A DNA stretch of 64,000 nucleotides, from assembly GCF_900100875.1 (NCBI RefSeq), contig NZ_FNKQ01000002.1, positions 1-64,000 on the forward strand, in the 5' to 3' direction. This stretch comes from Halopelagius longus. Lineage in GTDB: Archaea; Halobacteriota; Halobacteria; Halobacteriales; Haloferacaceae. Made by a program: the position numbers and the translations under genes. This document shows, piece after piece, positions 1-64,000 of the stretch; positions within the stretch are counted from its first letter, which is position 1, and every line of letters begins with the position of its first letter. The notes under the pieces are model-generated. The model did not search any database. It saw only the letters and a program-made list of their open reading frames with translations, and was not told the DNA's origin.

Positions 1-153
1 GAAGTATTGGCCTCAGTTTCCCGAGGATATCCTTCTCTGCAGGGTAGCTTGACCACGTGTTACTGAGCTATTTGCCGCGAGTCTGAACTCGCACGACTAG
101 CATGGCTAAATCGGACTCCGATAGCAATGACCTCCGGCAGGATCAACCGGAAT
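1..153 (-). rRNA. 16S ribosomal RNA, 5' end (partial)
   Basis: The minus strand starts with the archaeal 16S 5' sequence ATTCCGGTTGATCCTGCCGG at 153 and continues with the conserved AGCCATGCTAGTCG and AGCTCAGTAACACGTGGTCAAGC blocks. Only about the first 150 nt lie in the window; the gene runs off the left edge. It is transcribed leftward, away from the origin at about 4.3 kb. Confidence 0.97.
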
Positions 154-630
154 GTTCCTGGCCCAGAGGGCCAGGGGGTGGCGGGATTTCGCTCTCAGAG
201 AGAGCGGAATCACCAGTATTGCTTGGTCCGTTGTGGCATTCGACGACACCAAACGGGTGTCACCGAACTACCAAGGCTAACATCAGATTCCATCTGTACG
301 GCGGACCGCAGGGGTGGAATCCTCATGTCTTTCGGACTTCAGTGTAGGACGGTGAAGGCCTTAAGGGCCTCGGTTCGTCCTCGGTTCCCGACCGAAGTCG
401 GGAGGTGGCGAAGTCCGATTGCGGACGGGGTTGAACCGCCCGCGATCGCGGTGTGTCGTTCGCATTATTCCGAAATGCCTTGGACCACTTAAGGCCGTCG
501 TCTCGGGTGCGGCCGTGAGTGCGAGTCGCACTCCGGTCGAGACCCGAGTCGGGACCGGACGTGGTGGGCGTTCGGAAGGTGGCCGCCCGGGGCGTCCCGG
601 GCCGCCTCTGCGTATTTCTACGAATGCCCC
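154..630 (-). other. Pre-16S leader with hairpins and internal promoters
   Basis: Non-coding leader of the rRNA operon. Close to the 16S 5' end are two clear hairpins: 157-175 (8-bp arms CCTGGCCC/GGGCCAGG, loop AGA) and 185-211 (12-bp arms with one wobble, loop AGA). They may belong to the 16S processing stem, but the other half lies outside the window. Two further TATA-like elements on the minus strand, around 357-368 (CCTTAAGGCC) and 486-496 (CCTTAAGTGG, followed by TGCGAACGACA), fit the tandem promoters usual for haloarchaeal rRNA operons. Confidence 0.6.
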
Positions 631-665
631 GGGTACATAAAAGGTCGTTGATTCCGCACGGATTT
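628..665 (-). promoter_or_regulatory. rRNA operon promoter
   Basis: The minus strand reads TTCGAAATCCG, then 15 bases, then CCTTTTATGTACCC, closely like the rRNA promoters of Halobacterium and Haloferax. The TATA element is at about 634-645, so transcription should start near 610. This is the furthest upstream of the rRNA promoters I can recognise. Confidence 0.65.
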
Positions 666-858
666 CGAAAAATCATCCGAGAGAAGTGGGAACTTCTGAC
701 AAAGAGAGAGTATCTCGAAGTGAGTTGGATATCCGACCAATATACGGACGGTTCCGGAGACCTACCCATTTCTCGATACACGCGCACGCACGTAAACAAG
801 AAAACAGATGTGGGGAACACCACCTCCGAGGGATAAAGAACCCACCGTCGGTCGGTAC

Positions 859-899
859 CAATTTATAACGGGGCGCTTTATAAGGCAGGAGGGAGGAAT
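859..899 (+). promoter_or_regulatory. tbp promoter
   Basis: Two TATA-like boxes precede tbp: ATTTATAAC at 861-869 and CTTTATAAG at 876-884. The second would start transcription about 5 nt before the ATG (near-leaderless). The first would leave a roughly 20-nt leader containing GGAGG at 892-896, which is too far from the ATG to be an ideal ribosome binding site. Confidence 0.55.
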
Positions 900-911
900 T
901 CTGACCGAACT

Positions 912-1472
912 ATGAGTGGGCCGGCAGACTCCATCGAAATTCAGAACGTGGTCGCATCGACGGGTATCGGGCAGGAGCTCGATCTCGAAGCGCTCGCGGA
1001 CGACTTGCCCGGCGCGGACTTCAACCCGGACAACTTCCCCGGGTTGGTCTACCGAACGCAGGACCCGAAGGCAGCAGCGCTCATCTTCCGTTCGGGGAAG
1101 ATAGTCTGCACGGGGGCAAAGAGCATCGACGACGTGCACGAAGCGCTCGGTATCATCTTCGACAAGCTTCGGGGACTCAGCATCCCCGTGGACGAAGCGC
1201 CCGAGATCACCGTCCAGAACATCGTCTCCAGCGCGGACTTGGGTCACAACCTCAACCTCAACGCGTTGGCGATCGGGCTCGGCCTCGAAGACGTCGAGTA
1301 CGAACCCGAGCAGTTCCCGGGACTCGTCTACCGGATGGACGAACCGAAGGTCGTCATCCTTCTGTTCGGGTCCGGGAAGATAGTTATCACGGGCGGAAAG
1401 CGCACCGACGACGCCGAGACGGCGGTCGAAGAGATCGTAAAGCGCATCGACAATCTGGGACTTCTGGACTGA
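912..1472 (+). CDS. tbp: TATA-box binding protein (TBP)
   Basis: General transcription factor that binds the TATA box and recruits TFB and RNA polymerase. The 186-aa protein is the usual archaeal length and shows the two-fold repeat of the TBP saddle: FPGLVYR plus SGKIVCTGAKS in the first half (about 43-70) and FPGLVYR plus SGKIVITGGKR in the second (about 134-162). The N-terminus starts directly before the first repeat, IEIQNVVAS. It is divergent from the rRNA operon and about 3 kb from the replication origin. Haloarchaea often encode several TBPs; this one has both repeats intact, so it is probably a functional main-type TBP. Confidence 0.97.
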   Translation: MSGPADSIEIQNVVASTGIGQELDLEALADDLPGADFNPDNFPGLVYRTQDPKAAALIFRSGKIVCTGAKSIDDVHEALGIIFDKLRGLSIPVDEAPEITVQNIVSSADLGHNLNLNALAIGLGLEDVEYEPEQFPGLVYRMDEPKVVILLFGSGKIVITGGKRTDDAETAVEEIVKRIDNLGLLD

Positions 1473-1573
1473 AACCCGGCGCGTTCGACCGCGAGTGCCC
1501 GGATCGAGACGACCCGTGCGGTCCGTCTCCGAGACCAGAACGGTGATGCCGCTTCCGGGAGTAGTGTGCGCTC

Positions 1574-2392
1574 ATGACCGTTCGTGAGGACGTAGCGTTT
1601 CTCGTCGGCTCTGAGAGCAGGGTATCGATACTCCGCTCCCTCCGCGATGCACCGCAACGCCCCACGGAGTTAGCGGACTGCTGTTCCTGCGCGCGCGAGA
1701 CTGCACAGCGGACCGTCTCGGCGTTCGTCGAGCGAGGGTGGGCCGAGAAGGTGGCCGACGACGGCGAGTACGCACTCACGCCTGCGGGGACGATGGTCGC
1801 AAACGGTTACGACGACTTCGAGTCCACGGTGGCCGTCGCCTGCGACCTCTCCGTCTTTCTCTCGCACGTCGGCGACGTGGCGGTCGATTTAGACCCCGAC
1901 GTGCTACGAGGCCTGAACGCGACGACGGCGACGAAGGGCGACCCTCACGCCGCGGTGAACCGACTGCTGGAAGTGATGGGGACGGAACCTCCGGAGTCGT
2001 TCTACGGCATCACACCGATCGTCAGCGGCATCGTCAACGAGGGGGCCGAACAGATAATCGGGCCGGACTCGACGGTCGAGTTGATAATCGACGAGTCGGT
2101 TCTCGCAGTGTCGGCGTCGGAGTACCCCGAAGCCCTCGATGCGGCGTACGAACTGGACCAGTTCGAACTGTTCGTCTGCCCGGAGGAACTCGGCTTCGGA
2201 CTGCTCATCGTCGACGGCCACGTTCTCTTCGGTGCGTACGACGAGATGGGGAACCTCGTCGCCTGCGTCGACGGGACGGACGAACGCTTCGTCTCCTGGG
2301 CCGAGGACGTCTACGCTCGTCACCGCGAGAAATCGCGGCGGGCCGCCGAAGCGACGCCCCCGTCCGACTCCGCCCCCGACGATGACGCGTGA
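1574..2392 (+). CDS. Winged-helix transcriptional regulator, FilR1-type sensor domain
   Basis: Predicted cytoplasmic DNA-binding regulator, 272 aa. Residues about 5-75 form an ArsR-like winged helix (VAFLVGSESRVSILRSLRD, then a recognition helix around CSCARETAQRTVSAF). The remaining ~180 residues match the haloarchaeal pattern annotated as DUF1724/FilR1 middle domain, a presumed ligand-sensing region. The acidic tail (SDSAPDDDA) is typical of halophiles. It follows tbp by 101 bp and may be co-transcribed or separate; no clear TATA box was seen. A paralogue of the same architecture lies at 31978-32772. Target genes and ligand are unknown. Confidence 0.8.
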   Translation: MTVREDVAFLVGSESRVSILRSLRDAPQRPTELADCCSCARETAQRTVSAFVERGWAEKVADDGEYALTPAGTMVANGYDDFESTVAVACDLSVFLSHVGDVAVDLDPDVLRGLNATTATKGDPHAAVNRLLEVMGTEPPESFYGITPIVSGIVNEGAEQIIGPDSTVELIIDESVLAVSASEYPEALDAAYELDQFELFVCPEELGFGLLIVDGHVLFGAYDEMGNLVACVDGTDERFVSWAEDVYARHREKSRRAAEATPPSDSAPDDDA

Positions 2393-2421
2393 TCCGCGAA
2401 CGGGGTGACCGCCCCGCTCAC

Positions 2422-2463
2422 TAGTGATTGTTTCAATCACTACTGGACGGAAAAAAGTATAAC
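2422..2463 (+). promoter_or_regulatory. Perfect 9-bp inverted repeat followed by TATA-like element
   Basis: TAGTGATTG-TTT-CAATCACTA at 2422-2442 is a perfect inverted repeat, followed by AAAAAAGTATAACC at 2450-2463. It sits between the 3' ends of the regulator (+) and orc1 (-). It could be an operator and promoter for an unannotated transcript, or a terminator hairpin. No convincing ORF follows. Confidence 0.4.
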
Positions 2464-2651
2464 CCTCGGTCGCCAATTAAGAGTTGCGGCGGTAACGCCC
2501 GAGTGTCGGAGTTCGACAGCGTGTACTCCGACGGTTGGTCCCTCCAACCTTCGGCCCCGAGGTGGGGAACTCGCGGCGGGCCGACGACGGGACGCGAAGG
2601 TGGGTGCCTCACGCCGTCTCCGCCGTTCGCTCGCATTTCTTCCGCCTCGAA

Positions 2652-3872
2652 CTACGATTCGACCGAGTTCCGTTCGACGTTCTCGGTGAGGACGTCCTTT
2701 ACGACGGACGGGTCCTCCAGCAGTTGGTGCTTCGTGTAACTCCCTTCTGCGCTCCCGCCGCTATGTTTCGACTGTTCGATGATGTCGAGGAAGGCGTGCT
2801 CCTTCAGGAGGTCCCTCACCCGGCGAAGCGACAGGCTATCGGAGCCCTGCCCCGCGCAGATGTTCTCGTACACCTCGTAGACGCGACTCGTCCGGAAGCC
2901 GTCTTTCCGTTCGTTCGACAGGGAGAGAATCGCCAACGCTTGTAGGACGTACCGCGAGTGCGGCGTGGACCCGCGGATGAGTTCGCGGAAGCGGTCGGTT
3001 TCGGCCCGTTGGCGCGCCTGCGTGACGAACTCCTCGCGGACGATGGACGCGCCCGTCGATTGAGCTATCTCGCCGGCGTACCGGAGGATGTCGATGGCTT
3101 TCCGGGCGTCCCCGTGTTCGCGGGCGGCGAGTGCGGCGGCCCGCGGGATGGTCGAGGCGTCGAGAACGTCGTCGCGGAAGGCGTCGCTCCGGGCCTCCAT
3201 GATGTCGCGGAGTTGGTTCGCGTCGTACGGCGGGAAGACGAACTCCCGTTCGCAGAGGCTCGACTTCACCCGTTCGTCCATCCGGTCTTTGTACTGTATC
3301 TTGTTGCTGATGCCGATGACGCCGAGTTTACACTTGTCTATCTTTCCCGCCTCCCCGGCCCGGGACAGTTGCATCAGGATGTCGTCGTCGCTCAGTTTGT
3401 CTATCTCGTCGAGGATGATGAGGACCACGTCGTACCGCGCGTCGAGGATGCGCCAGAGGCGCTTGTAGTACGTCGAGGTGCTGAGTCCCTTGTCGGGCAC
3501 CTTGATGCCCGTCACCTCTGGTTGGTTCACGCTGTCGGCGATGGTCTGGACGGCCTGCGTCTCGGTGGTGTCCTGCGCGCAGTCGACGTAGGCGAACGTC
3601 GCCTTCACGTCTTCTTCGCTGGCCGTCTCGACGAGGCGTTGGGAGACGTACTTCGCGCAGAGTGACTTTCCGGTCCCGGTCTTCCCGTAGATGAGGACGT
3701 TGCTCGGACTCTGTCCGAAGATGGCCGGATTGACCGCGGTGGCGAGGTCGGATATCTCGTCGTCGCGCCCGACGATGCGGCCCTCGCCCGGGAGGTGGTT
3801 GATTTCGAGGAGTTCCTTGTTGGCGAAGATGGGGTCCTCCCGGGTGAAGAGGTCGTCGCTGGCGTTCGGCAT
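2652..3872 (-). CDS. orc1: Orc1/Cdc6 replication initiator
   Basis: AAA+ ATPase that binds ORB repeats and starts chromosomal replication. The 406-aa protein carries Walker A GKTGTGKS at about 63-70, Walker B LIILDEID at about 151-158, sensor-type residues after GVIGISN, and a C-terminal winged helix (about 310-400). The ORF remains open upstream to 4157, but the extension runs through the ORB repeats; the ATG at 3872 gives the family N-terminus (MPNAS...EDPIFANKELLEINHLPGEGRIVGRDDEI). Two inverted ORB-like repeats lie 8-75 nt upstream of this start and overlap where its core promoter must be, which suggests autoregulation. Confidence 0.95.
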   Translation of the reverse strand: MPNASDDLFTREDPIFANKELLEINHLPGEGRIVGRDDEISDLATAVNPAIFGQSPSNVLIYGKTGTGKSLCAKYVSQRLVETASEEDVKATFAYVDCAQDTTETQAVQTIADSVNQPEVTGIKVPDKGLSTSTYYKRLWRILDARYDVVLIILDEIDKLSDDDILMQLSRAGEAGKIDKCKLGVIGISNKIQYKDRMDERVKSSLCEREFVFPPYDANQLRDIMEARSDAFRDDVLDASTIPRAAALAAREHGDARKAIDILRYAGEIAQSTGASIVREEFVTQARQRAETDRFRELIRGSTPHSRYVLQALAILSLSNERKDGFRTSRVYEVYENICAGQGSDSLSLRRVRDLLKEHAFLDIIEQSKHSGGSAEGSYTKHQLLEDPSVVKDVLTENVERNSVES

Positions 3873-3879
3873 AGTACAG

Positions 3880-3946
3880 CACACCGGGTTTCCGGTGAAA
3901 TGGCTTGTCATTTGGCTCTCGACACACACACCACATTTCCGGTGAA
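3880..3946 (-). repeat. Two reverse-oriented ORB-like repeats upstream of orc1
   Basis: On the minus strand 3880-3900 reads TTTCACCGGAAACCCGGTGT plus G, and 3926-3946 reads GTTCACCGGAAATGTGGTGT plus G. They lie 8 and 54 nt before the orc1 start codon, where the promoter of a leaderless gene would be. Confidence 0.85.
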
Positions 3947-3991
3947 CGGTCGATTCGGTGGGGGGCTCGTCCACTCGAAACGGGGGTTCGC

Positions 3992-4012
3992 GTTCACCGG
4001 AAACCCGGTGTG
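3992..4012 (+). repeat. Forward ORB-like repeat with G-run
   Basis: GTTCACCGGAAACCCGGTGT plus G is followed by a GGGG run, like the G-string attached to canonical archaeal ORBs. It is the first forward copy, facing the two reverse copies next to orc1. Confidence 0.85.
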
Positions 4013-4309
4013 GGGGCGTCCGACCGACGCACCGAACCGATCCTCGGGCGGCGATAGTATCGGTTGCGAGACTCGGACGCGGACGAACCGAGCGGAGAAA
4101 ACGGGAGCGAACGCCCTCGAAACTGCCGGAACCGGAGTACGCCCCCGCTCGACTCACTCGTTACCACCGGCCGTATCGTCCGCGAGAACGGTCCACCGCG
4201 CGCACCGAACGCCGAGTCGAAGAACAGACCTCGTTTCCGGGGAGAAAGGTCGGTTTCGCGTCCGACCAGTCCGAGCGTCGGACTACCACTAGTGTGCGAG
4301 TGTATCGGT

Positions 4310-4345
4310 GAACGGTTAAACAGTACCACTGTTTAAACGTTTCTG
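4310..4345. other. AT-rich inverted repeat, candidate duplex unwinding element
   Basis: TTAAACAGT-ACC-ACTGTTTAA (4316-4336) is a perfect 9-bp inverted repeat inside the most AT-rich stretch of the origin region. It lies between ORB copies at 4012 and 4535, the expected position of a duplex unwinding element. Confidence 0.65.
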
Positions 4346-4534
4346 TTGAGTTCGTTTGAGGGTCGATCGTCCTCGACACATCGTCCGAGAGCGGTAGGGT
4401 GCATCGGAGCCAGGAGTGGACAGTCGTCGCTCCGGCGGAACCGGCTCTCACCCGAGACGCAGCCGAGTTCGAACGGCGTTCGAATCTCCCGAGGTGCGGA
4501 AAAACTGCCCGTTTCGGCCGACATTCGTGACGAT

Positions 4535-5054
4535 TTCACCGGAAACGAGGTGTCTCTAGAGAACCGTTCGCACGGTCGGTCGGACGGTCCGGTGGAGGGG
4601 GAGAGCAGAGGGGCGTCCTTCCCACCCACCGCCGCGTCGGACGTTCACCGGAAACCCGGTGTGTGGGCCGCCACGCGTCCGCTTCGAGTACCCGCCCCGT
4701 CTCACCGGAAACGTGGTGTGTCTCCGCGCGCGGGTTCGACCGACGTTCGTCCCTCGGGGCAGGGTCGGGCCGACATCCACCGTCGACGACATTTCACCGG
4801 AAACCCGGTGTGATTCGCTCTCTCACCCGCGGACGAGAAGTCCGGTTCGACGCGACTTCACCGCGGGGAACTCGCCCGTTTCACCGGAAACCCGGTGTGA
4901 GCGACGTATCGGGTCGAACGCGCGGGAATCGAGGGGAGAGAGGGAAGAAAACGGGGGCGAGTCGAACGGAGACGAGAGGGGTCCGAATCTCGTCCGCAGC
5001 CGCCGACCCGACCGGAATGAACGCTTCCGGCGCGTTCACCGGAAACGTGGTGTG
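4535..5054 (+). repeat. Array of six forward ORB-like repeats
   Basis: Copies at 4535-4555, 4643-4663, 4700-4720, 4792-4812, 4879-4899 and 5034-5054. All contain TCACCGGAAAC; the following two bases are CC (three copies), GT (two) or GA (one), then GGTGT. In the CC copies the core CACCGG-AAAC-CCGGTG is itself an inverted repeat. Spacing is irregular (57-155 bp), unlike CRISPR or a simple tandem repeat. Confidence 0.85.
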
Positions 5055-5207
5055 AACGGGCTCTCCGTCCCGGCCTCTTTCGCCCTGACCCTTCACCCCG
5101 CCCGACTCTACGCTCTACGCCCTGCCCACCCGACCCGGTTCTCACCGATCCTTGCGAACAATGCGCACGCCGTCAGTTCAATAACGTCTGACTGCGAACG
5201 GCCGACG

Positions 5208-5807
5208 ATGACGTCCTCGGTGGTCGAACGAGCGGTCCGCGGGGGGAAGAAACTCGCGCGACGCGGACTCGCCCCGGTCGAACGAGCGTTCGCGGCGTCG
5301 CGGCGCGCCCTGCACTCCCTCCGACGGGACGTGACGGCGTGGGCGACGGAGTCGGACGACTCCGAGGAGGAGTGGACGCTGAAGCACTCTCGACGCACCG
5401 AGTCGAAGTGGGTGCGCGGCGACGAGACGGTCCGGTGTTTCCGGTTCGACGACGGGTACGTCTCGACGGTGGAGTACGAATCGCGGGGTGCGACGTGGCA
5501 ACTGACGCCCGGACAGGTGCCGTTGTCGAACGCCCTCGCCATGGCGACGCTGTTTCTCCAACACGAGGTCACCCCCCAGATAGACCCCGAGGGGCGTCCG
5601 TTCGTCGGCGTGGGCGACGCGGGCCCGCGGCACGTCTTCGAGGAGATAGCGGACGAACCGGTCGAGTACGTCTACCTCGACGAACACCGGACGCTCGAGG
5701 AGTTCCCCCCCTTCTTGGACGTGACGGACCAACTCCGACTCGTCTACGACCGGATGTCGCCCGAACGCTACCGAACCCTCGACGACGAACAGGGGTCGGT
5801 CGGGTGA
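5208..5807 (+). CDS. Origin-adjacent hypothetical protein
   Basis: A 199-aa protein of unknown function that I do not recognise. The ORF is open far upstream, but only because of the GC-rich origin; the ATG at 5208, after an AATAACG stretch, is the most plausible start. The N-terminus is basic (VRGGKKLARRGLAPVERAFAASRRALHSLRRD), and the rest is acidic with aromatic motifs such as TLKHSRRTESKWVRGDETVRCF. No membrane segment or signal peptide is visible. It flanks the origin on the side opposite orc1, so a link to replication is possible but purely positional. Confidence 0.7.
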   Translation: MTSSVVERAVRGGKKLARRGLAPVERAFAASRRALHSLRRDVTAWATESDDSEEEWTLKHSRRTESKWVRGDETVRCFRFDDGYVSTVEYESRGATWQLTPGQVPLSNALAMATLFLQHEVTPQIDPEGRPFVGVGDAGPRHVFEEIADEPVEYVYLDEHRTLEEFPPFLDVTDQLRLVYDRMSPERYRTLDDEQGSVG

Positions 5808-5843
5808 CGCGCGGACCGAGGCCCGCGCCGGAGTCGAACCCGC

Positions 5844-6698
5844 CTATCTGACGGCGTCCGCCGCCGGGCCGAGTAGTCGGGGCGTCCTCGCTCTCCCGTC
5901 CGCATCGCTCCGCTCTCTCCCATCCGCATCGCTCCCCTCGCCGGCGACGAGAATCGCCCACTCCCGGCGGGCCGACTCCGCCCCCTCGAAGACGTGTTCG
6001 GGGACGAGAGGCATCGGAACGGGGACGTATGCGTCGCGCCGCATGGCGGCGAACCCGGAGTACGCGCCCGCCTCTCGCCCGTCCGCGGTGCGAACGCGGA
6101 GTCGCTTGTCCGCCTCGCGCGCGTAGGAGTACCGGAACGTCCGGGCGTCCGGCGCGCGGAGTGCGTCCACGTTCGGCAGGACGGCGACCACCTCGTCGTC
6201 GCCGTCGGAACGTCCGTCTCGGCTTCCGTCTCGGAGGACCAGACGCTTCTCGTCGTCGGTACCCTCCTCGGTCCACCGGAGGTTCGGGTCGTCGCTTCGG
6301 TGGAGGGCGAACCGCCCGCCGTCGAGGGCGACTCGCCCGGGGCCGTCGTAGAACGTCCGTCGCCCCCACTCGTCTTCGTCGCGGACCAACGGCGGGGACT
6401 CCAAGACGTCCGCACACGCGCGTGCACCCGCGTCGTCTTCCACGACGAACAGCGTGACTCGCCCGTTCGATGCGTCGTTCGACAGGCGTGAAAGGATGAA
6501 CGTCGGGTCGGCGTCGGCCGTCGGCAACGGTTCGACGCCGACATGCGAGTCCGTTCCTCCCTCTCCGTCGCCGTCTCGGACGCCGACGGCGTCCGGAAGC
6601 GCACCGCTCGTCGGCCGTTCGACCCTGTACCCCGCCCGTTTCAGCGCGGAGACCCCGGATTCGAGGAGTCGCCGCTCGGTTTCTGTGTCCGTCGCCAT
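5844..6698 (-). CDS. Hypothetical haloarchaeal protein
   Basis: A 284-aa soluble acidic protein that I do not recognise. The start at 6698 (MATDTETERRLLESGVSALKRAGYRVE) is preferred over the longer ORF, whose upstream part is Arg-rich and overlaps the promoter region. Recognisable stretches are TFILSRLSNDASNGRVTLFVV and a C-terminal block VPMPLVPEHVFEGAESARREWAILV. The C-terminus contains the short repeat SDADGRERSDADGRARTP, encoded by a tandem DNA repeat near 5880-5935. It is divergent from the XPB-like helicase with about 92 bp between the start codons. Confidence 0.7.
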   Translation of the reverse strand: MATDTETERRLLESGVSALKRAGYRVERPTSGALPDAVGVRDGDGEGGTDSHVGVEPLPTADADPTFILSRLSNDASNGRVTLFVVEDDAGARACADVLESPPLVRDEDEWGRRTFYDGPGRVALDGGRFALHRSDDPNLRWTEEGTDDEKRLVLRDGSRDGRSDGDDEVVAVLPNVDALRAPDARTFRYSYAREADKRLRVRTADGREAGAYSGFAAMRRDAYVPVPMPLVPEHVFEGAESARREWAILVAGEGSDADGRERSDADGRARTPRLLGPAADAVR

Positions 6699-6790
6699 CT
6701 GTATGCCGTACGTTCCCGAGGACCAATACCGTTGTGCGCGCCGGTCGAACAGTCGCAACCCGTTTCCGCCGCGGGTTCGTATCGCGCCCA

Positions 6791-8944
6791 ATGACCGAAG
6801 ACGATGGTCGCGACGCGCCGCCGGCCGACCGCGACGACGACGGAGGGGGACCGTCGGGACGCCGAGATAACCTCGGCGACGCCGGTCACGACGCCGCCGA
6901 GGACGACCGACCGACCGCGGAGGACGGCGAGGAGTTCGGCGAGGTTCCGACGCCGACGGACGCCGTTCCGAACGCGGTCAGCGACGTCCGCGACCGAGAC
7001 GGCGCCGTCTCCGGCGACGCCGCCGAGGCCGGGAGCGACGCCGACGAGGCCGCGAGAGACGCCGAGGAATCCGCGAGCGACGCCGACGGCGGTGACTCCG
7101 TCGAGGACGCGGACGTCGACGAAGACGAAGCCGACGCGGACGACATCTCCCTCGACTCCTTCTACGACGCCCTCGAAGCGGAGGGTCGCCCGGTGGTCAC
7201 CGCCCAACAGGTCGCGCGCCGCCTCGGGACGACGCAGGCCGCGGCCTCCGAGGCGTTGGACGCCCTCGCGAACGCCGGGTCCGTCCAACGGGTGAACGTC
7301 GAGACGGACCCCGTCGTCTGGTACCCGACCGAGTGGGGGAAACTCGCGACGCGCGAACGCGTCGTCCTGTTCCCCGAACGGCGCGAAATCGTCGTGGACA
7401 GTCCGACGCAGTACACCCGCGCGCGCCTCTCGCAGTTCGCCCACCTCGTGGACACCACCGGACAGCGAGAGTCCGGCACGCGCGGCTACCTCTACAAGAT
7501 ACGGCAGGAGGACGTCTGGCAGGCCCCGTTCGACGAACTCGGGAATCTCGTCGCGATGCTGCGGTCCGTCCTCCCCACCCGGTCGCCGCACCTCGAAGAG
7601 TGGATAGAGTCCCAGTGGAAGCGCGCCAACCAGTTCCGCCTCTACACCCACGAGGACGGCTACGTCGTCCTCGAAGGCGCCTCCGAGAGCCTCATGGGCA
7701 ACGTCGCCCGGCAGAAACTCGACGAGGAGCAACTCGTCGCGCCCATCTCCGATACGGAGAGTTGGGTGCGCGACGGGGCGGAGGCGCAGATAAAGCGCGT
7801 CCTCTACGAGGCGGGCTACCCGGTGAAGGACGACCGGGAGTTAGACGCCGGCGACCCCCTCGACGTGGACCTGCGCGTCGAACTCCGCGAGTACCAACGC
7901 GACTGGGTCGAGAAGTTCTTAGAGCAGAACTCGGGCGTCCTCGTCGGTCCGTCGGGCGCGGGCAAGACCGTCACCGGAATCGGCGCTCTCGCGGAAGTGG
8001 GCGGCGAGACGCTGATTCTCGTCCCGAGTCGGGAACTCGCCGCCCAGTGGCGGGAGGAACTCCTGCGGCACACCACCCTCTCGGAGGACCAGATAGGCGA
8101 GTACCACGGCGGGCAGAAGGAGGTTCGACCGGTCACCATCGCCACCTACCAGACGGCGGGGATGGACCGCCACCGGTCGCTGTTCGACTCCCGCGCGTGG
8201 GGACTCATCGTCTACGACGAGGTGCACCACATCCCGTCGCGCATCTACCGCCGGAGCGCAGACTTGCAGGCCAAACACCGCCTCGGCCTCTCGGCGACGC
8301 CGGTCCGCGAGGACGACAAGGAGAAGGAGATTTTCACGCTCATCGGCCCGCCCATCGGCACCGACTGGTCGAAACTGTTCGAGGCGGGGTACGTGCAGGA
8401 ACCGGAGGTGGAGATTCGGTACGTCCCGTGGGGCGACGACACCGCGCGCAACGAGTGGGCCAACGCCGACGGGCGCGAACGGCACAAACTCGCCGGCATG
8501 AACCCCGGCAAGGACGAGGAGGTGCGTCGCCTCCTCGAAGCGCACCCGACCGCGAAGGCCCTCGTGTTCGTCGACTGGTTGGACCAAGGCGAACGCCTCG
8601 CCGAGGAACTCGACGCGCCGTTCGTCAGCGGCGAGATGCCGCACTACCGCCGCGAACGCCTGTTCGAGGAGTTCCGCGACGGCGACTTGCGGACGCTCGT
8701 CATCTCCCGCGTCGGCGATGAGGGCATCGACCTGCCGAACGCCGAGTTGGCCGTCGTCGCGTCCGGTCTCGGCGGGTCCAGACGGCAGGGTGCCCAACGC
8801 GCCGGGCGGACGATGCGCCCCGCGGGGAGCGCCCTCGTCTACGTCCTCGCCACCCGCGGGACGAGCGAGGAGGACTTCGCGCAGCGACAGATGCGCCACC
8901 TCGCCGAGAAGGGCGTCCGCGTCCGCGAGAACGACCTGGTCTGA
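6791..8944 (+). CDS. rad25: XPB/Rad25-like DNA repair helicase
   Basis: Superfamily 2 DNA helicase of the XPB/RAD25 type, expected to unwind damaged DNA. The 717-aa protein has an acidic low-complexity N-terminus (about 1-115), a winged-helix segment (about 120-180: VTAQQVARRLGTTQAAASEAL), and a helicase core with Walker A GPSGAGKTV (about 386), the DEVHH box (about 474), motif III LSATP (about 500) and a C-terminal RecA domain ending GRTMRP. The damage-recognition-like region lies before the core. The ATG at 6791 is chosen because the ORF upstream overlaps the divergent promoter. Archaeal XPB homologues exist without full TFIIH; haloarchaea often carry several. Confidence 0.85.
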   Translation: MTEDDGRDAPPADRDDDGGGPSGRRDNLGDAGHDAAEDDRPTAEDGEEFGEVPTPTDAVPNAVSDVRDRDGAVSGDAAEAGSDADEAARDAEESASDADGGDSVEDADVDEDEADADDISLDSFYDALEAEGRPVVTAQQVARRLGTTQAAASEALDALANAGSVQRVNVETDPVVWYPTEWGKLATRERVVLFPERREIVVDSPTQYTRARLSQFAHLVDTTGQRESGTRGYLYKIRQEDVWQAPFDELGNLVAMLRSVLPTRSPHLEEWIESQWKRANQFRLYTHEDGYVVLEGASESLMGNVARQKLDEEQLVAPISDTESWVRDGAEAQIKRVLYEAGYPVKDDRELDAGDPLDVDLRVELREYQRDWVEKFLEQNSGVLVGPSGAGKTVTGIGALAEVGGETLILVPSRELAAQWREELLRHTTLSEDQIGEYHGGQKEVRPVTIATYQTAGMDRHRSLFDSRAWGLIVYDEVHHIPSRIYRRSADLQAKHRLGLSATPVREDDKEKEIFTLIGPPIGTDWSKLFEAGYVQEPEVEIRYVPWGDDTARNEWANADGRERHKLAGMNPGKDEEVRRLLEAHPTAKALVFVDWLDQGERLAEELDAPFVSGEMPHYRRERLFEEFRDGDLRTLVISRVGDEGIDLPNAELAVVASGLGGSRRQGAQRAGRTMRPAGSALVYVLATRGTSEEDFAQRQMRHLAEKGVRVRENDLV

Positions 8945-8992
8945 CTTCGCCGCCCGCCCGACTTCGCTGCCCGTCCGACCTCGCCGCCCTCC
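8943..8992 (+). repeat. Imperfect 17-bp tandem repeat after the helicase gene
   Basis: Three imperfect units of about 16-17 bp (GACTTCGCCGCCCGCCC type) begin within the stop codon of the helicase gene. They are pyrimidine-rich on the coding strand and may be part of the transcript end. Confidence 0.5.
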
Positions 8993-9117
8993 GACCCCTC
9001 GCGTCGGCGTCCGCGCCGGAACCGCCCCACTCCGCGAACGAGTACCGTTAAGTCGTTCGTGGCGAATGTCAGTGCCGTATCCCCGTCGTCCCGCCGGGGG
9101 GCGACTCCACCTTCAAC

Positions 9118-11469
9118 ATGACTGACGCCGCACAGACGCTCCTCGCCGAAAGCGCGGTTCGACAGTACCGCATGTCGCTCTCGGACCGCGTTCGGGCGGG
9201 CGAGGAGACGGCCGATTCGACGGCGGCCGACTGGCGGCGGTTCGTCCGCGAGAGACACGGCGACCTCTTCTCGACCGTCGACGACGGACGCCCCGAGGCG
9301 GCGGCGCGCGAGTTGTTCGTCCAGACGCTCTCTTTCGATTTCCTCCTCTCGGAACTGCTCGCCGCCGCCGAACGGACCTTCGACGTGTCGGTGCCGACCC
9401 GCCCCGGCGACGGCGCGGCGGTGGCGTTCGACGCCGACTTCGACGCCGTCCACCGCACCGTCGCCGCCGACCTCTCTGCGACGGCGCGCGACCGGTTCCG
9501 CGAGGCCGCGGAGCGATTCGTTCGGACGGCGACGCCCGAAGACGTCTCGGCGCTCCACCGAGAGGCCGTCTCGCGCCTCGGCCGGCGGGCGTTCGGCCGG
9601 TACGACACCCCGCCGGGACTCGCCGAACTCGCCGTCGAGACGGTTCGCGAGGGCGACGAACGCGACGCGAACGCGCCCGGATTCGCCGACGCGACGGTGC
9701 TCGACCCCGGATGCGGCGCGGGGGCGTTCCTCGCCGCGGCGGCCGAACGCAAGCGGGCGGCCCTCTCGGACTCTGCCCCCGAATCCGACCCCGCCGCCGC
9801 GGCGAGGCGCATCGCCGAGACGGTCCGCGGGTTCGACCTCGACCCGGTCGCCGTCCGCGCCTCGCGCCTGTCGGTACTCCTCGCGCTCAGACCCCTCCTC
9901 GACGCCGCCGCCGAACCCCTCGATTTGGACCTCCGGATCGTCCTCGGCGACGTTCTCGACGCCACGGCCGCCGACACGCCCCTCTCGGGCGCGCGCGCAG
10001 ACGTCCTCCTCGGGAACCCGCCGTGGTTGACGTGGGACTCGCTTTCGGAGCGACTGAAAGACCGGTGGCGCGACGGGCCGATGGCCGACCCGGCCCTCGA
10101 CCTGTTCTGCCACGACGGCCGGAACGCCCGTCTCGGGCACGCCAACGACGACGTGTCCGTCCCCTTCGCGTGGACCTGTCTCCACCGCCTCCTGCGCGAC
10201 GACGGCCGGGCGGCGTTCGTCCTCAAGCGCGACCTGTTGACCGGCCCGGCGGGGGAACTCCTCCGCCGCCGCCGCGTCGGCGACCGGTCGGTCGCGATGC
10301 GGGAAATCCACGACTTCGGGACGCTCGCGCCGTTCGGCGACGAGGTGGACGCCGGGACGGCGCTCTACCGACTCGACGTCGGCGGCGGACGCAACGGAGA
10401 CTCGACGGACGACGCACCGACCGACGACGACCCGGTCGGCGACCCGACGGACCGCGATGTGACGGACCGCGATGCGACGGACCGCGACGGTTCGGCGGGC
10501 GTCCCCACGACGCGGTGGGCGAGGACCGACGCCGACGCCGAACGCCCGGCGTTCGACTCCCTCGCGTCGATGCGCCGAACGCTCGACCGCACGGAGACGA
10601 CGTACCTCCCGGCGGACCCCGAGTCACCCGCGGGGCCGTGGGTCCGCGCCGACGCGGAACGCAGGGCGCTCGGTCCCGCGAACTACCGCATCCGCCACGG
10701 CGTGAAAGACGACGCCAAGGCGGTGTACGGACTCGACAGGGAGACCATCGACGCGCGGAACATCGAACCGGACCACGTCTACCCGTACCTGAAGTCGAAG
10801 CACGTCGTGAAGTACGGTTTGTTCGGGTACGACCTCCACCTCGTCCCGCAACGGCGCGCCGGTGAGGAGAACGAGTCGGCCGTCCGCGAGGAGACGCCGA
10901 ACACGTACGCCTACCTCGATGACCACCGCGAACGCCTCGACGACCGCGGGTCGTCGTGGTTCGACGACGGCCCGTTCTACGGGCTGTTCGGCCTCGGTCC
11001 GTACACGTGGGCCGACTACAAGGTGGTCTGGTGCCGCCTCGGGTTCAAGCCGCACTTCGCCGTCGTCTCCACCGTCGAGGACCCGGCTCTCGGCGAGCAA
11101 CCCGTCGTCCCCGGCGACCACTGCATGTTCGTCGCCACCGACGACGAGGCGGAGGCGCACTACCTCTGTGCGCTCTTGAACTCCGCGCCGTACCAACGGT
11201 GTCTCCGCGACGTCTCCTCGGGCGGGAAGTCGAGCCTGTCGAAATCGACCGTCTCGGAACTCGCCACGCCCGAGTGGGAGGCGACGCCGCACCAGACGAC
11301 ACTCGCGGAGGCGTCGATGCGGGCCCACGATATCGTCCCGAACCACGTCGACTGCTCGAAGCGGGCGTACAACGCGAAGACGATACCGGAACTCGACGCC
11401 GTGCAGGCCGAAATCGACCGCGAAGTCGAGCGATTTCTCGCAGACGGCGCGCCGACCGCCGATGAGTAA
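9118..11469 (+). CDS. N6-adenine-type DNA methyltransferase (Eco57I/type IIG-like)
   Basis: Predicted to transfer methyl from SAM to adenine in DNA. The 783-aa protein has a helical N-terminus, a GRYDTPPGLA motif (about 160, the usual YTP region), SAM motif I LDPGCGAGAF (about 196-204) and catalytic motif IV GNPPW (about 298-302). The C-terminal half carries target-recognition features (KSKHVVKYGLF, LLNSAPYQR, GGKSSLSKSTV). I see no PD-ExK nuclease motif and no separate restriction gene nearby, so it is probably solitary or regulatory. The linker at about 420-460 contains tandem TDRD repeats. A TATA box (CCGTTAAGTC, about 9049) gives a leader of about 45 nt. Confidence 0.82.
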   Translation: MTDAAQTLLAESAVRQYRMSLSDRVRAGEETADSTAADWRRFVRERHGDLFSTVDDGRPEAAARELFVQTLSFDFLLSELLAAAERTFDVSVPTRPGDGAAVAFDADFDAVHRTVAADLSATARDRFREAAERFVRTATPEDVSALHREAVSRLGRRAFGRYDTPPGLAELAVETVREGDERDANAPGFADATVLDPGCGAGAFLAAAAERKRAALSDSAPESDPAAAARRIAETVRGFDLDPVAVRASRLSVLLALRPLLDAAAEPLDLDLRIVLGDVLDATAADTPLSGARADVLLGNPPWLTWDSLSERLKDRWRDGPMADPALDLFCHDGRNARLGHANDDVSVPFAWTCLHRLLRDDGRAAFVLKRDLLTGPAGELLRRRRVGDRSVAMREIHDFGTLAPFGDEVDAGTALYRLDVGGGRNGDSTDDAPTDDDPVGDPTDRDVTDRDATDRDGSAGVPTTRWARTDADAERPAFDSLASMRRTLDRTETTYLPADPESPAGPWVRADAERRALGPANYRIRHGVKDDAKAVYGLDRETIDARNIEPDHVYPYLKSKHVVKYGLFGYDLHLVPQRRAGEENESAVREETPNTYAYLDDHRERLDDRGSSWFDDGPFYGLFGLGPYTWADYKVVWCRLGFKPHFAVVSTVEDPALGEQPVVPGDHCMFVATDDEAEAHYLCALLNSAPYQRCLRDVSSGGKSSLSKSTVSELATPEWEATPHQTTLAEASMRAHDIVPNHVDCSKRAYNAKTIPELDAVQAEIDREVERFLADGAPTADE

Positions 11470-11480
11470 TTCTTAAGTCG
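11468..11480 (+). promoter_or_regulatory. tRNA-Tyr promoter TATA box
   Basis: ATTCTTAAGTCGG about 30 nt before the tRNA. It begins at the stop codon of the methyltransferase gene. Confidence 0.6.
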
Positions 11481-11505
11481 GGCGGCGGCGGTAGGTGTAA
11501 CTGGA

Positions 11506-11579
11506 CCGCCCTTAGCTCAGCCTGGTAGAGCAGCCGACTGTAGATCGGCTTGCCCCCCGTTCAAATCGGGGAGGGCGGA
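11506..11579 (+). tRNA. tRNA-Tyr (anticodon GTA)
   Basis: A complete 74-nt cloverleaf: acceptor CCGCCCT/AGGGCGG, D-arm GCTC/GAGC, anticodon stem GCCGA/TCGGC with loop CTGTAGA (anticodon GTA), T-arm CCCCG/CGGGG with loop TTCAAAT, and discriminator A. CCA is not encoded. No intron. The 3' 21 nt plus two flanking bases recur 118 bp downstream. Confidence 0.97.
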
Positions 11580-11699
11580 CTTCTTCGCCTTCACGTACGC
11601 GCGAGCGAAGCGAGCGCCGTGAACGGCGAGGAGCATCCTCCGAGCCAATTTGAGCAGCGAGCGAGTGAGCGAGTGAGTTCAAATCGGGGAGGGCGGACT
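11559..11699 (+). repeat. tRNA-Tyr tail cassette: duplicated 3' end
   Basis: A 23-bp exact direct repeat, starting GTTCAAATCGGGG and ending GGGCGGACT, occurs at 11559-11581 (inside and just past the tRNA) and at 11677-11699. Between them are GCGAGCGAAGCGAGC (11601-11615), a CGCCGT-GA-ACGGCG hairpin, and CCAATTTGAGC (11645-11655), a degenerate inverted copy of the T-loop (9 of 11). No ORF or integrase lies inside. The layout parallels the one after tRNA-Lys. Confidence 0.8.
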
Positions 11700-11864
11700 C
11701 GTTTTTCGCGCCGACTGCGATCGAAGGGAGCCAGCGGAGCGCCTCGATTCTCGCTCGACAAGGGTAACATCGTACCACAGACACGCATCTCCGAAAGTCA
11801 CGAAAACGACCGTTTCAGGCCATCTGCCCCGAAACCATATTCCGTCGTTCTTCGAACGTCCACC

Positions 11865-13208
11865 GTGCGACGTATCCAGGTGCTCGTCTCGGACGACCGA
11901 GTATCGGACGTCGTCGACGTGTTGGACGACGAAAACATCGACTACGTTCGGTACCGGGCGAGGACGCCGGACGACGAAGAGCAGTGGTTGGTCGAAGTTC
12001 CGGTACCGACCGACGCCATCGGGTACATGCTGGACCGCTTCGAGGAGGCGGGCGTCCGGAGCGACCAGTACACGACCGTCGCCACCCTCGAAAGCGCGAT
12101 ATCGCCTCGCTCGGAGGAGTTGAAGCAGCGCTTCGCGGACGACTTCGACCCGTTGACGCAGATGGAGTTGAAGTCGAAGGCGCAGGACATGAGCCGGGAC
12201 CCAACGTCGTTTCTGGCGATGATATTCCTGAGCGCCATCATCGCCGCCGGGGGGTTGCTCGTCGACTCGCCGGCCATCGTCGTCGGGTCGATGGTCATCG
12301 CCCCCATCGTCGGCCCCGTGATGACGGCGTCCGTCGGCGGGGTGACGGGGGACAGGCGGATGCTAGTCAACAGCATCTGGCTTCAGGCCGCCGGACTCTT
12401 GACCGCCGTCGTCGCCGCGGGCGGGTTCAGCTTCCTCCTGCAGTTCCTCGGATTCTTCCCGGAGACGCTCGATATCGGGTCGATAGAGCTCATCGGACTC
12501 CGCCTCTCTCCGGGGTTCGTCACGATGGTGGTCGGATTCACCGCCGGTGCCGCCGGCGCGTTCGGCATCACGACCAAAGGCCCCACCTCGCTCATCGGCG
12601 TGATGATAGCCGCCGCCCTCATCCCGGCGGCGGCGACGGTCGGCATCGCCGCCGCGTGGAGCGAGTACCGAATCGCCGTCGGGGCGTCGCTGTTGCTCCT
12701 CGCGACGATCATCCTCATCAATCTCGGTTCGTTCGTCGTCCTCGTGCAGTTCTACAGCCCCGACGAGAAGGGATGGCTCTCCTCTGCGTCCGGGCGGCGT
12801 CTCGTACTCCTCGCCACGGTGGTCGTCGTCGTCCTCGTCGTCGGCGTCGTCGGAACCGCCGCCGGCCAGCAGATTCTGTTCGAGCGGACGGTCAACGACG
12901 TGGTCGAAACGACGCTCGACCAGCCCGAGTACGGGGACTTAGAGCCGGTGTCCGTCAGAGTCGAGTACAGCGACGGGTTCCTGTTCAGTTCGCCGGAGAC
13001 GGTGACCGTCACCGCGAGTCGGACGGCGAACAGGGGTGACCCGCCCTCCGTGGCGGGCGAACTCGACAGGCGAATCACCGAGGCGACCGGTAAGCAGGTC
13101 CAGGTCAGGGTTCGATTCCAGGAGTACCAACGCTCGGACGCGGGCAACTCCTCGTCGCTCTCCCCTGCCCCGCAACCGGCGTCGTTCGCCGCACCTCAAA
13201 CGGCTTGA
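11865..13208 (+). CDS. DUF389 (TIGR00341) membrane protein
   Basis: A 447-aa integral membrane protein of unknown function in the DUF389/TIGR00341 family. The N-terminal ~100 residues form a soluble ACT-like region (RRIQVLVSDDRVSDVVDVLDDENIDYV). About seven hydrophobic segments follow (for example FLAMIFLSAIIAAGGLLVDS, AIVVGSMVIAPIVGPVM, LVLLATVVVVVLVVGVVG), then a soluble C-terminus of about 120 residues. GTG at 11865 is chosen because it puts the family N-terminus first; the open frame upstream runs through the tRNA tail cassette. No operon partner is evident. Confidence 0.82.
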   Translation: MRRIQVLVSDDRVSDVVDVLDDENIDYVRYRARTPDDEEQWLVEVPVPTDAIGYMLDRFEEAGVRSDQYTTVATLESAISPRSEELKQRFADDFDPLTQMELKSKAQDMSRDPTSFLAMIFLSAIIAAGGLLVDSPAIVVGSMVIAPIVGPVMTASVGGVTGDRRMLVNSIWLQAAGLLTAVVAAGGFSFLLQFLGFFPETLDIGSIELIGLRLSPGFVTMVVGFTAGAAGAFGITTKGPTSLIGVMIAAALIPAAATVGIAAAWSEYRIAVGASLLLLATIILINLGSFVVLVQFYSPDEKGWLSSASGRRLVLLATVVVVVLVVGVVGTAAGQQILFERTVNDVVETTLDQPEYGDLEPVSVRVEYSDGFLFSSPETVTVTASRTANRGDPPSVAGELDRRITEATGKQVQVRVRFQEYQRSDAGNSSSLSPAPQPASFAAPQTA

Positions 13209-13275
13209 CGCCTCGGCGCACCGCGAACGTGCCCCGACCGTCGAAACTTAACCGCTCGCGGGAGAGGACTCCCCC

Positions 13276-13683
13276 ATGAGCGAACTGCCCTATCGGGCCG
13301 AAGTCGACGTTCGGTTTCAGGACTTAGACGCCGTCGGACACGTGAACAACGCCGTCTACGCCACCTACTGCGAACAGGCGCGCGTCGACTTCTTCGAGGA
13401 CGTCATCGGCCTCCGGAGCACCGACCTCAACATCGTCCTCGCCTCCCTGCAACTCCAGTACCGCAAACCCATCGAGGGCACCGGCACCGTCTCCGTCGAA
13501 CTCGACGTGCCGGAGGTGGGCAACTCCTCGTTCACCATGGCGTACGAACTCACCTACGAGGGCGAGGTGGTCGCCACCGGCGAGTCGGTCCAAGTCGTCG
13601 TCGACCCCGAGACGCGCGAGTCCGTCCGCGTCCCCGACTCGTGGCGCGAAGCCGTCGGTGCCGAGGCCGGTTCAGAAGACTGA
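13276..13683 (+). CDS. Acyl-CoA thioesterase, hotdog fold (4HBT family)
   Basis: Predicted cytoplasmic thioesterase hydrolysing acyl-CoA thioesters. The 135-aa single hotdog domain carries the family motif DLDAVGHVNNAVYATYCEQAR (about 16-36), in which the Asp of DAVGHVNN is the usual catalytic acid. CTTAACC about 28 nt upstream of the ATG suggests a leaderless mRNA. The natural substrate cannot be told from the sequence. Confidence 0.88.
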   Translation: MSELPYRAEVDVRFQDLDAVGHVNNAVYATYCEQARVDFFEDVIGLRSTDLNIVLASLQLQYRKPIEGTGTVSVELDVPEVGNSSFTMAYELTYEGEVVATGESVQVVVDPETRESVRVPDSWREAVGAEAGSED

Positions 13684-13758
13684 GTCCCTCTCGGGGTACT
13701 TCTCCGCCGCACAGCCCGATGAGTGCCTTTTTCTCTCCCCAAGAGATAATACTGCGAG

Positions 13759-14253
13759 ATGACCGGAAGAGCACCCCAGTCTTCTCGAACCGACGTCCCC
13801 GGCGCGGACGGAGGCGACGCCGACTCGCCGGTCGCCCGCGCGGGCGAACGCGTCCTCCGCATCGGGTCGGACCGCCCCGTCCGAATCAGCGCGGGACACA
13901 GGCTCCTCCACCACGACGGCAAGTGCAGTCGGCCGCACGGCCACAACTACGAGATTTCGGTCGAACTGGTCGGCGAACTCACCGAGGAGGGGTGGGTCGC
14001 AGACAAGGGCGACGTGACCGACGTGATAGACGAGTGGGACCACATGTTCCTGTTGGAGTCGGGCGACCCCCTCCTCGACGCGTTCGAAGAGAGCGACGAC
14101 GCCGACGCCGCCGTCGTCCTCGATGCGCCCCCGACGGCGGAGGTGATGGCCGTCGTCTTAGAGGAGAAACTCGCCGACGCCCTCCCCGACACCGTCTCCG
14201 AGGTGGCGGTGGAGGTGCGCGAGACGAGCGAACTCTGCACCGGGTTCCGCTGA
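13759..14253 (+). CDS. queD: 6-carboxytetrahydropterin synthase QueD
   Basis: Converts dihydroneopterin triphosphate to 6-carboxy-5,6,7,8-tetrahydropterin, the second step of preQ0 synthesis. The 164-aa protein has the zinc-binding histidines in ISAGHRLLHHD and RPHGHNYEISV, the catalytic Cys in GKCSRPHGH, and a conserved C-terminal Glu in VEVRETSE. A roughly 30-residue acidic extension precedes the domain. Its stop overlaps the start of queE by one base, so the two are translationally coupled. In archaea the preQ0 product feeds archaeosine at tRNA position 15. Confidence 0.92.
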   Translation: MTGRAPQSSRTDVPGADGGDADSPVARAGERVLRIGSDRPVRISAGHRLLHHDGKCSRPHGHNYEISVELVGELTEEGWVADKGDVTDVIDEWDHMFLLESGDPLLDAFEESDDADAAVVLDAPPTAEVMAVVLEEKLADALPDTVSEVAVEVRETSELCTGFR

Positions 14254-15023
14254 TGCCCGTCACCTCGAACGTCGAACGACCGGACGACGCCCCCGAGGGC
14301 CCCGCCCTCCCGGTGAACGAACTGTTCGCCTCCCTGCAGGGCGAGGGGAAACTCGCGGGCGTCCCGAGCACGTTCGTCCGAACCAGCGGCTGTAACCTCC
14401 GCTGTTGGTTCTGCGACTCCTATCACACCTCGTGGGACCCGACGCACGCGTGGATGAGCGTCGAACGAATCGTCGAGGAAGTCGAGTCCCGCGACCCGAA
14501 CCACGTCGTCCTCACGGGCGGGGAACCCCTGCTCCACGACGCCTCGACCGCGCTCCTCGAACGACTCGCAGAGCGGGGCTATCACCTCACCGTGGAGACG
14601 AACGGGACGTTCGCGCCCGACGCGCCCATCGACCTCGCCAGCGTCAGCCCGAAACTCTCCACCTCGACGCCCACCGCGGAGAACGCGCCGGACGGAAACC
14701 CCGAGGAGTGGGAGGACCGCCACGAGGAACGGCGAATCGACTTCGGGGCGTTGACGACCCTCCTCGAACGCCACGAGGTGCAACTGAAGTTCGTCGTCAC
14801 CGGCCCCGACGACATGGACGAGATAGAATCGCTGGTCGCCGACGTGCGCGAACGCGCCGACGCCGACCTGAACGACGAGGACGTCCTCCTCATGCCCGAG
14901 GGGCGGACTCGCGAGGAACTCGACGCGACGCGGAACGTCGTCGCCGACCTCGCCGCGGAGTACGGTTACCGCTACACGCCCCGCCTGCACGTGGACCTCT
15001 GGAACGACGCCCCCGAGACGTGA
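14253..15023 (+). CDS. queE: 7-carboxy-7-deazaguanine synthase QueE
   Basis: Radical SAM enzyme that rearranges 6-carboxytetrahydropterin to 7-carboxy-7-deazaguanine. The 256-aa protein shows the Fe-S motif CNLRCWFCDSY (CX3CX2C, about 48-55), preceded by FASLQGEGKLAGVPSTFVRTSG, and the SAM-binding GGEPLL. The ATG shares its A with the queD stop codon. The order queD-queE-queC is a complete core for making preQ0; the GTP cyclohydrolase step is not in this window. Confidence 0.94.
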   Translation: MPVTSNVERPDDAPEGPALPVNELFASLQGEGKLAGVPSTFVRTSGCNLRCWFCDSYHTSWDPTHAWMSVERIVEEVESRDPNHVVLTGGEPLLHDASTALLERLAERGYHLTVETNGTFAPDAPIDLASVSPKLSTSTPTAENAPDGNPEEWEDRHEERRIDFGALTTLLERHEVQLKFVVTGPDDMDEIESLVADVRERADADLNDEDVLLMPEGRTREELDATRNVVADLAAEYGYRYTPRLHVDLWNDAPET

Positions 15024-15051
15024 TTCGACCGAACGCGACTCTCAGACGACA

Positions 15052-15807
15052 ATGACCGGACACGACGCACCCGACGAGACCGAATCGACCGACAACGGCG
15101 CCGCCCCGGACGGGAGCGACGGAAAGTCGGCCGTCGTCCTCCTCTCCGGCGGGATGGATAGCGCGACGACCGCCTACGAGGCGGCCGCGCGGGGGTACGA
15201 CCTCTACGTCCTGCACACCTCCTACGGCCAGAACACCGAGACGAAGGAGTACGACTGCGCGACGACCCTCGCCGAGGAACTCGACGCCGAGGAGTTCCTC
15301 CGCGTCGAGACGGACCACCTCTCCCGCATCGGCGCGTCGAGTCTCACGGACGACTCGATGGCGGTCGAGGACGCGGACACCGAAAGCGAGGAGATTCCCA
15401 CCTCGTACGTCCCGTTCCGGAACGCGAACCTGCTTTCGATGGCCGTCTCCTACGCCGAGGCCAACGACTGCGACGCCGTCTTCGTCGGCGCGCACTCCGA
15501 GGACTACGCGGGCTACCCCGACTGCCGCCCCGAGTTCTTCGAGGCGTTCGAGGCGATGGTCGAGACGGGGACGAAACCGGAGACGGACATCGCGATAGAG
15601 GTGCCGTTCGTCACCGACTCGAAGACGGACATCGTCCGCCGCGGCGTCGAACTGGACGTGCCCTTCGAATCTACGTGGTCCTGCTACCGCGCCGAGGAAC
15701 CCGCCTGCGGGACCTGCGACTCCTGCGTCTACCGCGTGGAGGCGTTCCGGAACGTCGGCCGCGAGGACCCCATCCCCTACGCCGAACGACCGCCCCGCGC
15801 CGACTGA
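15052..15807 (+). CDS. queC: 7-cyano-7-deazaguanine synthase QueC
   Basis: ATP-dependent enzyme that turns 7-carboxy-7-deazaguanine and ammonia into preQ0. The 251-aa protein has an N-terminal PP-loop LLSGGMDSATT (about 28-38) and a C-terminal zinc site in CYRAEEPACGTCDSCVYR. A ~20-residue acidic N-terminal tail is typical of halophiles. The gene starts 28 bp after queE and is the last gene of this operon. Confidence 0.95.
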   Translation: MTGHDAPDETESTDNGAAPDGSDGKSAVVLLSGGMDSATTAYEAAARGYDLYVLHTSYGQNTETKEYDCATTLAEELDAEEFLRVETDHLSRIGASSLTDDSMAVEDADTESEEIPTSYVPFRNANLLSMAVSYAEANDCDAVFVGAHSEDYAGYPDCRPEFFEAFEAMVETGTKPETDIAIEVPFVTDSKTDIVRRGVELDVPFESTWSCYRAEEPACGTCDSCVYRVEAFRNVGREDPIPYAERPPRAD

Positions 15808-15930
15808 ACGCCTCCCGCCGAACCGTCTCACCGCCGGCCGGCTTGCTTTCCCCGCGTCGGCGTTCGAGGGAGGTGCTCCCGTTCGCTCGCGCGAACACTT
15901 ATGACGGACTACAGACATATTTAGGTACGA

Positions 15931-16365
15931 ATGCCCCCGTCGCCCCTCCGAGTCGTCCCGTCGGCGTGGCGATTCGCGCTCGTCGGCGCGCTCGCTTCGC
16001 TACCCGTCACGGTCGTACTGAACCGGCTTCCGAACTCCGAAGCGGACGTGACGGGCGGTATCATGGTCGTCGGCGCGTTCGTCGCGGGAGTCGCGGCCGC
16101 GTCCCGTTCGACGGACGCGGACGCCGCCGGAGTACGTGCCGGTCTCCTCGCCGGGGCCGTCGCGGTGCTCACCCCGGTCGCGACGGCGGGCGGGTCCGCC
16201 GTCGGGGGGACCGCGATACCGTTTCCGCCGTCCCGCGTGGCAATCTTCGCCGCGATGAGCGCCGTCGCACTGGCCCTCTCTTCGATATTCGGATTGGTGT
16301 TCGGTCGAATCGGCGGGTGGGTGGTCACCGCCCTCGCCACTCGACGGACGGCGGATCCGTCGTAA
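15931..16365 (+). CDS. DUF5518-like small membrane protein
   Basis: A 144-aa membrane protein with about four hydrophobic segments (WRFALVGALASLPVTVVL, GIMVVGAFVAGVAAAS, GLLAGAVAVLTPVATAGG, FAAMSAVALALSSIFGLVFG). It resembles the many haloarchaeal proteins annotated DUF5518, but I assign the family with moderate confidence. AACACTTATG and ATATTTAGG (about 15896-15925) upstream look like promoter elements. Function unknown. Confidence 0.7.
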   Translation: MPPSPLRVVPSAWRFALVGALASLPVTVVLNRLPNSEADVTGGIMVVGAFVAGVAAASRSTDADAAGVRAGLLAGAVAVLTPVATAGGSAVGGTAIPFPPSRVAIFAAMSAVALALSSIFGLVFGRIGGWVVTALATRRTADPS

Positions 16366-16485
16366 CGACGGTATAACCGACCCCCTCGACGTACGCTCCC
16401 TTCGCTGTCATCTCTAACTACCTGACGGGTGAGAATACTAGCTACCGAATTAAGATCTCACGGCAGGACAAACCGGAAATTCCTC

Positions 16486-16502
16486 AGGGTTGCCCCAACC
16501 CT
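16486..16502 (+). promoter_or_regulatory. Hairpin in the leader of the flavoprotein gene
   Basis: AGGGTTG-CCC-CAACCCT, a perfect 7-bp stem, ends 5 nt before ATG 16508 and 29 nt before ATG 16532. A TATA-like GAATTAAG is at 16448-16455. It would be at the very 5' end of the mRNA. Confidence 0.45.
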
Positions 16503-16531
16503 GATTCATGTCCGTGTTGTCACGTTCCCGT

Positions 16532-17089
16532 ATGGTACGAGTCGCAGTCGTCGGCGGCGGCCCCGCCGGCATGGGCGCAGCGCTGTACACCGCGAAGAAC
16601 GACCTCGAAACCGTCGTCTTCGACACCGACGAGACGTGGATGCACAAGGCGCGCCTCTGGAACTACCCGGGCATCGAGGAAATCGGCGGCACGGAACTCG
16701 TCGAACGGATGCGCGACCAAAGCGAGCAGTTCGGCGCGGAGATCCACCAGACCGAGGTGACGGACGTGGAATCGACGGACAAGGGGTTCACCGTCACGAC
16801 GGACGACGACGAGGAACACGAAGCCGATTACCTCGTCCTCGCAACCGGCGCGAACCGCGACTTGGCGGAGCAACTCGGCTGCGAGTTCACCGACGAGGGC
16901 GTCGTCGACGCGACTCTCCAGATGGAGACGAGCGTCGAAGACGCCTACGCGACGGGCGCGATGGTCCGCCCCGAGGAGTGGCAGGCGAACATCGCCACGG
17001 GCGACGGGTCCGCCGCCGCGTTGCACATCCTCTCGAAGGAGAAGGGCGAGCACTTCCACGACTTCGACGTCCCGGACGACGCCGAGTAG
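16532..17089 (+). CDS. Single-domain FAD-dependent oxidoreductase (thioredoxin reductase-like)
   Basis: A 185-aa flavoprotein domain with the FAD-binding GGGPAGMGAALYTAK (about 8-22), the second FAD motif LVLATGAN (about 108) and a C-terminal DAYATGAMVRPEEWQANIATGDGSAAAL block. It is about half the length of thioredoxin reductase: the NADPH domain and its CxxC are missing, so it should not reduce thioredoxin by itself. Such short forms recur in haloarchaea. Two in-frame ATGs exist; 16532 (MVRVAVVGGG) matches the domain start, while 16508 adds eight residues. Confidence 0.8.
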   Translation: MVRVAVVGGGPAGMGAALYTAKNDLETVVFDTDETWMHKARLWNYPGIEEIGGTELVERMRDQSEQFGAEIHQTEVTDVESTDKGFTVTTDDDEEHEADYLVLATGANRDLAEQLGCEFTDEGVVDATLQMETSVEDAYATGAMVRPEEWQANIATGDGSAAALHILSKEKGEHFHDFDVPDDAE

Positions 17090-17186
17090 ACCCCTTTCCA
17101 CGCCGCCGGGGGTGACTGCGACGCTCCGTCGGGGCAGCGTGCGGCCTCCCGAAACGGGTAAACCGGCCGAGACGGTGTGATGTGGT

Positions 17187-18188
17187 ATGCCTCGGCAGAC
17201 CCCGGCGGTCTCTCCGCTTCTCGCCCTCGGCGTCGCCGTCCTCGCGGTGAGTACGAGCGCCATCCTCGTCAGGTTCAGCGACGCGCCGAGTCTGGTGAAG
17301 GCGTTCTACCGGGTGCTCTTCACCGTCTCCTTTCTCGCGCCGGTGGCCGTCGCTCGCTCTCGCGAGTCGTTCCGGGAGTTCGGGCGGCGCGACGCCCTCG
17401 TCGCCGCCGCCGCGGGCGTCGCCCTCGCAGTCCACTTCGCCTCGTGGTTCGAGAGCCTGAACTGGACGAGCGTCGCCGCGAGCGTCACCCTCGTGCAGGC
17501 GCAACCGCTGTTCGTCGCCGTCGGCGCGTGGGCGCTTCTGGACGAACGCATCACGCGCGGCGTCGTCGCGGGCATCGGCGTCGCACTCGCCGGGATGGCG
17601 ACGATGACGCTCGGGGACCTGTTTCTCCCCGGCCTCTTCGCGGGACTCCCCGGCCCCCTCGGGTCGCTCTACCCCGGCGGCGCGGCGGCGGCGTCGCTGG
17701 CGGGCGAGGACCCCCTCTACGGCGACGCCCTCGCACTCGTCGGCGCGGTGACCGCCGCCGCGTACGTCCTCGCAGGTCGGTCGCTGCGACAGCGGATGCC
17801 GCTGATACCGTACGTGACGGTCGTCTACGGCGTCTGCGCGCTCGTCCTCCTGACGCTGACCGTCGCCCGCGGTCACGCGCTCTTTACGTACCCGCCGCGG
17901 GAGTGGGCGCTGTTTCTCGGCATGGCCGTCGGCCCGGGCGTCGTCGGCCACACCGTCATCAACTGGGCGCTGGCGCACATCGAGTCAAGCGTCGTCTCCG
18001 TCTCCCTGTTGGGGGAACCCGTCGGGAGCACGCTGTTGGCGCTGATTCTCCTCGGCGAGATTCCCACGCCCGCCACCGTCGTCGGCGGTGCCGTCGTCCT
18101 CGGCGGAATCTACGTCACGGCGGCGCGTCGCCCCGGCGTCGAACCCGACTCCGCCGCGGACGACCGGCCCCGCTCCGCGGGCGAATGA
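17187..18188 (+). CDS. EamA-family (DMT superfamily) transporter
   Basis: A 333-aa inner-membrane permease with two EamA repeats and about ten transmembrane segments. Conserved signatures are STSAILVRFSDAPSLVKAFYR (helices 1-2), FASWFESLNWTSVAASVTLVQAQPLFVAVGAW (helices 3-4) and INWALAHIESSVVSVSLLGEPV (helices 8-9). The substrate is not predictable; the family exports or imports metabolites such as amino acids. A second DMT transporter lies at 45671-46630. The C-terminus is an acidic cytoplasmic tail. Confidence 0.88.
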   Translation: MPRQTPAVSPLLALGVAVLAVSTSAILVRFSDAPSLVKAFYRVLFTVSFLAPVAVARSRESFREFGRRDALVAAAAGVALAVHFASWFESLNWTSVAASVTLVQAQPLFVAVGAWALLDERITRGVVAGIGVALAGMATMTLGDLFLPGLFAGLPGPLGSLYPGGAAAASLAGEDPLYGDALALVGAVTAAAYVLAGRSLRQRMPLIPYVTVVYGVCALVLLTLTVARGHALFTYPPREWALFLGMAVGPGVVGHTVINWALAHIESSVVSVSLLGEPVGSTLLALILLGEIPTPATVVGGAVVLGGIYVTAARRPGVEPDSAADDRPRSAGE

Positions 18189-18257
18189 GGTAGAGCGGCG
18201 TATCAGGCGTGATAACTGGGGCACAACGCTGATGGTAAGTACGCGGTGTGTCGAAGT

Positions 18258-20345
18258 ATGGTCGGCCTCCGCGACGGGGTGACGGTGCTGCACGTGGACG
18301 ACGAGCCCGAACTCTCGTCGCTCGTGGCGACGTACCTCGAACGCGAGGCGGCGGACGTCGAACTGACGGTCGAGACGACCGAACGCCCGCGGGAGGCGCT
18401 CTCCCGCGTCGAGGACGAATCCTCGCCCGTGGACTGCGTCGTCAGCGACTACGAGATGCCCGAGATGGACGGACTGTCGTTTCTCCGCGCCGTCCGAACC
18501 GCCAGACCGAACCTCCCCTTCATCCTCTACACCGGGAAGGGTTCGGAGGAGGTCGCCCGCGACGCCTTCCGCGTCGGCGCGACCGACTACATGCAGAAAG
18601 GCGGCGGGTCGGACCAGTACGCCGTGCTCGCGAACCGAGTGTTGAACGCCGTCTCGCGGTACCGCGCGCAGGCGGAGTCGAGGCGGTACGGAACGGTCTT
18701 CGAGGCGCTCAACACCGCGGTGTACGTCCTCGACGAGTCGGGGCGGTTCACCGCGGTGGACGACGTGTTCGTCGAACTCTCGGGGTACGACCGCGAGGAC
18801 ATCCTCGGCGAACACGTCTCCGCGCTCACCCCCGAGGGGGCCGAGGAGACGCTCTCGGCGAAACTCGACAGCGTCGTCTCCGACGACGCCGACACCGTCC
18901 GCTTCGAGGCGGACGTGCGCACGGCGGACCGCGAACGGGTCCGGTGCGTCGGGACGATGGGCCTCCGCTCTCTGGACATCTCCGGCCGCAGTCCCGTGGG
19001 CAGCGAGGCGCCGTGCGACGACGGGAAGGGCGGCGTCGTCGGCACGCTACAGGACGTCACGGAACAACGCCGGAGACAGGAGACCGTCCGCTACCACGCG
19101 AAGTTGAAAGACGTCGTCCTCGACACCTCGACGACGCTCATGAGCGCCGAACTCGACGAGATAGAGACGAAGATACACTGGACGCTCCAGAGCATCGGCG
19201 AGTTCCTCGACGTGGACCGCTGTACGGTGTCCCGCTACGACGCCGACGTGGACGGCCTCCGGAAGACGAACGAGTGGACCGCGCCCGACGCCGACGGCCA
19301 ACCGGCGTCGGTCACGGCGGACGACTGCGAGTGGATAATCGAGCGCCTCCGGCAGTTCGAGGACGCGCGCTCCCGCGACGGGGCGATGCTCCCGCCCGAC
19401 GCGTCGGGTCTCCCGGCGGCGTTCGACCTCCCGGACGACGCCGCGTTCGTCGCCGTCCCGATGGTCTCGAACTGGTCGCTCTCGGGGGCGGTGACGCTCG
19501 TCTCCGAGGACGCTCGCTCGTGGCCCAACGAGGAGGTGTCGCTGCTGCGGACGGCGGCGGACATGCTCTCGCACACGATGGAACGCAGGCGACGCGAGGA
19601 GGAACTCCGGCGACAGAACGAGCGGTTAGAGGAGTTCGCGAGCGTCGTCTCCCACGACCTCAGAAACCCGATGAACGTCGCCGACGGGTTCGTCGAACTC
19701 GCGCGCGAGACCGGAAACGTCGCGCATCTGGACCGCGCGAGCAGCGCCCTCGACCGGATGGACGTGCTCGTCAGCGACGTTCTCGAACTCGCGCGGCAGG
19801 GCCGAACCGTCGGCGACACCTCGCCGGTCGACCTCACGCAGGTGGTCGAACGCTCGTGGCGGGCGGTCGACACGGGCGACGCCGTGCTGTCGGTCTCGGA
19901 TTCCCTCGGCGTCGTCTCCGCCGACGAGGGCCGACTCGCGCAGGCGATAGAGAACCTCTTTCGGAACAGCGTGGAGCACGGCTCAACGAGTAGCCGACCG
20001 AAGGACGGCGACAGCGTCGAACACGGTTCGACGGATAGCGGCCCGGAGTACGGGGCCGACCTGACCGTCTCGGTCGGACCCCTCGACGGGGACCCCGGCT
20101 TCTACGTCGCCGACGACGGGTCGGGGATTCCCGAGGAGAAACGCGACCGGGTGTTCGAACACGGCCACACCACCTCCGAGGGCGGGTCGGGGTTCGGCCT
20201 CTCCATCGTCGAGAGCATCGTCGAAGCCCACGGGTGGAACATCCGCGCGGCGGAGTCTGCGGCGGGCGGCGCGCGGTTCGAGATTCGGACGGCGTCTCGC
20301 GCCCCCGAGTTCGAGGTGCCGGTCGGACACGCAGAGACCGACTGA
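18258..20345 (+). CDS. Hybrid sensor: receiver-PAS-GAF-histidine kinase
   Basis: A 695-aa cytoplasmic two-component protein. Domain order: an N-terminal receiver (about 1-125, VLHVDDEP, phospho-acceptor Asp in VVSDYEMPEMDG, Lys in MQKGG), PAS (about 140-255), GAF-like (about 290-430), HisKA with H-box SVVSHDLRNPMN (about 470), and HATPase with N-box IENLFRNSVEH and G-boxes DDGSGIPEEK and GSGFGLSIVESI. ATG at 18258 is preferred over GTG at 18246. A 45-bp tandem duplication repeats SVEHGST right after the N-box. No partner regulator is adjacent, so phosphate may pass to its own receiver or to a distant protein. Confidence 0.9.
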   Translation: MVGLRDGVTVLHVDDEPELSSLVATYLEREAADVELTVETTERPREALSRVEDESSPVDCVVSDYEMPEMDGLSFLRAVRTARPNLPFILYTGKGSEEVARDAFRVGATDYMQKGGGSDQYAVLANRVLNAVSRYRAQAESRRYGTVFEALNTAVYVLDESGRFTAVDDVFVELSGYDREDILGEHVSALTPEGAEETLSAKLDSVVSDDADTVRFEADVRTADRERVRCVGTMGLRSLDISGRSPVGSEAPCDDGKGGVVGTLQDVTEQRRRQETVRYHAKLKDVVLDTSTTLMSAELDEIETKIHWTLQSIGEFLDVDRCTVSRYDADVDGLRKTNEWTAPDADGQPASVTADDCEWIIERLRQFEDARSRDGAMLPPDASGLPAAFDLPDDAAFVAVPMVSNWSLSGAVTLVSEDARSWPNEEVSLLRTAADMLSHTMERRRREEELRRQNERLEEFASVVSHDLRNPMNVADGFVELARETGNVAHLDRASSALDRMDVLVSDVLELARQGRTVGDTSPVDLTQVVERSWRAVDTGDAVLSVSDSLGVVSADEGRLAQAIENLFRNSVEHGSTSSRPKDGDSVEHGSTDSGPEYGADLTVSVGPLDGDPGFYVADDGSGIPEEKRDRVFEHGHTTSEGGSGFGLSIVESIVEAHGWNIRAAESAAGGARFEIRTASRAPEFEVPVGHAETD
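19968..20057 (+). repeat. 45-bp tandem repeat within the kinase ATP-binding domain
   Basis: Units at 19968 and 20013 each encode SVEHGST plus eight variable residues. They lie between the N-box and the next beta-strand (DLTVSVG), a loop that tolerates length change. Confidence 0.6.
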
Positions 20346-20348
20346 CGC

Positions 20349-20828
20349 TCACTCCAACAGCGCCCGCGTCCGTCGGTGTCGCTCCCGGAACATCGGCTCG
20401 AAGCCGACGACGGCGAACGGCGACGCGGCGCGCCCGACCGGTCCGCAGGGGAGTTCGTACTCGACTTCGTCTTCGAGAATCGTCTCCCCGCCGTCGGCGA
20501 AGAAGCGGTGGGTGTGGACCCACGACTCGAACGGACCGCCGACCATGTCGTCGCGGAACATCGCGCTCCCCGCACCCTCCTCCCGCGCGACGATGCGAGA
20601 GGTCCACTCCCGTCGTGGACCGACGCCGAACGGCCGCGCGGACATCCGAATCTGCGACCCCTGCTCCAGTTTCTCGGGGTCTCTGTCGCCCTTCGGACCG
20701 CGCACCGCCTCGATGCGGAGATTCATCCACTGCGGCGTCAGCGTCGTCAGTCCGGAGACTCGCGAGTGAAAGTCCCATACCTCCGAGAGCGGTGCGTCGA
20801 TGCGCGTCCGACGCGAGTACGTCGCCAT
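20349..20828 (-). CDS. SRPBCC (START-like) family protein
   Basis: A 159-aa soluble protein of the polyketide cyclase/START-like fold that binds hydrophobic ligands in a cavity. The N-terminus MATYSRRTRIDAPLSEVWDFHSRVSGL is the usual first strand and helix, and VEYELPCGPVGR plus a C-terminal helix FRERHRRTRALLE complete the fold. The ORF is open far upstream in this frame, but 20828 fits the family start, and a GCTTTTCC element about 28 nt upstream suggests a leaderless mRNA. It is convergent with the sensor kinase gene (3-bp gap). Ligand unknown. Confidence 0.85.
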   Translation of the reverse strand: MATYSRRTRIDAPLSEVWDFHSRVSGLTTLTPQWMNLRIEAVRGPKGDRDPEKLEQGSQIRMSARPFGVGPRREWTSRIVAREEGAGSAMFRDDMVGGPFESWVHTHRFFADGGETILEDEVEYELPCGPVGRAASPFAVVGFEPMFRERHRRTRALLE

Positions 20829-21180
20829 GTCGGACCCTAGGGGCGACCGAAGGAAAAGCCACGCGGGCGGGCCGACGGACGCACCGGCCGTCGGCGACGC
20901 TCGCGGCGGCGGTCGTACCGAAAGAGAGCCGTCCCGGGTGAACGCACCACACGGACAGGGGTTGGGGGGCGGCTGCGTCGCGCGGAACACCAGTTGCGGA
21001 CGCGACGCGTCGGAGTGCGGGGGGACACCCGGGCGGGCGGCGGCTCGTTCGGCGCTGAACGCGCCGGTCGGGTGTCCACGGCGATCAGAGGGGGGCTTCT
21101 CGCCGCGGGCGGTTTTTACGACGGACGGCTGACACTTACGTCTTGTGTTGATTTGGTACCGAACTGCACGGAACGGCCGG
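20829..21180. other. Intergenic stretch without a recognised gene
   Basis: About 350 bp between the SRPBCC gene and the GH15 gene, both on the minus strand. It holds the SRPBCC promoter near its left end and the downstream region of the GH15 gene. A plus-strand GGTTTTTACG at about 21110 looks like a TATA element but no credible ORF follows. Confidence 0.5.
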
Positions 21181-21201
21181 TCACCCTCCTTCAGAGGGTG
21201 A
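21181..21201 (-). terminator. Hairpin spanning the GH15 stop codon
   Basis: TCACCCTC-CTTCA-GAGGGTGA is a perfect 8-bp hairpin that includes the last codons and the stop of the GH15 gene. There is no T-run directly after it, so termination is only a suggestion. Confidence 0.4.
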
Positions 21202-24200
21202 ACCGAGTGACGTTCGTCCCCGCCGCGGTCAGGTCGCGGTGCGTCGCCGCCGCGACGGTTATCTGGTTCTCGCCGTACTCGATGTCGGGGCGAACCTCGA
21301 ACCGCCCCTCCTCGGGTTCGACGAGCACAGTCTCGCTCGGCGTCTTCACCGCGACGACTTCGCCGTCGGTCTGTCCGGAGACGACGAGTTTGTCGCCCCT
21401 GAATCGGGTGCTGACCTGCAGTTTCGGGGGCTTCGGCCGGTCGGTATCGACGTACCGGCGGCGGACGAACGCGGGCGTCTCGACGGGTTCGCCGGCCTCG
21501 ACGCCGTGCGCGAGGCGGACGAACTGCGCCATCGACCACGCGAGGGGCGTCGCCGCGCCGGTGCCCTCGCCGAACTCCCAGTTGTAGTCGGTGGCGTGTT
21601 CGCGGTCCCACACCTGTTCGGCCAACATCCGACCGGAGTTTGCGAACCCGGCCATCGTCCGGAGGAGGTTCTCGGGGGAGAGCGGTCCCTCGTCGGTGCC
21701 GGCGAGGAGTTCGTACTCGCCGCGTTCGCCCGTGAAGATGGGCCAGAGTCGGCCCTTCCCCTTCGACTCGATGGACCACGGTGCGCCCTCGTCGCCGCGT
21801 TCGCGTTCGCCGTAGCCGTCGCCGTTGTAGCGGTAGAACGCCGGTCCGTGCGGCGTATCGACGCGAATCGTGTCGTCCATCTCGCGGACGGAGTTCTCTA
21901 TCACCTCGTCGTCGTGGGGTTTGATGCCGAGGCGGGTGAGTTCGAGGAACCCGCCGTCGATGATCTCGCGTTCGTCCAGCGTCGGCCCGTTGTTCGCCAG
22001 CGTCCGGAGGTGTCCGGCGTCGGGGTCGCCGTCGCGGGTGACGCGGACGTAGTACGGCGTGTGCTCGTGGCGTTCGGTTCCGGTCGTCGTCGCGCACCAC
22101 TCCTCGACGCGTTCGGTCCAGTCGTCCGCCAGCGCCAACCAGATGAGGGCGTCGGCGTCGTGTCCCTCGTCGATGGCGACGGAGGCGGCGCAGGCGAGGC
22201 CGGCTATCTCCGCGGCGATGGAGGAGGGCGAGTAGCCCGCCTCCTCCTCCCAGCGCTCTTGGGCCGTCGGCGGGCCGTTCCGCGCCACGTAGTCGGCGGA
22301 GCGCTTGACGTTCACGTAGTCGTAGTCCACGTCGTCGAACTCGACGCCGTTCTCCGCGAGCATGTACGCCATCACCGACGGGAAGGAGATGTTGTCCATC
22401 TGCTCGCCGCCCCACCGGGTCCGCCCGTTCAGGTAGGTGTTCTGCGGGATGAATCCGCGTTCGTCCTGCTGGAACTCGTAGATGTACTCGAGGGCGTCGA
22501 TGGCCGTCTGCACGTCGCCGACGGCCTCGAAGACGGTGAACACCTGATACAGGTCGCGCGACCAGACGAAGTTGTAACCGTACCCCTTCGCCTCCTCGGC
22601 GGTGACCGCCTCGCCCCACGGCACCGACGGCGAGGCGATGCCCGCGCCGAGGAACGTCTTGTCCTCGACGGCGCGGAGCGTCATGAGACAGGCGCGGTAC
22701 TGGTTCGCCAACTCCTCGTCGTCGGCGACGGCGACCGGCAGTTCCTTGTCCGCGAGGAAGTCGGCCCACGAGTCGCAGTACGCCCGGTACGCCGTCTCGT
22801 ACCCGCGGGTGAGCGCGCCCGCCGCCTCGCCGAGTGCGGCCGCGGTGTCTGCGTTCTCTGCGAATCCGAGCGCCAGCGTCTCGGACAGGCGGTTTCCGAT
22901 GCCGATGCGGCCGACGAGGACGACGTTCTCGTTGTCCACGCCGTCCTGCGGCGTCGGCAGGTCACCCTCCGAGAACAGTCCGGCGAGGTGCTCGGACCCG
23001 GCGACGCCGACGGTGGCCCAGTCGAACCGCCCGGCGGAGGTCATCGCCAAGGCGACGCTGTACTCCTCGCCCTCCTCGTCGATGAGGAGCGGTTCCGTCT
23101 CGCCCCGTTGGTCGTACGCGTCGGCGTCGCGGGCGACGAGGTGGTACGTCCCCATCTGCCCGAGGCGGAGCGCTCGGTCCGTCGCGCCCGTGTTCACGAG
23201 TGCGGTGTCGGCGACGGAGTACAGTTCGTACTCGTTGTCGTCGTCGGACTCGAAGCTCACGTCCGCGAGCAACGCGTCGTGTTCCGGGTCGGTGACGTAC
23301 TCGACGGTGAGCGTCCACTCGTGGCCGCGCCCGTCGCCCGTCTCGGTGACCGTGTGTCGGTAGCAGAGCGCCTCGTCTTCGACCATCTCGGCGGTGCGCT
23401 CGATGGTGTCCGCGTCGTCGTCGCGCCGGGTCTCGTTGTGCGTCCGCGCGGTGTACGTCGAGTCGTCGTCGGCGTCCGCGACGAGGAAATCCAGCGTCCG
23501 CAGGTTCATCAGGTCAACCCGCGGGAAGCGCACCTCCGTCAGCGCTCCCTCGGTCAGCGTGAACCACAGGCGCGAGGGGTCCTCGGACGTGTGGTCGGCG
23601 ACGGTGCCGACGCCGTACTTCTCGCCCGTCGTCCACCGCGGCCGGTGTTCCGGCCCCGAGGGCGCGGGTTTCGGCGCGGGAAGCGCGTCGTGCTCGTGGA
23701 GCAACGCCGTCGCGTGCAGGCGGAGGGCGTGCGACCACCCTAACGGCGTCGCGCTATCGAACGACCCGTCGTCGAACACCTGCTCGGCGAGGTAGCCCGC
23801 GGGCGTCGTGAACGGACCGTCCTCGCGCAGGAGTTCGTACAGGCTCGCGGCCCGTTCGAGGAAGGCGTCGGCCTCCGTCCCTCGGTCGTACGAATCCAGG
23901 AGAACCGCGAGGTCCGCGGCGGCGTTCGCCCCCCACGCGGTGGCGACGGACCACACTTTCTCGTCGTCCTGTTCCGCGGTGCGCCAGTAGTCGTCCTCGA
24001 AGCGAATCAACCCGCGAACCTCGCCGTCGTCGGACTCCCGATAGAGGTCCGACAGCGCGATGTCCATGTGCGACGCCAGCTTATCGAGCGTCTCCTCGGG
24101 CACCTCGGCGATTTCGTCGTACTCCGCGACGGCGTCCACCAAGGCGAACGACCCCGAGTCGAGGCGGGAGTCGAGTTCGCCCCCGCGCAGGCGGAGTCCG

Positions 24201-25735
24201 TACACCTCGTAGCCCTCGTCCCACAGGAGGTCCAGTCCCTCGAACACCGCGTCGGCTTGCGCCCGCGCGTGGTCGGCCAGTTCGTCGCCGACGGGTGCAC
24301 GAGCGACGGACGCGTACGCCTGCAGGAAGGTGGCGGCCGTGTGACTGAAGCGGCCGACCATGTTCTCCCAAGCGTTCTGGCACTCCTCCGGCAGGCCGTC
24401 GTCTTCGAGGGAGTCGTCGAGTCCCTCGACGCCGCGCGCTATCGTCCGTTCGACCTCGCGGGCGAGGCCCGAATCGAGGTCGCCGCGCCGGGAGCGAAGC
24501 AGGGAGGCGAGGAAGGCGACGACGCTGGCCGTCTGGTCGGCCTGATACTCCGGCTTCTCGGAGCCTTCGACGCGGGCGTGCGCCCACCCGGGCGCGATGG
24601 ACCCGTCGACCGCCCACGCCCGTTGGGGCCACGTCCCGTCGTCGAGTTGCGTCTCGCAGAAGAACCGCGCCGTCGTCGCCAGACTGTCGGTCAGTTCGAG
24701 GTCCAACAGGTCGTCGGCCCCGAGGAGGTACCGCGACAGTTCGGCGTCGTCGCGGAACCACGTGTAGCCGTACCCGCCGGTGTGCGAGTAGAAGGGGTCG
24801 AACTCGGGGGCGGCGATGTGCGACCCCGAGGGGGCCGTCAGGAGCGACAGCGCACGGAGGTCCGAGCGCACTATCCCCTCGCGGGGGACGTGTTCGGGGA
24901 CGGACACCTCCGCCCGTTCCCGCGCCGCCGCGCGGATGTCGTCGGCGGTGGAGTGCTGGAGCGCGCAGTTTCTGAGGTCTTCTAACGCCCGTTCCCGCGT
25001 CAGTTCCCGGTGGTTCGAAAGTTGCGTGACGAGCGTTGTCTGTGCGCCGCGTCCGGCCCGTTCGAGGGGGGCGGAGACGACGATGTCGCCGCTCAGGTGG
25101 GTGTCCTCGTACTGTTCGAGGACGGCCTCGCGGGGGAACTCGAACGCCTCCTCGGAGAGCACCTCCTCGAACCGTTCGGGCACCTGTCCGCGAACGTCGT
25201 CGAGGCCGGTCGAGGCGGTGACGTAGTCGTGTTCGTCCCGGTGGAACACCTCGACGGCCTGCGTGCCCTCCGGACCGCCGCGTTCGTGGATGAGGCGACC
25301 GACGCGCGTCTCCCGGCCCTCGGGGGCGAACGTGAGAAACGCGGTCAGGTGGGCGTCCGTCGGAATCGCGCCGCGGAGTTCGACGTGGGTGACGTGCGCC
25401 CGTCCGAGCGTCAGGTCGTACTGGTGGACGGTGAACTCGCCGGCGTCGTACTCCGTCTCCACGAGGGTCGATTCGCGGTAGTAGTGCTGACGAACCGGTT
25501 CGAGGTCGTCGAACCAGTGCGTCTCGCCGCCGGCTTCGATGCCGAACCGAGACCGGTCGATGCCGTACAGACCGGAGAGCGAAGACGAGTAGTCGCGAAG
25601 AGACCCGTCGTCGCCGACGTGGACGAGTCTGTCCCCGTGACCGGAGAACGCGCCATCGGCGGTGGGGCACTCCTCTGGGAAGCGCCGGTCGCCGCGGTCG
25701 CGCTTATAATCATTGAGCGCGGTCCGAAGTCTCAT
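21191..25735 (-). CDS. Double GH15 glucoamylase-like protein
   Basis: A 1514-aa predicted glucoamylase/glucodextranase-type enzyme releasing glucose from the ends of alpha-glucans. The first half (about 1-690) has its own GH15 N-domain and (alpha/alpha)6 barrel with GGYGYTWFRDDAELSRY (about 330) and AEQVFDDGSFDSATPLGW. The second half begins at about 690 with TGEKYGVGTVADHTSEDPSRLWFTL, typical of bacterial-type glucodextranase N-domains. Its barrel has GYGYNFVWSRDLYQVF (about 1048), the general-base region FTGERGEYEL and AEQVWDREH. A beta-rich C-terminal domain follows (about 1435-1514). No signal peptide is visible, so it is probably cytoplasmic. AATACTTATG 28 nt upstream indicates a leaderless mRNA. 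Confidence 0.88.
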   Translation of the reverse strand: MRLRTALNDYKRDRGDRRFPEECPTADGAFSGHGDRLVHVGDDGSLRDYSSSLSGLYGIDRSRFGIEAGGETHWFDDLEPVRQHYYRESTLVETEYDAGEFTVHQYDLTLGRAHVTHVELRGAIPTDAHLTAFLTFAPEGRETRVGRLIHERGGPEGTQAVEVFHRDEHDYVTASTGLDDVRGQVPERFEEVLSEEAFEFPREAVLEQYEDTHLSGDIVVSAPLERAGRGAQTTLVTQLSNHRELTRERALEDLRNCALQHSTADDIRAAARERAEVSVPEHVPREGIVRSDLRALSLLTAPSGSHIAAPEFDPFYSHTGGYGYTWFRDDAELSRYLLGADDLLDLELTDSLATTARFFCETQLDDGTWPQRAWAVDGSIAPGWAHARVEGSEKPEYQADQTASVVAFLASLLRSRRGDLDSGLAREVERTIARGVEGLDDSLEDDGLPEECQNAWENMVGRFSHTAATFLQAYASVARAPVGDELADHARAQADAVFEGLDLLWDEGYEVYGLRLRGGELDSRLDSGSFALVDAVAEYDEIAEVPEETLDKLASHMDIALSDLYRESDDGEVRGLIRFEDDYWRTAEQDDEKVWSVATAWGANAAADLAVLLDSYDRGTEADAFLERAASLYELLREDGPFTTPAGYLAEQVFDDGSFDSATPLGWSHALRLHATALLHEHDALPAPKPAPSGPEHRPRWTTGEKYGVGTVADHTSEDPSRLWFTLTEGALTEVRFPRVDLMNLRTLDFLVADADDDSTYTARTHNETRRDDDADTIERTAEMVEDEALCYRHTVTETGDGRGHEWTLTVEYVTDPEHDALLADVSFESDDDNEYELYSVADTALVNTGATDRALRLGQMGTYHLVARDADAYDQRGETEPLLIDEEGEEYSVALAMTSAGRFDWATVGVAGSEHLAGLFSEGDLPTPQDGVDNENVVLVGRIGIGNRLSETLALGFAENADTAAALGEAAGALTRGYETAYRAYCDSWADFLADKELPVAVADDEELANQYRACLMTLRAVEDKTFLGAGIASPSVPWGEAVTAEEAKGYGYNFVWSRDLYQVFTVFEAVGDVQTAIDALEYIYEFQQDERGFIPQNTYLNGRTRWGGEQMDNISFPSVMAYMLAENGVEFDDVDYDYVNVKRSADYVARNGPPTAQERWEEEAGYSPSSIAAEIAGLACAASVAIDEGHDADALIWLALADDWTERVEEWCATTTGTERHEHTPYYVRVTRDGDPDAGHLRTLANNGPTLDEREIIDGGFLELTRLGIKPHDDEVIENSVREMDDTIRVDTPHGPAFYRYNGDGYGERERGDEGAPWSIESKGKGRLWPIFTGERGEYELLAGTDEGPLSPENLLRTMAGFANSGRMLAEQVWDREHATDYNWEFGEGTGAATPLAWSMAQFVRLAHGVEAGEPVETPAFVRRRYVDTDRPKPPKLQVSTRFRGDKLVVSGQTDGEVVAVKTPSETVLVEPEEGRFEVRPDIEYGENQITVAAATHRDLTAAGTNVTRFTL

Positions 25736-25757
25736 ACGATGTTCAGGCGTCCGCCCC

Positions 25758-25772
25758 GGACATAAGTATTGG
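25758..25772 (-). promoter_or_regulatory. TATA box of the GH15 gene
   Basis: The minus strand reads AATACTTATG at 25761-25770, centred about 30 bp upstream of the ATG at 25735. Transcription should therefore begin at or very near the start codon. Confidence 0.65.
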
Positions 25773-25916
25773 CTGGTACTGTTCGTTCGCCGAGAACTTT
25801 CGCCCACCCGGACGACGTCCCCGAAAAATCGAGCGGTAGCGTTCCGTTACTCAGCCTCTACAACAATTCTTCGAACGGGAGTAAAGACAAAGGGCCGACG
25901 TGTCGTTGGTACGTCC

Positions 25917-27911
25917 ATGCACCACCCAGGTCCGCCGCGGTTCATGGCCGTGGGCGAGACGGTACAACTCGCGCCGCGGGACCCCGACCCGGACGCGTCG
26001 TACCGTTGGCGAGTACAGAGCGCGCCGGTCGGCAGCCACCTCGAACTCGGCGACGAACCGGTCGTCGACTTCGCGCCCGACGCCGCCGGGAAGTTCGTCG
26101 TCGAACTCGACGCCCCCGACGGGACGCACGAACTCACGCTCCGCGTCTTCCAAGGCGACAAAGTCCCCGTCGGCGGCGGCACCGGGTCCTCGGGGATGAG
26201 CGGTGCCAGCGGGTTCCGGAGCGGTTCGGCGGAGCAACCGAAGCGAAGCGGCGGCGTCTCCGGGTCGGGGTCGGCCGGCGGGTCCGACGGCGGCGGTGGC
26301 GGCGGCCGCCCGCGCGTCCAACTCCACGGGTCCGTCGAGGGCGACCACCTCGTGGTCAGCGCGGACCCGCAACCGAACCCCGAAAGCGACGTCGACCGCG
26401 AGGAGTTGGTCGTCGAGTTCCTCGTGGACGACAGAGACGACGTAGACGAGTCGGACGTGGAGATTTCCGGGTGGGAGCTCCGCGTCCCCCTCTCGGCCGT
26501 CGGCGACCGCCTCCGCGTCCACGCCGTCGCGCTTTCGGAGTCCTACAGCGTCCCCGACAGCGTGGAGTTCAGGCGGGACGCGATGGCTGACGGCGGAAGC
26601 GAAGTCGAGTCCGTCCCGTCTCCCGACGACGACGCAGACGCCATCACGATTTCCCGGCCGAACGACCCGCCGGAGTGGGCCAAGGAGGTGACCCTCTACG
26701 AGATTTACGTCCGCGGGTTCGCCTCCGACGACGACGAGGCCGAGACCACGTTCGAGGCGTTGGAGAAGCGCCTCGACTACCTCGCGGAACTCGGCGTGGA
26801 CTGCCTGTGGCTGACGCCGGTCCTCCAGAACGACCACGCGCCGCACGGCTACAATATCGTGGACTTCTACGAGATAGCCGAGGACCTCGGCACGCGGGAG
26901 GACTACGAGGCGTTCGTCGAGGCCGCCCACGACCGGGGGATGAAGGTGCTTTTCGACCTCGTGTTGAACCACTCCGCGCGGGACCACCCGTTCTTTCAGG
27001 ACGCGTACGAGAACCCCGACTCGGAGTACTACGACTGGTACGACTGGCAGGACAGCGGCGAACCGGAGACGTACTTCGACTGGGAGTTCATCGCCAACTT
27101 CGATTACACGACGTTGGAGGTCCGTCGGCACCTACTCGACGCCGTGGACCGCTGGTTCGAAATCGCGGACGGCTTCCGCTGCGACATGGCGTGGGCCGTC
27201 CCCGACACGTTCTGGCAGGAGGTCCGCGACCGGGTGAAATCGAGGGACCCGGAGTTCTTGCTCTTGGACGAGACCATCCCGTACGTCGCGGACTTCCACA
27301 ACGGGATGTTCGACATGCACTTCGACACGACGCTGTACTTCACGATGCGGCAGGTCGGCCGCGGCCACCAACCCGCCGAGGCGATTTTAGACGCCGTGGA
27401 CCAACGCGCCGAGGTGGGGTTCCCGCCGCACGCGGCGTTCATGCTGTACGTCGAGAACCACGACGAGACGCGCTACCTCGTCGAGTGTGGCGACGACGCG
27501 GCGATGGCGGCCGCGGGCGCGTTGTTCACCCTTCCGGGCGTCCCGATGCTGTACGGCGGGCAGGAACTCGGGCAACGCGGCCGCCGCGACGCCCTCGCGT
27601 GGGACCACGCCCGCGAGGACATCCGCGAGCACTACGAACGACTCATCGACGTTCGCAACGAGACGCCCGCGCTCGGGTACGACGGCGCGTTCCGCCGCAT
27701 CGACTACGAGACGGACACCGAGACGGCCGTCGCCTTCGCCCGCGAGGGTCCCGAGGAGACGTACGTCTGCGCCCTGAACTTCGGCGAGGAACCCGCGACC
27801 GTCGCCGTAGATGGTCTCTCGGTCGATTCGACGGACCTCGTCTCCGGCGAGAGCGTCGCCGCCGCCGACGGCCTGCGCGTCGAGAGCGTCGCCGTCCTCC
27901 GCGCGGAGTGA
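25917..27911 (+). CDS. GH13 alpha-amylase family enzyme
   Basis: A 664-aa alpha-glucan hydrolase or transferase. An N-terminal PKD-like region (about 1-85) is followed by a Gly/Ser-rich linker (about 90-135), a beta-sandwich region (about 137-215) and the catalytic barrel from about 255. Catalytic signatures: region I DLVLNHS, nucleophile in GFRCDMAW (about 418), acid/base in LLLDETI (about 448), transition-state Asp in VENHDETR (about 514). ATG at 25917 starts MHHPGPPRFMAVGETVQL. There is no signal peptide, so an intracellular role in maltodextrin or glycogen breakdown with the divergent GH15 protein is likely. Confidence 0.9.
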   Translation: MHHPGPPRFMAVGETVQLAPRDPDPDASYRWRVQSAPVGSHLELGDEPVVDFAPDAAGKFVVELDAPDGTHELTLRVFQGDKVPVGGGTGSSGMSGASGFRSGSAEQPKRSGGVSGSGSAGGSDGGGGGGRPRVQLHGSVEGDHLVVSADPQPNPESDVDREELVVEFLVDDRDDVDESDVEISGWELRVPLSAVGDRLRVHAVALSESYSVPDSVEFRRDAMADGGSEVESVPSPDDDADAITISRPNDPPEWAKEVTLYEIYVRGFASDDDEAETTFEALEKRLDYLAELGVDCLWLTPVLQNDHAPHGYNIVDFYEIAEDLGTREDYEAFVEAAHDRGMKVLFDLVLNHSARDHPFFQDAYENPDSEYYDWYDWQDSGEPETYFDWEFIANFDYTTLEVRRHLLDAVDRWFEIADGFRCDMAWAVPDTFWQEVRDRVKSRDPEFLLLDETIPYVADFHNGMFDMHFDTTLYFTMRQVGRGHQPAEAILDAVDQRAEVGFPPHAAFMLYVENHDETRYLVECGDDAAMAAAGALFTLPGVPMLYGGQELGQRGRRDALAWDHAREDIREHYERLIDVRNETPALGYDGAFRRIDYETDTETAVAFAREGPEETYVCALNFGEEPATVAVDGLSVDSTDLVSGESVAAADGLRVESVAVLRAE

Positions 27912-28004
27912 CCGCCGCCGGACCCGCCGACTCGTTCTCGCCACCCCGCCCGCGACGCCGTTCGGTCGTAAACGTCGTGTAGGTGCGTACCCCAATACCC
28001 CGTA

Positions 28005-28256
28005 GTGACCGATACGTACGTGTGCCCGTACTGCGGCGCGACGGAACACCGCGAGTACCGCGTTCGACTCATCCTCCTGACCTGCCCGGAGTGCGGCGAG
28101 AACGGGCGATTCCTCAACGAGGAACTCGTGGAAGTCCTCGACGAGATTCCCGACGACGAACTGCCGGAGGAGTGGTCCGAACTCCCCGCAGACCAGCGAC
28201 TCCACCGCGCGATGGAGCGAGGGTTGGTCGATTCGGACCGCCTCCAACTGCTGTAA
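28005..28256 (+). CDS. Small zinc-ribbon protein
   Basis: An 83-aa protein with two CxxC pairs (CPYCG at about 7 and CPECG at about 26) forming a likely zinc ribbon, followed by an acidic helical tail (NEELVEVLDEIPDDELPEEW). It starts with GTG. Function unknown. It stands alone between the amylase gene and the convergent helicase gene. Confidence 0.75.
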   Translation: MTDTYVCPYCGATEHREYRVRLILLTCPECGENGRFLNEELVEVLDEIPDDELPEEWSELPADQRLHRAMERGLVDSDRLQLL

Positions 28257-28306
28257 CCCGCGACGCGGCGGTGCGGTGCGGGAACGCGACACCCCGCGGA
28301 GGCGGT

Positions 28307-30631
28307 TCAGCCCCCGGTGAGCGCGGAGAGCAACTGCACCGCCTCCGCCTTCGAGAGGGGGTCGTTGGCGTTGCCGCAGTGCGGCGACTGCACGCAGGCG
28401 GGACAGCCGTCCTCGCAGTCGCAGTCGGCTATCATCTCCCTCGTCCGCCGCATCAGCGTCTCAACTTCGCCGTATCCGCTCTCTGTCAGGCCGACGCCGC
28501 CGGGGTAGCCGTCGTAGACGAATATCGTCGATCGGTCCGTGTGGGGGTGGTGCGGCGTCGAGAGGCCGCCGATGTCCCCTCTATCGCAGAGAAACGAGAG
28601 CGGGAACAGCGAAATCATCCCGTGTTCCGCCGCGTGGATGCCGCCGTTGAAGCCGTACTCCCCGCCCCGTTCGCGCATCTCGATTTCCACGTCGCGCGGG
28701 ACGGTGAAGTACAGCACTTTCGTTCGGAGCGTCGTCTCCGGTAGGTCCAGCGACTCCTGCCCGATGGCCTCGCCGCGCTTGGGGTCCCTGCGCTCGAATC
28801 CGGTAATCTGCTTCCGCATCGTCACCTCGGCGAACCGGACTTCGGTGTCGGGCCGGGCCGACAGTTCCTTCGACCGCAGGTCCTCCTCGACGGTGATGGT
28901 CTTGTCGTGGAGGACGCGCGTGTAGTACTCCGCCCACGTCGGTTGCAGTATCGCCGTGTCGCGGTCCAAATCGAGCTTCGTCACCTCGTACGACTGGCCC
29001 TGGTGGTGGTATATCGCGCCGCGGTGGGCGTCCCGCAGGGCGTCTCCGAACGACAGGGAGGCGATGACCTCGTTCGACCGGCCGTCGAGCAAGTCCACCT
29101 CCCGACTCTCGATGGTCCGCAGGCTCATCTCGTGTTGCGGACTGCCGTCGCCGGAGTGCGTCCAGCGCATCCCCTTCTCCGTCTCCCGCCGGGCGAGTTC
29201 GCCCGCCGCCTCCAGCGAGGACACCACGTCGGGGAACGTCTCGCCGAAGTGCGCCTCGTCGGCGGGCGAGAGCCAGTTCTCGGCGGCGGCGCTCTTCACG
29301 TGGTCCGGCAGGAGTTCCTCGTTTTCGGGGTTCGAGATGGCGCGTTCGGGGTCGCCCTCCCAGAACTCCTCGGGGTGGTTCATCAGGTACTGGTCGAGTT
29401 GGTCCTCGCCGCCGACGAGGACGACGAGGGCGTCGTCGTCGCCGCGTCCGGCCCGTCCCGCCTGCTGGAACGCCGACATCCGGGTGCCGGGGTAGCCGTC
29501 GATGAGCACGGCGTCCAACCCGCCGACGTCCACGCCGAGTTCGAGGGCGTTCGTCGACCAGACGCCGGTGACGCTCCCGTCGTGCAGTCCGGCCTCTATC
29601 TCCCGGCGCTTCTCGTGTTTGAGGGCGGCTTGGTACGCCGAGACGCCCGCCGCCGCCTCGCTCTGTCCGCGTTCGCGCAGGTCCTCGGCGCTCTCGGTGG
29701 CGTACCGCTCTGCGGCCTGCCGGGCGCGGGTGAACGCCAGCGTCTGGTGGCCGCGGGAGAGCAGGTCCACGAACAGGCTCTTCGTCTCGACGTGACTGGA
29801 GCGTCTGCGTCCGCTTCCGCGGTTCTCGTCGCGGTACTCCGGCGGGTTCCACAGCACCCAGTGCGTCGCGCCCGTTCCGCTGGTGTCCTCGTCCACGAGG
29901 CGGAACGACGACTCGTCCGTGCCGGTGACCCGGGCGGCGTGTTCGACGGGGTTGCCGATGGTCGCAGAACAGCAGACGTACTGCGGGTCGCTCCCGAAGC
30001 GTTCGCAGACGCGGTTCAACCGCCGGAGGGTGAGGGCGACGTGGCTTCCGAAGACGCCGCGGTAGCCGTGCACCTCGTCTATGACGACAGTTTCCAGCGA
30101 GGAGAAGAACCACTCCCAGAGGCGGTGTGCGTGCGGGAGAAGCGCGTAGTGGAGCATGTCGGGGTTCGAGAGCACCACCGTCGGGCGGCGCTTCCGAACG
30201 TCGCGCTTCTCCGACTTCGAGAGCCGTCCGGTGTACTGTTCGACGGAGACGCGACTGCCGAAGCCGAGTCCGCGAGCGAGGTCCGAGAGGCTCTCGGCTT
30301 GGTCCGCGACGAGAGCGTTCTGCGGGCCGAGATACAGCGTCCGGCCGCCGTGGTCCATCGCGCGTTCGAACGCCGGGACGGTGTACGCGAGGCTCTTTCC
30401 GCTGGCCGTCTGCGTCGCCAACACGACGTTCTCGCCGTCGCGAACCGCCTCGATCGCCTCGGCTTGGTGGCGGTAGAGGCGGTCGATTCCCTCCGACTCC
30501 AGCGCCGACGCGAGGCGCGGTTCGAGGTCGATATCGGCGAACTCCGGGTCGCGCGCCTCGACCCGTCGGTGGTCGCGTATCTGCCCATCGTAGTACGGTC
30601 GGCCGCGGAGCCACTCCACTAACTCGTCCAC
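28307..30631 (-). CDS. MrfA/Hrq1-like DEAD/DEAH helicase with DUF1998 zinc domain
   Basis: A 774-aa superfamily 2 helicase. The N-terminal core has Walker A TASGKSLAYTVP (about 73), the box IDEVHGYRG (about 186), SATI and the C-terminal RecA motif QQAGRAGRG (about 395). The C-terminal DUF1998 region ends in a four-cysteine cluster, CDCEDGCPACVQSPHCG, as in Bacillus MrfA and eukaryotic Hrq1, which act in crosslink repair. The start MDELVEWLRGRPYYDGQI is typical of the family. It is divergent from the DUF393 gene. DISARM DrmA also has a DUF1998 domain, but no DISARM neighbours are present. Confidence 0.88.
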   Translation of the reverse strand: MDELVEWLRGRPYYDGQIRDHRRVEARDPEFADIDLEPRLASALESEGIDRLYRHQAEAIEAVRDGENVVLATQTASGKSLAYTVPAFERAMDHGGRTLYLGPQNALVADQAESLSDLARGLGFGSRVSVEQYTGRLSKSEKRDVRKRRPTVVLSNPDMLHYALLPHAHRLWEWFFSSLETVVIDEVHGYRGVFGSHVALTLRRLNRVCERFGSDPQYVCCSATIGNPVEHAARVTGTDESSFRLVDEDTSGTGATHWVLWNPPEYRDENRGSGRRRSSHVETKSLFVDLLSRGHQTLAFTRARQAAERYATESAEDLRERGQSEAAAGVSAYQAALKHEKRREIEAGLHDGSVTGVWSTNALELGVDVGGLDAVLIDGYPGTRMSAFQQAGRAGRGDDDALVVLVGGEDQLDQYLMNHPEEFWEGDPERAISNPENEELLPDHVKSAAAENWLSPADEAHFGETFPDVVSSLEAAGELARRETEKGMRWTHSGDGSPQHEMSLRTIESREVDLLDGRSNEVIASLSFGDALRDAHRGAIYHHQGQSYEVTKLDLDRDTAILQPTWAEYYTRVLHDKTITVEEDLRSKELSARPDTEVRFAEVTMRKQITGFERRDPKRGEAIGQESLDLPETTLRTKVLYFTVPRDVEIEMRERGGEYGFNGGIHAAEHGMISLFPLSFLCDRGDIGGLSTPHHPHTDRSTIFVYDGYPGGVGLTESGYGEVETLMRRTREMIADCDCEDGCPACVQSPHCGNANDPLSKAEAVQLLSALTGG

Positions 30632-30737
30632 ACCCCTCCTCGGACCGAGGCCGCCCTGACGCTTTCGGTCGTCGGGGCGGAGGCGGCCGGTTCAGCCGGT
30701 CCAGCACGGTTTTGTCCGCGCGGGCCCAACGCCGCCC

Positions 30738-31166
30738 ATGGACGAGTACGACGCCGTGCTGATATACGACGGCGAGTGCGCCTACTGCTCCATCGCGGCG
30801 AAGGCGCTTCGCCGACTGGACCGCGTCGGCGCGATTTCGTGGTACGACGACGCGTCGCAGGCGTTCTTGGAGACGCAGTTCGGCGAGACGCCGTTCGCCA
30901 TGTTTCTCGTGGACCGCAGCGAGGGACGGGTGTACGCCGGCGGGGCCGCCGCGCAGGAACTGGCCGACCGCGCCGGAACGCCCGGAATCGTGGGCGCTCT
31001 CGTCCGCGACAACTACGACCGCATCGCCGCCACCGTCGGCGCGGTCAGCGGACGCGGCCGCGACCCCGACGACTACCACGAGACGTACCCGCTGGTAGAA
31101 GAGGCGGAGGGCCTGTTCGACGAACTCGTCGAAGGGGCAGAGGAGCGACCGGACGCCCTCTCGTGA
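30738..31166 (+). CDS. DUF393 (DCC family) thiol-disulfide oxidoreductase-like protein
   Basis: A 142-aa protein with the thioredoxin-like DCC motif, here IYDGECAYCSIAAK (about 9-22), keeping the two cysteines of the CxxC site. The family is predicted to catalyse thiol-disulfide exchange; targets are unknown. Its stop codon overlaps the start of the next gene (TGATG), so the pair is probably translated together. Confidence 0.85.
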   Translation: MDEYDAVLIYDGECAYCSIAAKALRRLDRVGAISWYDDASQAFLETQFGETPFAMFLVDRSEGRVYAGGAAAQELADRAGTPGIVGALVRDNYDRIAATVGAVSGRGRDPDDYHETYPLVEEAEGLFDELVEGAEERPDALS

Positions 31167-31750
31167 TGGACGACGCGGAAACTCGGCCGGTCGTCCTCGA
31201 CCCGGCGGCGATACGCGCGGGCGAAGACGAACTCGGAATCGGCGCGAACGAGGCGCCGCCGGGCACGTACTCGCTCGTGTACGAACTGAACGCGGACGCG
31301 GGCGTCGAAGTCGGCGCGTTGGGCGAGTGCGAGTTTCCCGCCGGCGCGTACGCCTACGTCGGGAGCGCGCACGGGTCGAACGGACTCGGGCGGGTCGAAC
31401 GCCACTGCCGCGTCGCGTCGGGCGACCACGAAGTCCGTCACTGGCACGTCGATTATCTCGGCGGCCACCCCAGCACCGACCTCGCGGCCGTCGTCGCGTC
31501 GTCGAACGTCGACGTCGACGAACGGAGTTCGTCGGGCCGCCGAGGTTCCCCCGGCGATATCGAGTGTCGCGTCGCGCGTCGCCTCGGCGGTTCGTCGGAC
31601 GCCTCCCCGTCTGCGGTCGAACGTCCCCTGTCGTCTCCCGTCTCCGGATTCGGGTCGTCGGACTGCGACTGCGACGCACACCTCGTATCCGGAGAGGAGG
31701 TAGAGACGATTCTCTCTGCGGTCGTCGAATCCTTCGAAGGGAAAGAGTAG
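31166..31750 (+). CDS. DUF123 / GIY-YIG-like domain protein
   Basis: A 194-aa protein whose middle part (about 27-110) matches the DUF123 domain found alone or fused to endonuclease III: GTYSLVYEL, FPAGAYAYVGSAHGSNGLGRVERH, RHWHVDYLG. The fold resembles GIY-YIG nucleases. A Ser-rich, poorly ordered stretch and a CDCDAHL motif follow near the C-terminus. The start overlaps the DUF393 stop by one base. Nuclease activity is uncertain. Confidence 0.8.
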   Translation: MDDAETRPVVLDPAAIRAGEDELGIGANEAPPGTYSLVYELNADAGVEVGALGECEFPAGAYAYVGSAHGSNGLGRVERHCRVASGDHEVRHWHVDYLGGHPSTDLAAVVASSNVDVDERSSSGRRGSPGDIECRVARRLGGSSDASPSAVERPLSSPVSGFGSSDCDCDAHLVSGEEVETILSAVVESFEGKE

Positions 31751-31769
31751 AGAGTCCCTTCAGACCGGC

Positions 31770-31795
31770 GCCCTCAGTCCGGGCAGGCTGAGGGC
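31770..31795 (+). terminator. Hairpin downstream of the DUF123 gene
   Basis: GCCCTCAG-10 nt-CTGAGGGC, a perfect 8-bp stem starting 19 bp after the stop codon. No strong T-run follows at once; the T-rich region begins at about 31850. Confidence 0.4.
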
Positions 31796-31944
31796 GTCGG
31801 CGTTGCCGGTTTGAGTCAGAGGCACCCCGGCACCCGGTATTTACGCTCCGTCCGTATTTAATTCATCTGTCGGCGTTATTCGTCAGTCTCAGGTTATAGA
31901 ATATAAACCTTCCGTTACTTTATATACAGTACTAGTCTTCGAAC

Positions 31945-31957
31945 GTTTTTATAAACT
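31945..31957 (+). promoter_or_regulatory. TATA box of the second FilR1-type regulator
   Basis: GTTTTTATAAAC at 31945-31956 in an AT-rich 120-bp stretch. It is about 27 nt before the ATG at 31978, so the mRNA is probably leaderless. Confidence 0.65.
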
Positions 31958-31977
31958 CGCTGTCGAATTCGCGCAGT

Positions 31978-32772
31978 ATGCGGTCGGAGGATATCTCGGA
32001 GACGCTCAGGTTGCTCTGTCGCCGCGAGAACGTCCTTCGTCACCTCGACTCGAACGGCAGTCGGAAGCAGGACCTCCTGTCTGACCTCGCCGTCTCGCGG
32101 TCCACCATCGACCGTTCGCTCCGCGAGTTGACCGATGCGGGCTTCGCCGTCCGGTCCGACGGCGTCTACCGCCGGACGCTGGCGGGCGAACTGGCGTTAG
32201 AGGAGTACGACCGCGTCTCCCGCCGACTCGACGGCCTCTTGAGGTCGCCTTCCTTCCTCGACGGACTCCCCGCTGAGAGCGACGCGGACCCCGCTCTGTT
32301 CGACGGCGCGACGGTCTCTGAGGCGGAGCGACAGTCGCCGTACGCGCCGATTCTCGCCTTCACCGACCTCCTCGAGAAGTCGTCGTACGTCGTCGGGTTC
32401 GCCTCCGCCGTCTTCCCGGCCGAGGTGGAGGCGTACCGGGACCAACTGCGAAGCGGCGAGTTGGTCTCCCGGATGGTCGTCACCGACTCGGTCTGCGAAC
32501 GACTCGTCTCCCAGTACGGCGAGGTGGTTCGGGAGGGTCTGGCGACCGGACGAATCGACATCAGGCGCGCGCCGGACCTGCCCTCGTACACCCTCGTCGT
32601 CGGTTCGACGGCAGACTGCGCGGAGGTCGGACTCGTCTCCCACACGTCGAACGGCGTCCGAGGGGTCCTCCGCAACGACGACCCGGAGGCCGTCGAGTGG
32701 GCGCGGCGGCGAATCGCGACGTACTGGCGCACCGCGGAGGCGGTCTGTCCGCCCGACTCCGGCGACGACTGA
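31978..32772 (+). CDS. Winged-helix transcriptional regulator, FilR1-type
   Basis: A 264-aa regulator of the same class as the protein at 1574-2392. The N-terminal winged helix (about 10-75) contains LCRRENVLRHLDSNGSRKQDLLSDLAVSRSTIDRSLRELTDAG. The C-terminal ~170 residues form the FilR1/DUF1724-type region with YTLVVGSTADCAEVGLVSHTS. It has an unusually AT-rich upstream region, which suggests regulated transcription. It could control its neighbours, but no shared operator was found. Confidence 0.82.
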   Translation: MRSEDISETLRLLCRRENVLRHLDSNGSRKQDLLSDLAVSRSTIDRSLRELTDAGFAVRSDGVYRRTLAGELALEEYDRVSRRLDGLLRSPSFLDGLPAESDADPALFDGATVSEAERQSPYAPILAFTDLLEKSSYVVGFASAVFPAEVEAYRDQLRSGELVSRMVVTDSVCERLVSQYGEVVREGLATGRIDIRRAPDLPSYTLVVGSTADCAEVGLVSHTSNGVRGVLRNDDPEAVEWARRRIATYWRTAEAVCPPDSGDD

Positions 32773-32818
32773 CGGCGCTACCCGAACACCTTACTCCCCC
32801 GCCGGGGAAGTTCGCCCG

Positions 32819-33940
32819 ATGTTCCCGACGCTCCCCTACCTCGAGTGGATCGACGGCCGCACGGAGGCCGCGGAACACGACTTCGGGTCGAGCGACCTCC
32901 GGTCGTCCGCCGACGACGGGGCCGTCGTCCCCGAACCCCTCCGCGGCCGTTCGGTCCCCGACGACACCTCCCTCCGGGCGCGAGTGGCCGCCGAGTACGA
33001 CGCGGACGAGGAGAACGTGCTGGTGACCGCGGGCGCGACGCAGGCGAACTTTCTCGCCGCGGCGGCCGCGATCGACCTCGCGTCGACGCCGGACGCGGAC
33101 CGCAGACCGCAGGTCCTCGCCGAGAAACCGGGCTACCAACCGCTGGTCGTCACGCCGGAGGCGTTCGGCGCGCGGGTGGACCGCTTCCTCCGCCCGGACG
33201 AAGAAGGGTTTCCTCTGGACCCGAATCGCATCTCGAACGCCGTCTCCGACGCGTTCGCACTCGCGGTGGCGACGAACCGACACAACCCGAGCGGTAACCT
33301 CTCGGACCGCGAGACGGTGGCCGAGGCGGCGCGGGCGTGCGGCGACGCCGACGGCTACCTCCTCGTGGACGAGGTGTACGCGCCGTACGTGCGCGACGAC
33401 GACGAGGGGGCGTCGTCGGTCCGGGCGTTCGGCGGTCCGACGGGCGCGGGCCTGCCGAACACCGTCGTCACCGGGTCGCTGACGAAGTTCTACGGCCTCG
33501 GCGGCCTCCGGGTCGGATGGTTGATCGGTCCGACCGAACTCGTCGAACGCGCCCGCGAGGTGGCGTACCACCTCTCGCCCGTCGCGGAACCGAGTCGCCG
33601 CCTCGCCCGCCGCGCGGTCCACGACGCGTCCGAACTGACCGCCTCGGCGCGGGACCACCTCGCGGAGAACCACGAACTCCTCGAATCGTTCCTCGCGGAC
33701 CACGAGGCTCTCTCCGGGCGCGTCCACTCCGGGAGTCCGTTCGCCCTCCTGTCGCACGCCGACGCCACCGGCGACGAGTTCGCCGCGGCAGCGTGGGACC
33801 GGGATATCTTGGTCGTCCCCGGGCGCTTCTTCAACCGACCGGACCACTTCCGACTCGCCCTCGGCCGACCGCCCGAGGAGATGGCCGCCGGACTCGACGC
33901 CCTCTCCGAGGTGGTCGAGTCGTTCGCGGAGTCCGAGTAG
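32819..33940 (+). CDS. PLP-dependent aminotransferase class I/II
   Basis: A 373-aa fold-type I aminotransferase. Conserved points: LVTAGATQANFLAAAAAI (cofactor phosphate-binding region, about 62-78), NRHNPSGNLSDRE (substrate/PLP Asn, about 150), LLVDEVYAPYVRDD (PLP ring Asp and Tyr, about 180), SLTKFYGLGGLRVGW (Schiff-base Lys, about 222) and a C-terminal Arg in HFRLALGRP. CACCTTACTCC about 28 nt upstream may be its TATA box. The amino-acid substrate cannot be deduced. Confidence 0.88.
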   Translation: MFPTLPYLEWIDGRTEAAEHDFGSSDLRSSADDGAVVPEPLRGRSVPDDTSLRARVAAEYDADEENVLVTAGATQANFLAAAAAIDLASTPDADRRPQVLAEKPGYQPLVVTPEAFGARVDRFLRPDEEGFPLDPNRISNAVSDAFALAVATNRHNPSGNLSDRETVAEAARACGDADGYLLVDEVYAPYVRDDDEGASSVRAFGGPTGAGLPNTVVTGSLTKFYGLGGLRVGWLIGPTELVERAREVAYHLSPVAEPSRRLARRAVHDASELTASARDHLAENHELLESFLADHEALSGRVHSGSPFALLSHADATGDEFAAAAWDRDILVVPGRFFNRPDHFRLALGRPPEEMAAGLDALSEVVESFAESE

Positions 33941-33951
33941 GGGGCGTCGAC

Positions 33952-36900
33952 TCAGACCAACGCGTCGGCCAGCATCTCCACGGGGTGCGGCGGTTCCTCG
34001 GTCTCGCCGTCGAACTCGCCGATCTGGGACCGGCAGGACGCGCCCGGCGCGACGACCGTATCGCCGTCGGATGCCGCCACCTGCTCCGAGAGCACCTCGC
34101 CGATAGCCTTCGACATCGAGTAGTGTTCGGCCTCGTAGCCGAAGCTCCCGGCCATGCCGCAACACGTCGAATCTAAGGGGTCCACCCGGTAGCCCGCCTC
34201 GTCGAGGACGGCCACCGCGTGGTGGTCCTTCTTCGTGGACTTCTGGTGGCAGTGGCCGTGGTACGTGAGTTTCAGCGAGGGGGCGTTCGGTTCGACGAGT
34301 GGGTCCGCCAAGAGGTCGAACGTATCGAAGTACTCCATCACGCCGTAGGTGCTCGCCGCCACCCGTTCGACGCTCTCGCCGGAGAGCAGATCGAGGTAGT
34401 CGTGCTGGAACATCACGGCGTCCGAGGGTTCGACCACGACCACGTCCCACCCCTCGGCGACGAGGGGCGAGAGGACCGCCACGTTCCGTTCGGCGGCGCG
34501 GCGCGCCCTGTCGATGAAGCCCTTCGAGTGGGCGGGGCGGCCGGAGTCCGCGACGCCGTCGGGAATCCGGACGTGGACGCCGGCCGCTTCGAGGGCGCGA
34601 ACCGCCGCTTTGCCCGCGTCGGGGTGGTTGTAGTTGGTGTACGTGTCGGGGAACAACAGCACCTTGCGGTCGGCCTGCGCCTCGGGGACGCCCGACCGGC
34701 CCCGACCGTCGAACCACTCGACGAACGTCTCGCGGTGGAACGTCGGCAACTCGCGTTCCTTCGCGATGCCGAGCGTCTTCTCCATCACCGTCCGCGCGCC
34801 GGGCACCTTCGAGGCGACGTTCGAGAGGGGCGCGAGGGCGCTTCCGACCTTCGAGAGCGTCTCGATGTTGGCGAACATCCTGTCGCGGAGCGACGACCCG
34901 TTGCGTTGGTGGTGCTCGTGGAGCACCTCCGTCCGCATCTTCGCCATATCGACCTCGCTCGGGCAGTCCTTCGTACAGCCCTTACAGCCGATACAGAGGT
35001 CCAACACCTCGTGGACGAACTCGTCTTCGAACATCTCCTCTTCGGGCAACCCGCCGCTCATCGCCTGTCGGAGCATGTTCGCCCGCCCGCGCGTGGAGAG
35101 CACCTCCTCTTCCTCCGCGCGGAACGTCGGGCACATCACCCCGCCCGTCGTCTCCTGCGGGCCGCGACACCCGGCGCACCCGTGGCAGAGTTCCGCCATC
35201 CCCTGAAAGCCGTTCTCGTTCTCCCAGTTCAGCGAGGGGTCGAACCCCGCGTCGAACTCGTAGTCGGGCGAGAACCGCAGGTTCTCCGTCATGTCGTGGT
35301 CGCCGCAGATGTTCCCCGGATTGAGCAACCAGTCGGGGTCGAACGCCGACTTCAGGTCGCGGAACGTTCGCCAGAGGTCGTCGCCGTACAGTTTGCGGTT
35401 CCACTGGGTGCGGGCGCGGCCGTCGCCGTGTTCGCCCGAGACCGACCCGCCGTACTTCACCACGAGGTCGGTCATCTCGTCGGCGATGGCCTCGAACTCC
35501 GCCAGTCCCTCGACGGTCTTCGTGTTCACGAGGGGGCGGATGTGGAGGACGCCCGGCCCGGCGTGGGCGTAGTAACTGGCGAACGTGTCGTACTCGTCGA
35601 GGATCTCCTGCACGTCGGAGACGTACGCCGGGAGGTTCTCCGCCGGGATGGCGGTGTCCTCGATGTAGGCGACGTGCTTCTCGTCGGTCGTCCGCGAGAG
35701 GAGGATGGGGAGGCCGGACTTGCGCATCTTCCAGAACTTCGCGCGCGTCTCGGCGTCGTGGGCCTCCATCGCCGTCAGCGCCGTCGGCGGCTTTCGCGTC
35801 GTCTCCGCCGCGCCCGCCGCGGGGTCCGCGACGGAGTCGGACGCCGGCGCGCGGTCGGCGACGAGGTTCGCCACCTTCCGTCTTCCCTCCTCGTCGTCCT
35901 CGGCGTAGAACTCCACGAGGAGGACGGCGTCCGTCCCGTCGGGGAGCATCCCCACCACGTCTTTGAACTCGGCGGTGTTCCGCGCGAGGTCCAACAGCAC
36001 GTCGTCCATCACCTCCACCGCCGCGGGGTCGTGTTCGAGGATGGGTGCGACGTCCTCCATCGCACTCACCACGTCGGGGTACGTCAGAAGCGCCACGGAC
36101 GCGGTGTTCGGGATGGGTTCCAGCGACACCGTCGCCTCCGTGACTATCGCCAGCGTTCCCTCGGACCCGGCGAGCAAGCGCGCGAGGTTCACCGTCCCCG
36201 GTTCGCTCTCGGGGTCGACGCCGGAGTCGTCCGGCAGTCGCCGTTCGCCCCGCATCTCGTCGACCAGCATGTCGAGGTTGTACCCCGAGACGTTCCGCTT
36301 CAGGTCGGGGTACGCCTCCGCTATCTCCTCGGCCTCCTCGTCCAAGATGCGCGCGACTTCGGCGTAGATGCGCGCTTCGAGGTCACCTTCCGAGTCGCCC
36401 TCCTCGCGGAGCGTTTCGACCGACACCTCGCCGAAGGTGGTGACGGTGCCGTCCGCGAGGACGACTTCCGCCTCTTCGAGGTAGTAGTCCGTCTTGCCGT
36501 ACTTCAGCGAGTGGGACCCGGTGGAGTTGTTGCCGATAGCGCCGCCGAGGGCGGACTTGTCGCCCCACGCGGGGTCGGGCGCGAACTTCAGTCCGTGCGG
36601 CTTCAGTTCGGCGTTCAGGTCGCCGAGTCGAGCCCCCACCTGCGCCCGGGCCGTCTCGGCGTCGGGGTCTATCGACCGCACCTCGTCCATGTGCTTCATC
36701 AGGTCCAGCACCACCGCCTCGTTGACCGTCTGCCCGGCGAGACTCGTGCCGCCGCCGCGGGGGAGGACGGGAATCTCTCGCTCCGCGCAGTACTCCACGA
36801 CGGCGACCACGTCCTCGGTGGACTCCGGCATCACCACCCCGATGGGTGTTTTTTCGTACGCCGAGGCGTCGGTGGCGTACTGCTGTCGGGTGTAGGAGTC

Positions 36901-37038
36901 GAACCGAACGTCGCCCGCGACCAGCGTTTCGAGGTCCGAGACGAGGCCCGGTCGGTCCACGTCGTCGCTCACGTAGTCGTAGTTCGCCCTCTCGTCGGCC
37001 GACGGGTCCTCGACCGCGTCGCGCGTGTTCGATGCCAT
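33952..37038 (-). CDS. FAD- and Fe-S-containing D-lactate/2-hydroxyacid dehydrogenase
   Basis: A 1028-aa membrane-peripheral dehydrogenase predicted to oxidise D-lactate (or glycolate) and pass electrons to the respiratory chain. The N-terminal FAD-binding type 4 domain carries LPRGGGTSLAGQTV (about 93-106) and GGAIGNNSTGSHSLKYG. An FAD-oxidase C domain follows. The C-terminal third has two Fe-S motifs (CHGCAGCRG...MCP and CIGCKGCTKDCP) and cysteine-rich CCG sequences (HGHCHQKS, STCCGMAGSFGYEAEHY). This GlcD+GlcF-like fusion sits next to the lactate permease, which supports lactate as substrate. TTTTTATACGG about 32 nt upstream is the likely TATA box. Confidence 0.88.
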   Translation of the reverse strand: MASNTRDAVEDPSADERANYDYVSDDVDRPGLVSDLETLVAGDVRFDSYTRQQYATDASAYEKTPIGVVMPESTEDVVAVVEYCAEREIPVLPRGGGTSLAGQTVNEAVVLDLMKHMDEVRSIDPDAETARAQVGARLGDLNAELKPHGLKFAPDPAWGDKSALGGAIGNNSTGSHSLKYGKTDYYLEEAEVVLADGTVTTFGEVSVETLREEGDSEGDLEARIYAEVARILDEEAEEIAEAYPDLKRNVSGYNLDMLVDEMRGERRLPDDSGVDPESEPGTVNLARLLAGSEGTLAIVTEATVSLEPIPNTASVALLTYPDVVSAMEDVAPILEHDPAAVEVMDDVLLDLARNTAEFKDVVGMLPDGTDAVLLVEFYAEDDEEGRRKVANLVADRAPASDSVADPAAGAAETTRKPPTALTAMEAHDAETRAKFWKMRKSGLPILLSRTTDEKHVAYIEDTAIPAENLPAYVSDVQEILDEYDTFASYYAHAGPGVLHIRPLVNTKTVEGLAEFEAIADEMTDLVVKYGGSVSGEHGDGRARTQWNRKLYGDDLWRTFRDLKSAFDPDWLLNPGNICGDHDMTENLRFSPDYEFDAGFDPSLNWENENGFQGMAELCHGCAGCRGPQETTGGVMCPTFRAEEEEVLSTRGRANMLRQAMSGGLPEEEMFEDEFVHEVLDLCIGCKGCTKDCPSEVDMAKMRTEVLHEHHQRNGSSLRDRMFANIETLSKVGSALAPLSNVASKVPGARTVMEKTLGIAKERELPTFHRETFVEWFDGRGRSGVPEAQADRKVLLFPDTYTNYNHPDAGKAAVRALEAAGVHVRIPDGVADSGRPAHSKGFIDRARRAAERNVAVLSPLVAEGWDVVVVEPSDAVMFQHDYLDLLSGESVERVAASTYGVMEYFDTFDLLADPLVEPNAPSLKLTYHGHCHQKSTKKDHHAVAVLDEAGYRVDPLDSTCCGMAGSFGYEAEHYSMSKAIGEVLSEQVAASDGDTVVAPGASCRSQIGEFDGETEEPPHPVEMLADALV

Positions 37039-37136
37039 CTATCTCTACTGGCGTGTTAGTCGGTGCCGTATAAAAATCCGGAGTCGTCGCCGGGCCGGAC
37101 GCCGTCCCGCGAGAGGTTCCGGACGGGTCGCCCCCG

Positions 37137-38870
37137 TCAGAACGTCCCGGGGAAGAGGACGTAACTGAACAGCAACGCCAACAGCCCGGTGAACGTCGCG
37201 TAGTACACCAACGGGATGAGTTCCAGTCGGATGACCCGGCCCTCTTGGCCGACGAGTCCGACGACGGCGAGGGCCGCGACGACGTTGTGGACGGCGATGA
37301 GGTTCCCGATAGCGCCGCCGACCGCCTGCGCGCCCAGCATGACCGTCTTCGGCGTGCCGATGCTGTCGGCGACGCCGTACTGGAACGTGCCGAACAGGAT
37401 GTCCGAGACGGTGTTGGACCCGGCGAGGAACGCGCCGAGTGCGCCCACCCACGGCGCGAGGAACGGGTAGAACGCGCCGGTGAGGTCGGCCATCGCGTTC
37501 GAGAGGACGATGAGCATCCCGTCGGAACCGGTCGCCTCGCCGGACTGGAGCATGATCTGCACCGTGGCGACGGCGAACAGCAACGCGACGACGGCGGGCG
37601 CCATCTTCTCGAACGTCTCCATCCACGCGTCCTTTATCTCCCGGCCGTTCATGCCGTGGAACGGAATCGTCACGAGGTGGACGGCGAGGAACATCGCGCC
37701 CGGCAGGTACAGCAGTTGGATGCTGTCGCCGAGACTCGTCCCGAGGATGTTGTTCCACTCCAAGACGAGCGTCGACGTCAGGAAGTTCGCCAACGGCTCC
37801 CACACCCGAGTGAGCACGAGGAGTCCGGCCAGTAGCGCGTACGGCGTCCACGCCTTCAGGAGCGACATCTGCTCTCCGGGGTGGGCCTGCGCGACGCCGC
37901 CGTCGGCGGCGACGCCCACGTCCCGTTCTCCCTGTTGGGTCTCTCCGGGTTCGATCTCGCCGACCCAGTGGTCGGGCCACGTCTCGCGGGGGCCGAAGTC
38001 CCAGTCGTCGTCCGGGTGGAAGTAGCCGGCCTTCAGAGCGCCGACGGTCACCGCGAGTCCGACCATCGCGCCGATGAGGCCGGGGAACTCCGGTCCGAGG
38101 AAGTACGCCGTCAGCCAGTACGGGACGGCGAACGACGCCCACGAGAACAGCGTCAGCGGTAACACCTCTAACGCCGGTCTGACGGAGCGTTCCTCGCCGA
38201 AGAAGCGCGTCATCATCGCCACGCCGATGAACGGGACGGCGATGCCGACGATGACGTGGTAGGTGGCGGCGAAGACGGCGATGTTGCCGACCCACTCGGC
38301 GACGGTCATCCCCTGCGACTGGACGGCCTCGTTGATGAAACGCACGTCCCCGAAGACGTCTATCATCCCGATGATGAGGGGCGTGCCGACGGCGCCGAAC
38401 GTGATGGCCATCAGGTTCCCCGTCAACGCGACGACGACGGCGGCCAACGGCGGGAAGCCGAGGCCGACCAGAAGGGGACCGACGATGGCCGCCGGCGTCC
38501 CGAACCCGGCGGCCGCCTCGATGAACGACCCCATCAGGAACACCAGAAGGACGACCTGCACGCGCCGGTCGTCGCTGATCGCGGCGAAACCCCGGTTTAT
38601 CGCGTCGAACGCGCCCGTCTGCTTCAGTGTGTACAGGAGCAGTATCGCCCCGAAGACGATGTAGAGGATGTTCGTCGCGGTGATGAACCCGAGGATGCTC
38701 GAGGCGGCTATCCACGTCGGCGACATCCCCCATCCGACGAACCCCGCGGCGATGGCGACTACCCACGCGACCGGCATCGCCCGCGTCGCCGGCCAGTAGA
38801 ACCCCACCATCAGGACGGCGATGGTCGCGAGGGGCAGTACCGCCAACAGCAACTGCGTCGCCGTCGCCAT
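37137..38870 (-). CDS. lctP: L-lactate permease (LctP family)
   Basis: A 577-aa membrane transporter of the LctP family importing lactate, probably with protons or sodium. It has about 12-14 hydrophobic segments, with family blocks GSFIEAAAGFGTPAAIVGPLLVGLGFPPL and GALGAFLAGSNTVSDILFG. The start overlaps the stop of a 23-codon upstream ORF (TGATG), so its translation is probably coupled. The gene is followed 99 bp later by the D-lactate dehydrogenase-like gene on the same strand; that gene has its own TATA box. Confidence 0.93.
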   Translation of the reverse strand: MATATQLLLAVLPLATIAVLMVGFYWPATRAMPVAWVVAIAAGFVGWGMSPTWIAASSILGFITATNILYIVFGAILLLYTLKQTGAFDAINRGFAAISDDRRVQVVLLVFLMGSFIEAAAGFGTPAAIVGPLLVGLGFPPLAAVVVALTGNLMAITFGAVGTPLIIGMIDVFGDVRFINEAVQSQGMTVAEWVGNIAVFAATYHVIVGIAVPFIGVAMMTRFFGEERSVRPALEVLPLTLFSWASFAVPYWLTAYFLGPEFPGLIGAMVGLAVTVGALKAGYFHPDDDWDFGPRETWPDHWVGEIEPGETQQGERDVGVAADGGVAQAHPGEQMSLLKAWTPYALLAGLLVLTRVWEPLANFLTSTLVLEWNNILGTSLGDSIQLLYLPGAMFLAVHLVTIPFHGMNGREIKDAWMETFEKMAPAVVALLFAVATVQIMLQSGEATGSDGMLIVLSNAMADLTGAFYPFLAPWVGALGAFLAGSNTVSDILFGTFQYGVADSIGTPKTVMLGAQAVGGAIGNLIAVHNVVAALAVVGLVGQEGRVIRLELIPLVYYATFTGLLALLFSYVLFPGTF

Positions 38871-38941
38871 CAGCGTTCACCTCCGCTCGCTTCCGTGACC
38901 GATTCGGCCGTGCCAACCGAGGTCGGTTCGACTCCGTGCAT
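38870..38941 (-). CDS. Short upstream ORF/leader peptide of lctP
   Basis: A 23-codon ORF that begins MHGVEPTSV and ends SGGER. Its TGA overlaps the ATG of lctP (ATGA type). The TATA box (ATTTAT on the minus strand, 38981-38986) predicts a start about 15 nt upstream of this ATG, so it is the first ORF on the mRNA. It may be a translated leader that delivers ribosomes to lctP. It is also possible that the peptide itself has no function. Confidence 0.55.
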   Translation of the reverse strand: MHGVEPTSVGTAESVTEASGGER

Positions 38942-38968
38942 GAGTCTGGGTAACATCGGTCTATGTAA

Positions 38969-38997
38969 CTGTCGTTAATGATAAATCTCTGTCGTTA
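38969..38997. promoter_or_regulatory. lctP promoter flanked by a 9-bp direct repeat
   Basis: CTGTCGTTA occurs at 38969-38977 and 38989-38997, 20 bp apart (two helical turns). The repeats flank ATAAAT at 38981-38986, the TATA box of the lctP transcript on the minus strand. This is a candidate operator in the divergent lctP/LUD intergenic region. Confidence 0.5.
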
Positions 38998-39131
38998 GCA
39001 ATCACGATTCTGATTGGTCGGAGATGCTGACGAACGGCGCGTCGCCGGCGTCGCGCCCCTCTGGCGTCCGTCGGCGGCGCGGTCCCGAACCGACCCGAAG
39101 AGTCAATTGTCCAGGTTTGCAAGCTATTCAC

Positions 39132-39635
39132 ATGGAAACTGGCACGGTCGCGACGTTCGAGGAGTCGCTCGAACGTCTGGAAGTCGGTTGGACGCGCGCC
39201 GCCGCCGAGGACGTTCCCGATGTTCTCGAAGCGGTGTGTTCGACCCCCGCCGTGGGCGTCCCCCTCCCGTTCGAGGGGGTGTCGCTCCCCGGGTGGGTGA
39301 ACGACGACCCGACGCCGGCGGACCTTCGGGAGGCGAAGACGGGCGTCACCGCCGCCGGAATCGGCATCGCGGACTACGGAAGCGTCGTCCTCCCCTCGAC
39401 GCCCGAGGGGTCGGAACCGGTGAGTCTCTTCCCCGAGACGCACGTCGCCGTCCTCCGCGCGTCGGACGTCGTTCCCGGGATGCCGGAGGCGTTCGCGTGG
39501 TTGGGCGAGGAGTTCCGCGCCGGCAACGACGACGCGATAATCGCCACCGGACCGAGTGCGACGGCGGACATGGGCGCACTGGTGAAGGGCGCACACGGCC
39601 CGAAGGACGTCCACGTGGTGATGCTCGATGAGTAA
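39132..39635 (+). CDS. LUD-domain protein (LutC-like)
   Basis: A 167-aa protein of the LutC/YkgG (LUD) family associated with L-lactate oxidation complexes. The core has TGVTAAGIGIADYGSVVL (about 71-88) and the C-terminal IIATGPSATADM (about 137-148), typical of the LUD fold. It is divergent from lctP and overlaps the next gene by 8 bp, so the two act together. The longer ORF upstream is rejected because ATG 39132 (METGTVATFEESL) matches the domain start. Confidence 0.87.
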   Translation: METGTVATFEESLERLEVGWTRAAAEDVPDVLEAVCSTPAVGVPLPFEGVSLPGWVNDDPTPADLREAKTGVTAAGIGIADYGSVVLPSTPEGSEPVSLFPETHVAVLRASDVVPGMPEAFAWLGEEFRAGNDDAIIATGPSATADMGALVKGAHGPKDVHVVMLDE

Positions 39636-41847
39636 AGGCGAGTCCCGAGAGGCGAAGGCGGCGCACATCCGGCAGTTGCTCGAAACCGAGGGCGACGCCG
39701 TCGCGCGGAACACCCGCGGGTTCAACGCCGGCCGGTACGACTCCGTCTCCCGCCTCGACGACTACGAGTCGCTGAAGGACGAGGCCCGCGCCATCAAGGA
39801 GGACGCCATCGAACGCCTCCCGGAACTCGTCGAGGAACTCCGGGAGAGCGTCGAGGAAAACGGCGGGACGGTGTACCTCGCGGACGACGCCGAGGACGCC
39901 AACGCGTACATCCGCGAGGTGTGCGACGAGGGGGCGGCCGACCGCGTCGTGAAGTCGAAGTCGATGACCTCTGAGGAGATAGACGTAAACGAGGCGCTCG
40001 AAGCCGACGGCGTGGACGTGGTGGAGACCGACCTCGGCGAGTGGGTGCTTCAGGTCGCCGACGAAGCGCCCTCCCACATCGTCGCGCCCGCCATCCACAA
40101 ATCGAGGGAGGGCATCGCCGACCTGTTCAACGAGGTGTTCGATCCCGAGGAACCGCTGGAAACGGCGGAGGAACTGACGATGTTCGCCCGCGAACATCTG
40201 GGCGAACTCATCGAGGACGCCGACGTGGGGATGACGGGCGCGAACTTCATCACCGCAGACACCGGGACGATGGCCCTCGTCACGAGCGAGGGCAACGCGC
40301 GAAAGACCGTCGCCGCGACGGACACCCACGTCGCCGTCGCGGGCGTCGAGAAGGTGATTCCGTCCGTCGAGGACCTCCAACCGTTCGTCGAACTCATCGG
40401 CCGGTCCGGGACGGGGCAGGACATCACCTCCTACATCTCGCTTCTCACGCCGCCGGTGGGGGCGCCGAACGTCGACTTCGACGACCCCGAGACGCCGATA
40501 GCCGACGGCGAGACGGACCGCGACTTCCACCTCGTGCTCATCGACAACGGACGCATGGAGATGCGCGAGGACGAACACCTCAAGGAGACGCTCTACTGCA
40601 TCCGGTGTTCGGCGTGTTCGAACTCGTGTTCGTACTTCCAGAGCGTCGGCGGGCACGCCTTCGGCGGCGAGACGTACTCCGGCGGCATCGCCACCGGGTG
40701 GGAGGCGGGAATCGAGGGCCTCGACACCGCCGCGGAGTTCAACGACCTCTGTACGGGCTGTTCCCGGTGCGTCAACGCCTGTCCGGTGAAGATAGACATC
40801 CCGTGGATAAACACGGTCGTCCGCGACCGGATCAACCGCGGGAAAAGCCAGGAACTCGACTGGTTGGTCGAGGGGTTGACGCCGGACGAGGAACCCGGCG
40901 GCGTCGACGTCCAAAAGCGGTTCTTCGGCAACTTCCAGACCGCCGCGAAGGTGGGTAGCGCCCTCGCGCCGGCGTCGAACTGGGCGGCGGACCTCGGCGT
41001 CTCCCGGTCGCTGATGGAGAAGACGCTCGGCATCGACAAGCGCCGCGACCTGCCCGAGTTCAAGCGCGAGACGCTGAAAAAGTGGTTCTCCGAGCGCGAT
41101 TCGACCGTCGGGGAGCCCGTCCGACGCGCCGTCCTCTACCCCGACCTGTACACGAACCACGTGCAGGTCGAACGCGGGAAGGCGGCCGTCAGGGCGTTGG
41201 AGGCTCTCGGCGTGGACGTGGTCGTCCCCGACGTCTCCTCGTCGGGGCGGGCACCCCTCTCGCAGGGGATGATTGCCACGGCCGAGAAACACGCCCGCGA
41301 GGTGTACGACGGACTCGACCCGCACCTCGACGACGGGCGCGACGTGGTGGTCATCGAACCCTCGGACCTCGCGATGTTCGACAGGGAGTACGAGAAACTC
41401 CTCCCCGAGGACGCCCAGCGTCGCCTCTCGGAGAACTCCTACGAGGTGATGGAGTACGTCTTCGGCCTGTTGGAGAACGGGGCGGACGCGGACGCACTCG
41501 AACCGCCCGCCGGAGGTGACGACGGTGACGTCGCCTACCACAGTCACTGCCAGCAACGGACGCTCGGACTGGAGGGATACACCGAGGCGGTCCTCGAACA
41601 CCTCGGCTACGACGTGCTCACCTCGGACGTCGAGTGCTGCGGGATGGGAGGGTCGTTCGGCTACAAATTTGAGTACTACGAACTCAGCATGGACATCGGC
41701 GGCGAACTCAAGCGGCAGTTCGAGACCGAAGAGGCCGGCGACCGAACCGTCGTCGCCTCCGGCACCTCCTGTCTCGACCAACTCGACTCCCTTCTCGACC
41801 GGTCGAGCAGACACCCCGTCGAGTTGGTCGCGCCGGACCGTCCGTAG
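39628..41847 (+). CDS. LutB/LutA-like iron-sulfur protein of lactate oxidation
   Basis: A 739-aa fusion. The N-terminal LUD domain (about 60-300; AGVEKVIPSVEDLQPF, GRSGTGQDITSY) is followed by two Fe-S motifs (CIRCSACSNSCSYF and CTGCSRCVNACPVKID, about 330-390) and a C-terminal cysteine-rich LutA-like part (YHSHCQQRTLGL, ECCGMGGSFGYKFEYY). It combines what Bacillus encodes as LutA and LutB; with the preceding LutC-like protein it forms a full L-lactate dehydrogenase set. The second Fe-S Pro (CxxCxxCxxxCP) is Ser in the first motif. Together with the D-lactate enzyme and LctP it makes a lactate-use locus. Confidence 0.87.
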   Translation: MSKGESREAKAAHIRQLLETEGDAVARNTRGFNAGRYDSVSRLDDYESLKDEARAIKEDAIERLPELVEELRESVEENGGTVYLADDAEDANAYIREVCDEGAADRVVKSKSMTSEEIDVNEALEADGVDVVETDLGEWVLQVADEAPSHIVAPAIHKSREGIADLFNEVFDPEEPLETAEELTMFAREHLGELIEDADVGMTGANFITADTGTMALVTSEGNARKTVAATDTHVAVAGVEKVIPSVEDLQPFVELIGRSGTGQDITSYISLLTPPVGAPNVDFDDPETPIADGETDRDFHLVLIDNGRMEMREDEHLKETLYCIRCSACSNSCSYFQSVGGHAFGGETYSGGIATGWEAGIEGLDTAAEFNDLCTGCSRCVNACPVKIDIPWINTVVRDRINRGKSQELDWLVEGLTPDEEPGGVDVQKRFFGNFQTAAKVGSALAPASNWAADLGVSRSLMEKTLGIDKRRDLPEFKRETLKKWFSERDSTVGEPVRRAVLYPDLYTNHVQVERGKAAVRALEALGVDVVVPDVSSSGRAPLSQGMIATAEKHAREVYDGLDPHLDDGRDVVVIEPSDLAMFDREYEKLLPEDAQRRLSENSYEVMEYVFGLLENGADADALEPPAGGDDGDVAYHSHCQQRTLGLEGYTEAVLEHLGYDVLTSDVECCGMGGSFGYKFEYYELSMDIGGELKRQFETEEAGDRTVVASGTSCLDQLDSLLDRSSRHPVELVAPDRP

Positions 41848-42025
41848 CGTCGCCTCCGCGCGGCCGACCCCTCGTCGTCGCTCGCCGTTCGACGGGTTCG
41901 TCGCCGCCAGCGGACGTAGAGGGCCGGAGGAGCGTCTGACGGCCGTCTGCCGCGACTCGTCGCGTCGGCGGCCGACGCGGCGAAGGCTACGAACTATTAA
42001 GTCGGATGACTTCAAGAGAGTGCAC

Positions 42026-42322
42026 ATGGACGGGACCCCCGAAGAGATAACGACGCTTGTCGGCCGCGAGGTCTACTCCAACAACGGGGTGTTCGTCGGG
42101 GAAGTCGAAGACATCCGACTCGACCTCGACCGACAGTCTGTCACGGGACTCGCACTCACGGCACTCAACGACGAACTGTTCAGAGACCGCATCGACCCCG
42201 GGAAGGGCGTACTCATCCCGTACCGCTGGGTACGCGCCGTCGGCGACGTCATCCTCATCAACGACGTGGTCGAACGGCTGAAAGACCCCGAAGAGGAAGA
42301 AGAGAGCTCGGCTATCGCCTGA
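42026..42322 (+). CDS. PRC-barrel domain protein
   Basis: A 98-aa small beta-barrel protein. The PRC-barrel occupies about residues 9-80 (GREVYSNNGVFVGEVEDIRLDLDRQSVTGLAL, VLIPYRWVRAVGDVILIN). In haloarchaea such proteins are abundant; one has been linked to cell division (CdpB group), but I cannot say this is that one. ACTATTAAG about 28 nt before the ATG is the likely TATA box. It is convergent with the DHH protein gene (8-bp gap). Confidence 0.85.
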   Translation: MDGTPEEITTLVGREVYSNNGVFVGEVEDIRLDLDRQSVTGLALTALNDELFRDRIDPGKGVLIPYRWVRAVGDVILINDVVERLKDPEEEEESSAIA

Positions 42323-42330
42323 TTCGGTCC

Positions 42331-43785
42331 TCAGCTTCCGTTACTGCTCTCGGAACTTTCGACGCCCATCGCCTCGAAGAGCTTTCTGCGGACGGCCTCC
42401 TCGGTCAGTTTCAACAGGGTGCCGCGGTTGTCCTCGTTCGTCTCGATGCCGGTGAAGATGCCGAGCGGAATCTCGACGGACCCCTGCGTGGAGTGGCCGC
42501 CCGCGTCGCCGATGTCCTCGAAGGCGTCCTGCAGGACCTTCCCGATGTTCATCCGGATGTCCTTCGACCGAGCCGAGAGGTAGATGTTGTCGTCGGCGAT
42601 GCCGAACACCGCCGTCGTCGTGATGCCTTCGAGCTTCAGGAGGTGTTGGGCGGCCTGCCCCAACGCGTCCCTGTCGCGGATGAACCCCGCGTTCGAGACG
42701 AGGTGACTCCCCTGTACCTCGCGGTTCTGAATCGCCTCCGCCAGCACGTCCAGCGTCTCGGCGGACATGGAGGGCGACTCCACCTGTTCGAGGGTGTCGT
42801 GGTTCGCGAACGGGTAGAGGTACGCCGCCGCGGTGAGGTCCGCGGGCGTCGTCTCCCGCTTGAAGTCCAGCGTCTCGGAGCGGATGCCGTACAGCAGAGC
42901 GGTCGCGACCGCTTCGCTCGGACTGAGGTCGAACTCCTGAATGTACTTCGTGAGGATGGTCGAGGTCGAGGAGACGTTCGGCCGCACGTCCATGAACGCC
43001 GCGTCGATGTCCTCGCCCGGTTCGAAGTGGTCGATGAAGATGTCTATCTCGGCTGTGACCTCCGGTTCGGAGGACTTCATGTGGTCTACGAGGGCCACCG
43101 CGCCGTACTCCGAGAGGGGCGGCGCGTCGGCGAGTCGGACGAGTTCGATGCCGAGGAGGTTGACGAAGGCGCGGTTCTCTTGGTGGCCGATTTCGCCGTC
43201 GTAGAGGATGTCAGATTCGAGGTTGTGCTCCGACGCGATTGCTTGCAAAGCCACGGCGCTGGCGATGGAGTCGGGGTCGGGGTTGTCGTGGGTGAGGATG
43301 GCCAGTCCGTCGTTCGTCCCCTCCAGGAGTTCGGCCAACTGCCGCGCCTTGTACTCTAACTCGCCCGATTCGAGCGACCGAAGCGCGGAGTCGGCGATGA
43401 CCTCCGAGGGGTTGATGACGACGTCCGCCCCCAGTTCGGAGAGTTCGTCCTCCGAGACGGGGTCGGAGGCCCGGACGACGATGAACTGCTCGCCGCCGCT
43501 CTCCCGAATCGCGGAGACGGCCGCCTTGTTCGCCTCGACGTCCGACGAGAGGATGAGAACCACGTCCCGGTCCGTCACCACCTCCGCGACGGCCGGGTCG
43601 GCGATGTCGGTCGTCTGCGCGTTCAAATCTTGGTCGCGGAGTGCCTCGACCCGACTCTCGTCTTTGTCGAGGATGAGCACGCTCTTGCCCTCCTCCGCTA
43701 ACTCCTCGGCCACCGCGTGACCCACGCTCCCGCACCCCAAGATTGCGTAGGTAGACATCGAGGAGATAGTGACCCCAGCGCTCAT
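42331..43785 (-). CDS. TrkA-N/DHH-DHHA1 fusion phosphoesterase
   Basis: A 484-aa protein. The N-terminal Rossmann TrkA-N (RCK) domain has AILGCGSVGHAVAEEL (about 13-28). The DHH domain contains ILTHDNPDPDSIASAVAL (about 158), VALVDHMKSS (the DHH-like site, here DHM) and FIDHFEP. A DHHA1 domain at the C-terminus has GGHSTQGSVEIPLG. The predicted activity is hydrolysis of phosphodiesters such as short RNAs or cyclic dinucleotides, with the RCK domain sensing a nucleotide. TTAAGT at 43811-43816 is about 28 nt before ATG 43785, so the mRNA is likely leaderless. A start at 43758 is the alternative. Confidence 0.85.
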   Translation of the reverse strand: MSAGVTISSMSTYAILGCGSVGHAVAEELAEEGKSVLILDKDESRVEALRDQDLNAQTTDIADPAVAEVVTDRDVVLILSSDVEANKAAVSAIRESGGEQFIVVRASDPVSEDELSELGADVVINPSEVIADSALRSLESGELEYKARQLAELLEGTNDGLAILTHDNPDPDSIASAVALQAIASEHNLESDILYDGEIGHQENRAFVNLLGIELVRLADAPPLSEYGAVALVDHMKSSEPEVTAEIDIFIDHFEPGEDIDAAFMDVRPNVSSTSTILTKYIQEFDLSPSEAVATALLYGIRSETLDFKRETTPADLTAAAYLYPFANHDTLEQVESPSMSAETLDVLAEAIQNREVQGSHLVSNAGFIRDRDALGQAAQHLLKLEGITTTAVFGIADDNIYLSARSKDIRMNIGKVLQDAFEDIGDAGGHSTQGSVEIPLGIFTGIETNEDNRGTLLKLTEEAVRRKLFEAMGVESSESSNGS

Positions 43786-43901
43786 GTTACTTGCAATTCT
43801 GTCGGACGACACTTAACAGCACCCGTTTCGACGAGTGCCGGGACGCTCCGTCGGCGGTTCTCCGCGGCCCGTACCGCCGTCCGCACCGGACCGAAAGGAA
43901 A

Positions 43902-43914
43902 CACATTTAGTTAC
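43902..43914 (+). promoter_or_regulatory. tRNA-Lys promoter TATA box
   Basis: ACATTTAGTTACC, about 28-30 nt before the mature tRNA 5' end. Confidence 0.55.
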
Positions 43915-43937
43915 CCCTCCGTTACGAGAAATTGCGA

Positions 43938-44011
43938 GGGCCGGTAGCTCAGTTAGGTAGAGCGTCTGACTCTTAATCAGACGGTCGGGGGTTCAACTCC
44001 CTCCCGGCCCG
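43938..44011 (+). tRNA. tRNA-Lys (anticodon CTT)
   Basis: A 74-nt cloverleaf: acceptor GGGCCGG/CCGGCCC, D-arm GCTC/GAGC, anticodon stem TCTGA/TCAGA with loop CTCTTAA (CTT at 43972-43974), T-arm GGGGG..CTCCC with loop TTCAACT, and discriminator G. CCA is not encoded. The 3' end is duplicated 106 bp downstream. Confidence 0.97.
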
Positions 44012-44118
44012 TACGTAGACCGGCGAGCGACAGCGAGCAGTGTCGAGGCGCGGAGGGGGGAGTCGAACCAGACGAGACGAAGCGAGTCTCGGCGCGGTTC
44101 AACTCCCTCCCGGCCCGT
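43990..44118 (+). repeat. tRNA-Lys tail cassette: duplicated 3' end
   Basis: A 23-bp exact direct repeat (GGTTCAACTCCC...CCGGCCCGT) lies at 43990-44012 and 44096-44118. The spacer has GCGAGCGACAGCGAGC (44023-44038), an inverted degenerate T-arm copy at 44052-44069 (13 of the first 15 bases match), and an inner hairpin CGAGAC-7 nt-GTCTCG just before the second copy. No ORF lies inside. It has the same order of parts as the cassette after tRNA-Tyr. Confidence 0.8.
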
Positions 44119-44337
44119 TTCCGTTCGTTCGAGAGCGAAGTCGTCTCCTGTCTCTCTCGTCACCCCGGCGAACGCGGAGCGTCCGCCGCGCCGATGCACA
44201 CCGCGTTTCCAGTAAAAACCGCAAGGCGGCGGTCCGTCGGGAACGACATTCCCCCGGCGTCACCCGCCGCGTCGAGACTCTCACCGCTTCCGACAGTTTC
44301 GACTGGTTTAGGTGTCTCTCCGAACGAGAGGGAGGAA
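44119..44337. other. Non-coding stretch holding an isolated ORB-like motif
   Basis: About 220 bp without a gene. The only notable motif is at 44197-44217, which matches the reverse ORB repeats of the origin at 18 of 21 positions (CACACCGCGTTTCCAGTAAA against CACACCGGGTTTCCGGTGAA, last base shared). A TATA-like GGTTTAGG at about 44315 belongs to the next gene. Confidence 0.5.
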
Positions 44338-44568
44338 ATGCCGCCGGAAGATAGAACGGGAGTCGTCCTTTTCGTCGTCGCGGTCGCACTCGTCGCCGTA
44401 TTCGGCGCGATAAAGGGCGTCAACGAACGCCTCGTCGCCGCCGCCGTCGCGACGGCGTCACTCACCCCGTCTCTGAGCGCGGTTCCGTCAGGCTTGGGCA
44501 GTTTCCTGCTGCTCGCTTGCCTCGCCGTCGGGAGCGTACTTCTGCTCCGCGCGGTACTCGGTCCGTGA
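44338..44568 (+). CDS. Small two-helix membrane protein
   Basis: A 76-aa hydrophobic protein with two predicted membrane helices (VVLFVVAVALVAVFGAI and GLGSFLLLACLAVGSVLLLRAVL). A strong Shine-Dalgarno GGAGGAA sits directly before ATG 44338, so this start is preferred over the longer ORF. I do not recognise a family. Its 3' end overlaps the convergent gene by 81 bp. Confidence 0.7.
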   Translation: MPPEDRTGVVLFVVAVALVAVFGAIKGVNERLVAAAVATASLTPSLSAVPSGLGSFLLLACLAVGSVLLLRAVLGP

Positions 44569-44841
44569 CGACGCCGTATCGGTCACCCGGCGGTCGTCGA
44601 CGAGTTCCACCGCGCGCCACGCGTTGCCGCGCATGCCGACGGACTCCATCTTCAACGGAAGCGTCGTCCCCGCGGGCAACCGTTCGAGCGTCTCCCGAAC
44701 CTCGTCGGACTCGCACTCGACCACCTGCCGAACCTCGCTGTCCGACTCGACTCTGACCGTCATCGCGCCGTGGTCGTTCATCGGCCAGACGATTCGAACC
44801 GCGCGTACGTCTCCTGTCGCCGGGGTGATGTTTTGGCTCAT
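44488..44841 (-). CDS. Hypothetical haloarchaeal protein
   Basis: A 117-aa acidic soluble protein I do not recognise. The core (about 10-85) has VRAVRIVWPMNDHGAMTV, two predicted strands and ERLPAGTTLPLKMESVGMRGNAW, suggesting a small beta-rich fold. The C-terminal 30 residues look disordered (EASEQQETAQA). GAGTTTATGG about 30 nt before the ATG suggests a leaderless mRNA. It overlaps the small membrane protein gene tail to tail. Confidence 0.68.
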   Translation of the reverse strand: MSQNITPATGDVRAVRIVWPMNDHGAMTVRVESDSEVRQVVECESDEVRETLERLPAGTTLPLKMESVGMRGNAWRAVELVDDRRVTDTASSRTEYRAEQKYAPDGEASEQQETAQA

Positions 44842-44972
44842 ACTAGTCTCTGTCGGCTCCTACCTCCATAAACTCTCTTTTGGCCATCGCAAGTTTACTT
44901 CTGGAAATTAAGAATAGTTGTATCGATAGTGATGATAACTGAGTGTCAACTCCGCGGGAGGGACGGTTCTCC

Positions 44973-45464
44973 CTACGCCTCGTCGTCGAGCAGTTCGTCC
45001 AAGAGCGTCTCCAAACTGTAGTTCTGAAGCACCCGGTGACTGTCCCGGAGCGTCGAGATGACGAACGTGGAGTTCGTCCGCTGAACCTCCTCTATCGTCT
45101 CGAAGTCGGTGATGAGACGCTCGACCATCTCCCGCCCCGAGAGGTGCGCGACGACGATGAAGTCCGTCTCGCCCATGGTGAAGTACGCCTGCGTCACGCC
45201 CTCGACGTCCAGTATCTTCTCCTCGAAGTCGTGGTGGGACCCGCTGTAGTCGGCGAGGATCTCGACGAGGACGGTGACACCGAGTCCCACCTCCTCGACG
45301 TCGATGTCGTAGAGGTCGTTCTCGATGATACCCGCCTCGCGGAGGTTGTTCAGTCGATAGTGGATGGTCGAGACGGGGATGTCCGTCTCCTCGTGGAGTT
45401 TCTCGGGGCTCCCCGTCTCCAAGTCGGCGATAGCCTTCAGCAGGCGGATGTCGCGTTCGTCCAT
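44973..45464 (-). CDS. Lrp/AsnC family transcriptional regulator
   Basis: A 163-aa regulator. The N-terminal HTH (about 1-60) reads MDERDIRLLKAIADLETGSPEKLHEETDIPVSTIHYRLNNLREAGII. The C-terminal RAM-like domain (about 65-145) has VEGVTQAYFTMGETDFIVVAHL. Family members bind amino acids and form oligomers. It is divergent from the DMT transporter at 45671, which it may control. GATGTTAAGCG about 35 nt upstream of the start is its likely TATA box. Confidence 0.9.
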   Translation of the reverse strand: MDERDIRLLKAIADLETGSPEKLHEETDIPVSTIHYRLNNLREAGIIENDLYDIDVEEVGLGVTVLVEILADYSGSHHDFEEKILDVEGVTQAYFTMGETDFIVVAHLSGREMVERLITDFETIEEVQRTNSTFVISTLRDSHRVLQNYSLETLLDELLDDEA

Positions 45465-45670
45465 GACCGGTTACGCGACGATTCGTCTCCGGTCGCTTAA
45501 CATCCACCGCTCTCGGACCGGCGGAACCCCTTGCTGGTTCCTCTCACGCACACCGTTTGTATCGATCTTTCAGTAACCAAATTCGCGTTTGATTGTATTC
45601 AAATTCAATTCAGAGCAATCTGTTGTAGACAGGTTTAACAACCACCGTCCCAGACGGAAGAGACACCTCG

Positions 45671-46630
45671 ATGAATCCACTCTCTCGATTCGGTTCTGCA
45701 GGACGCGACGCGGCGTTGTTTCTCACGCTCGCGTGCTTCTGGGGCACCTCGTTCGTCGCTATCGAAGTCGGACTACCGCACTTCCCGCCGATGCTGTTCG
45801 CGGGCGTTCGCTACGCGGCGGCCGGCGCGATAATCCTCGCGTACGCCGCCGTCACCGCCGACAGGCTGCTCCCGCGCGGGCGTGACGAGGTAGCGAGCGT
45901 TCTCGTCGCCGGCGGCCTCATCATCGGCATCTACCACGGCCTCCTCTATCTCGGGCAGATGCACGTTCCGGGCGCCATCTCCTCGGTGGTCGTCAGCCTC
46001 TCGCCGGTTCTGACGGCCGTCTTCGCCGCTCTCATCCTCGACGAGTCGCTCGACCGGTTCGGTGCGCTCGGCTTCCTCCTCGGCATCGCGGGCGTCGTCG
46101 TCGTCGCCGACCCCGACCCGGCGAACCTCCTGTCTGCGGACATCCTCGGTATCGGCCTCATCTTCCTCGGGTGCGCGACGTTCGCCCTCGGCGCGGTTCT
46201 CACCCGCCCCCTCCGCGTCAGTCTCCCCATCGAGTCGATGCAGGGGTGGGCGATGCTCCTCGGGGCGGGCATCCTCTTTGCGGCGGCGGCCGCCCGCGGC
46301 GAGTCGCCCGCGAGCATCGAGTGGACGTTCCCCGCCGTCGTCTCTCTGGCGTACCTGACGCTCGTCTCCGGCGTCGTCGCCTTCCTCATCTACTTCACGC
46401 TGTTGGACCGCGTCGGGGCCACCGAGATAAACCTCATCGGCTACCTCGAACCGGTCGTCGCCTCGACGGTGAGTTGGGCGGTTCTGGACCACGTCGTCGG
46501 CGCGCAGACCCTCGTCGGGTTCGTCGCCGTCTTCGCCGGGTTCGCACTCGTCAAGCGCGACGCGCTTCGCACCCGACTCGGACTCACCGACCCCGCCACT
46601 CCGTCGTCGCACGGGTACGACGCCGACTGA
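45671..46630 (+). CDS. EamA-family (DMT superfamily) transporter
   Basis: A 319-aa permease with ten predicted helices in two EamA repeats: ACFWGTSFVAIEVGLPHFPPMLFAGVRYAAAG (helices 1-2), YLGQMHVPGAISSVVVSLSPVLTAVFAALIL (helices 3-4) and ATEINLIGYLEPVVASTVSWAVL (helices 9-10). Divergent from the Lrp regulator, so an amino-acid exporter is plausible. GGTTTAACAACC is about 34 nt before the ATG. The upstream 100 bp are AT-rich. Confidence 0.88.
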   Translation: MNPLSRFGSAGRDAALFLTLACFWGTSFVAIEVGLPHFPPMLFAGVRYAAAGAIILAYAAVTADRLLPRGRDEVASVLVAGGLIIGIYHGLLYLGQMHVPGAISSVVVSLSPVLTAVFAALILDESLDRFGALGFLLGIAGVVVVADPDPANLLSADILGIGLIFLGCATFALGAVLTRPLRVSLPIESMQGWAMLLGAGILFAAAAARGESPASIEWTFPAVVSLAYLTLVSGVVAFLIYFTLLDRVGATEINLIGYLEPVVASTVSWAVLDHVVGAQTLVGFVAVFAGFALVKRDALRTRLGLTDPATPSSHGYDAD

Positions 46631-46692
46631 GGGCGGGCGGTCGTCGATTTCCGAACCGAAACTAACTTTCGCCAGTTGCGTACATCTCCGGC

Positions 46693-47970
46693 GTGAACCG
46701 GGATACGCTGCAGTTTTACTCGCTCTACCTCACTCGATTCGCCGGCGGATTCGGCTTCATCACGCTCGTCACCCTCCTCGGGAAGTACATCAACGTCCTC
46801 GACCCCTCGGCGGTGACGGTTCTGGGAGTCACGCTCGGTGCGGGGTTCGTCATCGGGATGTTCACGACGGGGTTCACGCTGGCGCAGACGGCCGCCGTGG
46901 TCCCCCTCGCGTGGGCGGGCGACCGATTCGACAAGCGGAACGTTCTCCTCGGGACGCTCCTCCTCGGCGCAGTCGCGTACGGTCTCTTCCCCCTCGTCGA
47001 TTCGAGCCTCTCGTTCATCCTCGCGCGGGCGTTGCAGGGCGTCGCCGTCACGGGTGCGAGCCTCATGTCTCTGGCCCTCGTCGGCGAACTCGCGGAAGCC
47101 GGGACGCGGGCGAACCGCATCGGGAAGGCCAACGCCGCTTCCTTCGCGGCGTCCATCCTCGGGAGCATCTCCGCCGGCCTCCTGTACGACGCCCTCGGCT
47201 TCTCGCCCATCTTCTCGATAATCGTCGCCCTCCTCTCCGTGGCGACGGTCGGCGTCTGGTTCTTCCTCGACCCCGACGAGACGACCATCCGCGGTTTCCC
47301 CTTCTCCGACCTCGCTCTCAACCGGCGCATCCTCACGATAGCGACGTTCCGGACGCAGTACGCCGTCGCGGTCACCCTCGTCCGGACGTGGGTCCCCATC
47401 TACGCCGGAGTGGCCGCCGCGAGCGGCGGACTCGCCTACGGCGGCCTCGCCGTCTCCGTCACCGTCGTCGCGGAGAAGTTCACGAACATGCTGTTTCAGC
47501 CCACGATGGGCCGCTACTCCGACGAGTACGGCCGGGCGGCGTTCGTCTTCGTCGGCGGCGGGTGCTACGGACTCGTCGCCCTCTGCGTCCCGTTCTCGCC
47601 GGTCATCGGAACCGCGCTCGGACTCCCCGGCGCGCTCCCGATTCTCGGTCCTCTCTCGCCCGCGTTCCTCCCCCTCGTCGGCCTTTCGGGACTCCTCGGC
47701 GTCGCCGACAGCCTCCGCGAACCCGCGAGCATGGCGCTGTTCGCCGACGAGGGAACCGAAGACGGCGGCGTCGCCGCCTCGTTCGGCATCCGCGACCTGC
47801 TCTGGCGGCCCGGAAGCGTCGCCGCGCCCCTGCTCGGCGGCTACCTCATGGCCGACGTCGGCATGGAGTGGGTGTTCTACGTGGGCGGTCTGTTCGCCCT
47901 CACCGGCGTCCTCACCTTCCTCGCCGTCCTCGTCCGCGACTTCGGCACCCGCGCGCTCGCCGAGTGGTGA
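46693..47970 (+). CDS. Major facilitator superfamily transporter
   Basis: A 425-aa membrane transporter with 12 predicted helices. The loop 2-3 motif appears as LAWAGDRFDKRNVLLGT (motif A variant of GxxxDRxGRR), followed by ARALQGVAVTGASLMSLALVGELAEAGTRANRIGKANAASF. The start is GTG (NRDTLQFYSLYLTRFAGGFGF). It follows the DMT transporter by 62 bp on the same strand. Substrate not predictable; multidrug or sugar efflux is possible. Confidence 0.88.
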   Translation: MNRDTLQFYSLYLTRFAGGFGFITLVTLLGKYINVLDPSAVTVLGVTLGAGFVIGMFTTGFTLAQTAAVVPLAWAGDRFDKRNVLLGTLLLGAVAYGLFPLVDSSLSFILARALQGVAVTGASLMSLALVGELAEAGTRANRIGKANAASFAASILGSISAGLLYDALGFSPIFSIIVALLSVATVGVWFFLDPDETTIRGFPFSDLALNRRILTIATFRTQYAVAVTLVRTWVPIYAGVAAASGGLAYGGLAVSVTVVAEKFTNMLFQPTMGRYSDEYGRAAFVFVGGGCYGLVALCVPFSPVIGTALGLPGALPILGPLSPAFLPLVGLSGLLGVADSLREPASMALFADEGTEDGGVAASFGIRDLLWRPGSVAAPLLGGYLMADVGMEWVFYVGGLFALTGVLTFLAVLVRDFGTRALAEW

Positions 47971-48038
47971 CGCCGCGAGGAGTCGTCGTCCGAGCGCTCC
48001 GGGCCTAGTGTCAATACGCTCTCACCCGTAGCGAACGT

Positions 48039-49472
48039 ATGGACCGACTCAGCACTCCCCCGAGACAGCGACTCCTCGCGTCGCCCCTCGGTTCGGTTAC
48101 GGCGACTCGGCCGTTCGAGTCGCTGAAGACGCGTTCGCTCCCCCGAAAGTTCGCCGGGTACCGCGTCCGTGCGGCGGCGGACGTGGCCCTCGGGTCGGGT
48201 CCGGCGGCGTTCCTTCGCGAGGCGGACGCGCCCCCGGCCCCGCACCTCCACGACAGGATAGAGACGGCCCTCGCGCGGTACGCCGACGTCCGCGAGGCGT
48301 ACGAGGAACTGCTCGAACGCTGGGAGGCCGTCTTCTGGGGCGACGTCGAGGCCGGTCCGGACCAACGGGTCGAACTCGAACGCGAGCGACGGCGCATCTC
48401 CGAGGCGCACGCCCGCCCGAACGACGTGTTCGGCTTCCTCGCGCGGGGCCACTACGTCCCGCCGGTGAAGTACGACGTGCCCGACCCGGACGCCGCCGCG
48501 GAGAAGTGGGCGCACGAACTCGCCGAACCCGAACGCCTCTACGGCTTCTCCGACGCCACGGTGACGGAGGCGCTTCCGCGCGTCACCCGGTCGGCGACGG
48601 TGGCCGGTCCGGGGACGACGGAGTTCAGACTTCGCTTCGAGACGCCGGCGCTCCACGTCGGCGACACCGCCACCGCGCGCGTCTACGAACCTGACGACGC
48701 CGAGGGCGCACTGCCGACGTTCGTGTTCTACTCCGGACTCGCGTCGCTCGGCGACCTGCTCCGCTACTGGCCCGAGGAGGAGGCCGTCGGCCGCCGCCTC
48801 GCGCGCGAGGGGTACCGCGTCGTCCTCCCCGACGCGCCGTGGCACGCCCACCGCGAACCGCGCGGGAGTTACAGCGGCGAACCGGCTCTCGCCCGCGCGC
48901 CCATCGGGATGTTCGAACTCTACGCCGCGGCGTCGAAGGAGGCGGGCGTCTTCGTCGATTGGGCGCGGACGGAGGGCGCGCCGCGCGTCGGCGTCGGCGG
49001 TGTCGGACTCGGCGGCACCGTCGCACTCCACGTCGCCGGGCGGTGCGACCTGTGGCCCGAGTCGATGCGCCCGGAGTTCGCCGCGCCCGTCGGCGCGCCG
49101 GGCGCGGTAGACCAGACCATCACGTCGAGCGACCTGTACGAAGCCCTCGATTTGGGCGACGCCCTCTCGGCCGCCGGGTGGACGGGTCGCCGCCTGCGCG
49201 ACTTCGCGCCCCTTCTGAACCCGCCCGCGGAACCGGCGGTAAACCCCGAGCGGATTCTCGCCTTCTACGGGGCGGCGGACGAAACCGCCCCCGCGGAGAC
49301 GACGGAGGCCCTCGTCCGGCGGTGGCGACTCCCCCGCCGGAACGTCACCGAGTGGGACTGCGGTCACGTCGGCGTCCGCACCCGCCTGATTCGCGGCGAT
49401 TCGTACCGGCGGGCGGTGACGCGCGAACTCGACCGACAGACGATGCAGACGGAGACGGGAGCGACCGCCTGA
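48039..49472 (+). CDS. Alpha/beta-hydrolase-like protein with replaced nucleophile
   Basis: A 477-aa protein. The N-terminal ~170 residues are helical (HDRIETALARYADVREAYEELLERWEAVFW). From about residue 200 an alpha/beta-hydrolase fold is visible: LPTFVFYSGLASLGDLL, a GYRVVLPDAPWH strand, the nucleophile-elbow region VGVGGVGLGGTVAL (about 322-335) and a late histidine region DCGHVGVRTRL. In the elbow the usual Ser of GxSxG is Gly, so classical hydrolysis looks unlikely unless another residue acts. Function unknown. Confidence 0.75.
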   Translation: MDRLSTPPRQRLLASPLGSVTATRPFESLKTRSLPRKFAGYRVRAAADVALGSGPAAFLREADAPPAPHLHDRIETALARYADVREAYEELLERWEAVFWGDVEAGPDQRVELERERRRISEAHARPNDVFGFLARGHYVPPVKYDVPDPDAAAEKWAHELAEPERLYGFSDATVTEALPRVTRSATVAGPGTTEFRLRFETPALHVGDTATARVYEPDDAEGALPTFVFYSGLASLGDLLRYWPEEEAVGRRLAREGYRVVLPDAPWHAHREPRGSYSGEPALARAPIGMFELYAAASKEAGVFVDWARTEGAPRVGVGGVGLGGTVALHVAGRCDLWPESMRPEFAAPVGAPGAVDQTITSSDLYEALDLGDALSAAGWTGRRLRDFAPLLNPPAEPAVNPERILAFYGAADETAPAETTEALVRRWRLPRRNVTEWDCGHVGVRTRLIRGDSYRRAVTRELDRQTMQTETGATA

Positions 49473-49702
49473 GGGTACCTGACGCGACGGAACGCTCCGA
49501 TTCCCCGTCCGCTAAGTTCTCCCTTTGAAACTGTTTCACGGGCTAACTCCCGCGTAATCGCCGGACGTGACCAGGGGTATCCCGAGCGGGCGACCCCCCG
49601 GTTTCGAACGTTTCATTCGTCCAACCGTCGGCGGCGTTTATCCGGCTTCTCTCCCATGTCACGAGTACACAGCCCCGGTACGGATGCCGGGAGGTGCCCC
49701 GT

Positions 49703-49885
49703 ATGCAAGAACACGAACGAGCCACGGAACGTCGGACGGTGAGTATGGCCTCGGACGACTCTGCGGAACGTCGGACGATGAGTGTAATCTCGGAAATCAA
49801 ACGCCACCTCCGGCGAGCGCTCGCGAAGGCGTGCGTCGCGCTGACCGGGTTGACGCTCGCCTTCATGCTCGCGCCGGTCTGGTGA
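49703..49885 (+). CDS. Small membrane-anchored protein with 13-residue repeat
   Basis: A 60-aa predicted protein. GGAGGTG at 49690-49696 is a well-placed ribosome binding site for ATG 49703. The N-terminus carries two copies of a 13-residue unit (ERRTVSMASDD, ERRTMSVISE). The C-terminus is one hydrophobic helix (ACVALTGLTLAFMLAPVW). GCGTTTATCC at about 49636 may be its TATA box. It may be real, but there is no family support; an internal start at the second repeat is also possible. Confidence 0.45.
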   Translation: MQEHERATERRTVSMASDDSAERRTMSVISEIKRHLRRALAKACVALTGLTLAFMLAPVW

Positions 49886-50046
49886 GCGAGGTGACGACCG
49901 ACTTCTCGTCCCTCCGGGCGGGACGAGACGGACGGACCGACGGGCGGCACCCCGCGAGCCGACGGGTGCGGTACCGTCGAAACGACCCCCGCGGCGGTTC
50001 GCCGCGACGACGGTAGAAAACGAGGCGAATCCGACCGCTCGACGGG

Positions 50047-51972
50047 TTACTCGTCGAGGAAGTCGGGTTCGATGCGCTTCTCTTCGTACTCCGACTGGAG
50101 GTGGTCGCGGAACTCCTCGACCGTAACGTCCTGCTGTTCCCGCTCTTTCCGGTCGCGCACGGAGATGGTTCCGGCCTCCTCCTCGTCGCCGCCGACGATT
50201 ATCATGTAGGGGACGCGGTCCTCTTGGGCTTCGCGAATCTTCCGACCGAGCGTCCACGACCGGTCCTCGACGTCGACGCGGAAGTCGCCGAGTTCGTTCT
50301 TCACGCGGTGGGCGTAGCCGAGTTGGTCGTCGCTGATGGGGAGGATGCGCACCTGTTCGGGCGCCAGCCAGAGCGGGAACTTCCCGTTGAAGTGCTCGAC
50401 GAGCACCATGAAGAAGCGCTCGTAACTGCCGTAGAGCGCGCGGTGGATCATCACCGGACGGTGCTCCTCGTTGTCCTCGCCCGTGTAGGTGAGGTCGAAC
50501 CGCTCGGGCATGTTGAAGTCCACCTGCACCGTCGGGCCGTCCCAGTTGCGCCCGAGGGCGTCCTCGAAGGAGAAGTCTATCTTCGGCCCGTAGAACGCGC
50601 CGTCGCCGGGTTCGAGGTCGTAGTCGATGTTCTGGTTCTCCAGCACCGAGCGCAGTTGCGTCTCGGCCTGTTCCCAGATTTCGTCGCTGCCGACGGACTT
50701 CTCGGGGCGCGTCGCGAGCGCGACGTGCGCGTCGAGTCCGAACGTCTCCAGCACCTCGAAGATGGAGTCCATCACCTGCCGAATCTCCTGTTCTATCTGC
50801 TCGGGGCGGCAGAACAGGTGGCCGTCGTCGATGGTGAACGACCAGACGCGGGAGAGACCGGAGAGTTCGCCGCGTTGCTCCTTGCGGTACACCTTCCCGT
50901 CCTCGAAGTAGCGCACCGGCAGGTCGCGGTACGACCACGAGTGCTGGTCGAAGATGGTCGCGTGGCCCGGGCAGTTCATCGGCTTCAGGCCGTACTCCTC
51001 GTCGTTGACGTCGAGGAGGAACATGTCGTCGACGTAGTTGTCGTAGTGGCCCGACTGCTTCCACAGTTCCGTCCGGAAGAGGTGCGGCGTCTCGACGGGT
51101 TCGTAGTCGGCGTCGAGGTTCAAAGACTCGGCGTAGTCCGACAGTTCGTTGAGGATGCGCTTGCCGCTCGGGTGGTAGAGCGGAAGTCCCGGCCCCGTCA
51201 CCTCGGGGATGGAGAAGAGGTCCATCTCGCCGCCTATCTTCCGGTGGTCGCGCTCTTTGGCCTCCTCGCGCCGTTCGAGGAACCGTTCGAGGTCCGACTC
51301 CGACTCGAACGCCGTCCCGTAGACGCGCGTCAGCGTCTCGTTGTCCTCGTCGCCGCGCCAGTACGCGGAGGAGATGTTGAGCAGTTCGACCGCGCCGATT
51401 TCGCCCGTCGATTCGACGTGCGGGCCCTTACAGAGGTCCTCGAACTCCCCTTGCACGAAGAAGGAGACGGGGTCCTCGTCGGCCGCCTCGTTCTCCAAGA
51501 TGTCGCGTTTGTAGGGGTTGTCCTCGTACTTCTCTAAGGCCTCCTCGCGGGAGAGCAGTTCACGCTCGATGTCGAGGTCCTCCTCGACGATGGTCTCCAT
51601 CTCCGCTTCTATCTCCGCGAGGTCCTCTTGGTCCAACTCGACGCCCGTCACGTCGTAGTAGAACCCCTCGTCCGTCGGCGGGCCGATGGCGAGTTTCGCC
51701 TCCGGGTACAGTCGCTGAAGCGCCTGCGCGAAGACGTGCGCGGCCGAGTGGCGGAGGACGTCCAGATACTCGTCGCTCTGGTCCGTGACGATGACGACGG
51801 TGGCCCCGTCGCGGACCGGCGACGCCTTGTCCACGAGTTCGCCGTCGACGACGCCCGCCACGGTGTCGGCCCCGAGACCGGGTCCGATTTCGTACGCGAC
51901 GTCTTCGACCGTCGCCCCCTCCTCGACGGGTAACTCCGTGCCGTCGGGGAGCGTCACAACGATTTCACTCAT
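50047..51972 (-). CDS. thrS: Threonyl-tRNA synthetase
   Basis: Charges tRNA-Thr with threonine. The 641-aa protein has the bacterial/eukaryotic-type domain order: TGS (about 1-60), the SAD editing domain with HSAAH (about 75-79), a class II catalytic core (motif 1 [11 protein letters not shown], motif 2 [18 protein letters not shown], zinc/substrate Cys in KPMNCPGH), and a C-terminal anticodon-binding domain ([21 protein letters not shown]). Many archaea have a different editing domain, but haloarchaea carry this type. ACACTTATTCG about 30 nt before the ATG suggests a leaderless mRNA. Confidence 0.96.
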
Positions 51973-52195
51973 ATGCGGTGGGAGTCGGAGCGCACGAATA
52001 AGTGTTTTTGAGTGCCGCCACGGGTTCCCACGGGCGGGTGACCGGTTTCGCGACGTGAAGCCGGGCGCACCCCGGCGTCGAGGACGTTCGAGACTCGCCG
52101 TCCCCCGCGGTCCGGCCGAACCGCGACCGGACGGTGGCCTCCGCCGGAAAACGCCGTTCTCCGGAGTTCTCCGAGACGAGAAATACTGTGTATTC

Positions 52196-52211
52196 TGAAA
52201 AGTACTTTTCA
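52196..52211. promoter_or_regulatory. 16-bp perfect palindrome abutting a start codon
   Basis: TGAAAAGTACTTTTCA ends one base before the ATG at 52212. A TATA-like GAGAAATACTG lies at 52178-52188, so the palindrome covers the start-site region. Candidate operator for a dimeric regulator. Confidence 0.5.
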
Positions 52212-53150
52212 ATGTCAACTCTGACGATACAACGGATGGATCTCTGTTCCCTCTCTCGACGCGACGCCCTCCTCGGTATCGGTTCGAGCCTCGCGGCCGG
52301 CGGCGGGGACGTGTTGGGCGGGACTGCCGACGACGACCTGTGCGACTTCGAACAGTCGGACGGCGGCGGCGGACCGGTGACGGCCTGTTCGTTCAACGTC
52401 CTGCACGAAACCTCGGACGAGGAGTATCCGTGGGAGTCTCGCCGTCCCCGCGTCACCGAGGCGATCGACCGAATCGCCCCCGACCTACTCGGCGTCCAGG
52501 AGGCTCGTCCCGGCCGGTTCGCCGACCTGAAAGAGGCGTTCTCCGACTACGAGTGGTACGGCCCCGGCCGCGAGGGGGGCGACGAGAGCGAGGCGGTGCC
52601 CGTCGCTTGGCGGAGCGATCGGTTCGAGGTGCGGGAGACGGGGGAGTTCTGGCTCTCGGAGACGCCCGGGAAGCCGAGCACCGGTTGGGACGCCCGAAAC
52701 CCGCGGATCGCGACGTGGGCGACTCTCACCGACGGAGGAACGGGGACCGATCTCTGGTTCTGCAACACGCACGTCTCGTGGGCCAACGAGGAGACGCGCC
52801 GAAACTCCGCCGAGTTACTCCGCCGCCGGGCGGTCGAACGCGCGGAGAACGGCGAAACCGCGGTCGTCACCCTCGACCTCAACGCCGCCCCCGAGTCCCC
52901 TTCGTACGAGGTTCTCACGGGTGGGACGGACGCCGCGAGTCCCGTCGCCGACGGCCGAAGCGAGGCCGAGGAGGAGTCGGTGTCCGGCCCCGAGAAGACG
53001 TACCACGCCTTCAACGACCGGCCCAAAGAACGGGTCGATTACGTCCTGACCCCCGAGGCGGCCGACGTCCGCGAGTACCAGACGCTCGACGTTCGAGAGG
53101 GGGAGTACCGCTCCGACCACTTGCCCGTCGCCGCGACGTTCGAGTTCTGA
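52212..53150 (+). CDS. Exported EEP-family endonuclease/phosphatase-like protein (copy 1)
   Basis: A 312-aa protein of the endonuclease/exonuclease/phosphatase superfamily. The N-terminus has a Tat-like signal ([17 protein letters not shown]), so it is probably exported folded. The catalytic set is present: ACSFNV (Asn), LLGVQEA (Glu), CNTH, TLDLN, ERVDYVL and the final SDHLPV (Asp-His). Natural substrates could be phosphodiesters or phosphorylated sugars and lipids; the sequence does not decide. A close paralogue follows 145 bp downstream, a tandem duplication. Confidence 0.85.
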
Positions 53151-53286
53151 CGTGGTGGTTCGTTGACCGACCCGATTCGATCCGTCGAACCGGTACCCTC
53201 GATCGAAGGTGTGACCCTCCGTACCGTCTCCTCAGACTGAGATACTCGCACTCGGCGAGAAGACTTTAGCGAGTGAACAGACACGA

Positions 53287-53314
53287 ACAATCGTTATGGA
53301 TGTAGAACGATTGT
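53287..53314 (+). promoter_or_regulatory. 9-bp inverted repeat enclosing the start codon of EEP copy 2
   Basis: ACAATCGTT (53287-53295) and AACGATTGT (53306-53314) flank ATGGATGTAG, so in RNA the start codon would be in the loop. GACTTTAGCG at 53263-53272 is the likely TATA box and predicts transcription starting at about 53290, which would leave the left arm only partly transcribed; it may act as DNA instead. Confidence 0.45.
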
Positions 53315-54249
53315 CACGACGGAAAACGCTCGTCGGCGTCGGTGCCGCTCTCGGAGTTGTCGGTAGTCCGAGTGTTCTGGGAAGCGCTTCGGCCGAGGGG
53401 ACCGCGGATGAGACGACGGAGGAACCGACCGAGGAGAAGACGGAGTACGAGCAACCGGACGGGGACGGAGTCCTCGCGGCCTGTTCGTTCAACGTTCGGT
53501 ACGACAACCCGGAGGACGACTACCCGTGGGAGTCGCGCCTGCCGCGAGTCGTCGAGGTGGTGGACCAACTCGACCCCGAACTCCTCGGCGTGCAGGAGGC
53601 GCAACCGAACCAGTTCGCCGACCTGCGAGAGACGGTCACCGACTACGAGTGGTACGGCGTCGGCCGCGAGGGCGGCGACGAGAGCGAGGCCGTCCCCATC
53701 GCGTGGTCGAGCGGTCGGTTCGAGGAACGGGACAGAGGGGTGTTCTGGCTCTCGCCGACGCCCGACGAACCGAGCATCGGGTGGGGCGCCGAGAACCCCC
53801 GAATCTCGACGTGGGTCAGCCTGACTCACGGCGAGACGGGGACCGACCTCTGGTTCTGTAACACGCACTTCTCCCACGTCGACCCCGAGGCCCGCCGCGA
53901 ATCGGCCACCATCGTCCGGGAACGGGCGATGGAACGTTCGGAGAACGGCGAGATGGTCGTCATCACGGGTGACCTCAACTCCATCCCGACTGAACCGCCG
54001 TACCACATCATCGCGGGTCGGACGGGCGCCGGTCCGAGTCCCGTCGTCGACGGCCGTCGCGAGGCCGGAACGAATTCGGTGTACGGTCCGTGGGGCACGT
54101 TCCACGACTTCACCGACGAGTTGGAGGACCGAATTGACTACGTCTTCACTCCCGAGGAGGCCGAGGTGCTCCAGTACCGGACCCTCGGAATCCGTGAGGG
54201 GGCGTACCGGTCCGACCACCTGCCGGTCATCGCGCACTTCGAACCCTGA
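53296..54249 (+). CDS. Exported EEP-family endonuclease/phosphatase-like protein (copy 2)
   Basis: A 317-aa paralogue of the preceding protein with the same order of motifs: Tat-type signal (LSRRKTLVGVGAALG), a Thr/Glu-rich linker, [48 protein letters not shown] and YRSDHLPVI. All catalytic positions of the superfamily are kept, and DLN is preceded by the canonical Gly (GDLN) that copy 1 lacks (LDLN). Both are predicted to work outside the cytoplasmic membrane, possibly on extracellular DNA or phosphate compounds. Confidence 0.86.
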   Translation: MDVERLSRRKTLVGVGAALGVVGSPSVLGSASAEGTADETTEEPTEEKTEYEQPDGDGVLAACSFNVRYDNPEDDYPWESRLPRVVEVVDQLDPELLGVQEAQPNQFADLRETVTDYEWYGVGREGGDESEAVPIAWSSGRFEERDRGVFWLSPTPDEPSIGWGAENPRISTWVSLTHGETGTDLWFCNTHFSHVDPEARRESATIVRERAMERSENGEMVVITGDLNSIPTEPPYHIIAGRTGAGPSPVVDGRREAGTNSVYGPWGTFHDFTDELEDRIDYVFTPEEAEVLQYRTLGIREGAYRSDHLPVIAHFEP

Positions 54250-54332
54250 CGGGGCGGGCGGCCGTCCCGTGGTCGGGTCTCCGCCGAGTGGCCCGACCAC
54301 ACGCTTAACTGTCACGCCGCGGAGGATTGTGT

Positions 54333-55820
54333 ATGCGATTCGACCGACAAAGCGGCGTCTTCATGCACCTGACATCGCTCCCCGGGCCGCACGGCATCGG
54401 CGACTTAGGGGATGGTGCCCGGACGTTCGTCGATTGGCTCGACTCGGCGGAGCAGTCGCTGTGGCAGTTCTGCCCGCTCGGTCCCACGTCGTCGGTCCTC
54501 GGCAACTCGCCGTACCAGTCGTACTCGGCGTTCGCCGGCAACCCCCTGCTGGTCAGCCTCGAACGACTCCGAGAGCGGGGATACCTGACGGACGAGGAGT
54601 TAGAACCCGTCCCCGACTTCTCCGACCACGAGGTGGAGTACGACCGCGTCGGCGACTACAAGCGCGAGAAACTCCGGGCGGCGTTCGACCGCTTCGAGGA
54701 GGTGGCGACGAGCGACGAACGCGAGGCGTTCGAGGCGTTCCGCGACCGGGAGTCCGCGTGGTTGGACGGGTACGCCCTGTTCATGTCGCTCCGGACGCGG
54801 TACGACGGGGCGTGGGTGGACTGGCCCGAGGAGATACGCACCCACGACGAGGACGCCCTCGAACGCCACCGCGAGGAACTGGACGCGGAGATACGCTACC
54901 GCGAGTTCGTCCAGTTCGTCTTCGACCGGCAGTGGCGCGACCTGAAGGAGTACGCCAACGAACGCGGCGTGCGGTTGGTCGGCGACCTGCCCATCTACGT
55001 CGCCCTCGACAGCGCAGACGTGTGGGCCGCCCCCGAGGCGTTCGACCTGACCGAGGAGAACGAACCGGCGGTGGTCGCGGGCGTCCCGCCCAATCCCGGC
55101 GACGACGGCCAGTCGTGGGGCAATCCGCTCTACGACTGGGAGTACCTCCGCGAGAACGACTACGACTGGTGGATGGACCGGCTGAAACGGCTCTTCGAAC
55201 TCGTGGATATCACCCGCATCGACCACTTCAAAGGGTTCGACGAGTACTGGGCCATCCCCGCGGGCGAACCGCCCGCCGCGGGCGAGTGGCGCGAGGGGCC
55301 GGGCGCGGAGTTCTTCGAGGCCGTCGAACGCGAACTCGGCGACCTGCCGTTCGTCGTCGAGGACCTCGGCTTCATCGACCGAGGGGTGGTGAATCTCCGC
55401 GACCGGTTCGACTTCCCCGGCATGCGCGTCCCCCAGTACGCGGCGTGGTGCGAACAGGGCCACATGTACCAACCGATGCACTACCCCGAGAACTGCGCGG
55501 CGTACACCTCGACGCACGACACGGACACCCTCGTCGGGTACTACGGGGACCTGCCGGGCGACCAGCGGGACTGCCTCCACTACAACATCGGCGCGGACGG
55601 GTCGGAGATTCACTGGTCGATAATCGACGCCGTCTGGCGGTCGAACGCCGTCCTCGCGTTCACGACGATGCAGGACGTCCTCGGACTCGGGTCCGAGGCC
55701 CGGTTCAACGTCCCCGGCACCGCCGAGGGCAACTGGCGGTGGCGGTGCACCGAGGAGGGGTTCGACGACGACTGCGCGAACCGCCTCGCCGGCCTGACCG
55801 ACGAGCACATCCGCGACTGA
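54333..55820 (+). CDS. malQ: 4-alpha-glucanotransferase (GH77)
   Basis: Disproportionates maltodextrins. The 495-aa protein has GH77 landmarks: SGVFMHLTSLPGPHGIGDLG (about 7-26), LGPTSSVLGNSPYQSYSAFAGNPLL (about 50-74), nucleophile Asp in TRIDHFKGF, acid/base Glu in VVEDLGFI, and the third carboxylate in STHDTDTLVGYY. ATG at 54333 (MRFDRQSG) is preferred over the GTG six bases earlier. It is probably cytoplasmic and functions with the GH13 and GH15 enzymes 27-33 kb away. Confidence 0.94.
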   Translation: MRFDRQSGVFMHLTSLPGPHGIGDLGDGARTFVDWLDSAEQSLWQFCPLGPTSSVLGNSPYQSYSAFAGNPLLVSLERLRERGYLTDEELEPVPDFSDHEVEYDRVGDYKREKLRAAFDRFEEVATSDEREAFEAFRDRESAWLDGYALFMSLRTRYDGAWVDWPEEIRTHDEDALERHREELDAEIRYREFVQFVFDRQWRDLKEYANERGVRLVGDLPIYVALDSADVWAAPEAFDLTEENEPAVVAGVPPNPGDDGQSWGNPLYDWEYLRENDYDWWMDRLKRLFELVDITRIDHFKGFDEYWAIPAGEPPAAGEWREGPGAEFFEAVERELGDLPFVVEDLGFIDRGVVNLRDRFDFPGMRVPQYAAWCEQGHMYQPMHYPENCAAYTSTHDTDTLVGYYGDLPGDQRDCLHYNIGADGSEIHWSIIDAVWRSNAVLAFTTMQDVLGLGSEARFNVPGTAEGNWRWRCTEEGFDDDCANRLAGLTDEHIRD

Positions 55821-56101
55821 CTGACCGAATCTGCCCTCACCGGCCGACCCCGCCCGCGACTGCCGGCCGAACCCGTCGGATTTCCCGACGATACGCGGAA
55901 TTATCTCGTAGACCGTCGTAGGCCGCGGCAGTGACTCGACGTGACCGACCGGCCGCCGGCGACGGTACCGCCGCGGCGTCTCTCCCTCCGAGGTTCGCAC
56001 CCGTTCGACGGCGCGAACCGCCCCGCTCCGAACCGGCCGACGACGAAATCCGAGGACGCGGAGTTCGGTAGTTTTTCTTGTCGTACGGAAGATATTCTCC
56101 C
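55821..56101. other. Intergenic region before the MscS gene
   Basis: About 280 bp with no gene found. The last 35 bp are AT-rich (TAGTTTTTCTTG at about 56068-56080) and probably hold the MscS promoter. Confidence 0.5.
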
Positions 56102-57058
56102 GTGGTTACACGACGACTCGGCTACGGTTCGTTGGCGCTCGCACTCACGTTCAGTTTCGCCGCGGCGTTCGTCGCGACGACGGCACTGTTCGGCGACGCC
56201 ACGGTGGGCGATCAGTCGGTGAACGTCCTCGTCCGGAAGGTGCTCACCGTCGGAACGGTTCTCACCGCCGCCTACGGCGTCTACGCCATCGTCACGCACG
56301 CCGTCGGCGGGCGGTTCGAGAACAAGCGGCGCGTCCACGACGCGCGGAACGTGCTTCGCCTCTGCTTCGGGGCCGTCGCCGCCGTGGGCGTCCTCGGCGT
56401 CCTCACCGAGGAGTGGGTCGGGGTGTTGCTCTCCCTCGGGGTGGTCGGGTTCGCCATCACCTTCGCCCTCCAACAGCCGATTCTCTCGCTCATCGGGTGG
56501 TTCTACATCATGCTCAAGCGTCCGTTCGCCGTCGGCGAGCGAATCGAAGTCGAGGACACCCGCGGCGACGTCATCGAGGTGGGATTTCTGGCGACCGAAC
56601 TGTGGGAGATTCACGGCCACCTCGTGACGACGAATCAACCGTCCGGCCGGGTCGTCACGGTTCCGAACGCGCAGTTTCTCACCTCGCAGGTGAAGAACTA
56701 CTCGACGCTGTTCGAGTACGTCTGGAGCGAACTGACGATACAGGTCGCCTACGAGACGGACCTCGCGTTCGCCCGACAGACGATGATAGACGTGGCCGAC
56801 GACTACCTCGGCGACGAGATGGAGGCGGCGATAACGATGTACCGGCGGCGACTCGCGCGCACCCCGGTGGACCTCGACGTACCCGACCGGCCGACGGTGA
56901 ACATCGTCCAGACGGAGTCGTGGGTCGAACTCCACCTGCGCTTCCTCTCGCACCCGCGCCGCGTGACGAAGACCAGAAACGCCCTCTACGAGCGCATCTT
57001 CGAGGAGTTCAACGAACACGACGAACGCGTGAAGTTCCCCCTCGGGCGTAACCGCTGA
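56102..57058 (+). CDS. Small-conductance mechanosensitive channel (MscS family)
   Basis: A 318-aa membrane channel that opens on osmotic downshock. Four hydrophobic segments precede the family block: pore-lining helix FAITFALQQPILSLIGWFYIMLKRPFAVGERIEVEDTRGDVIEVGFLATEL (about 145-195), then the cytoplasmic beta and alpha/beta domains (VVTVPNAQFLTSQVKNYS). GTG 56102 is chosen because the T-rich element about 30 nt upstream fits a leaderless mRNA; TTG 56078 is the alternative. A C-terminal helix FEEFNEHDERVKFPLG closes the protein. Confidence 0.85.
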   Translation: MVTRRLGYGSLALALTFSFAAAFVATTALFGDATVGDQSVNVLVRKVLTVGTVLTAAYGVYAIVTHAVGGRFENKRRVHDARNVLRLCFGAVAAVGVLGVLTEEWVGVLLSLGVVGFAITFALQQPILSLIGWFYIMLKRPFAVGERIEVEDTRGDVIEVGFLATELWEIHGHLVTTNQPSGRVVTVPNAQFLTSQVKNYSTLFEYVWSELTIQVAYETDLAFARQTMIDVADDYLGDEMEAAITMYRRRLARTPVDLDVPDRPTVNIVQTESWVELHLRFLSHPRRVTKTRNALYERIFEEFNEHDERVKFPLGRNR

Positions 57059-57124
57059 GGCGTCGGCCCCGCCGCGAACCGCGCATCGAAACCCCGAAAC
57101 GGGCCGCGACCCTCTCGCGGCACG

Positions 57125-58042
57125 ATGGCGTTCGAAACCGGTGCCCTCCCCTTGGCGGACGTGGACGGCCCCTTCGACCTGCAGGCGACGGTAGAGAGCG
57201 GTCAGTCCTACCTCTGGGACCGCGCGGACGGTCGGATGTACGACTCGATCGACGTCCACGGCGGCGACGCGTGGTACGAGACGGTCGTCCCGCCGATAGA
57301 CGGCGTCTGCGACGAACGGACGGTCGTCCGCGTCCGGCAACTCGACGACAGACTGGAGTGGGAGGCGACGGGCGACGCCGTCCCGATTCTCAGACACCTC
57401 CTCCGGTTGGACGACGACTTGGACGCGATTTACGACGCGACGCCCGAGGACCCCCTGCTCGAACGCGCCTACGAGACCTACGAGGGGATGCGAATCGTCC
57501 GCGACCCGCCGTTTCCCTGCCTGATTTCGTTCATCTGCTCCGCGCAGATGCGCGTCTCCCGCATCCACGGGATGCAGATGGCTCTCGCGGAGGCGTACGG
57601 CGAGGAAATCGAAGTCGAGGGGCGAACGTTCGAGGCGTTCCCCTCGCCGGACCGACTCGCAGGACGGACGGAGGCGGAACTGCGCGAGTTGGGTCTCGGC
57701 TACCGCGCGCCGTACGTTCAGCGTACCGCCGAGATGGTCGCGGGCGGCGAGGACCCGCTCGACGCGACGGAACTCGAGTACGAGGCGGCCCGCGATAGAC
57801 TCACCCGGTTCGTCGGCGTCGGCGACAAAGTGTCCGACTGCGTCCTTTTGTTTTCGCTCGGGTTCCTCGAAGCCGTCCCCCTCGATACGTGGATTCAGTC
57901 GGCTATCGCCGACCACTACCCCGACTGCGACCGGGGGACGTACGCCGAAACCTCCCGGGCGATTCGACGGCGACTCGGCGGCGAGTACGCCGGATACGCC
58001 CAGACGTACCTCTTTCACTACCTCCGCGCGGGCGGCGAGTGA
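57125..58042 (+). CDS. ogg: 8-oxoguanine DNA glycosylase (OGG1/HhH-GPD)
   Basis: Removes 8-oxoguanine from DNA and may nick at the abasic site. The 305-aa protein has an OGG-N-like region (FDLQATVESGQSYLW, about 18-32), an HhH core, and the helix-hairpin-helix plus catalytic loop VGVGDKVSDCVLLFSLGFLEAVPLDTWI (Lys nucleophile in GDKVSDC, Asp in PLDTW). It has the usual OGG1 layout rather than the smaller AlkA or archaeal AGOG type. It follows the channel gene by 66 bp. Confidence 0.88.
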   Translation: MAFETGALPLADVDGPFDLQATVESGQSYLWDRADGRMYDSIDVHGGDAWYETVVPPIDGVCDERTVVRVRQLDDRLEWEATGDAVPILRHLLRLDDDLDAIYDATPEDPLLERAYETYEGMRIVRDPPFPCLISFICSAQMRVSRIHGMQMALAEAYGEEIEVEGRTFEAFPSPDRLAGRTEAELRELGLGYRAPYVQRTAEMVAGGEDPLDATELEYEAARDRLTRFVGVGDKVSDCVLLFSLGFLEAVPLDTWIQSAIADHYPDCDRGTYAETSRAIRRRLGGEYAGYAQTYLFHYLRAGGE

Positions 58043-58218
58043 GGCGGTCGGAGAGACGGCGTTTGCAGCGGTATTCGCGGCGTCTCTCCCCGTCGATTTC
58101 GGGGGCCTTCCGCCGTCCGTCTCTCACTGCGTACCGGACTCTCTCGCCGTCTAGAGACTCATTTCGCGTGACGCACGGGCGAAGTTTCTTGCCGCAGGCA
58201 ACGCTACATTCTACTGTC

Positions 58219-58653
58219 ATGGATTGTAGAGTCGTCGTCGAGGCCGCAGTTCCGGTGTACGACGTCGAGACGCCCGACGAGGCCATTCGCATCGCCATCT
58301 CGAAGACGGGCGAGATGCTCAATCCGGACCTCAACTACGTCGAGATAAACATGGGGTCGCGGACCTCTCCGTCGGGCGAGGAACTACCCCCCGCGTTCAT
58401 CGCCGCAGACGAGGCGCTCGTCGCCCTCGAACTGGAGATGACCGTCTTCAACGTCGAACAGGAGGAGCACGCCTCCCGAATCGCGCGGAAGGAGATCGGT
58501 CAACTCCTCGAGAACGTCCCGCTGAAAATCCTCCGGGTCGAGGAACTGCCGGACGAGGAGGACGAACGCGAGGAGTCCGACTCCACCGACTCCGTCGACG
58601 ACGATGACGACGACCTCATCCCCGAGTTCGAGGAGCTCGTAGACGACTCCTGA
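58219..58653 (+). CDS. UPF0212 (DUF555) family protein
   Basis: A 144-aa protein. The N-terminal 110 residues match the archaeal UPF0212/DUF555 family (MDCRVVVEAAVPVYDVETPDEAIRIAISKTGEMLN, DLNYVEINMG, VFNVEQEEHASRIARKEIGQLL). The last 30 residues are an acidic tail (DSTDSVDDDDDDLIPEFEEL). Function unknown, but it is widely conserved in euryarchaea. Confidence 0.85.
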   Translation: MDCRVVVEAAVPVYDVETPDEAIRIAISKTGEMLNPDLNYVEINMGSRTSPSGEELPPAFIAADEALVALELEMTVFNVEQEEHASRIARKEIGQLLENVPLKILRVEELPDEEDEREESDSTDSVDDDDDDLIPEFEELVDDS

Positions 58654-58845
58654 TGCGCCTCCCCGGCGACTCCCGCACTCCGCTTTTCTCTCAAACGTGC
58701 CGTTAAGATGGATATAACGAAGGAGATTCCGTTCCGCTATCGTATCGGTGCGGCGCCGTGCGACTCTCGACGCACGGTTTTCCGCGCGCCGGTAGTTGTC
58801 ACTCGGCGGTGGAACTGACTGGGAGTAACTGAGTCGGTTGTACTC

Positions 58846-59082
58846 TCAGTCGGCCTTCGGAGCAACGCGCTCCTGCGTCGTCTCTTCGAACGACGAGGTG
58901 ATGCCTTTCGCCAGTTTGAACACGGCTGCTTTGTGGTCTGTCTTGGACTTGTGGATAGACGTCGGCCGAACCCCAAGTTCGTTATACGCAGTAAGTGGAA
59001 CGTCGTCGTCTTCCCACTGTTCTACGTGACTGTGTACTTCTGCGAGCAGGCCGTGCAGGTGGATGAGCTCCTGCTTCTTCAT
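58846..59082 (-). CDS. UPF0058 family protein
   Basis: A 78-aa protein matching the archaeal UPF0058 family (MKKQELIHLHGLLAEVHSHVEQWE). The His-rich start (HLHGLL, HSHVEQ) suggests a metal site. Start at 59082 is preferred over GTG 59088 (two extra residues). AATATAATCC at about 59109-59118 is the TATA box, giving an essentially leaderless mRNA. Function unknown. Confidence 0.85.
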   Translation of the reverse strand: MKKQELIHLHGLLAEVHSHVEQWEDDDVPLTAYNELGVRPTSIHKSKTDHKAAVFKLAKGITSSFEETTQERVAPKAD

Positions 59083-59288
59083 GAGCACCAGTTTGTTACA
59101 ACCGGAGGATTATATTACTATCTTGACTCGCGTTAACACACGACTTCCAAAATCGGGCGAATCACCCGGTTAATTCATGCGTTTCCCGTGTTTTCAATCG
59201 TGAAGTTTATCGACTGTTATCAGTCATATAACGGCGCATCGGACGGGTGGCGTGAACGTTTTAGGGACCGCGTCCCCTCACGTCAGGT

Positions 59289-59696
59289 ATGGACTACGAG
59301 GATACTCTCGACCGGGCGCTAGAGGAGACGCCGGACGTCGCGGAGGGTCAACATCGCTTCGAGGTCCCCGACCCGACGATTCGACAGGAGGGTAACGCGA
59401 CGGTGTACGAGAACTTCGAGGACACGTACGACCGCCTCGCGCGCGACCCCGACCACCTGCTGAAGTTCCTGCAGACGGAACTCGGGACGAGTGCGAGCGT
59501 CGACGCCCGCGACCGCGCCCGGTTTACGGGGTCGTTCAAACAGCGTCGGGTCGCCGACGCGATAGACGAGTACGTCGATTCGTTCGTCCTCTGCGGCGAG
59601 TGCGGGTCGCCGGACACGCGACTCGTCGAAGAACAGGGTGCGACGGTGCTGAAGTGCGACGCCTGCGGGGCGCTCTCGCCGGTCCCCGACCAGTAA
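59289..59696 (+). CDS. eif2b: Translation initiation factor aIF2 subunit beta
   Basis: Part of the heterotrimer that brings Met-tRNAi to the ribosome. The 135-aa protein has the N-terminal helix, the core VYENFEDTYDRLARDPDHLLKFLQTELGTSASVD, and a C-terminal C4 zinc ribbon (CGECGSPDTRL and CDACGAL). GTTTTAGGG about 30 nt upstream of the ATG suggests a leaderless or short-leader mRNA. Confidence 0.93.
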   Translation: MDYEDTLDRALEETPDVAEGQHRFEVPDPTIRQEGNATVYENFEDTYDRLARDPDHLLKFLQTELGTSASVDARDRARFTGSFKQRRVADAIDEYVDSFVLCGECGSPDTRLVEEQGATVLKCDACGALSPVPDQ

Positions 59697-59797
59697 CGCC
59701 GATCACAGCGCGCCGACTCGTTCTCGCCGCATCGCACGTTCCCGGTAGCGTCCGCTCCGTTACCGGGCGTATCGCTCCGTTTCACCGGACGGAGCCG

Positions 59798-59977
59798 CTA
59801 CTGAAACTGTTTCACCGTTTCGAGGTCGCGTTCGGTCCGCATGAACTCGGAGAGTCGACGAGTCGTGCCGCAGCCTTCGCAGGTAAAGTTCTCCTTCGGG
59901 TCGAACAGATCAGTCGGCGCGGACTCCCAGTCCTTCCGACATTCGGGACACAACAGACGGACAAAGGCTTCGACCAT
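59798..59977 (-). CDS. Small zinc-finger protein
   Basis: A 59-aa protein with two CxxC pairs (CPECRKDW and CEGCGTTRR) forming a likely zinc ribbon, then a C-terminal helix. The start MVEAFVRLLCPEC at 59977 is preferred over 60004. Function unknown; proteins of this kind are common in haloarchaea. It is convergent with eif2b. Confidence 0.75.
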   Translation of the reverse strand: MVEAFVRLLCPECRKDWESAPTDLFDPKENFTCEGCGTTRRLSEFMRTERDLETVKQFQ

Positions 59978-60061
59978 GTGGGCAGGTGACACTCGGCATG
60001 TCAATAAATGTTTCCGCGAATATGATAAACGCGACCGAAAGACGGCAGCGACGGGGAGAGC

Positions 60062-60119
60062 GCCGAGTTACAGAGAGACAAAGGAGAGAAGACGGAAAGA
60101 GAGAAAGAAGAGAGCCGTG
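60062..60119 (-). other. Pyrimidine-rich tract downstream of tfb
   Basis: The plus strand here is almost entirely purine (GAGAGACAAAGGAGAGAAG and similar), so the minus strand, the tfb 3' region, is C/T-rich over more than 50 nt. Archaeal transcription often ends in T-rich stretches; the tract may serve that purpose. Confidence 0.45.
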
Positions 60120-60165
60120 GGCGGTTACCGTCGGCGTCACCGAAGTCCCCGCACCGCTGAGCGAT

Positions 60166-61158
60166 TTACGCGAAGATTCCTCGGTCGTCCGCTTCGAGGA
60201 GCTCTTTGTAGCGGTTGCGGATGGTGACCTCCGAGATGCTCGCCACGTCGCTGACCTGACTCTGCGTCACCTTCTCGTTGGTGAGCAGGGCGGCCGCGTA
60301 GACGGCGGCGGCCGCGAGGCCGACCGGCGACTTCCCGGAGTGGATGCCGGACTCCTTGGCGTTGCGCAGTAGCCGGCGCGCCTCACGTTCGGCCTCGTCG
60401 GAGAGGTCGAGGTCGGAGGCGAACCGCGGGACGTACTGCTCGGGGTCGGCGGGCTCGATTTCGAGCTTCAGTTCGCGGACGACGTAGCGGTACGTCCGGG
60501 TCAGTTCCATCTTGTCGACGCGGGAGACGCGCTCTAACTCGTCGAGCGAGCGGGGGGTACCCGCCTGCCGCGCCGCGGCGTACAGCGACGCCGTCGCGAC
60601 GCCCTCGATGGAGCGTCCCGGCAGCAGGTCGTCGCTGAGCGCGCGGCGGTAGATGACCGAGGCGGTCTCTCGGACGTTCTCGGGCAGGCCGAGCGCCGAG
60701 GCCATCCGGTCGATCTCGCCGAGCGCCTGCTTCAGGTTGCGCTCCTTGGAGTCGCGGGTGCGGAACCGCTCGTTCCACGTGCGGAGACGCTGCATCTGTT
60801 CGCGCTGACGCGCCGACAGCGACTTCCCGTAGGCGTCCTTGTTCTGCCACCCGATGTTGGTCGAGAGACCCTTGTCGTGCATCATGTGGGTCGTCGGTGC
60901 GCCGACGCGGGACTTCGAGTCGCGCTCCGAGGAGTTGAACGCGCGCCATTCCGGCCCGCGGTCCACGGAGTCCTCCTCGACGACGAGTCCGCAGTCCGCA
61001 CAGACGGTCTCGCCGTGTTCCTCGTCGGCGACGAGGTCGCCGCCGCACTCGGGACAGGTCTCTTCGCGTTCGGTCTCGTTCGTTCGTTCTTCGGTCTGTT
61101 CGTCGGTAGTCTGCTGTCGATTCGTGCTGACGTACTCTCGGATTGTTGTATCGCTCAT
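60166..61158 (-). CDS. tfb: Transcription initiation factor B (TFB)
   Basis: Bridges TBP-DNA and RNA polymerase and contacts the BRE. The 330-aa protein has an N-terminal zinc ribbon (CPECGGDLV...CADCGLV, about 35-60), the B-finger/reader region (RAFNSSERDSKSRVGAPTT) and two cyclin-like repeats (VIYRRALSDDLLPGRSIEGVATASLYAAAR and ARRLLRNAKESGIHSGKSPVGLAAAAVYAAALL). A 30-residue acidic N-terminal tail precedes the zinc ribbon. The mRNA should have a leader of about 80 nt, with a palindrome at its promoter. Haloarchaea typically have several TFBs. Confidence 0.96.
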   Translation of the reverse strand: MSDTTIREYVSTNRQQTTDEQTEERTNETEREETCPECGGDLVADEEHGETVCADCGLVVEEDSVDRGPEWRAFNSSERDSKSRVGAPTTHMMHDKGLSTNIGWQNKDAYGKSLSARQREQMQRLRTWNERFRTRDSKERNLKQALGEIDRMASALGLPENVRETASVIYRRALSDDLLPGRSIEGVATASLYAAARQAGTPRSLDELERVSRVDKMELTRTYRYVVRELKLEIEPADPEQYVPRFASDLDLSDEAEREARRLLRNAKESGIHSGKSPVGLAAAAVYAAALLTNEKVTQSQVSDVASISEVTIRNRYKELLEADDRGIFA

Positions 61159-61233
61159 GGTGTTGGGTGTTGACGCAGACTCGCCCCGGACCGGTGGAAG
61201 ATGAGAGAAAGCAGATGCCCGGACCAGATGAGT

Positions 61234-61268
61234 CCTTACCCTTAGTAAGGCGGCAAAGTACTTAAACC
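61234..61268 (-). promoter_or_regulatory. tfb promoter with palindrome between TATA and start site
   Basis: TTTAAGTA on the minus strand at 61259-61266 is a strong TATA box. CCTTAC-CCTTA-GTAAGG at 61234-61250 lies exactly between it and the expected start site (about 61235). The mRNA leader is therefore about 75-80 nt. Confidence 0.6.
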
Positions 61269-61390
61269 TTTGCCAAATTTCGGGGCGGTAAAACCGGCGT
61301 ACGAAGCCTCAATAATCGTGAAATCCGCCGACTGGGTGATTCCTGTTTTCGGACAGAAGGACTACTTATACCTTTCGACATGATTATTCA

Positions 61391-62389
61391 TTACATCCAT
61401 CCCTCGCGCCGGAAGTACGCGAGGAGGATAAACGAGACGAACGCCATCCCTACCATCACCGCGGGGTAGCCGAACGCCCACTCCAGTTCGGGCATGTTGT
61501 ACGGACTGTTCGCGAAGTTCATCCCGTACACCCCGACGACGAAGGTGAGGGGGATGAATATCGTCGCCACGACGGTGAGGCGCTTCATCACCTCGTTCGT
61601 GGACTGGGAGAGGGCGTTGAGGTAGATGTCGCGCGCGCCGCGCGCCAAGTCGCGGTACGTCTCAGTGAGGTCTACCACCTCTACGAGGTGGTCGTACACG
61701 TCGCGGTAGTAGCGTTCCGTCTGCTCTCGGACGTGAACGGCGTCCCCGCGGGAGAGGACTGCGATGGCCTCCCGCGTCGGCCAGACGACCTTCCGGAACG
61801 AGAGGAGGTCGCGTCTGACCGCGTTCAACGCCTCCAACACGTCCTCGTCGGGTTCCTCGAGCACGCCGTCCTCCACGTCTTCGATGGTGTCCTCCACGTC
61901 GTCTAAGAGGTCGAAGTAGTCGTCCACGATTCGGTCGACGACCCGGTAGGCGGCGAAGTCCGGGCCGTACTGGAGCGTCCGCCCGTCGCGGTTCTCCACC
62001 GACCGCCAGACGCGCGACACCGCGCTCACCGGCCCCTCCTCGTCGGTTATCGTGACCAACCACTCGGGGCCGAGGAACAGTCCGACCGGCCGCGTGCGAA
62101 CCTCCTCGTCGAACGTGGTCTCCCCCCGGCGGAGCATCGCCGTCTTCACGAGGACGAACGTGTGTGCGGGGTACTCCTCGGTTTTCGGCCGCACGTCGTT
62201 CTGGATGTCCTCGACCGCGAGGGGGTGGACGCCGAACGCGTCGATTATCCGCTCTAGCTCCGCGTCCGTCGGGTCGGCGACGCGCACCCACGTCGTGCCG
62301 GGCGCGTCGCGCGCCTCTCTGAGGTCCGTCTCCGACTCGACCCGGAACTCGTCGACGTCGCCCGCGTCGTAGACGAGAGACGAAATCAT
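61391..62389 (-). CDS. corA: CorA-family magnesium/cobalt transporter
   Basis: A 332-aa divalent cation channel. The large cytoplasmic N-domain is followed by two C-terminal transmembrane helices; the signature YGMNF lies at the end of the first (about 299-303), and the second is YPAVMVGMAFVSFILLAYF. The last residues (RREGWM) are cytoplasmic. The start overlaps the stop of a 56-aa small membrane protein gene (ATGA), so the two are translationally coupled. Confidence 0.93.
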   Translation of the reverse strand: MISSLVYDAGDVDEFRVESETDLREARDAPGTTWVRVADPTDAELERIIDAFGVHPLAVEDIQNDVRPKTEEYPAHTFVLVKTAMLRRGETTFDEEVRTRPVGLFLGPEWLVTITDEEGPVSAVSRVWRSVENRDGRTLQYGPDFAAYRVVDRIVDDYFDLLDDVEDTIEDVEDGVLEEPDEDVLEALNAVRRDLLSFRKVVWPTREAIAVLSRGDAVHVREQTERYYRDVYDHLVEVVDLTETYRDLARGARDIYLNALSQSTNEVMKRLTVVATIFIPLTFVVGVYGMNFANSPYNMPELEWAFGYPAVMVGMAFVSFILLAYFRREGWM

Positions 62390-62556
62390 TCCGCGGTCTC
62401 CCTGTCGATACTCCGGCCGATGGAGTAGAGCGTGACTCCGACCATCACGCCGATGACCGACGCGGAGCGACCGGGGTACGCCTCGACGGTTCCGGCGACG
62501 TACCCGACTACTCCCACGACGGTCAGGGCGATACCCGCGGTCCGCAACCTGTTCAT
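62386..62556 (-). CDS. Small two-helix membrane protein coupled to corA
   Basis: A 56-aa ORF starting MNRLRTAGIALTVVG and ending SIDRETAE. It has two hydrophobic segments (IALTVVGVVGYVAG and ASVIGVMVGVTLYSIG). The TGA overlaps the corA ATG. CGCTTTTCTCC about 28 nt upstream of its ATG is a possible TATA box, so this is the first gene of the corA transcript. Coding is supported by the codon pattern and the overlap. It may be a regulator or partner of CorA. Confidence 0.7.
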   Translation of the reverse strand: MNRLRTAGIALTVVGVVGYVAGTVEAYPGRSASVIGVMVGVTLYSIGRSIDRETAE

Positions 62557-62650
62557 GTCCGGTTCTTTCTCCGGGGGGAGAAAAGCGTTGTTCGGTCGAC
62601 GGCGGCCCGGTGCCCGGACGCGAACGTCCCGTCTGGGCGTCGTTCGCCGA

Positions 62651-63295
62651 CTATGCGGGGTGCTGAATCGCCCGCATCATCGAGATGACGTTCTGCTGTT
62701 CACCGTTAAGCTGTTGCGGGTAGATGCCGATGGCGACCACGAAGTCGTCGCCGTCGCGGTACTTCGTGACGTGGACGTACACGTCCACCTGCCGCCCTTG
62801 GACGTTCGCCTTCCCGGCGAACTTCGTCACCTCGGTCTCCGTCCCTTGGACGGTGATAGTCCGCGAACTCACCTTCCGGACGTCCGAGAGGCCGCTGTAT
62901 CGGTTCTGCACGAGTTCGACGAGGCGCGCGTTCGAGTAGTCGCCGATGGGGTTGAGCGTCTTCCCGGCGACTTCGACGGCGGGCGTCGAGACGACGGTGA
63001 AGACGCCCAACTTCGCCTCGACGACCACGAGGTCCAGCGACTTCTCGTACGTCGTCATCTTGTTCTCCGCGACGACCGTTCGCTCCTGCCCGGCGACGCT
63101 GAACGTGCGGTTCACCTCGACGGTCCTCGTCCCGTTCGAGGCGTACCCGGCGTTCGACGCGACGGACTCCTCGACGGCGGCCGGGTCGGCGGAGACGGTG
63201 AGCGGTTCCTGCCCGGTGAGAACGCCCACGCATCCGCTCGTCGAGACGAGCACCGCGACTGCGAGAAGGACGGCTACTGTACGGCTGATTTTCAT
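62651..63295 (-). CDS. Lipoprotein, DUF6517-like
   Basis: A 214-aa secreted protein. The N-terminus has a lipobox-type signal (MKISRTVAVLLAVAVLVSTSGCVG), with Cys about residue 22 as the lipid-anchored residue. The mature part is beta-rich (RTVEVNRTFSVAGQERTVVAENKMTTY). It resembles the DUF6517 proteins of haloarchaea. TTTATTTCTC about 28 nt upstream is the likely TATA box. Function unknown. Confidence 0.8.
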   Translation of the reverse strand: MKISRTVAVLLAVAVLVSTSGCVGVLTGQEPLTVSADPAAVEESVASNAGYASNGTRTVEVNRTFSVAGQERTVVAENKMTTYEKSLDLVVVEAKLGVFTVVSTPAVEVAGKTLNPIGDYSNARLVELVQNRYSGLSDVRKVSSRTITVQGTETEVTKFAGKANVQGRQVDVYVHVTKYRDGDDFVVAIGIYPQQLNGEQQNVISMMRAIQHPA

Positions 63296-63328
63296 AGTGT
63301 GCGACCGTTTCGCGCCGAGAGAAATAAA

Positions 63329-63790
63329 CTACGTGGACCGCGCCGGAGGGTCGTCGGACGCGTCCTGCCTCCCGTTGTCGGCGTCACTCGCGTCACCGGC
63401 GTCGGCCACGCCGCGGGATTCGTTCACCCGCCGGACGACGCGTCCGCTGTACCAGTAGTAGGCGAGGGCGACGAACGGGAGGGTGAACGCCGCGCCGAAC
63501 CATAGGTGCCGCGAGTGCCCCCAATCGACGCCCTGCCGCCGGAGCGACTTGATGTCGGCGCGGATCAGTCCGGCGAAGAAGATGTGCGTGACGAGGAAGA
63601 CACCCGCGATTGCGCGCAGGACGACTCCGAATCCGATGTTCAGGAACGAGAGCACGAGTATGACCGCCGCTCCGGTACCCCAGATAACCGGGAGCACCTG
63701 CCGGTAGCGACCGCTCACCGTCGAGTCGTCCCGCTCTCGTTCGACGTCGCGTCCCCGCCTGTACCCGTCGCCGCTTGAACCGCGACTCAT
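63329..63790 (-). CDS. Membrane protein of unknown function
   Basis: A 153-aa protein with three or four hydrophobic segments (VIWGTGAAVILVLSFLNIGFGVVL, AIAGVFLVTHIFFAGLI, WFGAAFTLPFVALAYYWYSG) between an Arg/Glu-rich N-terminus and an acidic C-terminus (DASDADNGRQDASDDPPARST). I do not recognise the family. GACTTTTACCG at about 63818 is the probable TATA box for a leaderless mRNA. Confidence 0.75.
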   Translation of the reverse strand: MSRGSSGDGYRRGRDVERERDDSTVSGRYRQVLPVIWGTGAAVILVLSFLNIGFGVVLRAIAGVFLVTHIFFAGLIRADIKSLRRQGVDWGHSRHLWFGAAFTLPFVALAYYWYSGRVVRRVNESRGVADAGDASDADNGRQDASDDPPARST

Positions 63791-63832
63791 CTCGTCCGTT
63801 CTACTCGGCGCAGGCGGTAAAAGTCGTCGCGG

Positions 63833-64000
63833 TCAGCCGAGATATCGCACGTCCACGGCGTGGGAGTCGCCGTCGAGCGGAATCGTCACGCTACCTGCGA
63901 GCGAGTTCCGGACCGCCGCGCGCCACCGCTCGACGGCCTCGGCGTGCCGCGACCGGTGTCGCTCCCGCGTGTACGCCTCCTCGGACGCCCGCAGTTCGTC
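63833..64000 (-). CDS. C-terminal end of an unidentified protein (partial)
   Basis: The last 55 codons of a minus-strand gene that enters from the right edge. The visible part is helical and Arg/Glu-rich (EEAYTRERHRSRHAEAVERW) and ends in a strand-like SVTIPLDGDSHAVDVRYLG. No family is recognised. Its stop is 43 bp from the next gene's start codon. Confidence 0.6.
   Translation of the reverse strand, partial: DELRASEEAYTRERHRSRHAEAVERWRAAVRNSLAGSVTIPLDGDSHAVDVRYLG

Follow-up and report, generated by a model that had tools for sequence, protein, structure and literature searches.

The tRNA-Lys(CTT) gene of the haloarchaeon Halopelagius longus is followed by a second copy of its own 3' tail, and the feature is best read as one unit of an undescribed family of tRNA-tail cassettes whose mobilising machinery we infer. 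With a probability of about two in three, these cassettes are haloarchaea-specific, gene-less, and gained and lost by recombination with duplication of the tail, after which they drift. Full-text literature searches turned up no description of such a family, an absence that is not proof. The DNA analysed, called the window below, is a stretch of 64,000 nucleotides (contig NZ_FNKQ01000002.1, positions 1 to 64,000). The parts of the tRNA-Lys unit are:

43938 to 44011, plus strand: tRNA-Lys(CTT), host gene of the unit (ARAGORN; Rfam RF00005, 71.9 bits)
43991 to 44011, plus strand: X1, the duplicated tail, tRNA positions 53-73 (repeat search; family-wide boundary 52/53 to 73)
44012 to 44058, plus strand: module A, a hairpin with the sheared-GA/GNNA tip GCGAGCGACAGCGAGC at 44023-44038 (unit dissection; tip statistics)
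44059 to 44067, plus strand: x', GGAGTCGAA, antisense of the T-loop and T-stem 3' strand of tRNA-Lys (dissection; family-wide own-tRNA specificity)
44068 to 44095, plus strand: module B, hairpin CCAGACGAGACGAAGCGAGTCTCGGCGC (unit dissection)
44096 to 44118, plus strand: X2, the second tail, identical to tRNA positions 52-73 plus one T (repeat search)

A sequence-only reading of this DNA had described a 23-bp tail copy, an inverted T-arm copy in the spacer and a nested hairpin, which together would fold into a large compound hairpin. The copy, GGTTCAACTCCCTCCCGGCCCGT, is indeed exact at 43990-44012 and 44096-44118 with a spacing of 106 bp, and none of 100 shuffles produced one by chance, even when 3 mismatches were tolerated. 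The inverted copy, GGAGGGGGGAGTCGAACC, lies at 44052-44069, and the CGAGAC and GTCTCG arms of the nested hairpin at 44073-44078 and 44086-44091. The folded single strand matters, since the compound hairpin is real and its tips covary. The RNA of 44012-44121 has a predicted fold of -52.8 kcal/mol (z = -2.9), and 2 of 200 shuffles did as well. The earlier placement of these parts was correct; what it missed is that X spans positions 52/53-73, that x' is antisense to positions 54-65 only, and that the pattern is genome-wide. An Rfam scan of the window returned tRNA and SSU rRNA and no other family at gathering score, and the unit alone gave miRNA matches only, far under gathering. Window 1-153 contains the 5' portion of a 16S rRNA gene, on the minus strand.

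The suggestion that another tRNA gene has the same kind of tail duplication was also correct. The tail of tRNA-Tyr in the window is copied exactly at 11677-11698, and its unit has the same parts:

11506 to 11580, plus strand: tRNA-Tyr(GTA), the second unit-bearing tRNA of the window (ARAGORN; the called end is one base past the discriminator)
11580 to 11676, plus strand: A, x' and B of the tRNA-Tyr unit, with GCGAGCGAAGCGAGC inside at 11601-11615
11677 to 11697, plus strand: X2 of tRNA-Tyr, followed by the flank CTCGTTTTTCGCGCCGAC

Such copies are widespread within genomes. Three nearly complete tRNA sets were counted. In the window's genome, 24 of 45 tRNA genes have a copy of their own tail (the last ~21 nt) shortly downstream, up to three consecutively; the figures are 18/43 in a congener and 20/43 in a genome of another family. 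Swapped tails match the downstream sequence far more poorly than the own tail, and shuffled downstream sequence matched in 2 of 195 cases. A strict pattern, GTTCRANTC-GANTYGAANC-GTTCRANTC with spacing limits, was then sought across the phylum. Among Halobacteria, 197 of 292 genomes and 63 of 77 genera have it; the pattern can also catch tandem different tRNAs, such as viral clusters, but in the haloarchaeal units that were read the tails match. It occurs in 0 of about 240 genomes of the same phylum outside Halobacteria, and the control, the pattern read backwards, gave zero throughout. The shuffles, the own-genome tRNA survey and the class-wide pattern rule out a single-locus oddity or chance. 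Viral carriage was also rejected: in IMG/VR the unit pattern hit nothing but ordinary clusters of tRNA genes whose tails differ, and a 26-bp B core (see below) is absent from that database. One viral contig (L306, IMGVR_UViG_3300049575_000043) contains two B1-like hairpins, GGGAGCGAACGAAGTGAGCGACCG, around 1988-2011 and no tRNA. Elsewhere, a small contig bears about ten densely clustered tRNA genes (G160:C3:161109-162673), resembling the tRNA arrays of plasmids or viruses.

Across the family the unit has a constant order: tRNA tail X1, hairpin A, x', hairpin B, X2. X2 runs from tRNA position 52/53 through the discriminator, 73, and nothing beyond; identity to the tRNA is 0.96-1.00 at positions 53-73 and at background on either side. 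The copy is specific to its host, e.g., at variable position 64 it matches its own tRNA at 0.99 vs 0.31 for the tails of other tRNAs. The x' segment is an antisense copy of positions 54-65 of the own tRNA and shows the same specificity (0.94 vs 0.54 at position 57, 0.96 vs 0.67 at position 59; Wilcoxon 3e-24). Its match falls with distance from hairpin B, from 0.94-0.99 at positions 55-59 to 0.69 at 63 and background by 66-67. The spacers between X1 and X2, 42-187 bp, are too short for genes. A variant at tRNA-Ala, Gly-CCC and Asp (L014, L006, L237) copies the acceptor part alone, about positions 61-73, and its hairpin tip, CTCGCTTCGCTCG, is reversed in orientation.

Hairpins A and B end in a common tip, N-C-(GNA or GNNA)-G-N, with GA flanking on both sides. 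In 201 spacers, 179 such tips lie on the tRNA-sense strand, compared to 3 on the opposite strand and 1.2 in shuffled sequence. The inner pair of the tip is Watson-Crick in 163 of 179 tips vs 85.5 expected from re-dealt pairs, a strong covariation. Selection or templated correction therefore acts, or has acted, on a strand that is folded; a functional RNA would give the same result. Loops of the GNA or GNNA type with flanking GA are extraordinarily stable DNA mini-hairpins (PMC4686876). The loops of the units are GNA or GN-C-A, and GNRA tetraloops are rare; the balance of rare GNRA and abundant GNA triloops leans toward DNA rather than RNA as the folded strand. DNA energy folds do not decide the matter, the two window units giving unexceptional z scores of -1.4 and -0.3, and nor does the comparison of G.T with A.C pairs in the x' stem, given below. 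The tip motif GCGARCGNAGYGAGC is also seen in intergenic hairpins of the window's genome far from tRNAs (L337, L339, L344, L347, L348, L349), and haloarchaeal hairpins in general may end in this way. Some of these non-tRNA hairpins precede TTTTTGGTCCAG.

The sequence-only reading had proposed a role in RNA: a transcript reading through the tRNA would fold, and its pseudo-tail might compete for RNase Z or the CCA-adding enzyme, or protect the 3' end. The RNA fold score given above, and the confinement of covarying tips to the sense strand, are in its favor. So are RNA-seq-verified intergenic small RNAs of Haloferax mediterranei, several of 78-147 nt, which flank tRNA genes (PMC5852579, Table 2). 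They are unmatched to units but may be unit transcripts. However, the copy is missing at orthologous tRNAs of sister species, and about half of the tRNAs have no unit. Where X2 is mutated, x' fits X1 better in 39 units and X2 in 12; thus, compensating changes do not restore the x'/X2 stem. This uncompensated decay speaks against a selected RNase Z/CCA decoy. Furthermore, the preference for G.T over A.C in the x' stem is weak (71/758 vs 60/1079), and the loops are not mostly GNRA. A functional trailer is therefore unlikely. Conservation in relatives, on which that reading would depend, holds for the class of structure, which is kept across Halobacteria, but not for the individual copy. Individual units are dispensable in evolution, and there is no sign that any single one is needed.

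Turnover can be followed directly. Because tRNA-Lys(CTT) adjoins a TrkA-N/DHH gene throughout haloarchaea, one locus can be traced in named species. In Haloferax, H. gibbonsii has a unit at this tRNA and H. prahovense has none, its flank joined directly to X; in Halobellus species the number of tail copies is 0, 1 or 2. Another empty site is found at the tRNA-Tyr of the sister species, where the CTCGTTTTTCGCGCCGAC flank seen in the window joins X directly, and another at a second tRNA-Tyr. Between the window's genome and its congener, unit content varies freely at tRNAs with a conserved upstream flank, and orthologous tRNAs within one genus may have 3 vs 0 units (Ser-GGA) or 0 vs 2 (Leu-TAG). 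Arrays also change. Those of Halegenticoccus and Halorubrum have the distal unit in common and differ in the tRNA-proximal unit, and Halolamina species have units arranged in different order. Of 40 arrays, 17 have a first copy that has decayed less than the last one, and 2 show the opposite (sign test, p = 0.0007). This fits gain at the tRNA-proximal end or stronger conversion there; gene conversion of copies near the tRNA could mimic tRNA-proximal insertion.

The modules themselves are shared between loci. Of 183 units, 40 have a B module with a near-identical counterpart at a different tRNA isotype, against 0 after shuffling; at the same cut-off, no A module of the 183 units is near-identical at a different isotype. 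B hairpins are common to different tRNAs and genera, and the B class of the tRNA-Lys unit is also found in the sister species and in other tRNA-Lys units (L035, L039, L078). One 26-bp B core is present in 75 of 145 genomes (control, 0), and the tRNA tail follows it in nearly all loci read; by hand count, its tip pair is A-T in 19, G-C in 98, A-C in 2 and G-T in 1. What these comparisons establish is that units are inserted or lost, with the tail duplicated, and that B modules are exchanged.

This dispersal bears on an explanation that needs no mobile element, in which units grow in place by replication slippage and template switching at the tRNA inverted repeat, and conversion homogenises X and x'. 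Limited fold-back copying would be expected to give the decay of x' away from B, and x' does fit the resident tRNA. Neighbouring units with exactly identical A but different B (L080, L094, L108) point the same way. On the other hand, dispersal is needed to account for B modules that recur almost unchanged at different tRNAs and, for one core, in 75/145 genomes, and the spread is confined to Halobacteria. Growth in place alone is possible but improbable. The match of x' to the resident tRNA also counts against the preferred reading in its simplest form: movement of a finished cassette from one tRNA to another would hardly produce it, and some of the unit has to be rewritten at the locus.

Haloarchaeal elements integrate in tRNA 3' ends (PMC8371274, PMC3119063), and a unit could be the scar of such an ordinary element, with X1 and X2 as attL and attR and the cargo deleted. 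The window's genome has an integrase-bearing island of ~28 kb with two tyrosine recombinases at tRNA-Arg(CCG) (G000:C1:40627-68564, about 40.7-68.5 kb; L357, L358). Large elements thus still target X1. At the right end of this island, a 13-bp core, CCCGTCGGGTCCG, stands directly before A-x'-B-X2, and the unit is displaced 28 kb downstream. The island used this separate core and sits between X1 and a complete unit; hence, the unit is independent of the island and predates it. X2 as attR of a deleted island was rejected as the general case on this ground. Random decay is not expected to give conserved A and B hairpins, x' and regular 100-bp arrays in 63/77 genera, and no cargo-bearing intermediate was found among the sampled loci. 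The scar explanation is accordingly quite unlikely. That the unit is the end of a gene-bearing element was likewise rejected, no gene-bearing cassette being present in the sampled loci. At one tRNA-Tyr (L359, G097:C1:900000-918300; tRNA at 15076, second full tail at about 17752) the tails are separated by an insert of ~2.6 kb that contains an integrase-like gene and lies upstream of a B-module unit. Compared to attL/attR duplications (PMC8371274), the units have the same direct repeat of a tRNA 3' end flanking an insert and the same empty sites, but their repeats stand about 100 bp apart and enclose none of the genes, typically including an integrase, that such elements carry; the units also have their own hairpins and x', and form tandem arrays, at about half of all tRNA genes.

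Three classes of enzyme were searched for in six unit-bearing genomes. Tyrosine recombinases are present in all six (general Phage_integrase, 4-11 per genome). The Y1 transposase is missing (0) from G000 and G001, the two genomes from the window's genus, whose unit content is not the same, and numbers 1-3 in the four others. Cas1 is 0 in four of the six, G000 and G001 included. These results weigh on two further explanations. In one, the units are IS200/IS605-type hairpin elements, PATE- or REP-like, moved by a Y1 transposase. Their tiny size, strand bias and single-strand hairpins fit, and PATEs are common in Haloquadratum (PMC3119063). The lack of the enzyme in two genomes that differ in units largely refutes it as the sole mover, barring recent loss, and makes this explanation very unlikely. 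In the other, Cas1 would insert units in CRISPR- or casposon-like fashion, duplicating the repeat at a leader, here the tRNA. The geometry of the duplicated repeat and the least-decayed tRNA-proximal copy are as such insertion would leave them. For the four genomes without Cas1 it is refuted, and overall it is scarcely credible; the missing Cas1 family integrase also sets the units apart from CRISPR and casposon arrays.

Several other known systems resemble the units in part. Bacterial REP/BIME elements form mosaic arrays of small hairpin modules at the 3' ends of transcribed genes, as the units do; the units, however, are linked to tRNA genes and repeat the end of the host gene in both orientations, sense and antisense, and G000 and G001 lack a RAYT-type (Y1) enzyme. 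Integron attC arrays have variable hairpins of conserved structure, 7-nt core sites and tandem cassettes, the newest at the anchor. Here the likeness lies in variable hairpins of conserved structure, in x' and X as putative core-like sites inverted around hairpin B, in the tandem arrangement and in the presence of tyrosine recombinases (the general Phage_integrase count); the difference is that the units are gene-less and have a 21-nt tRNA repeat vs the 7-nt core. PATEs have near-terminal palindromes and a 4-6 nt target, with no target duplication and no link to tRNA tails (PMC3119063). Both they and the units are very short, gene-less, haloarchaeal and palindromic, and PATE palindromes are active as single-stranded DNA. 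The units have the sense-strand hairpins A and B, which covary and may likewise act as single strands. They differ in duplicating a 21-nt tRNA tail, empty sites having a single X, in containing an antisense T-arm, and in that the Y1 transposase is missing in the two turnover genomes. We place the unit family among the gene-less hairpin elements, although there is a real possibility that it forms a category of its own.

The preferred reading, recombining tRNA-tail cassettes, suggests the following model. A unit would arise by recombination at the T-loop/3' end of a tRNA gene, leaving the tRNA intact and its tail duplicated, and the substrate would be folded single-stranded DNA. The actor may be a tyrosine recombinase, or host break repair with fold-back copying. 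Copying of the resident tail on the folded strand would write x', with which its decay away from B is consistent. Once installed, units would drift, and recombination between X1 and X2 would be sufficient for precise removal. Haloquadratum deletes between ~20-bp direct repeats (PMC3119063). Neither the enzyme nor an excised form nor any transposition event was observed. A broader proposal is tentative, at rather less than even odds: that haloarchaea possess a class-wide system, equipped with recombination machinery of its own, in which gene-less hairpin cassettes are built and exchanged at the T-loop/3' end of tRNA genes via folded single-stranded DNA, with the resident tail written into each in both sense and antisense. 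It would be a new category of tRNA-anchored array guided by structure.

The family has practical consequences for annotation. A copy of a tRNA tail in a haloarchaeal genome need not indicate an integrated virus or plasmid, and small RNAs flanking tRNA genes may be unit read-through. The tip loops match the most stable DNA mini-hairpins (PMC4686876); therefore, single-stranded DNA chemistry at high salt becomes testable at tRNA ends. If the reading is true, about half of the tRNA genes in a whole archaeal class bear a fast-changing, undescribed repeat. Ends of tRNA genes are the commonest landing site of mobile DNA, and the units would then be a natural record of recombination there.
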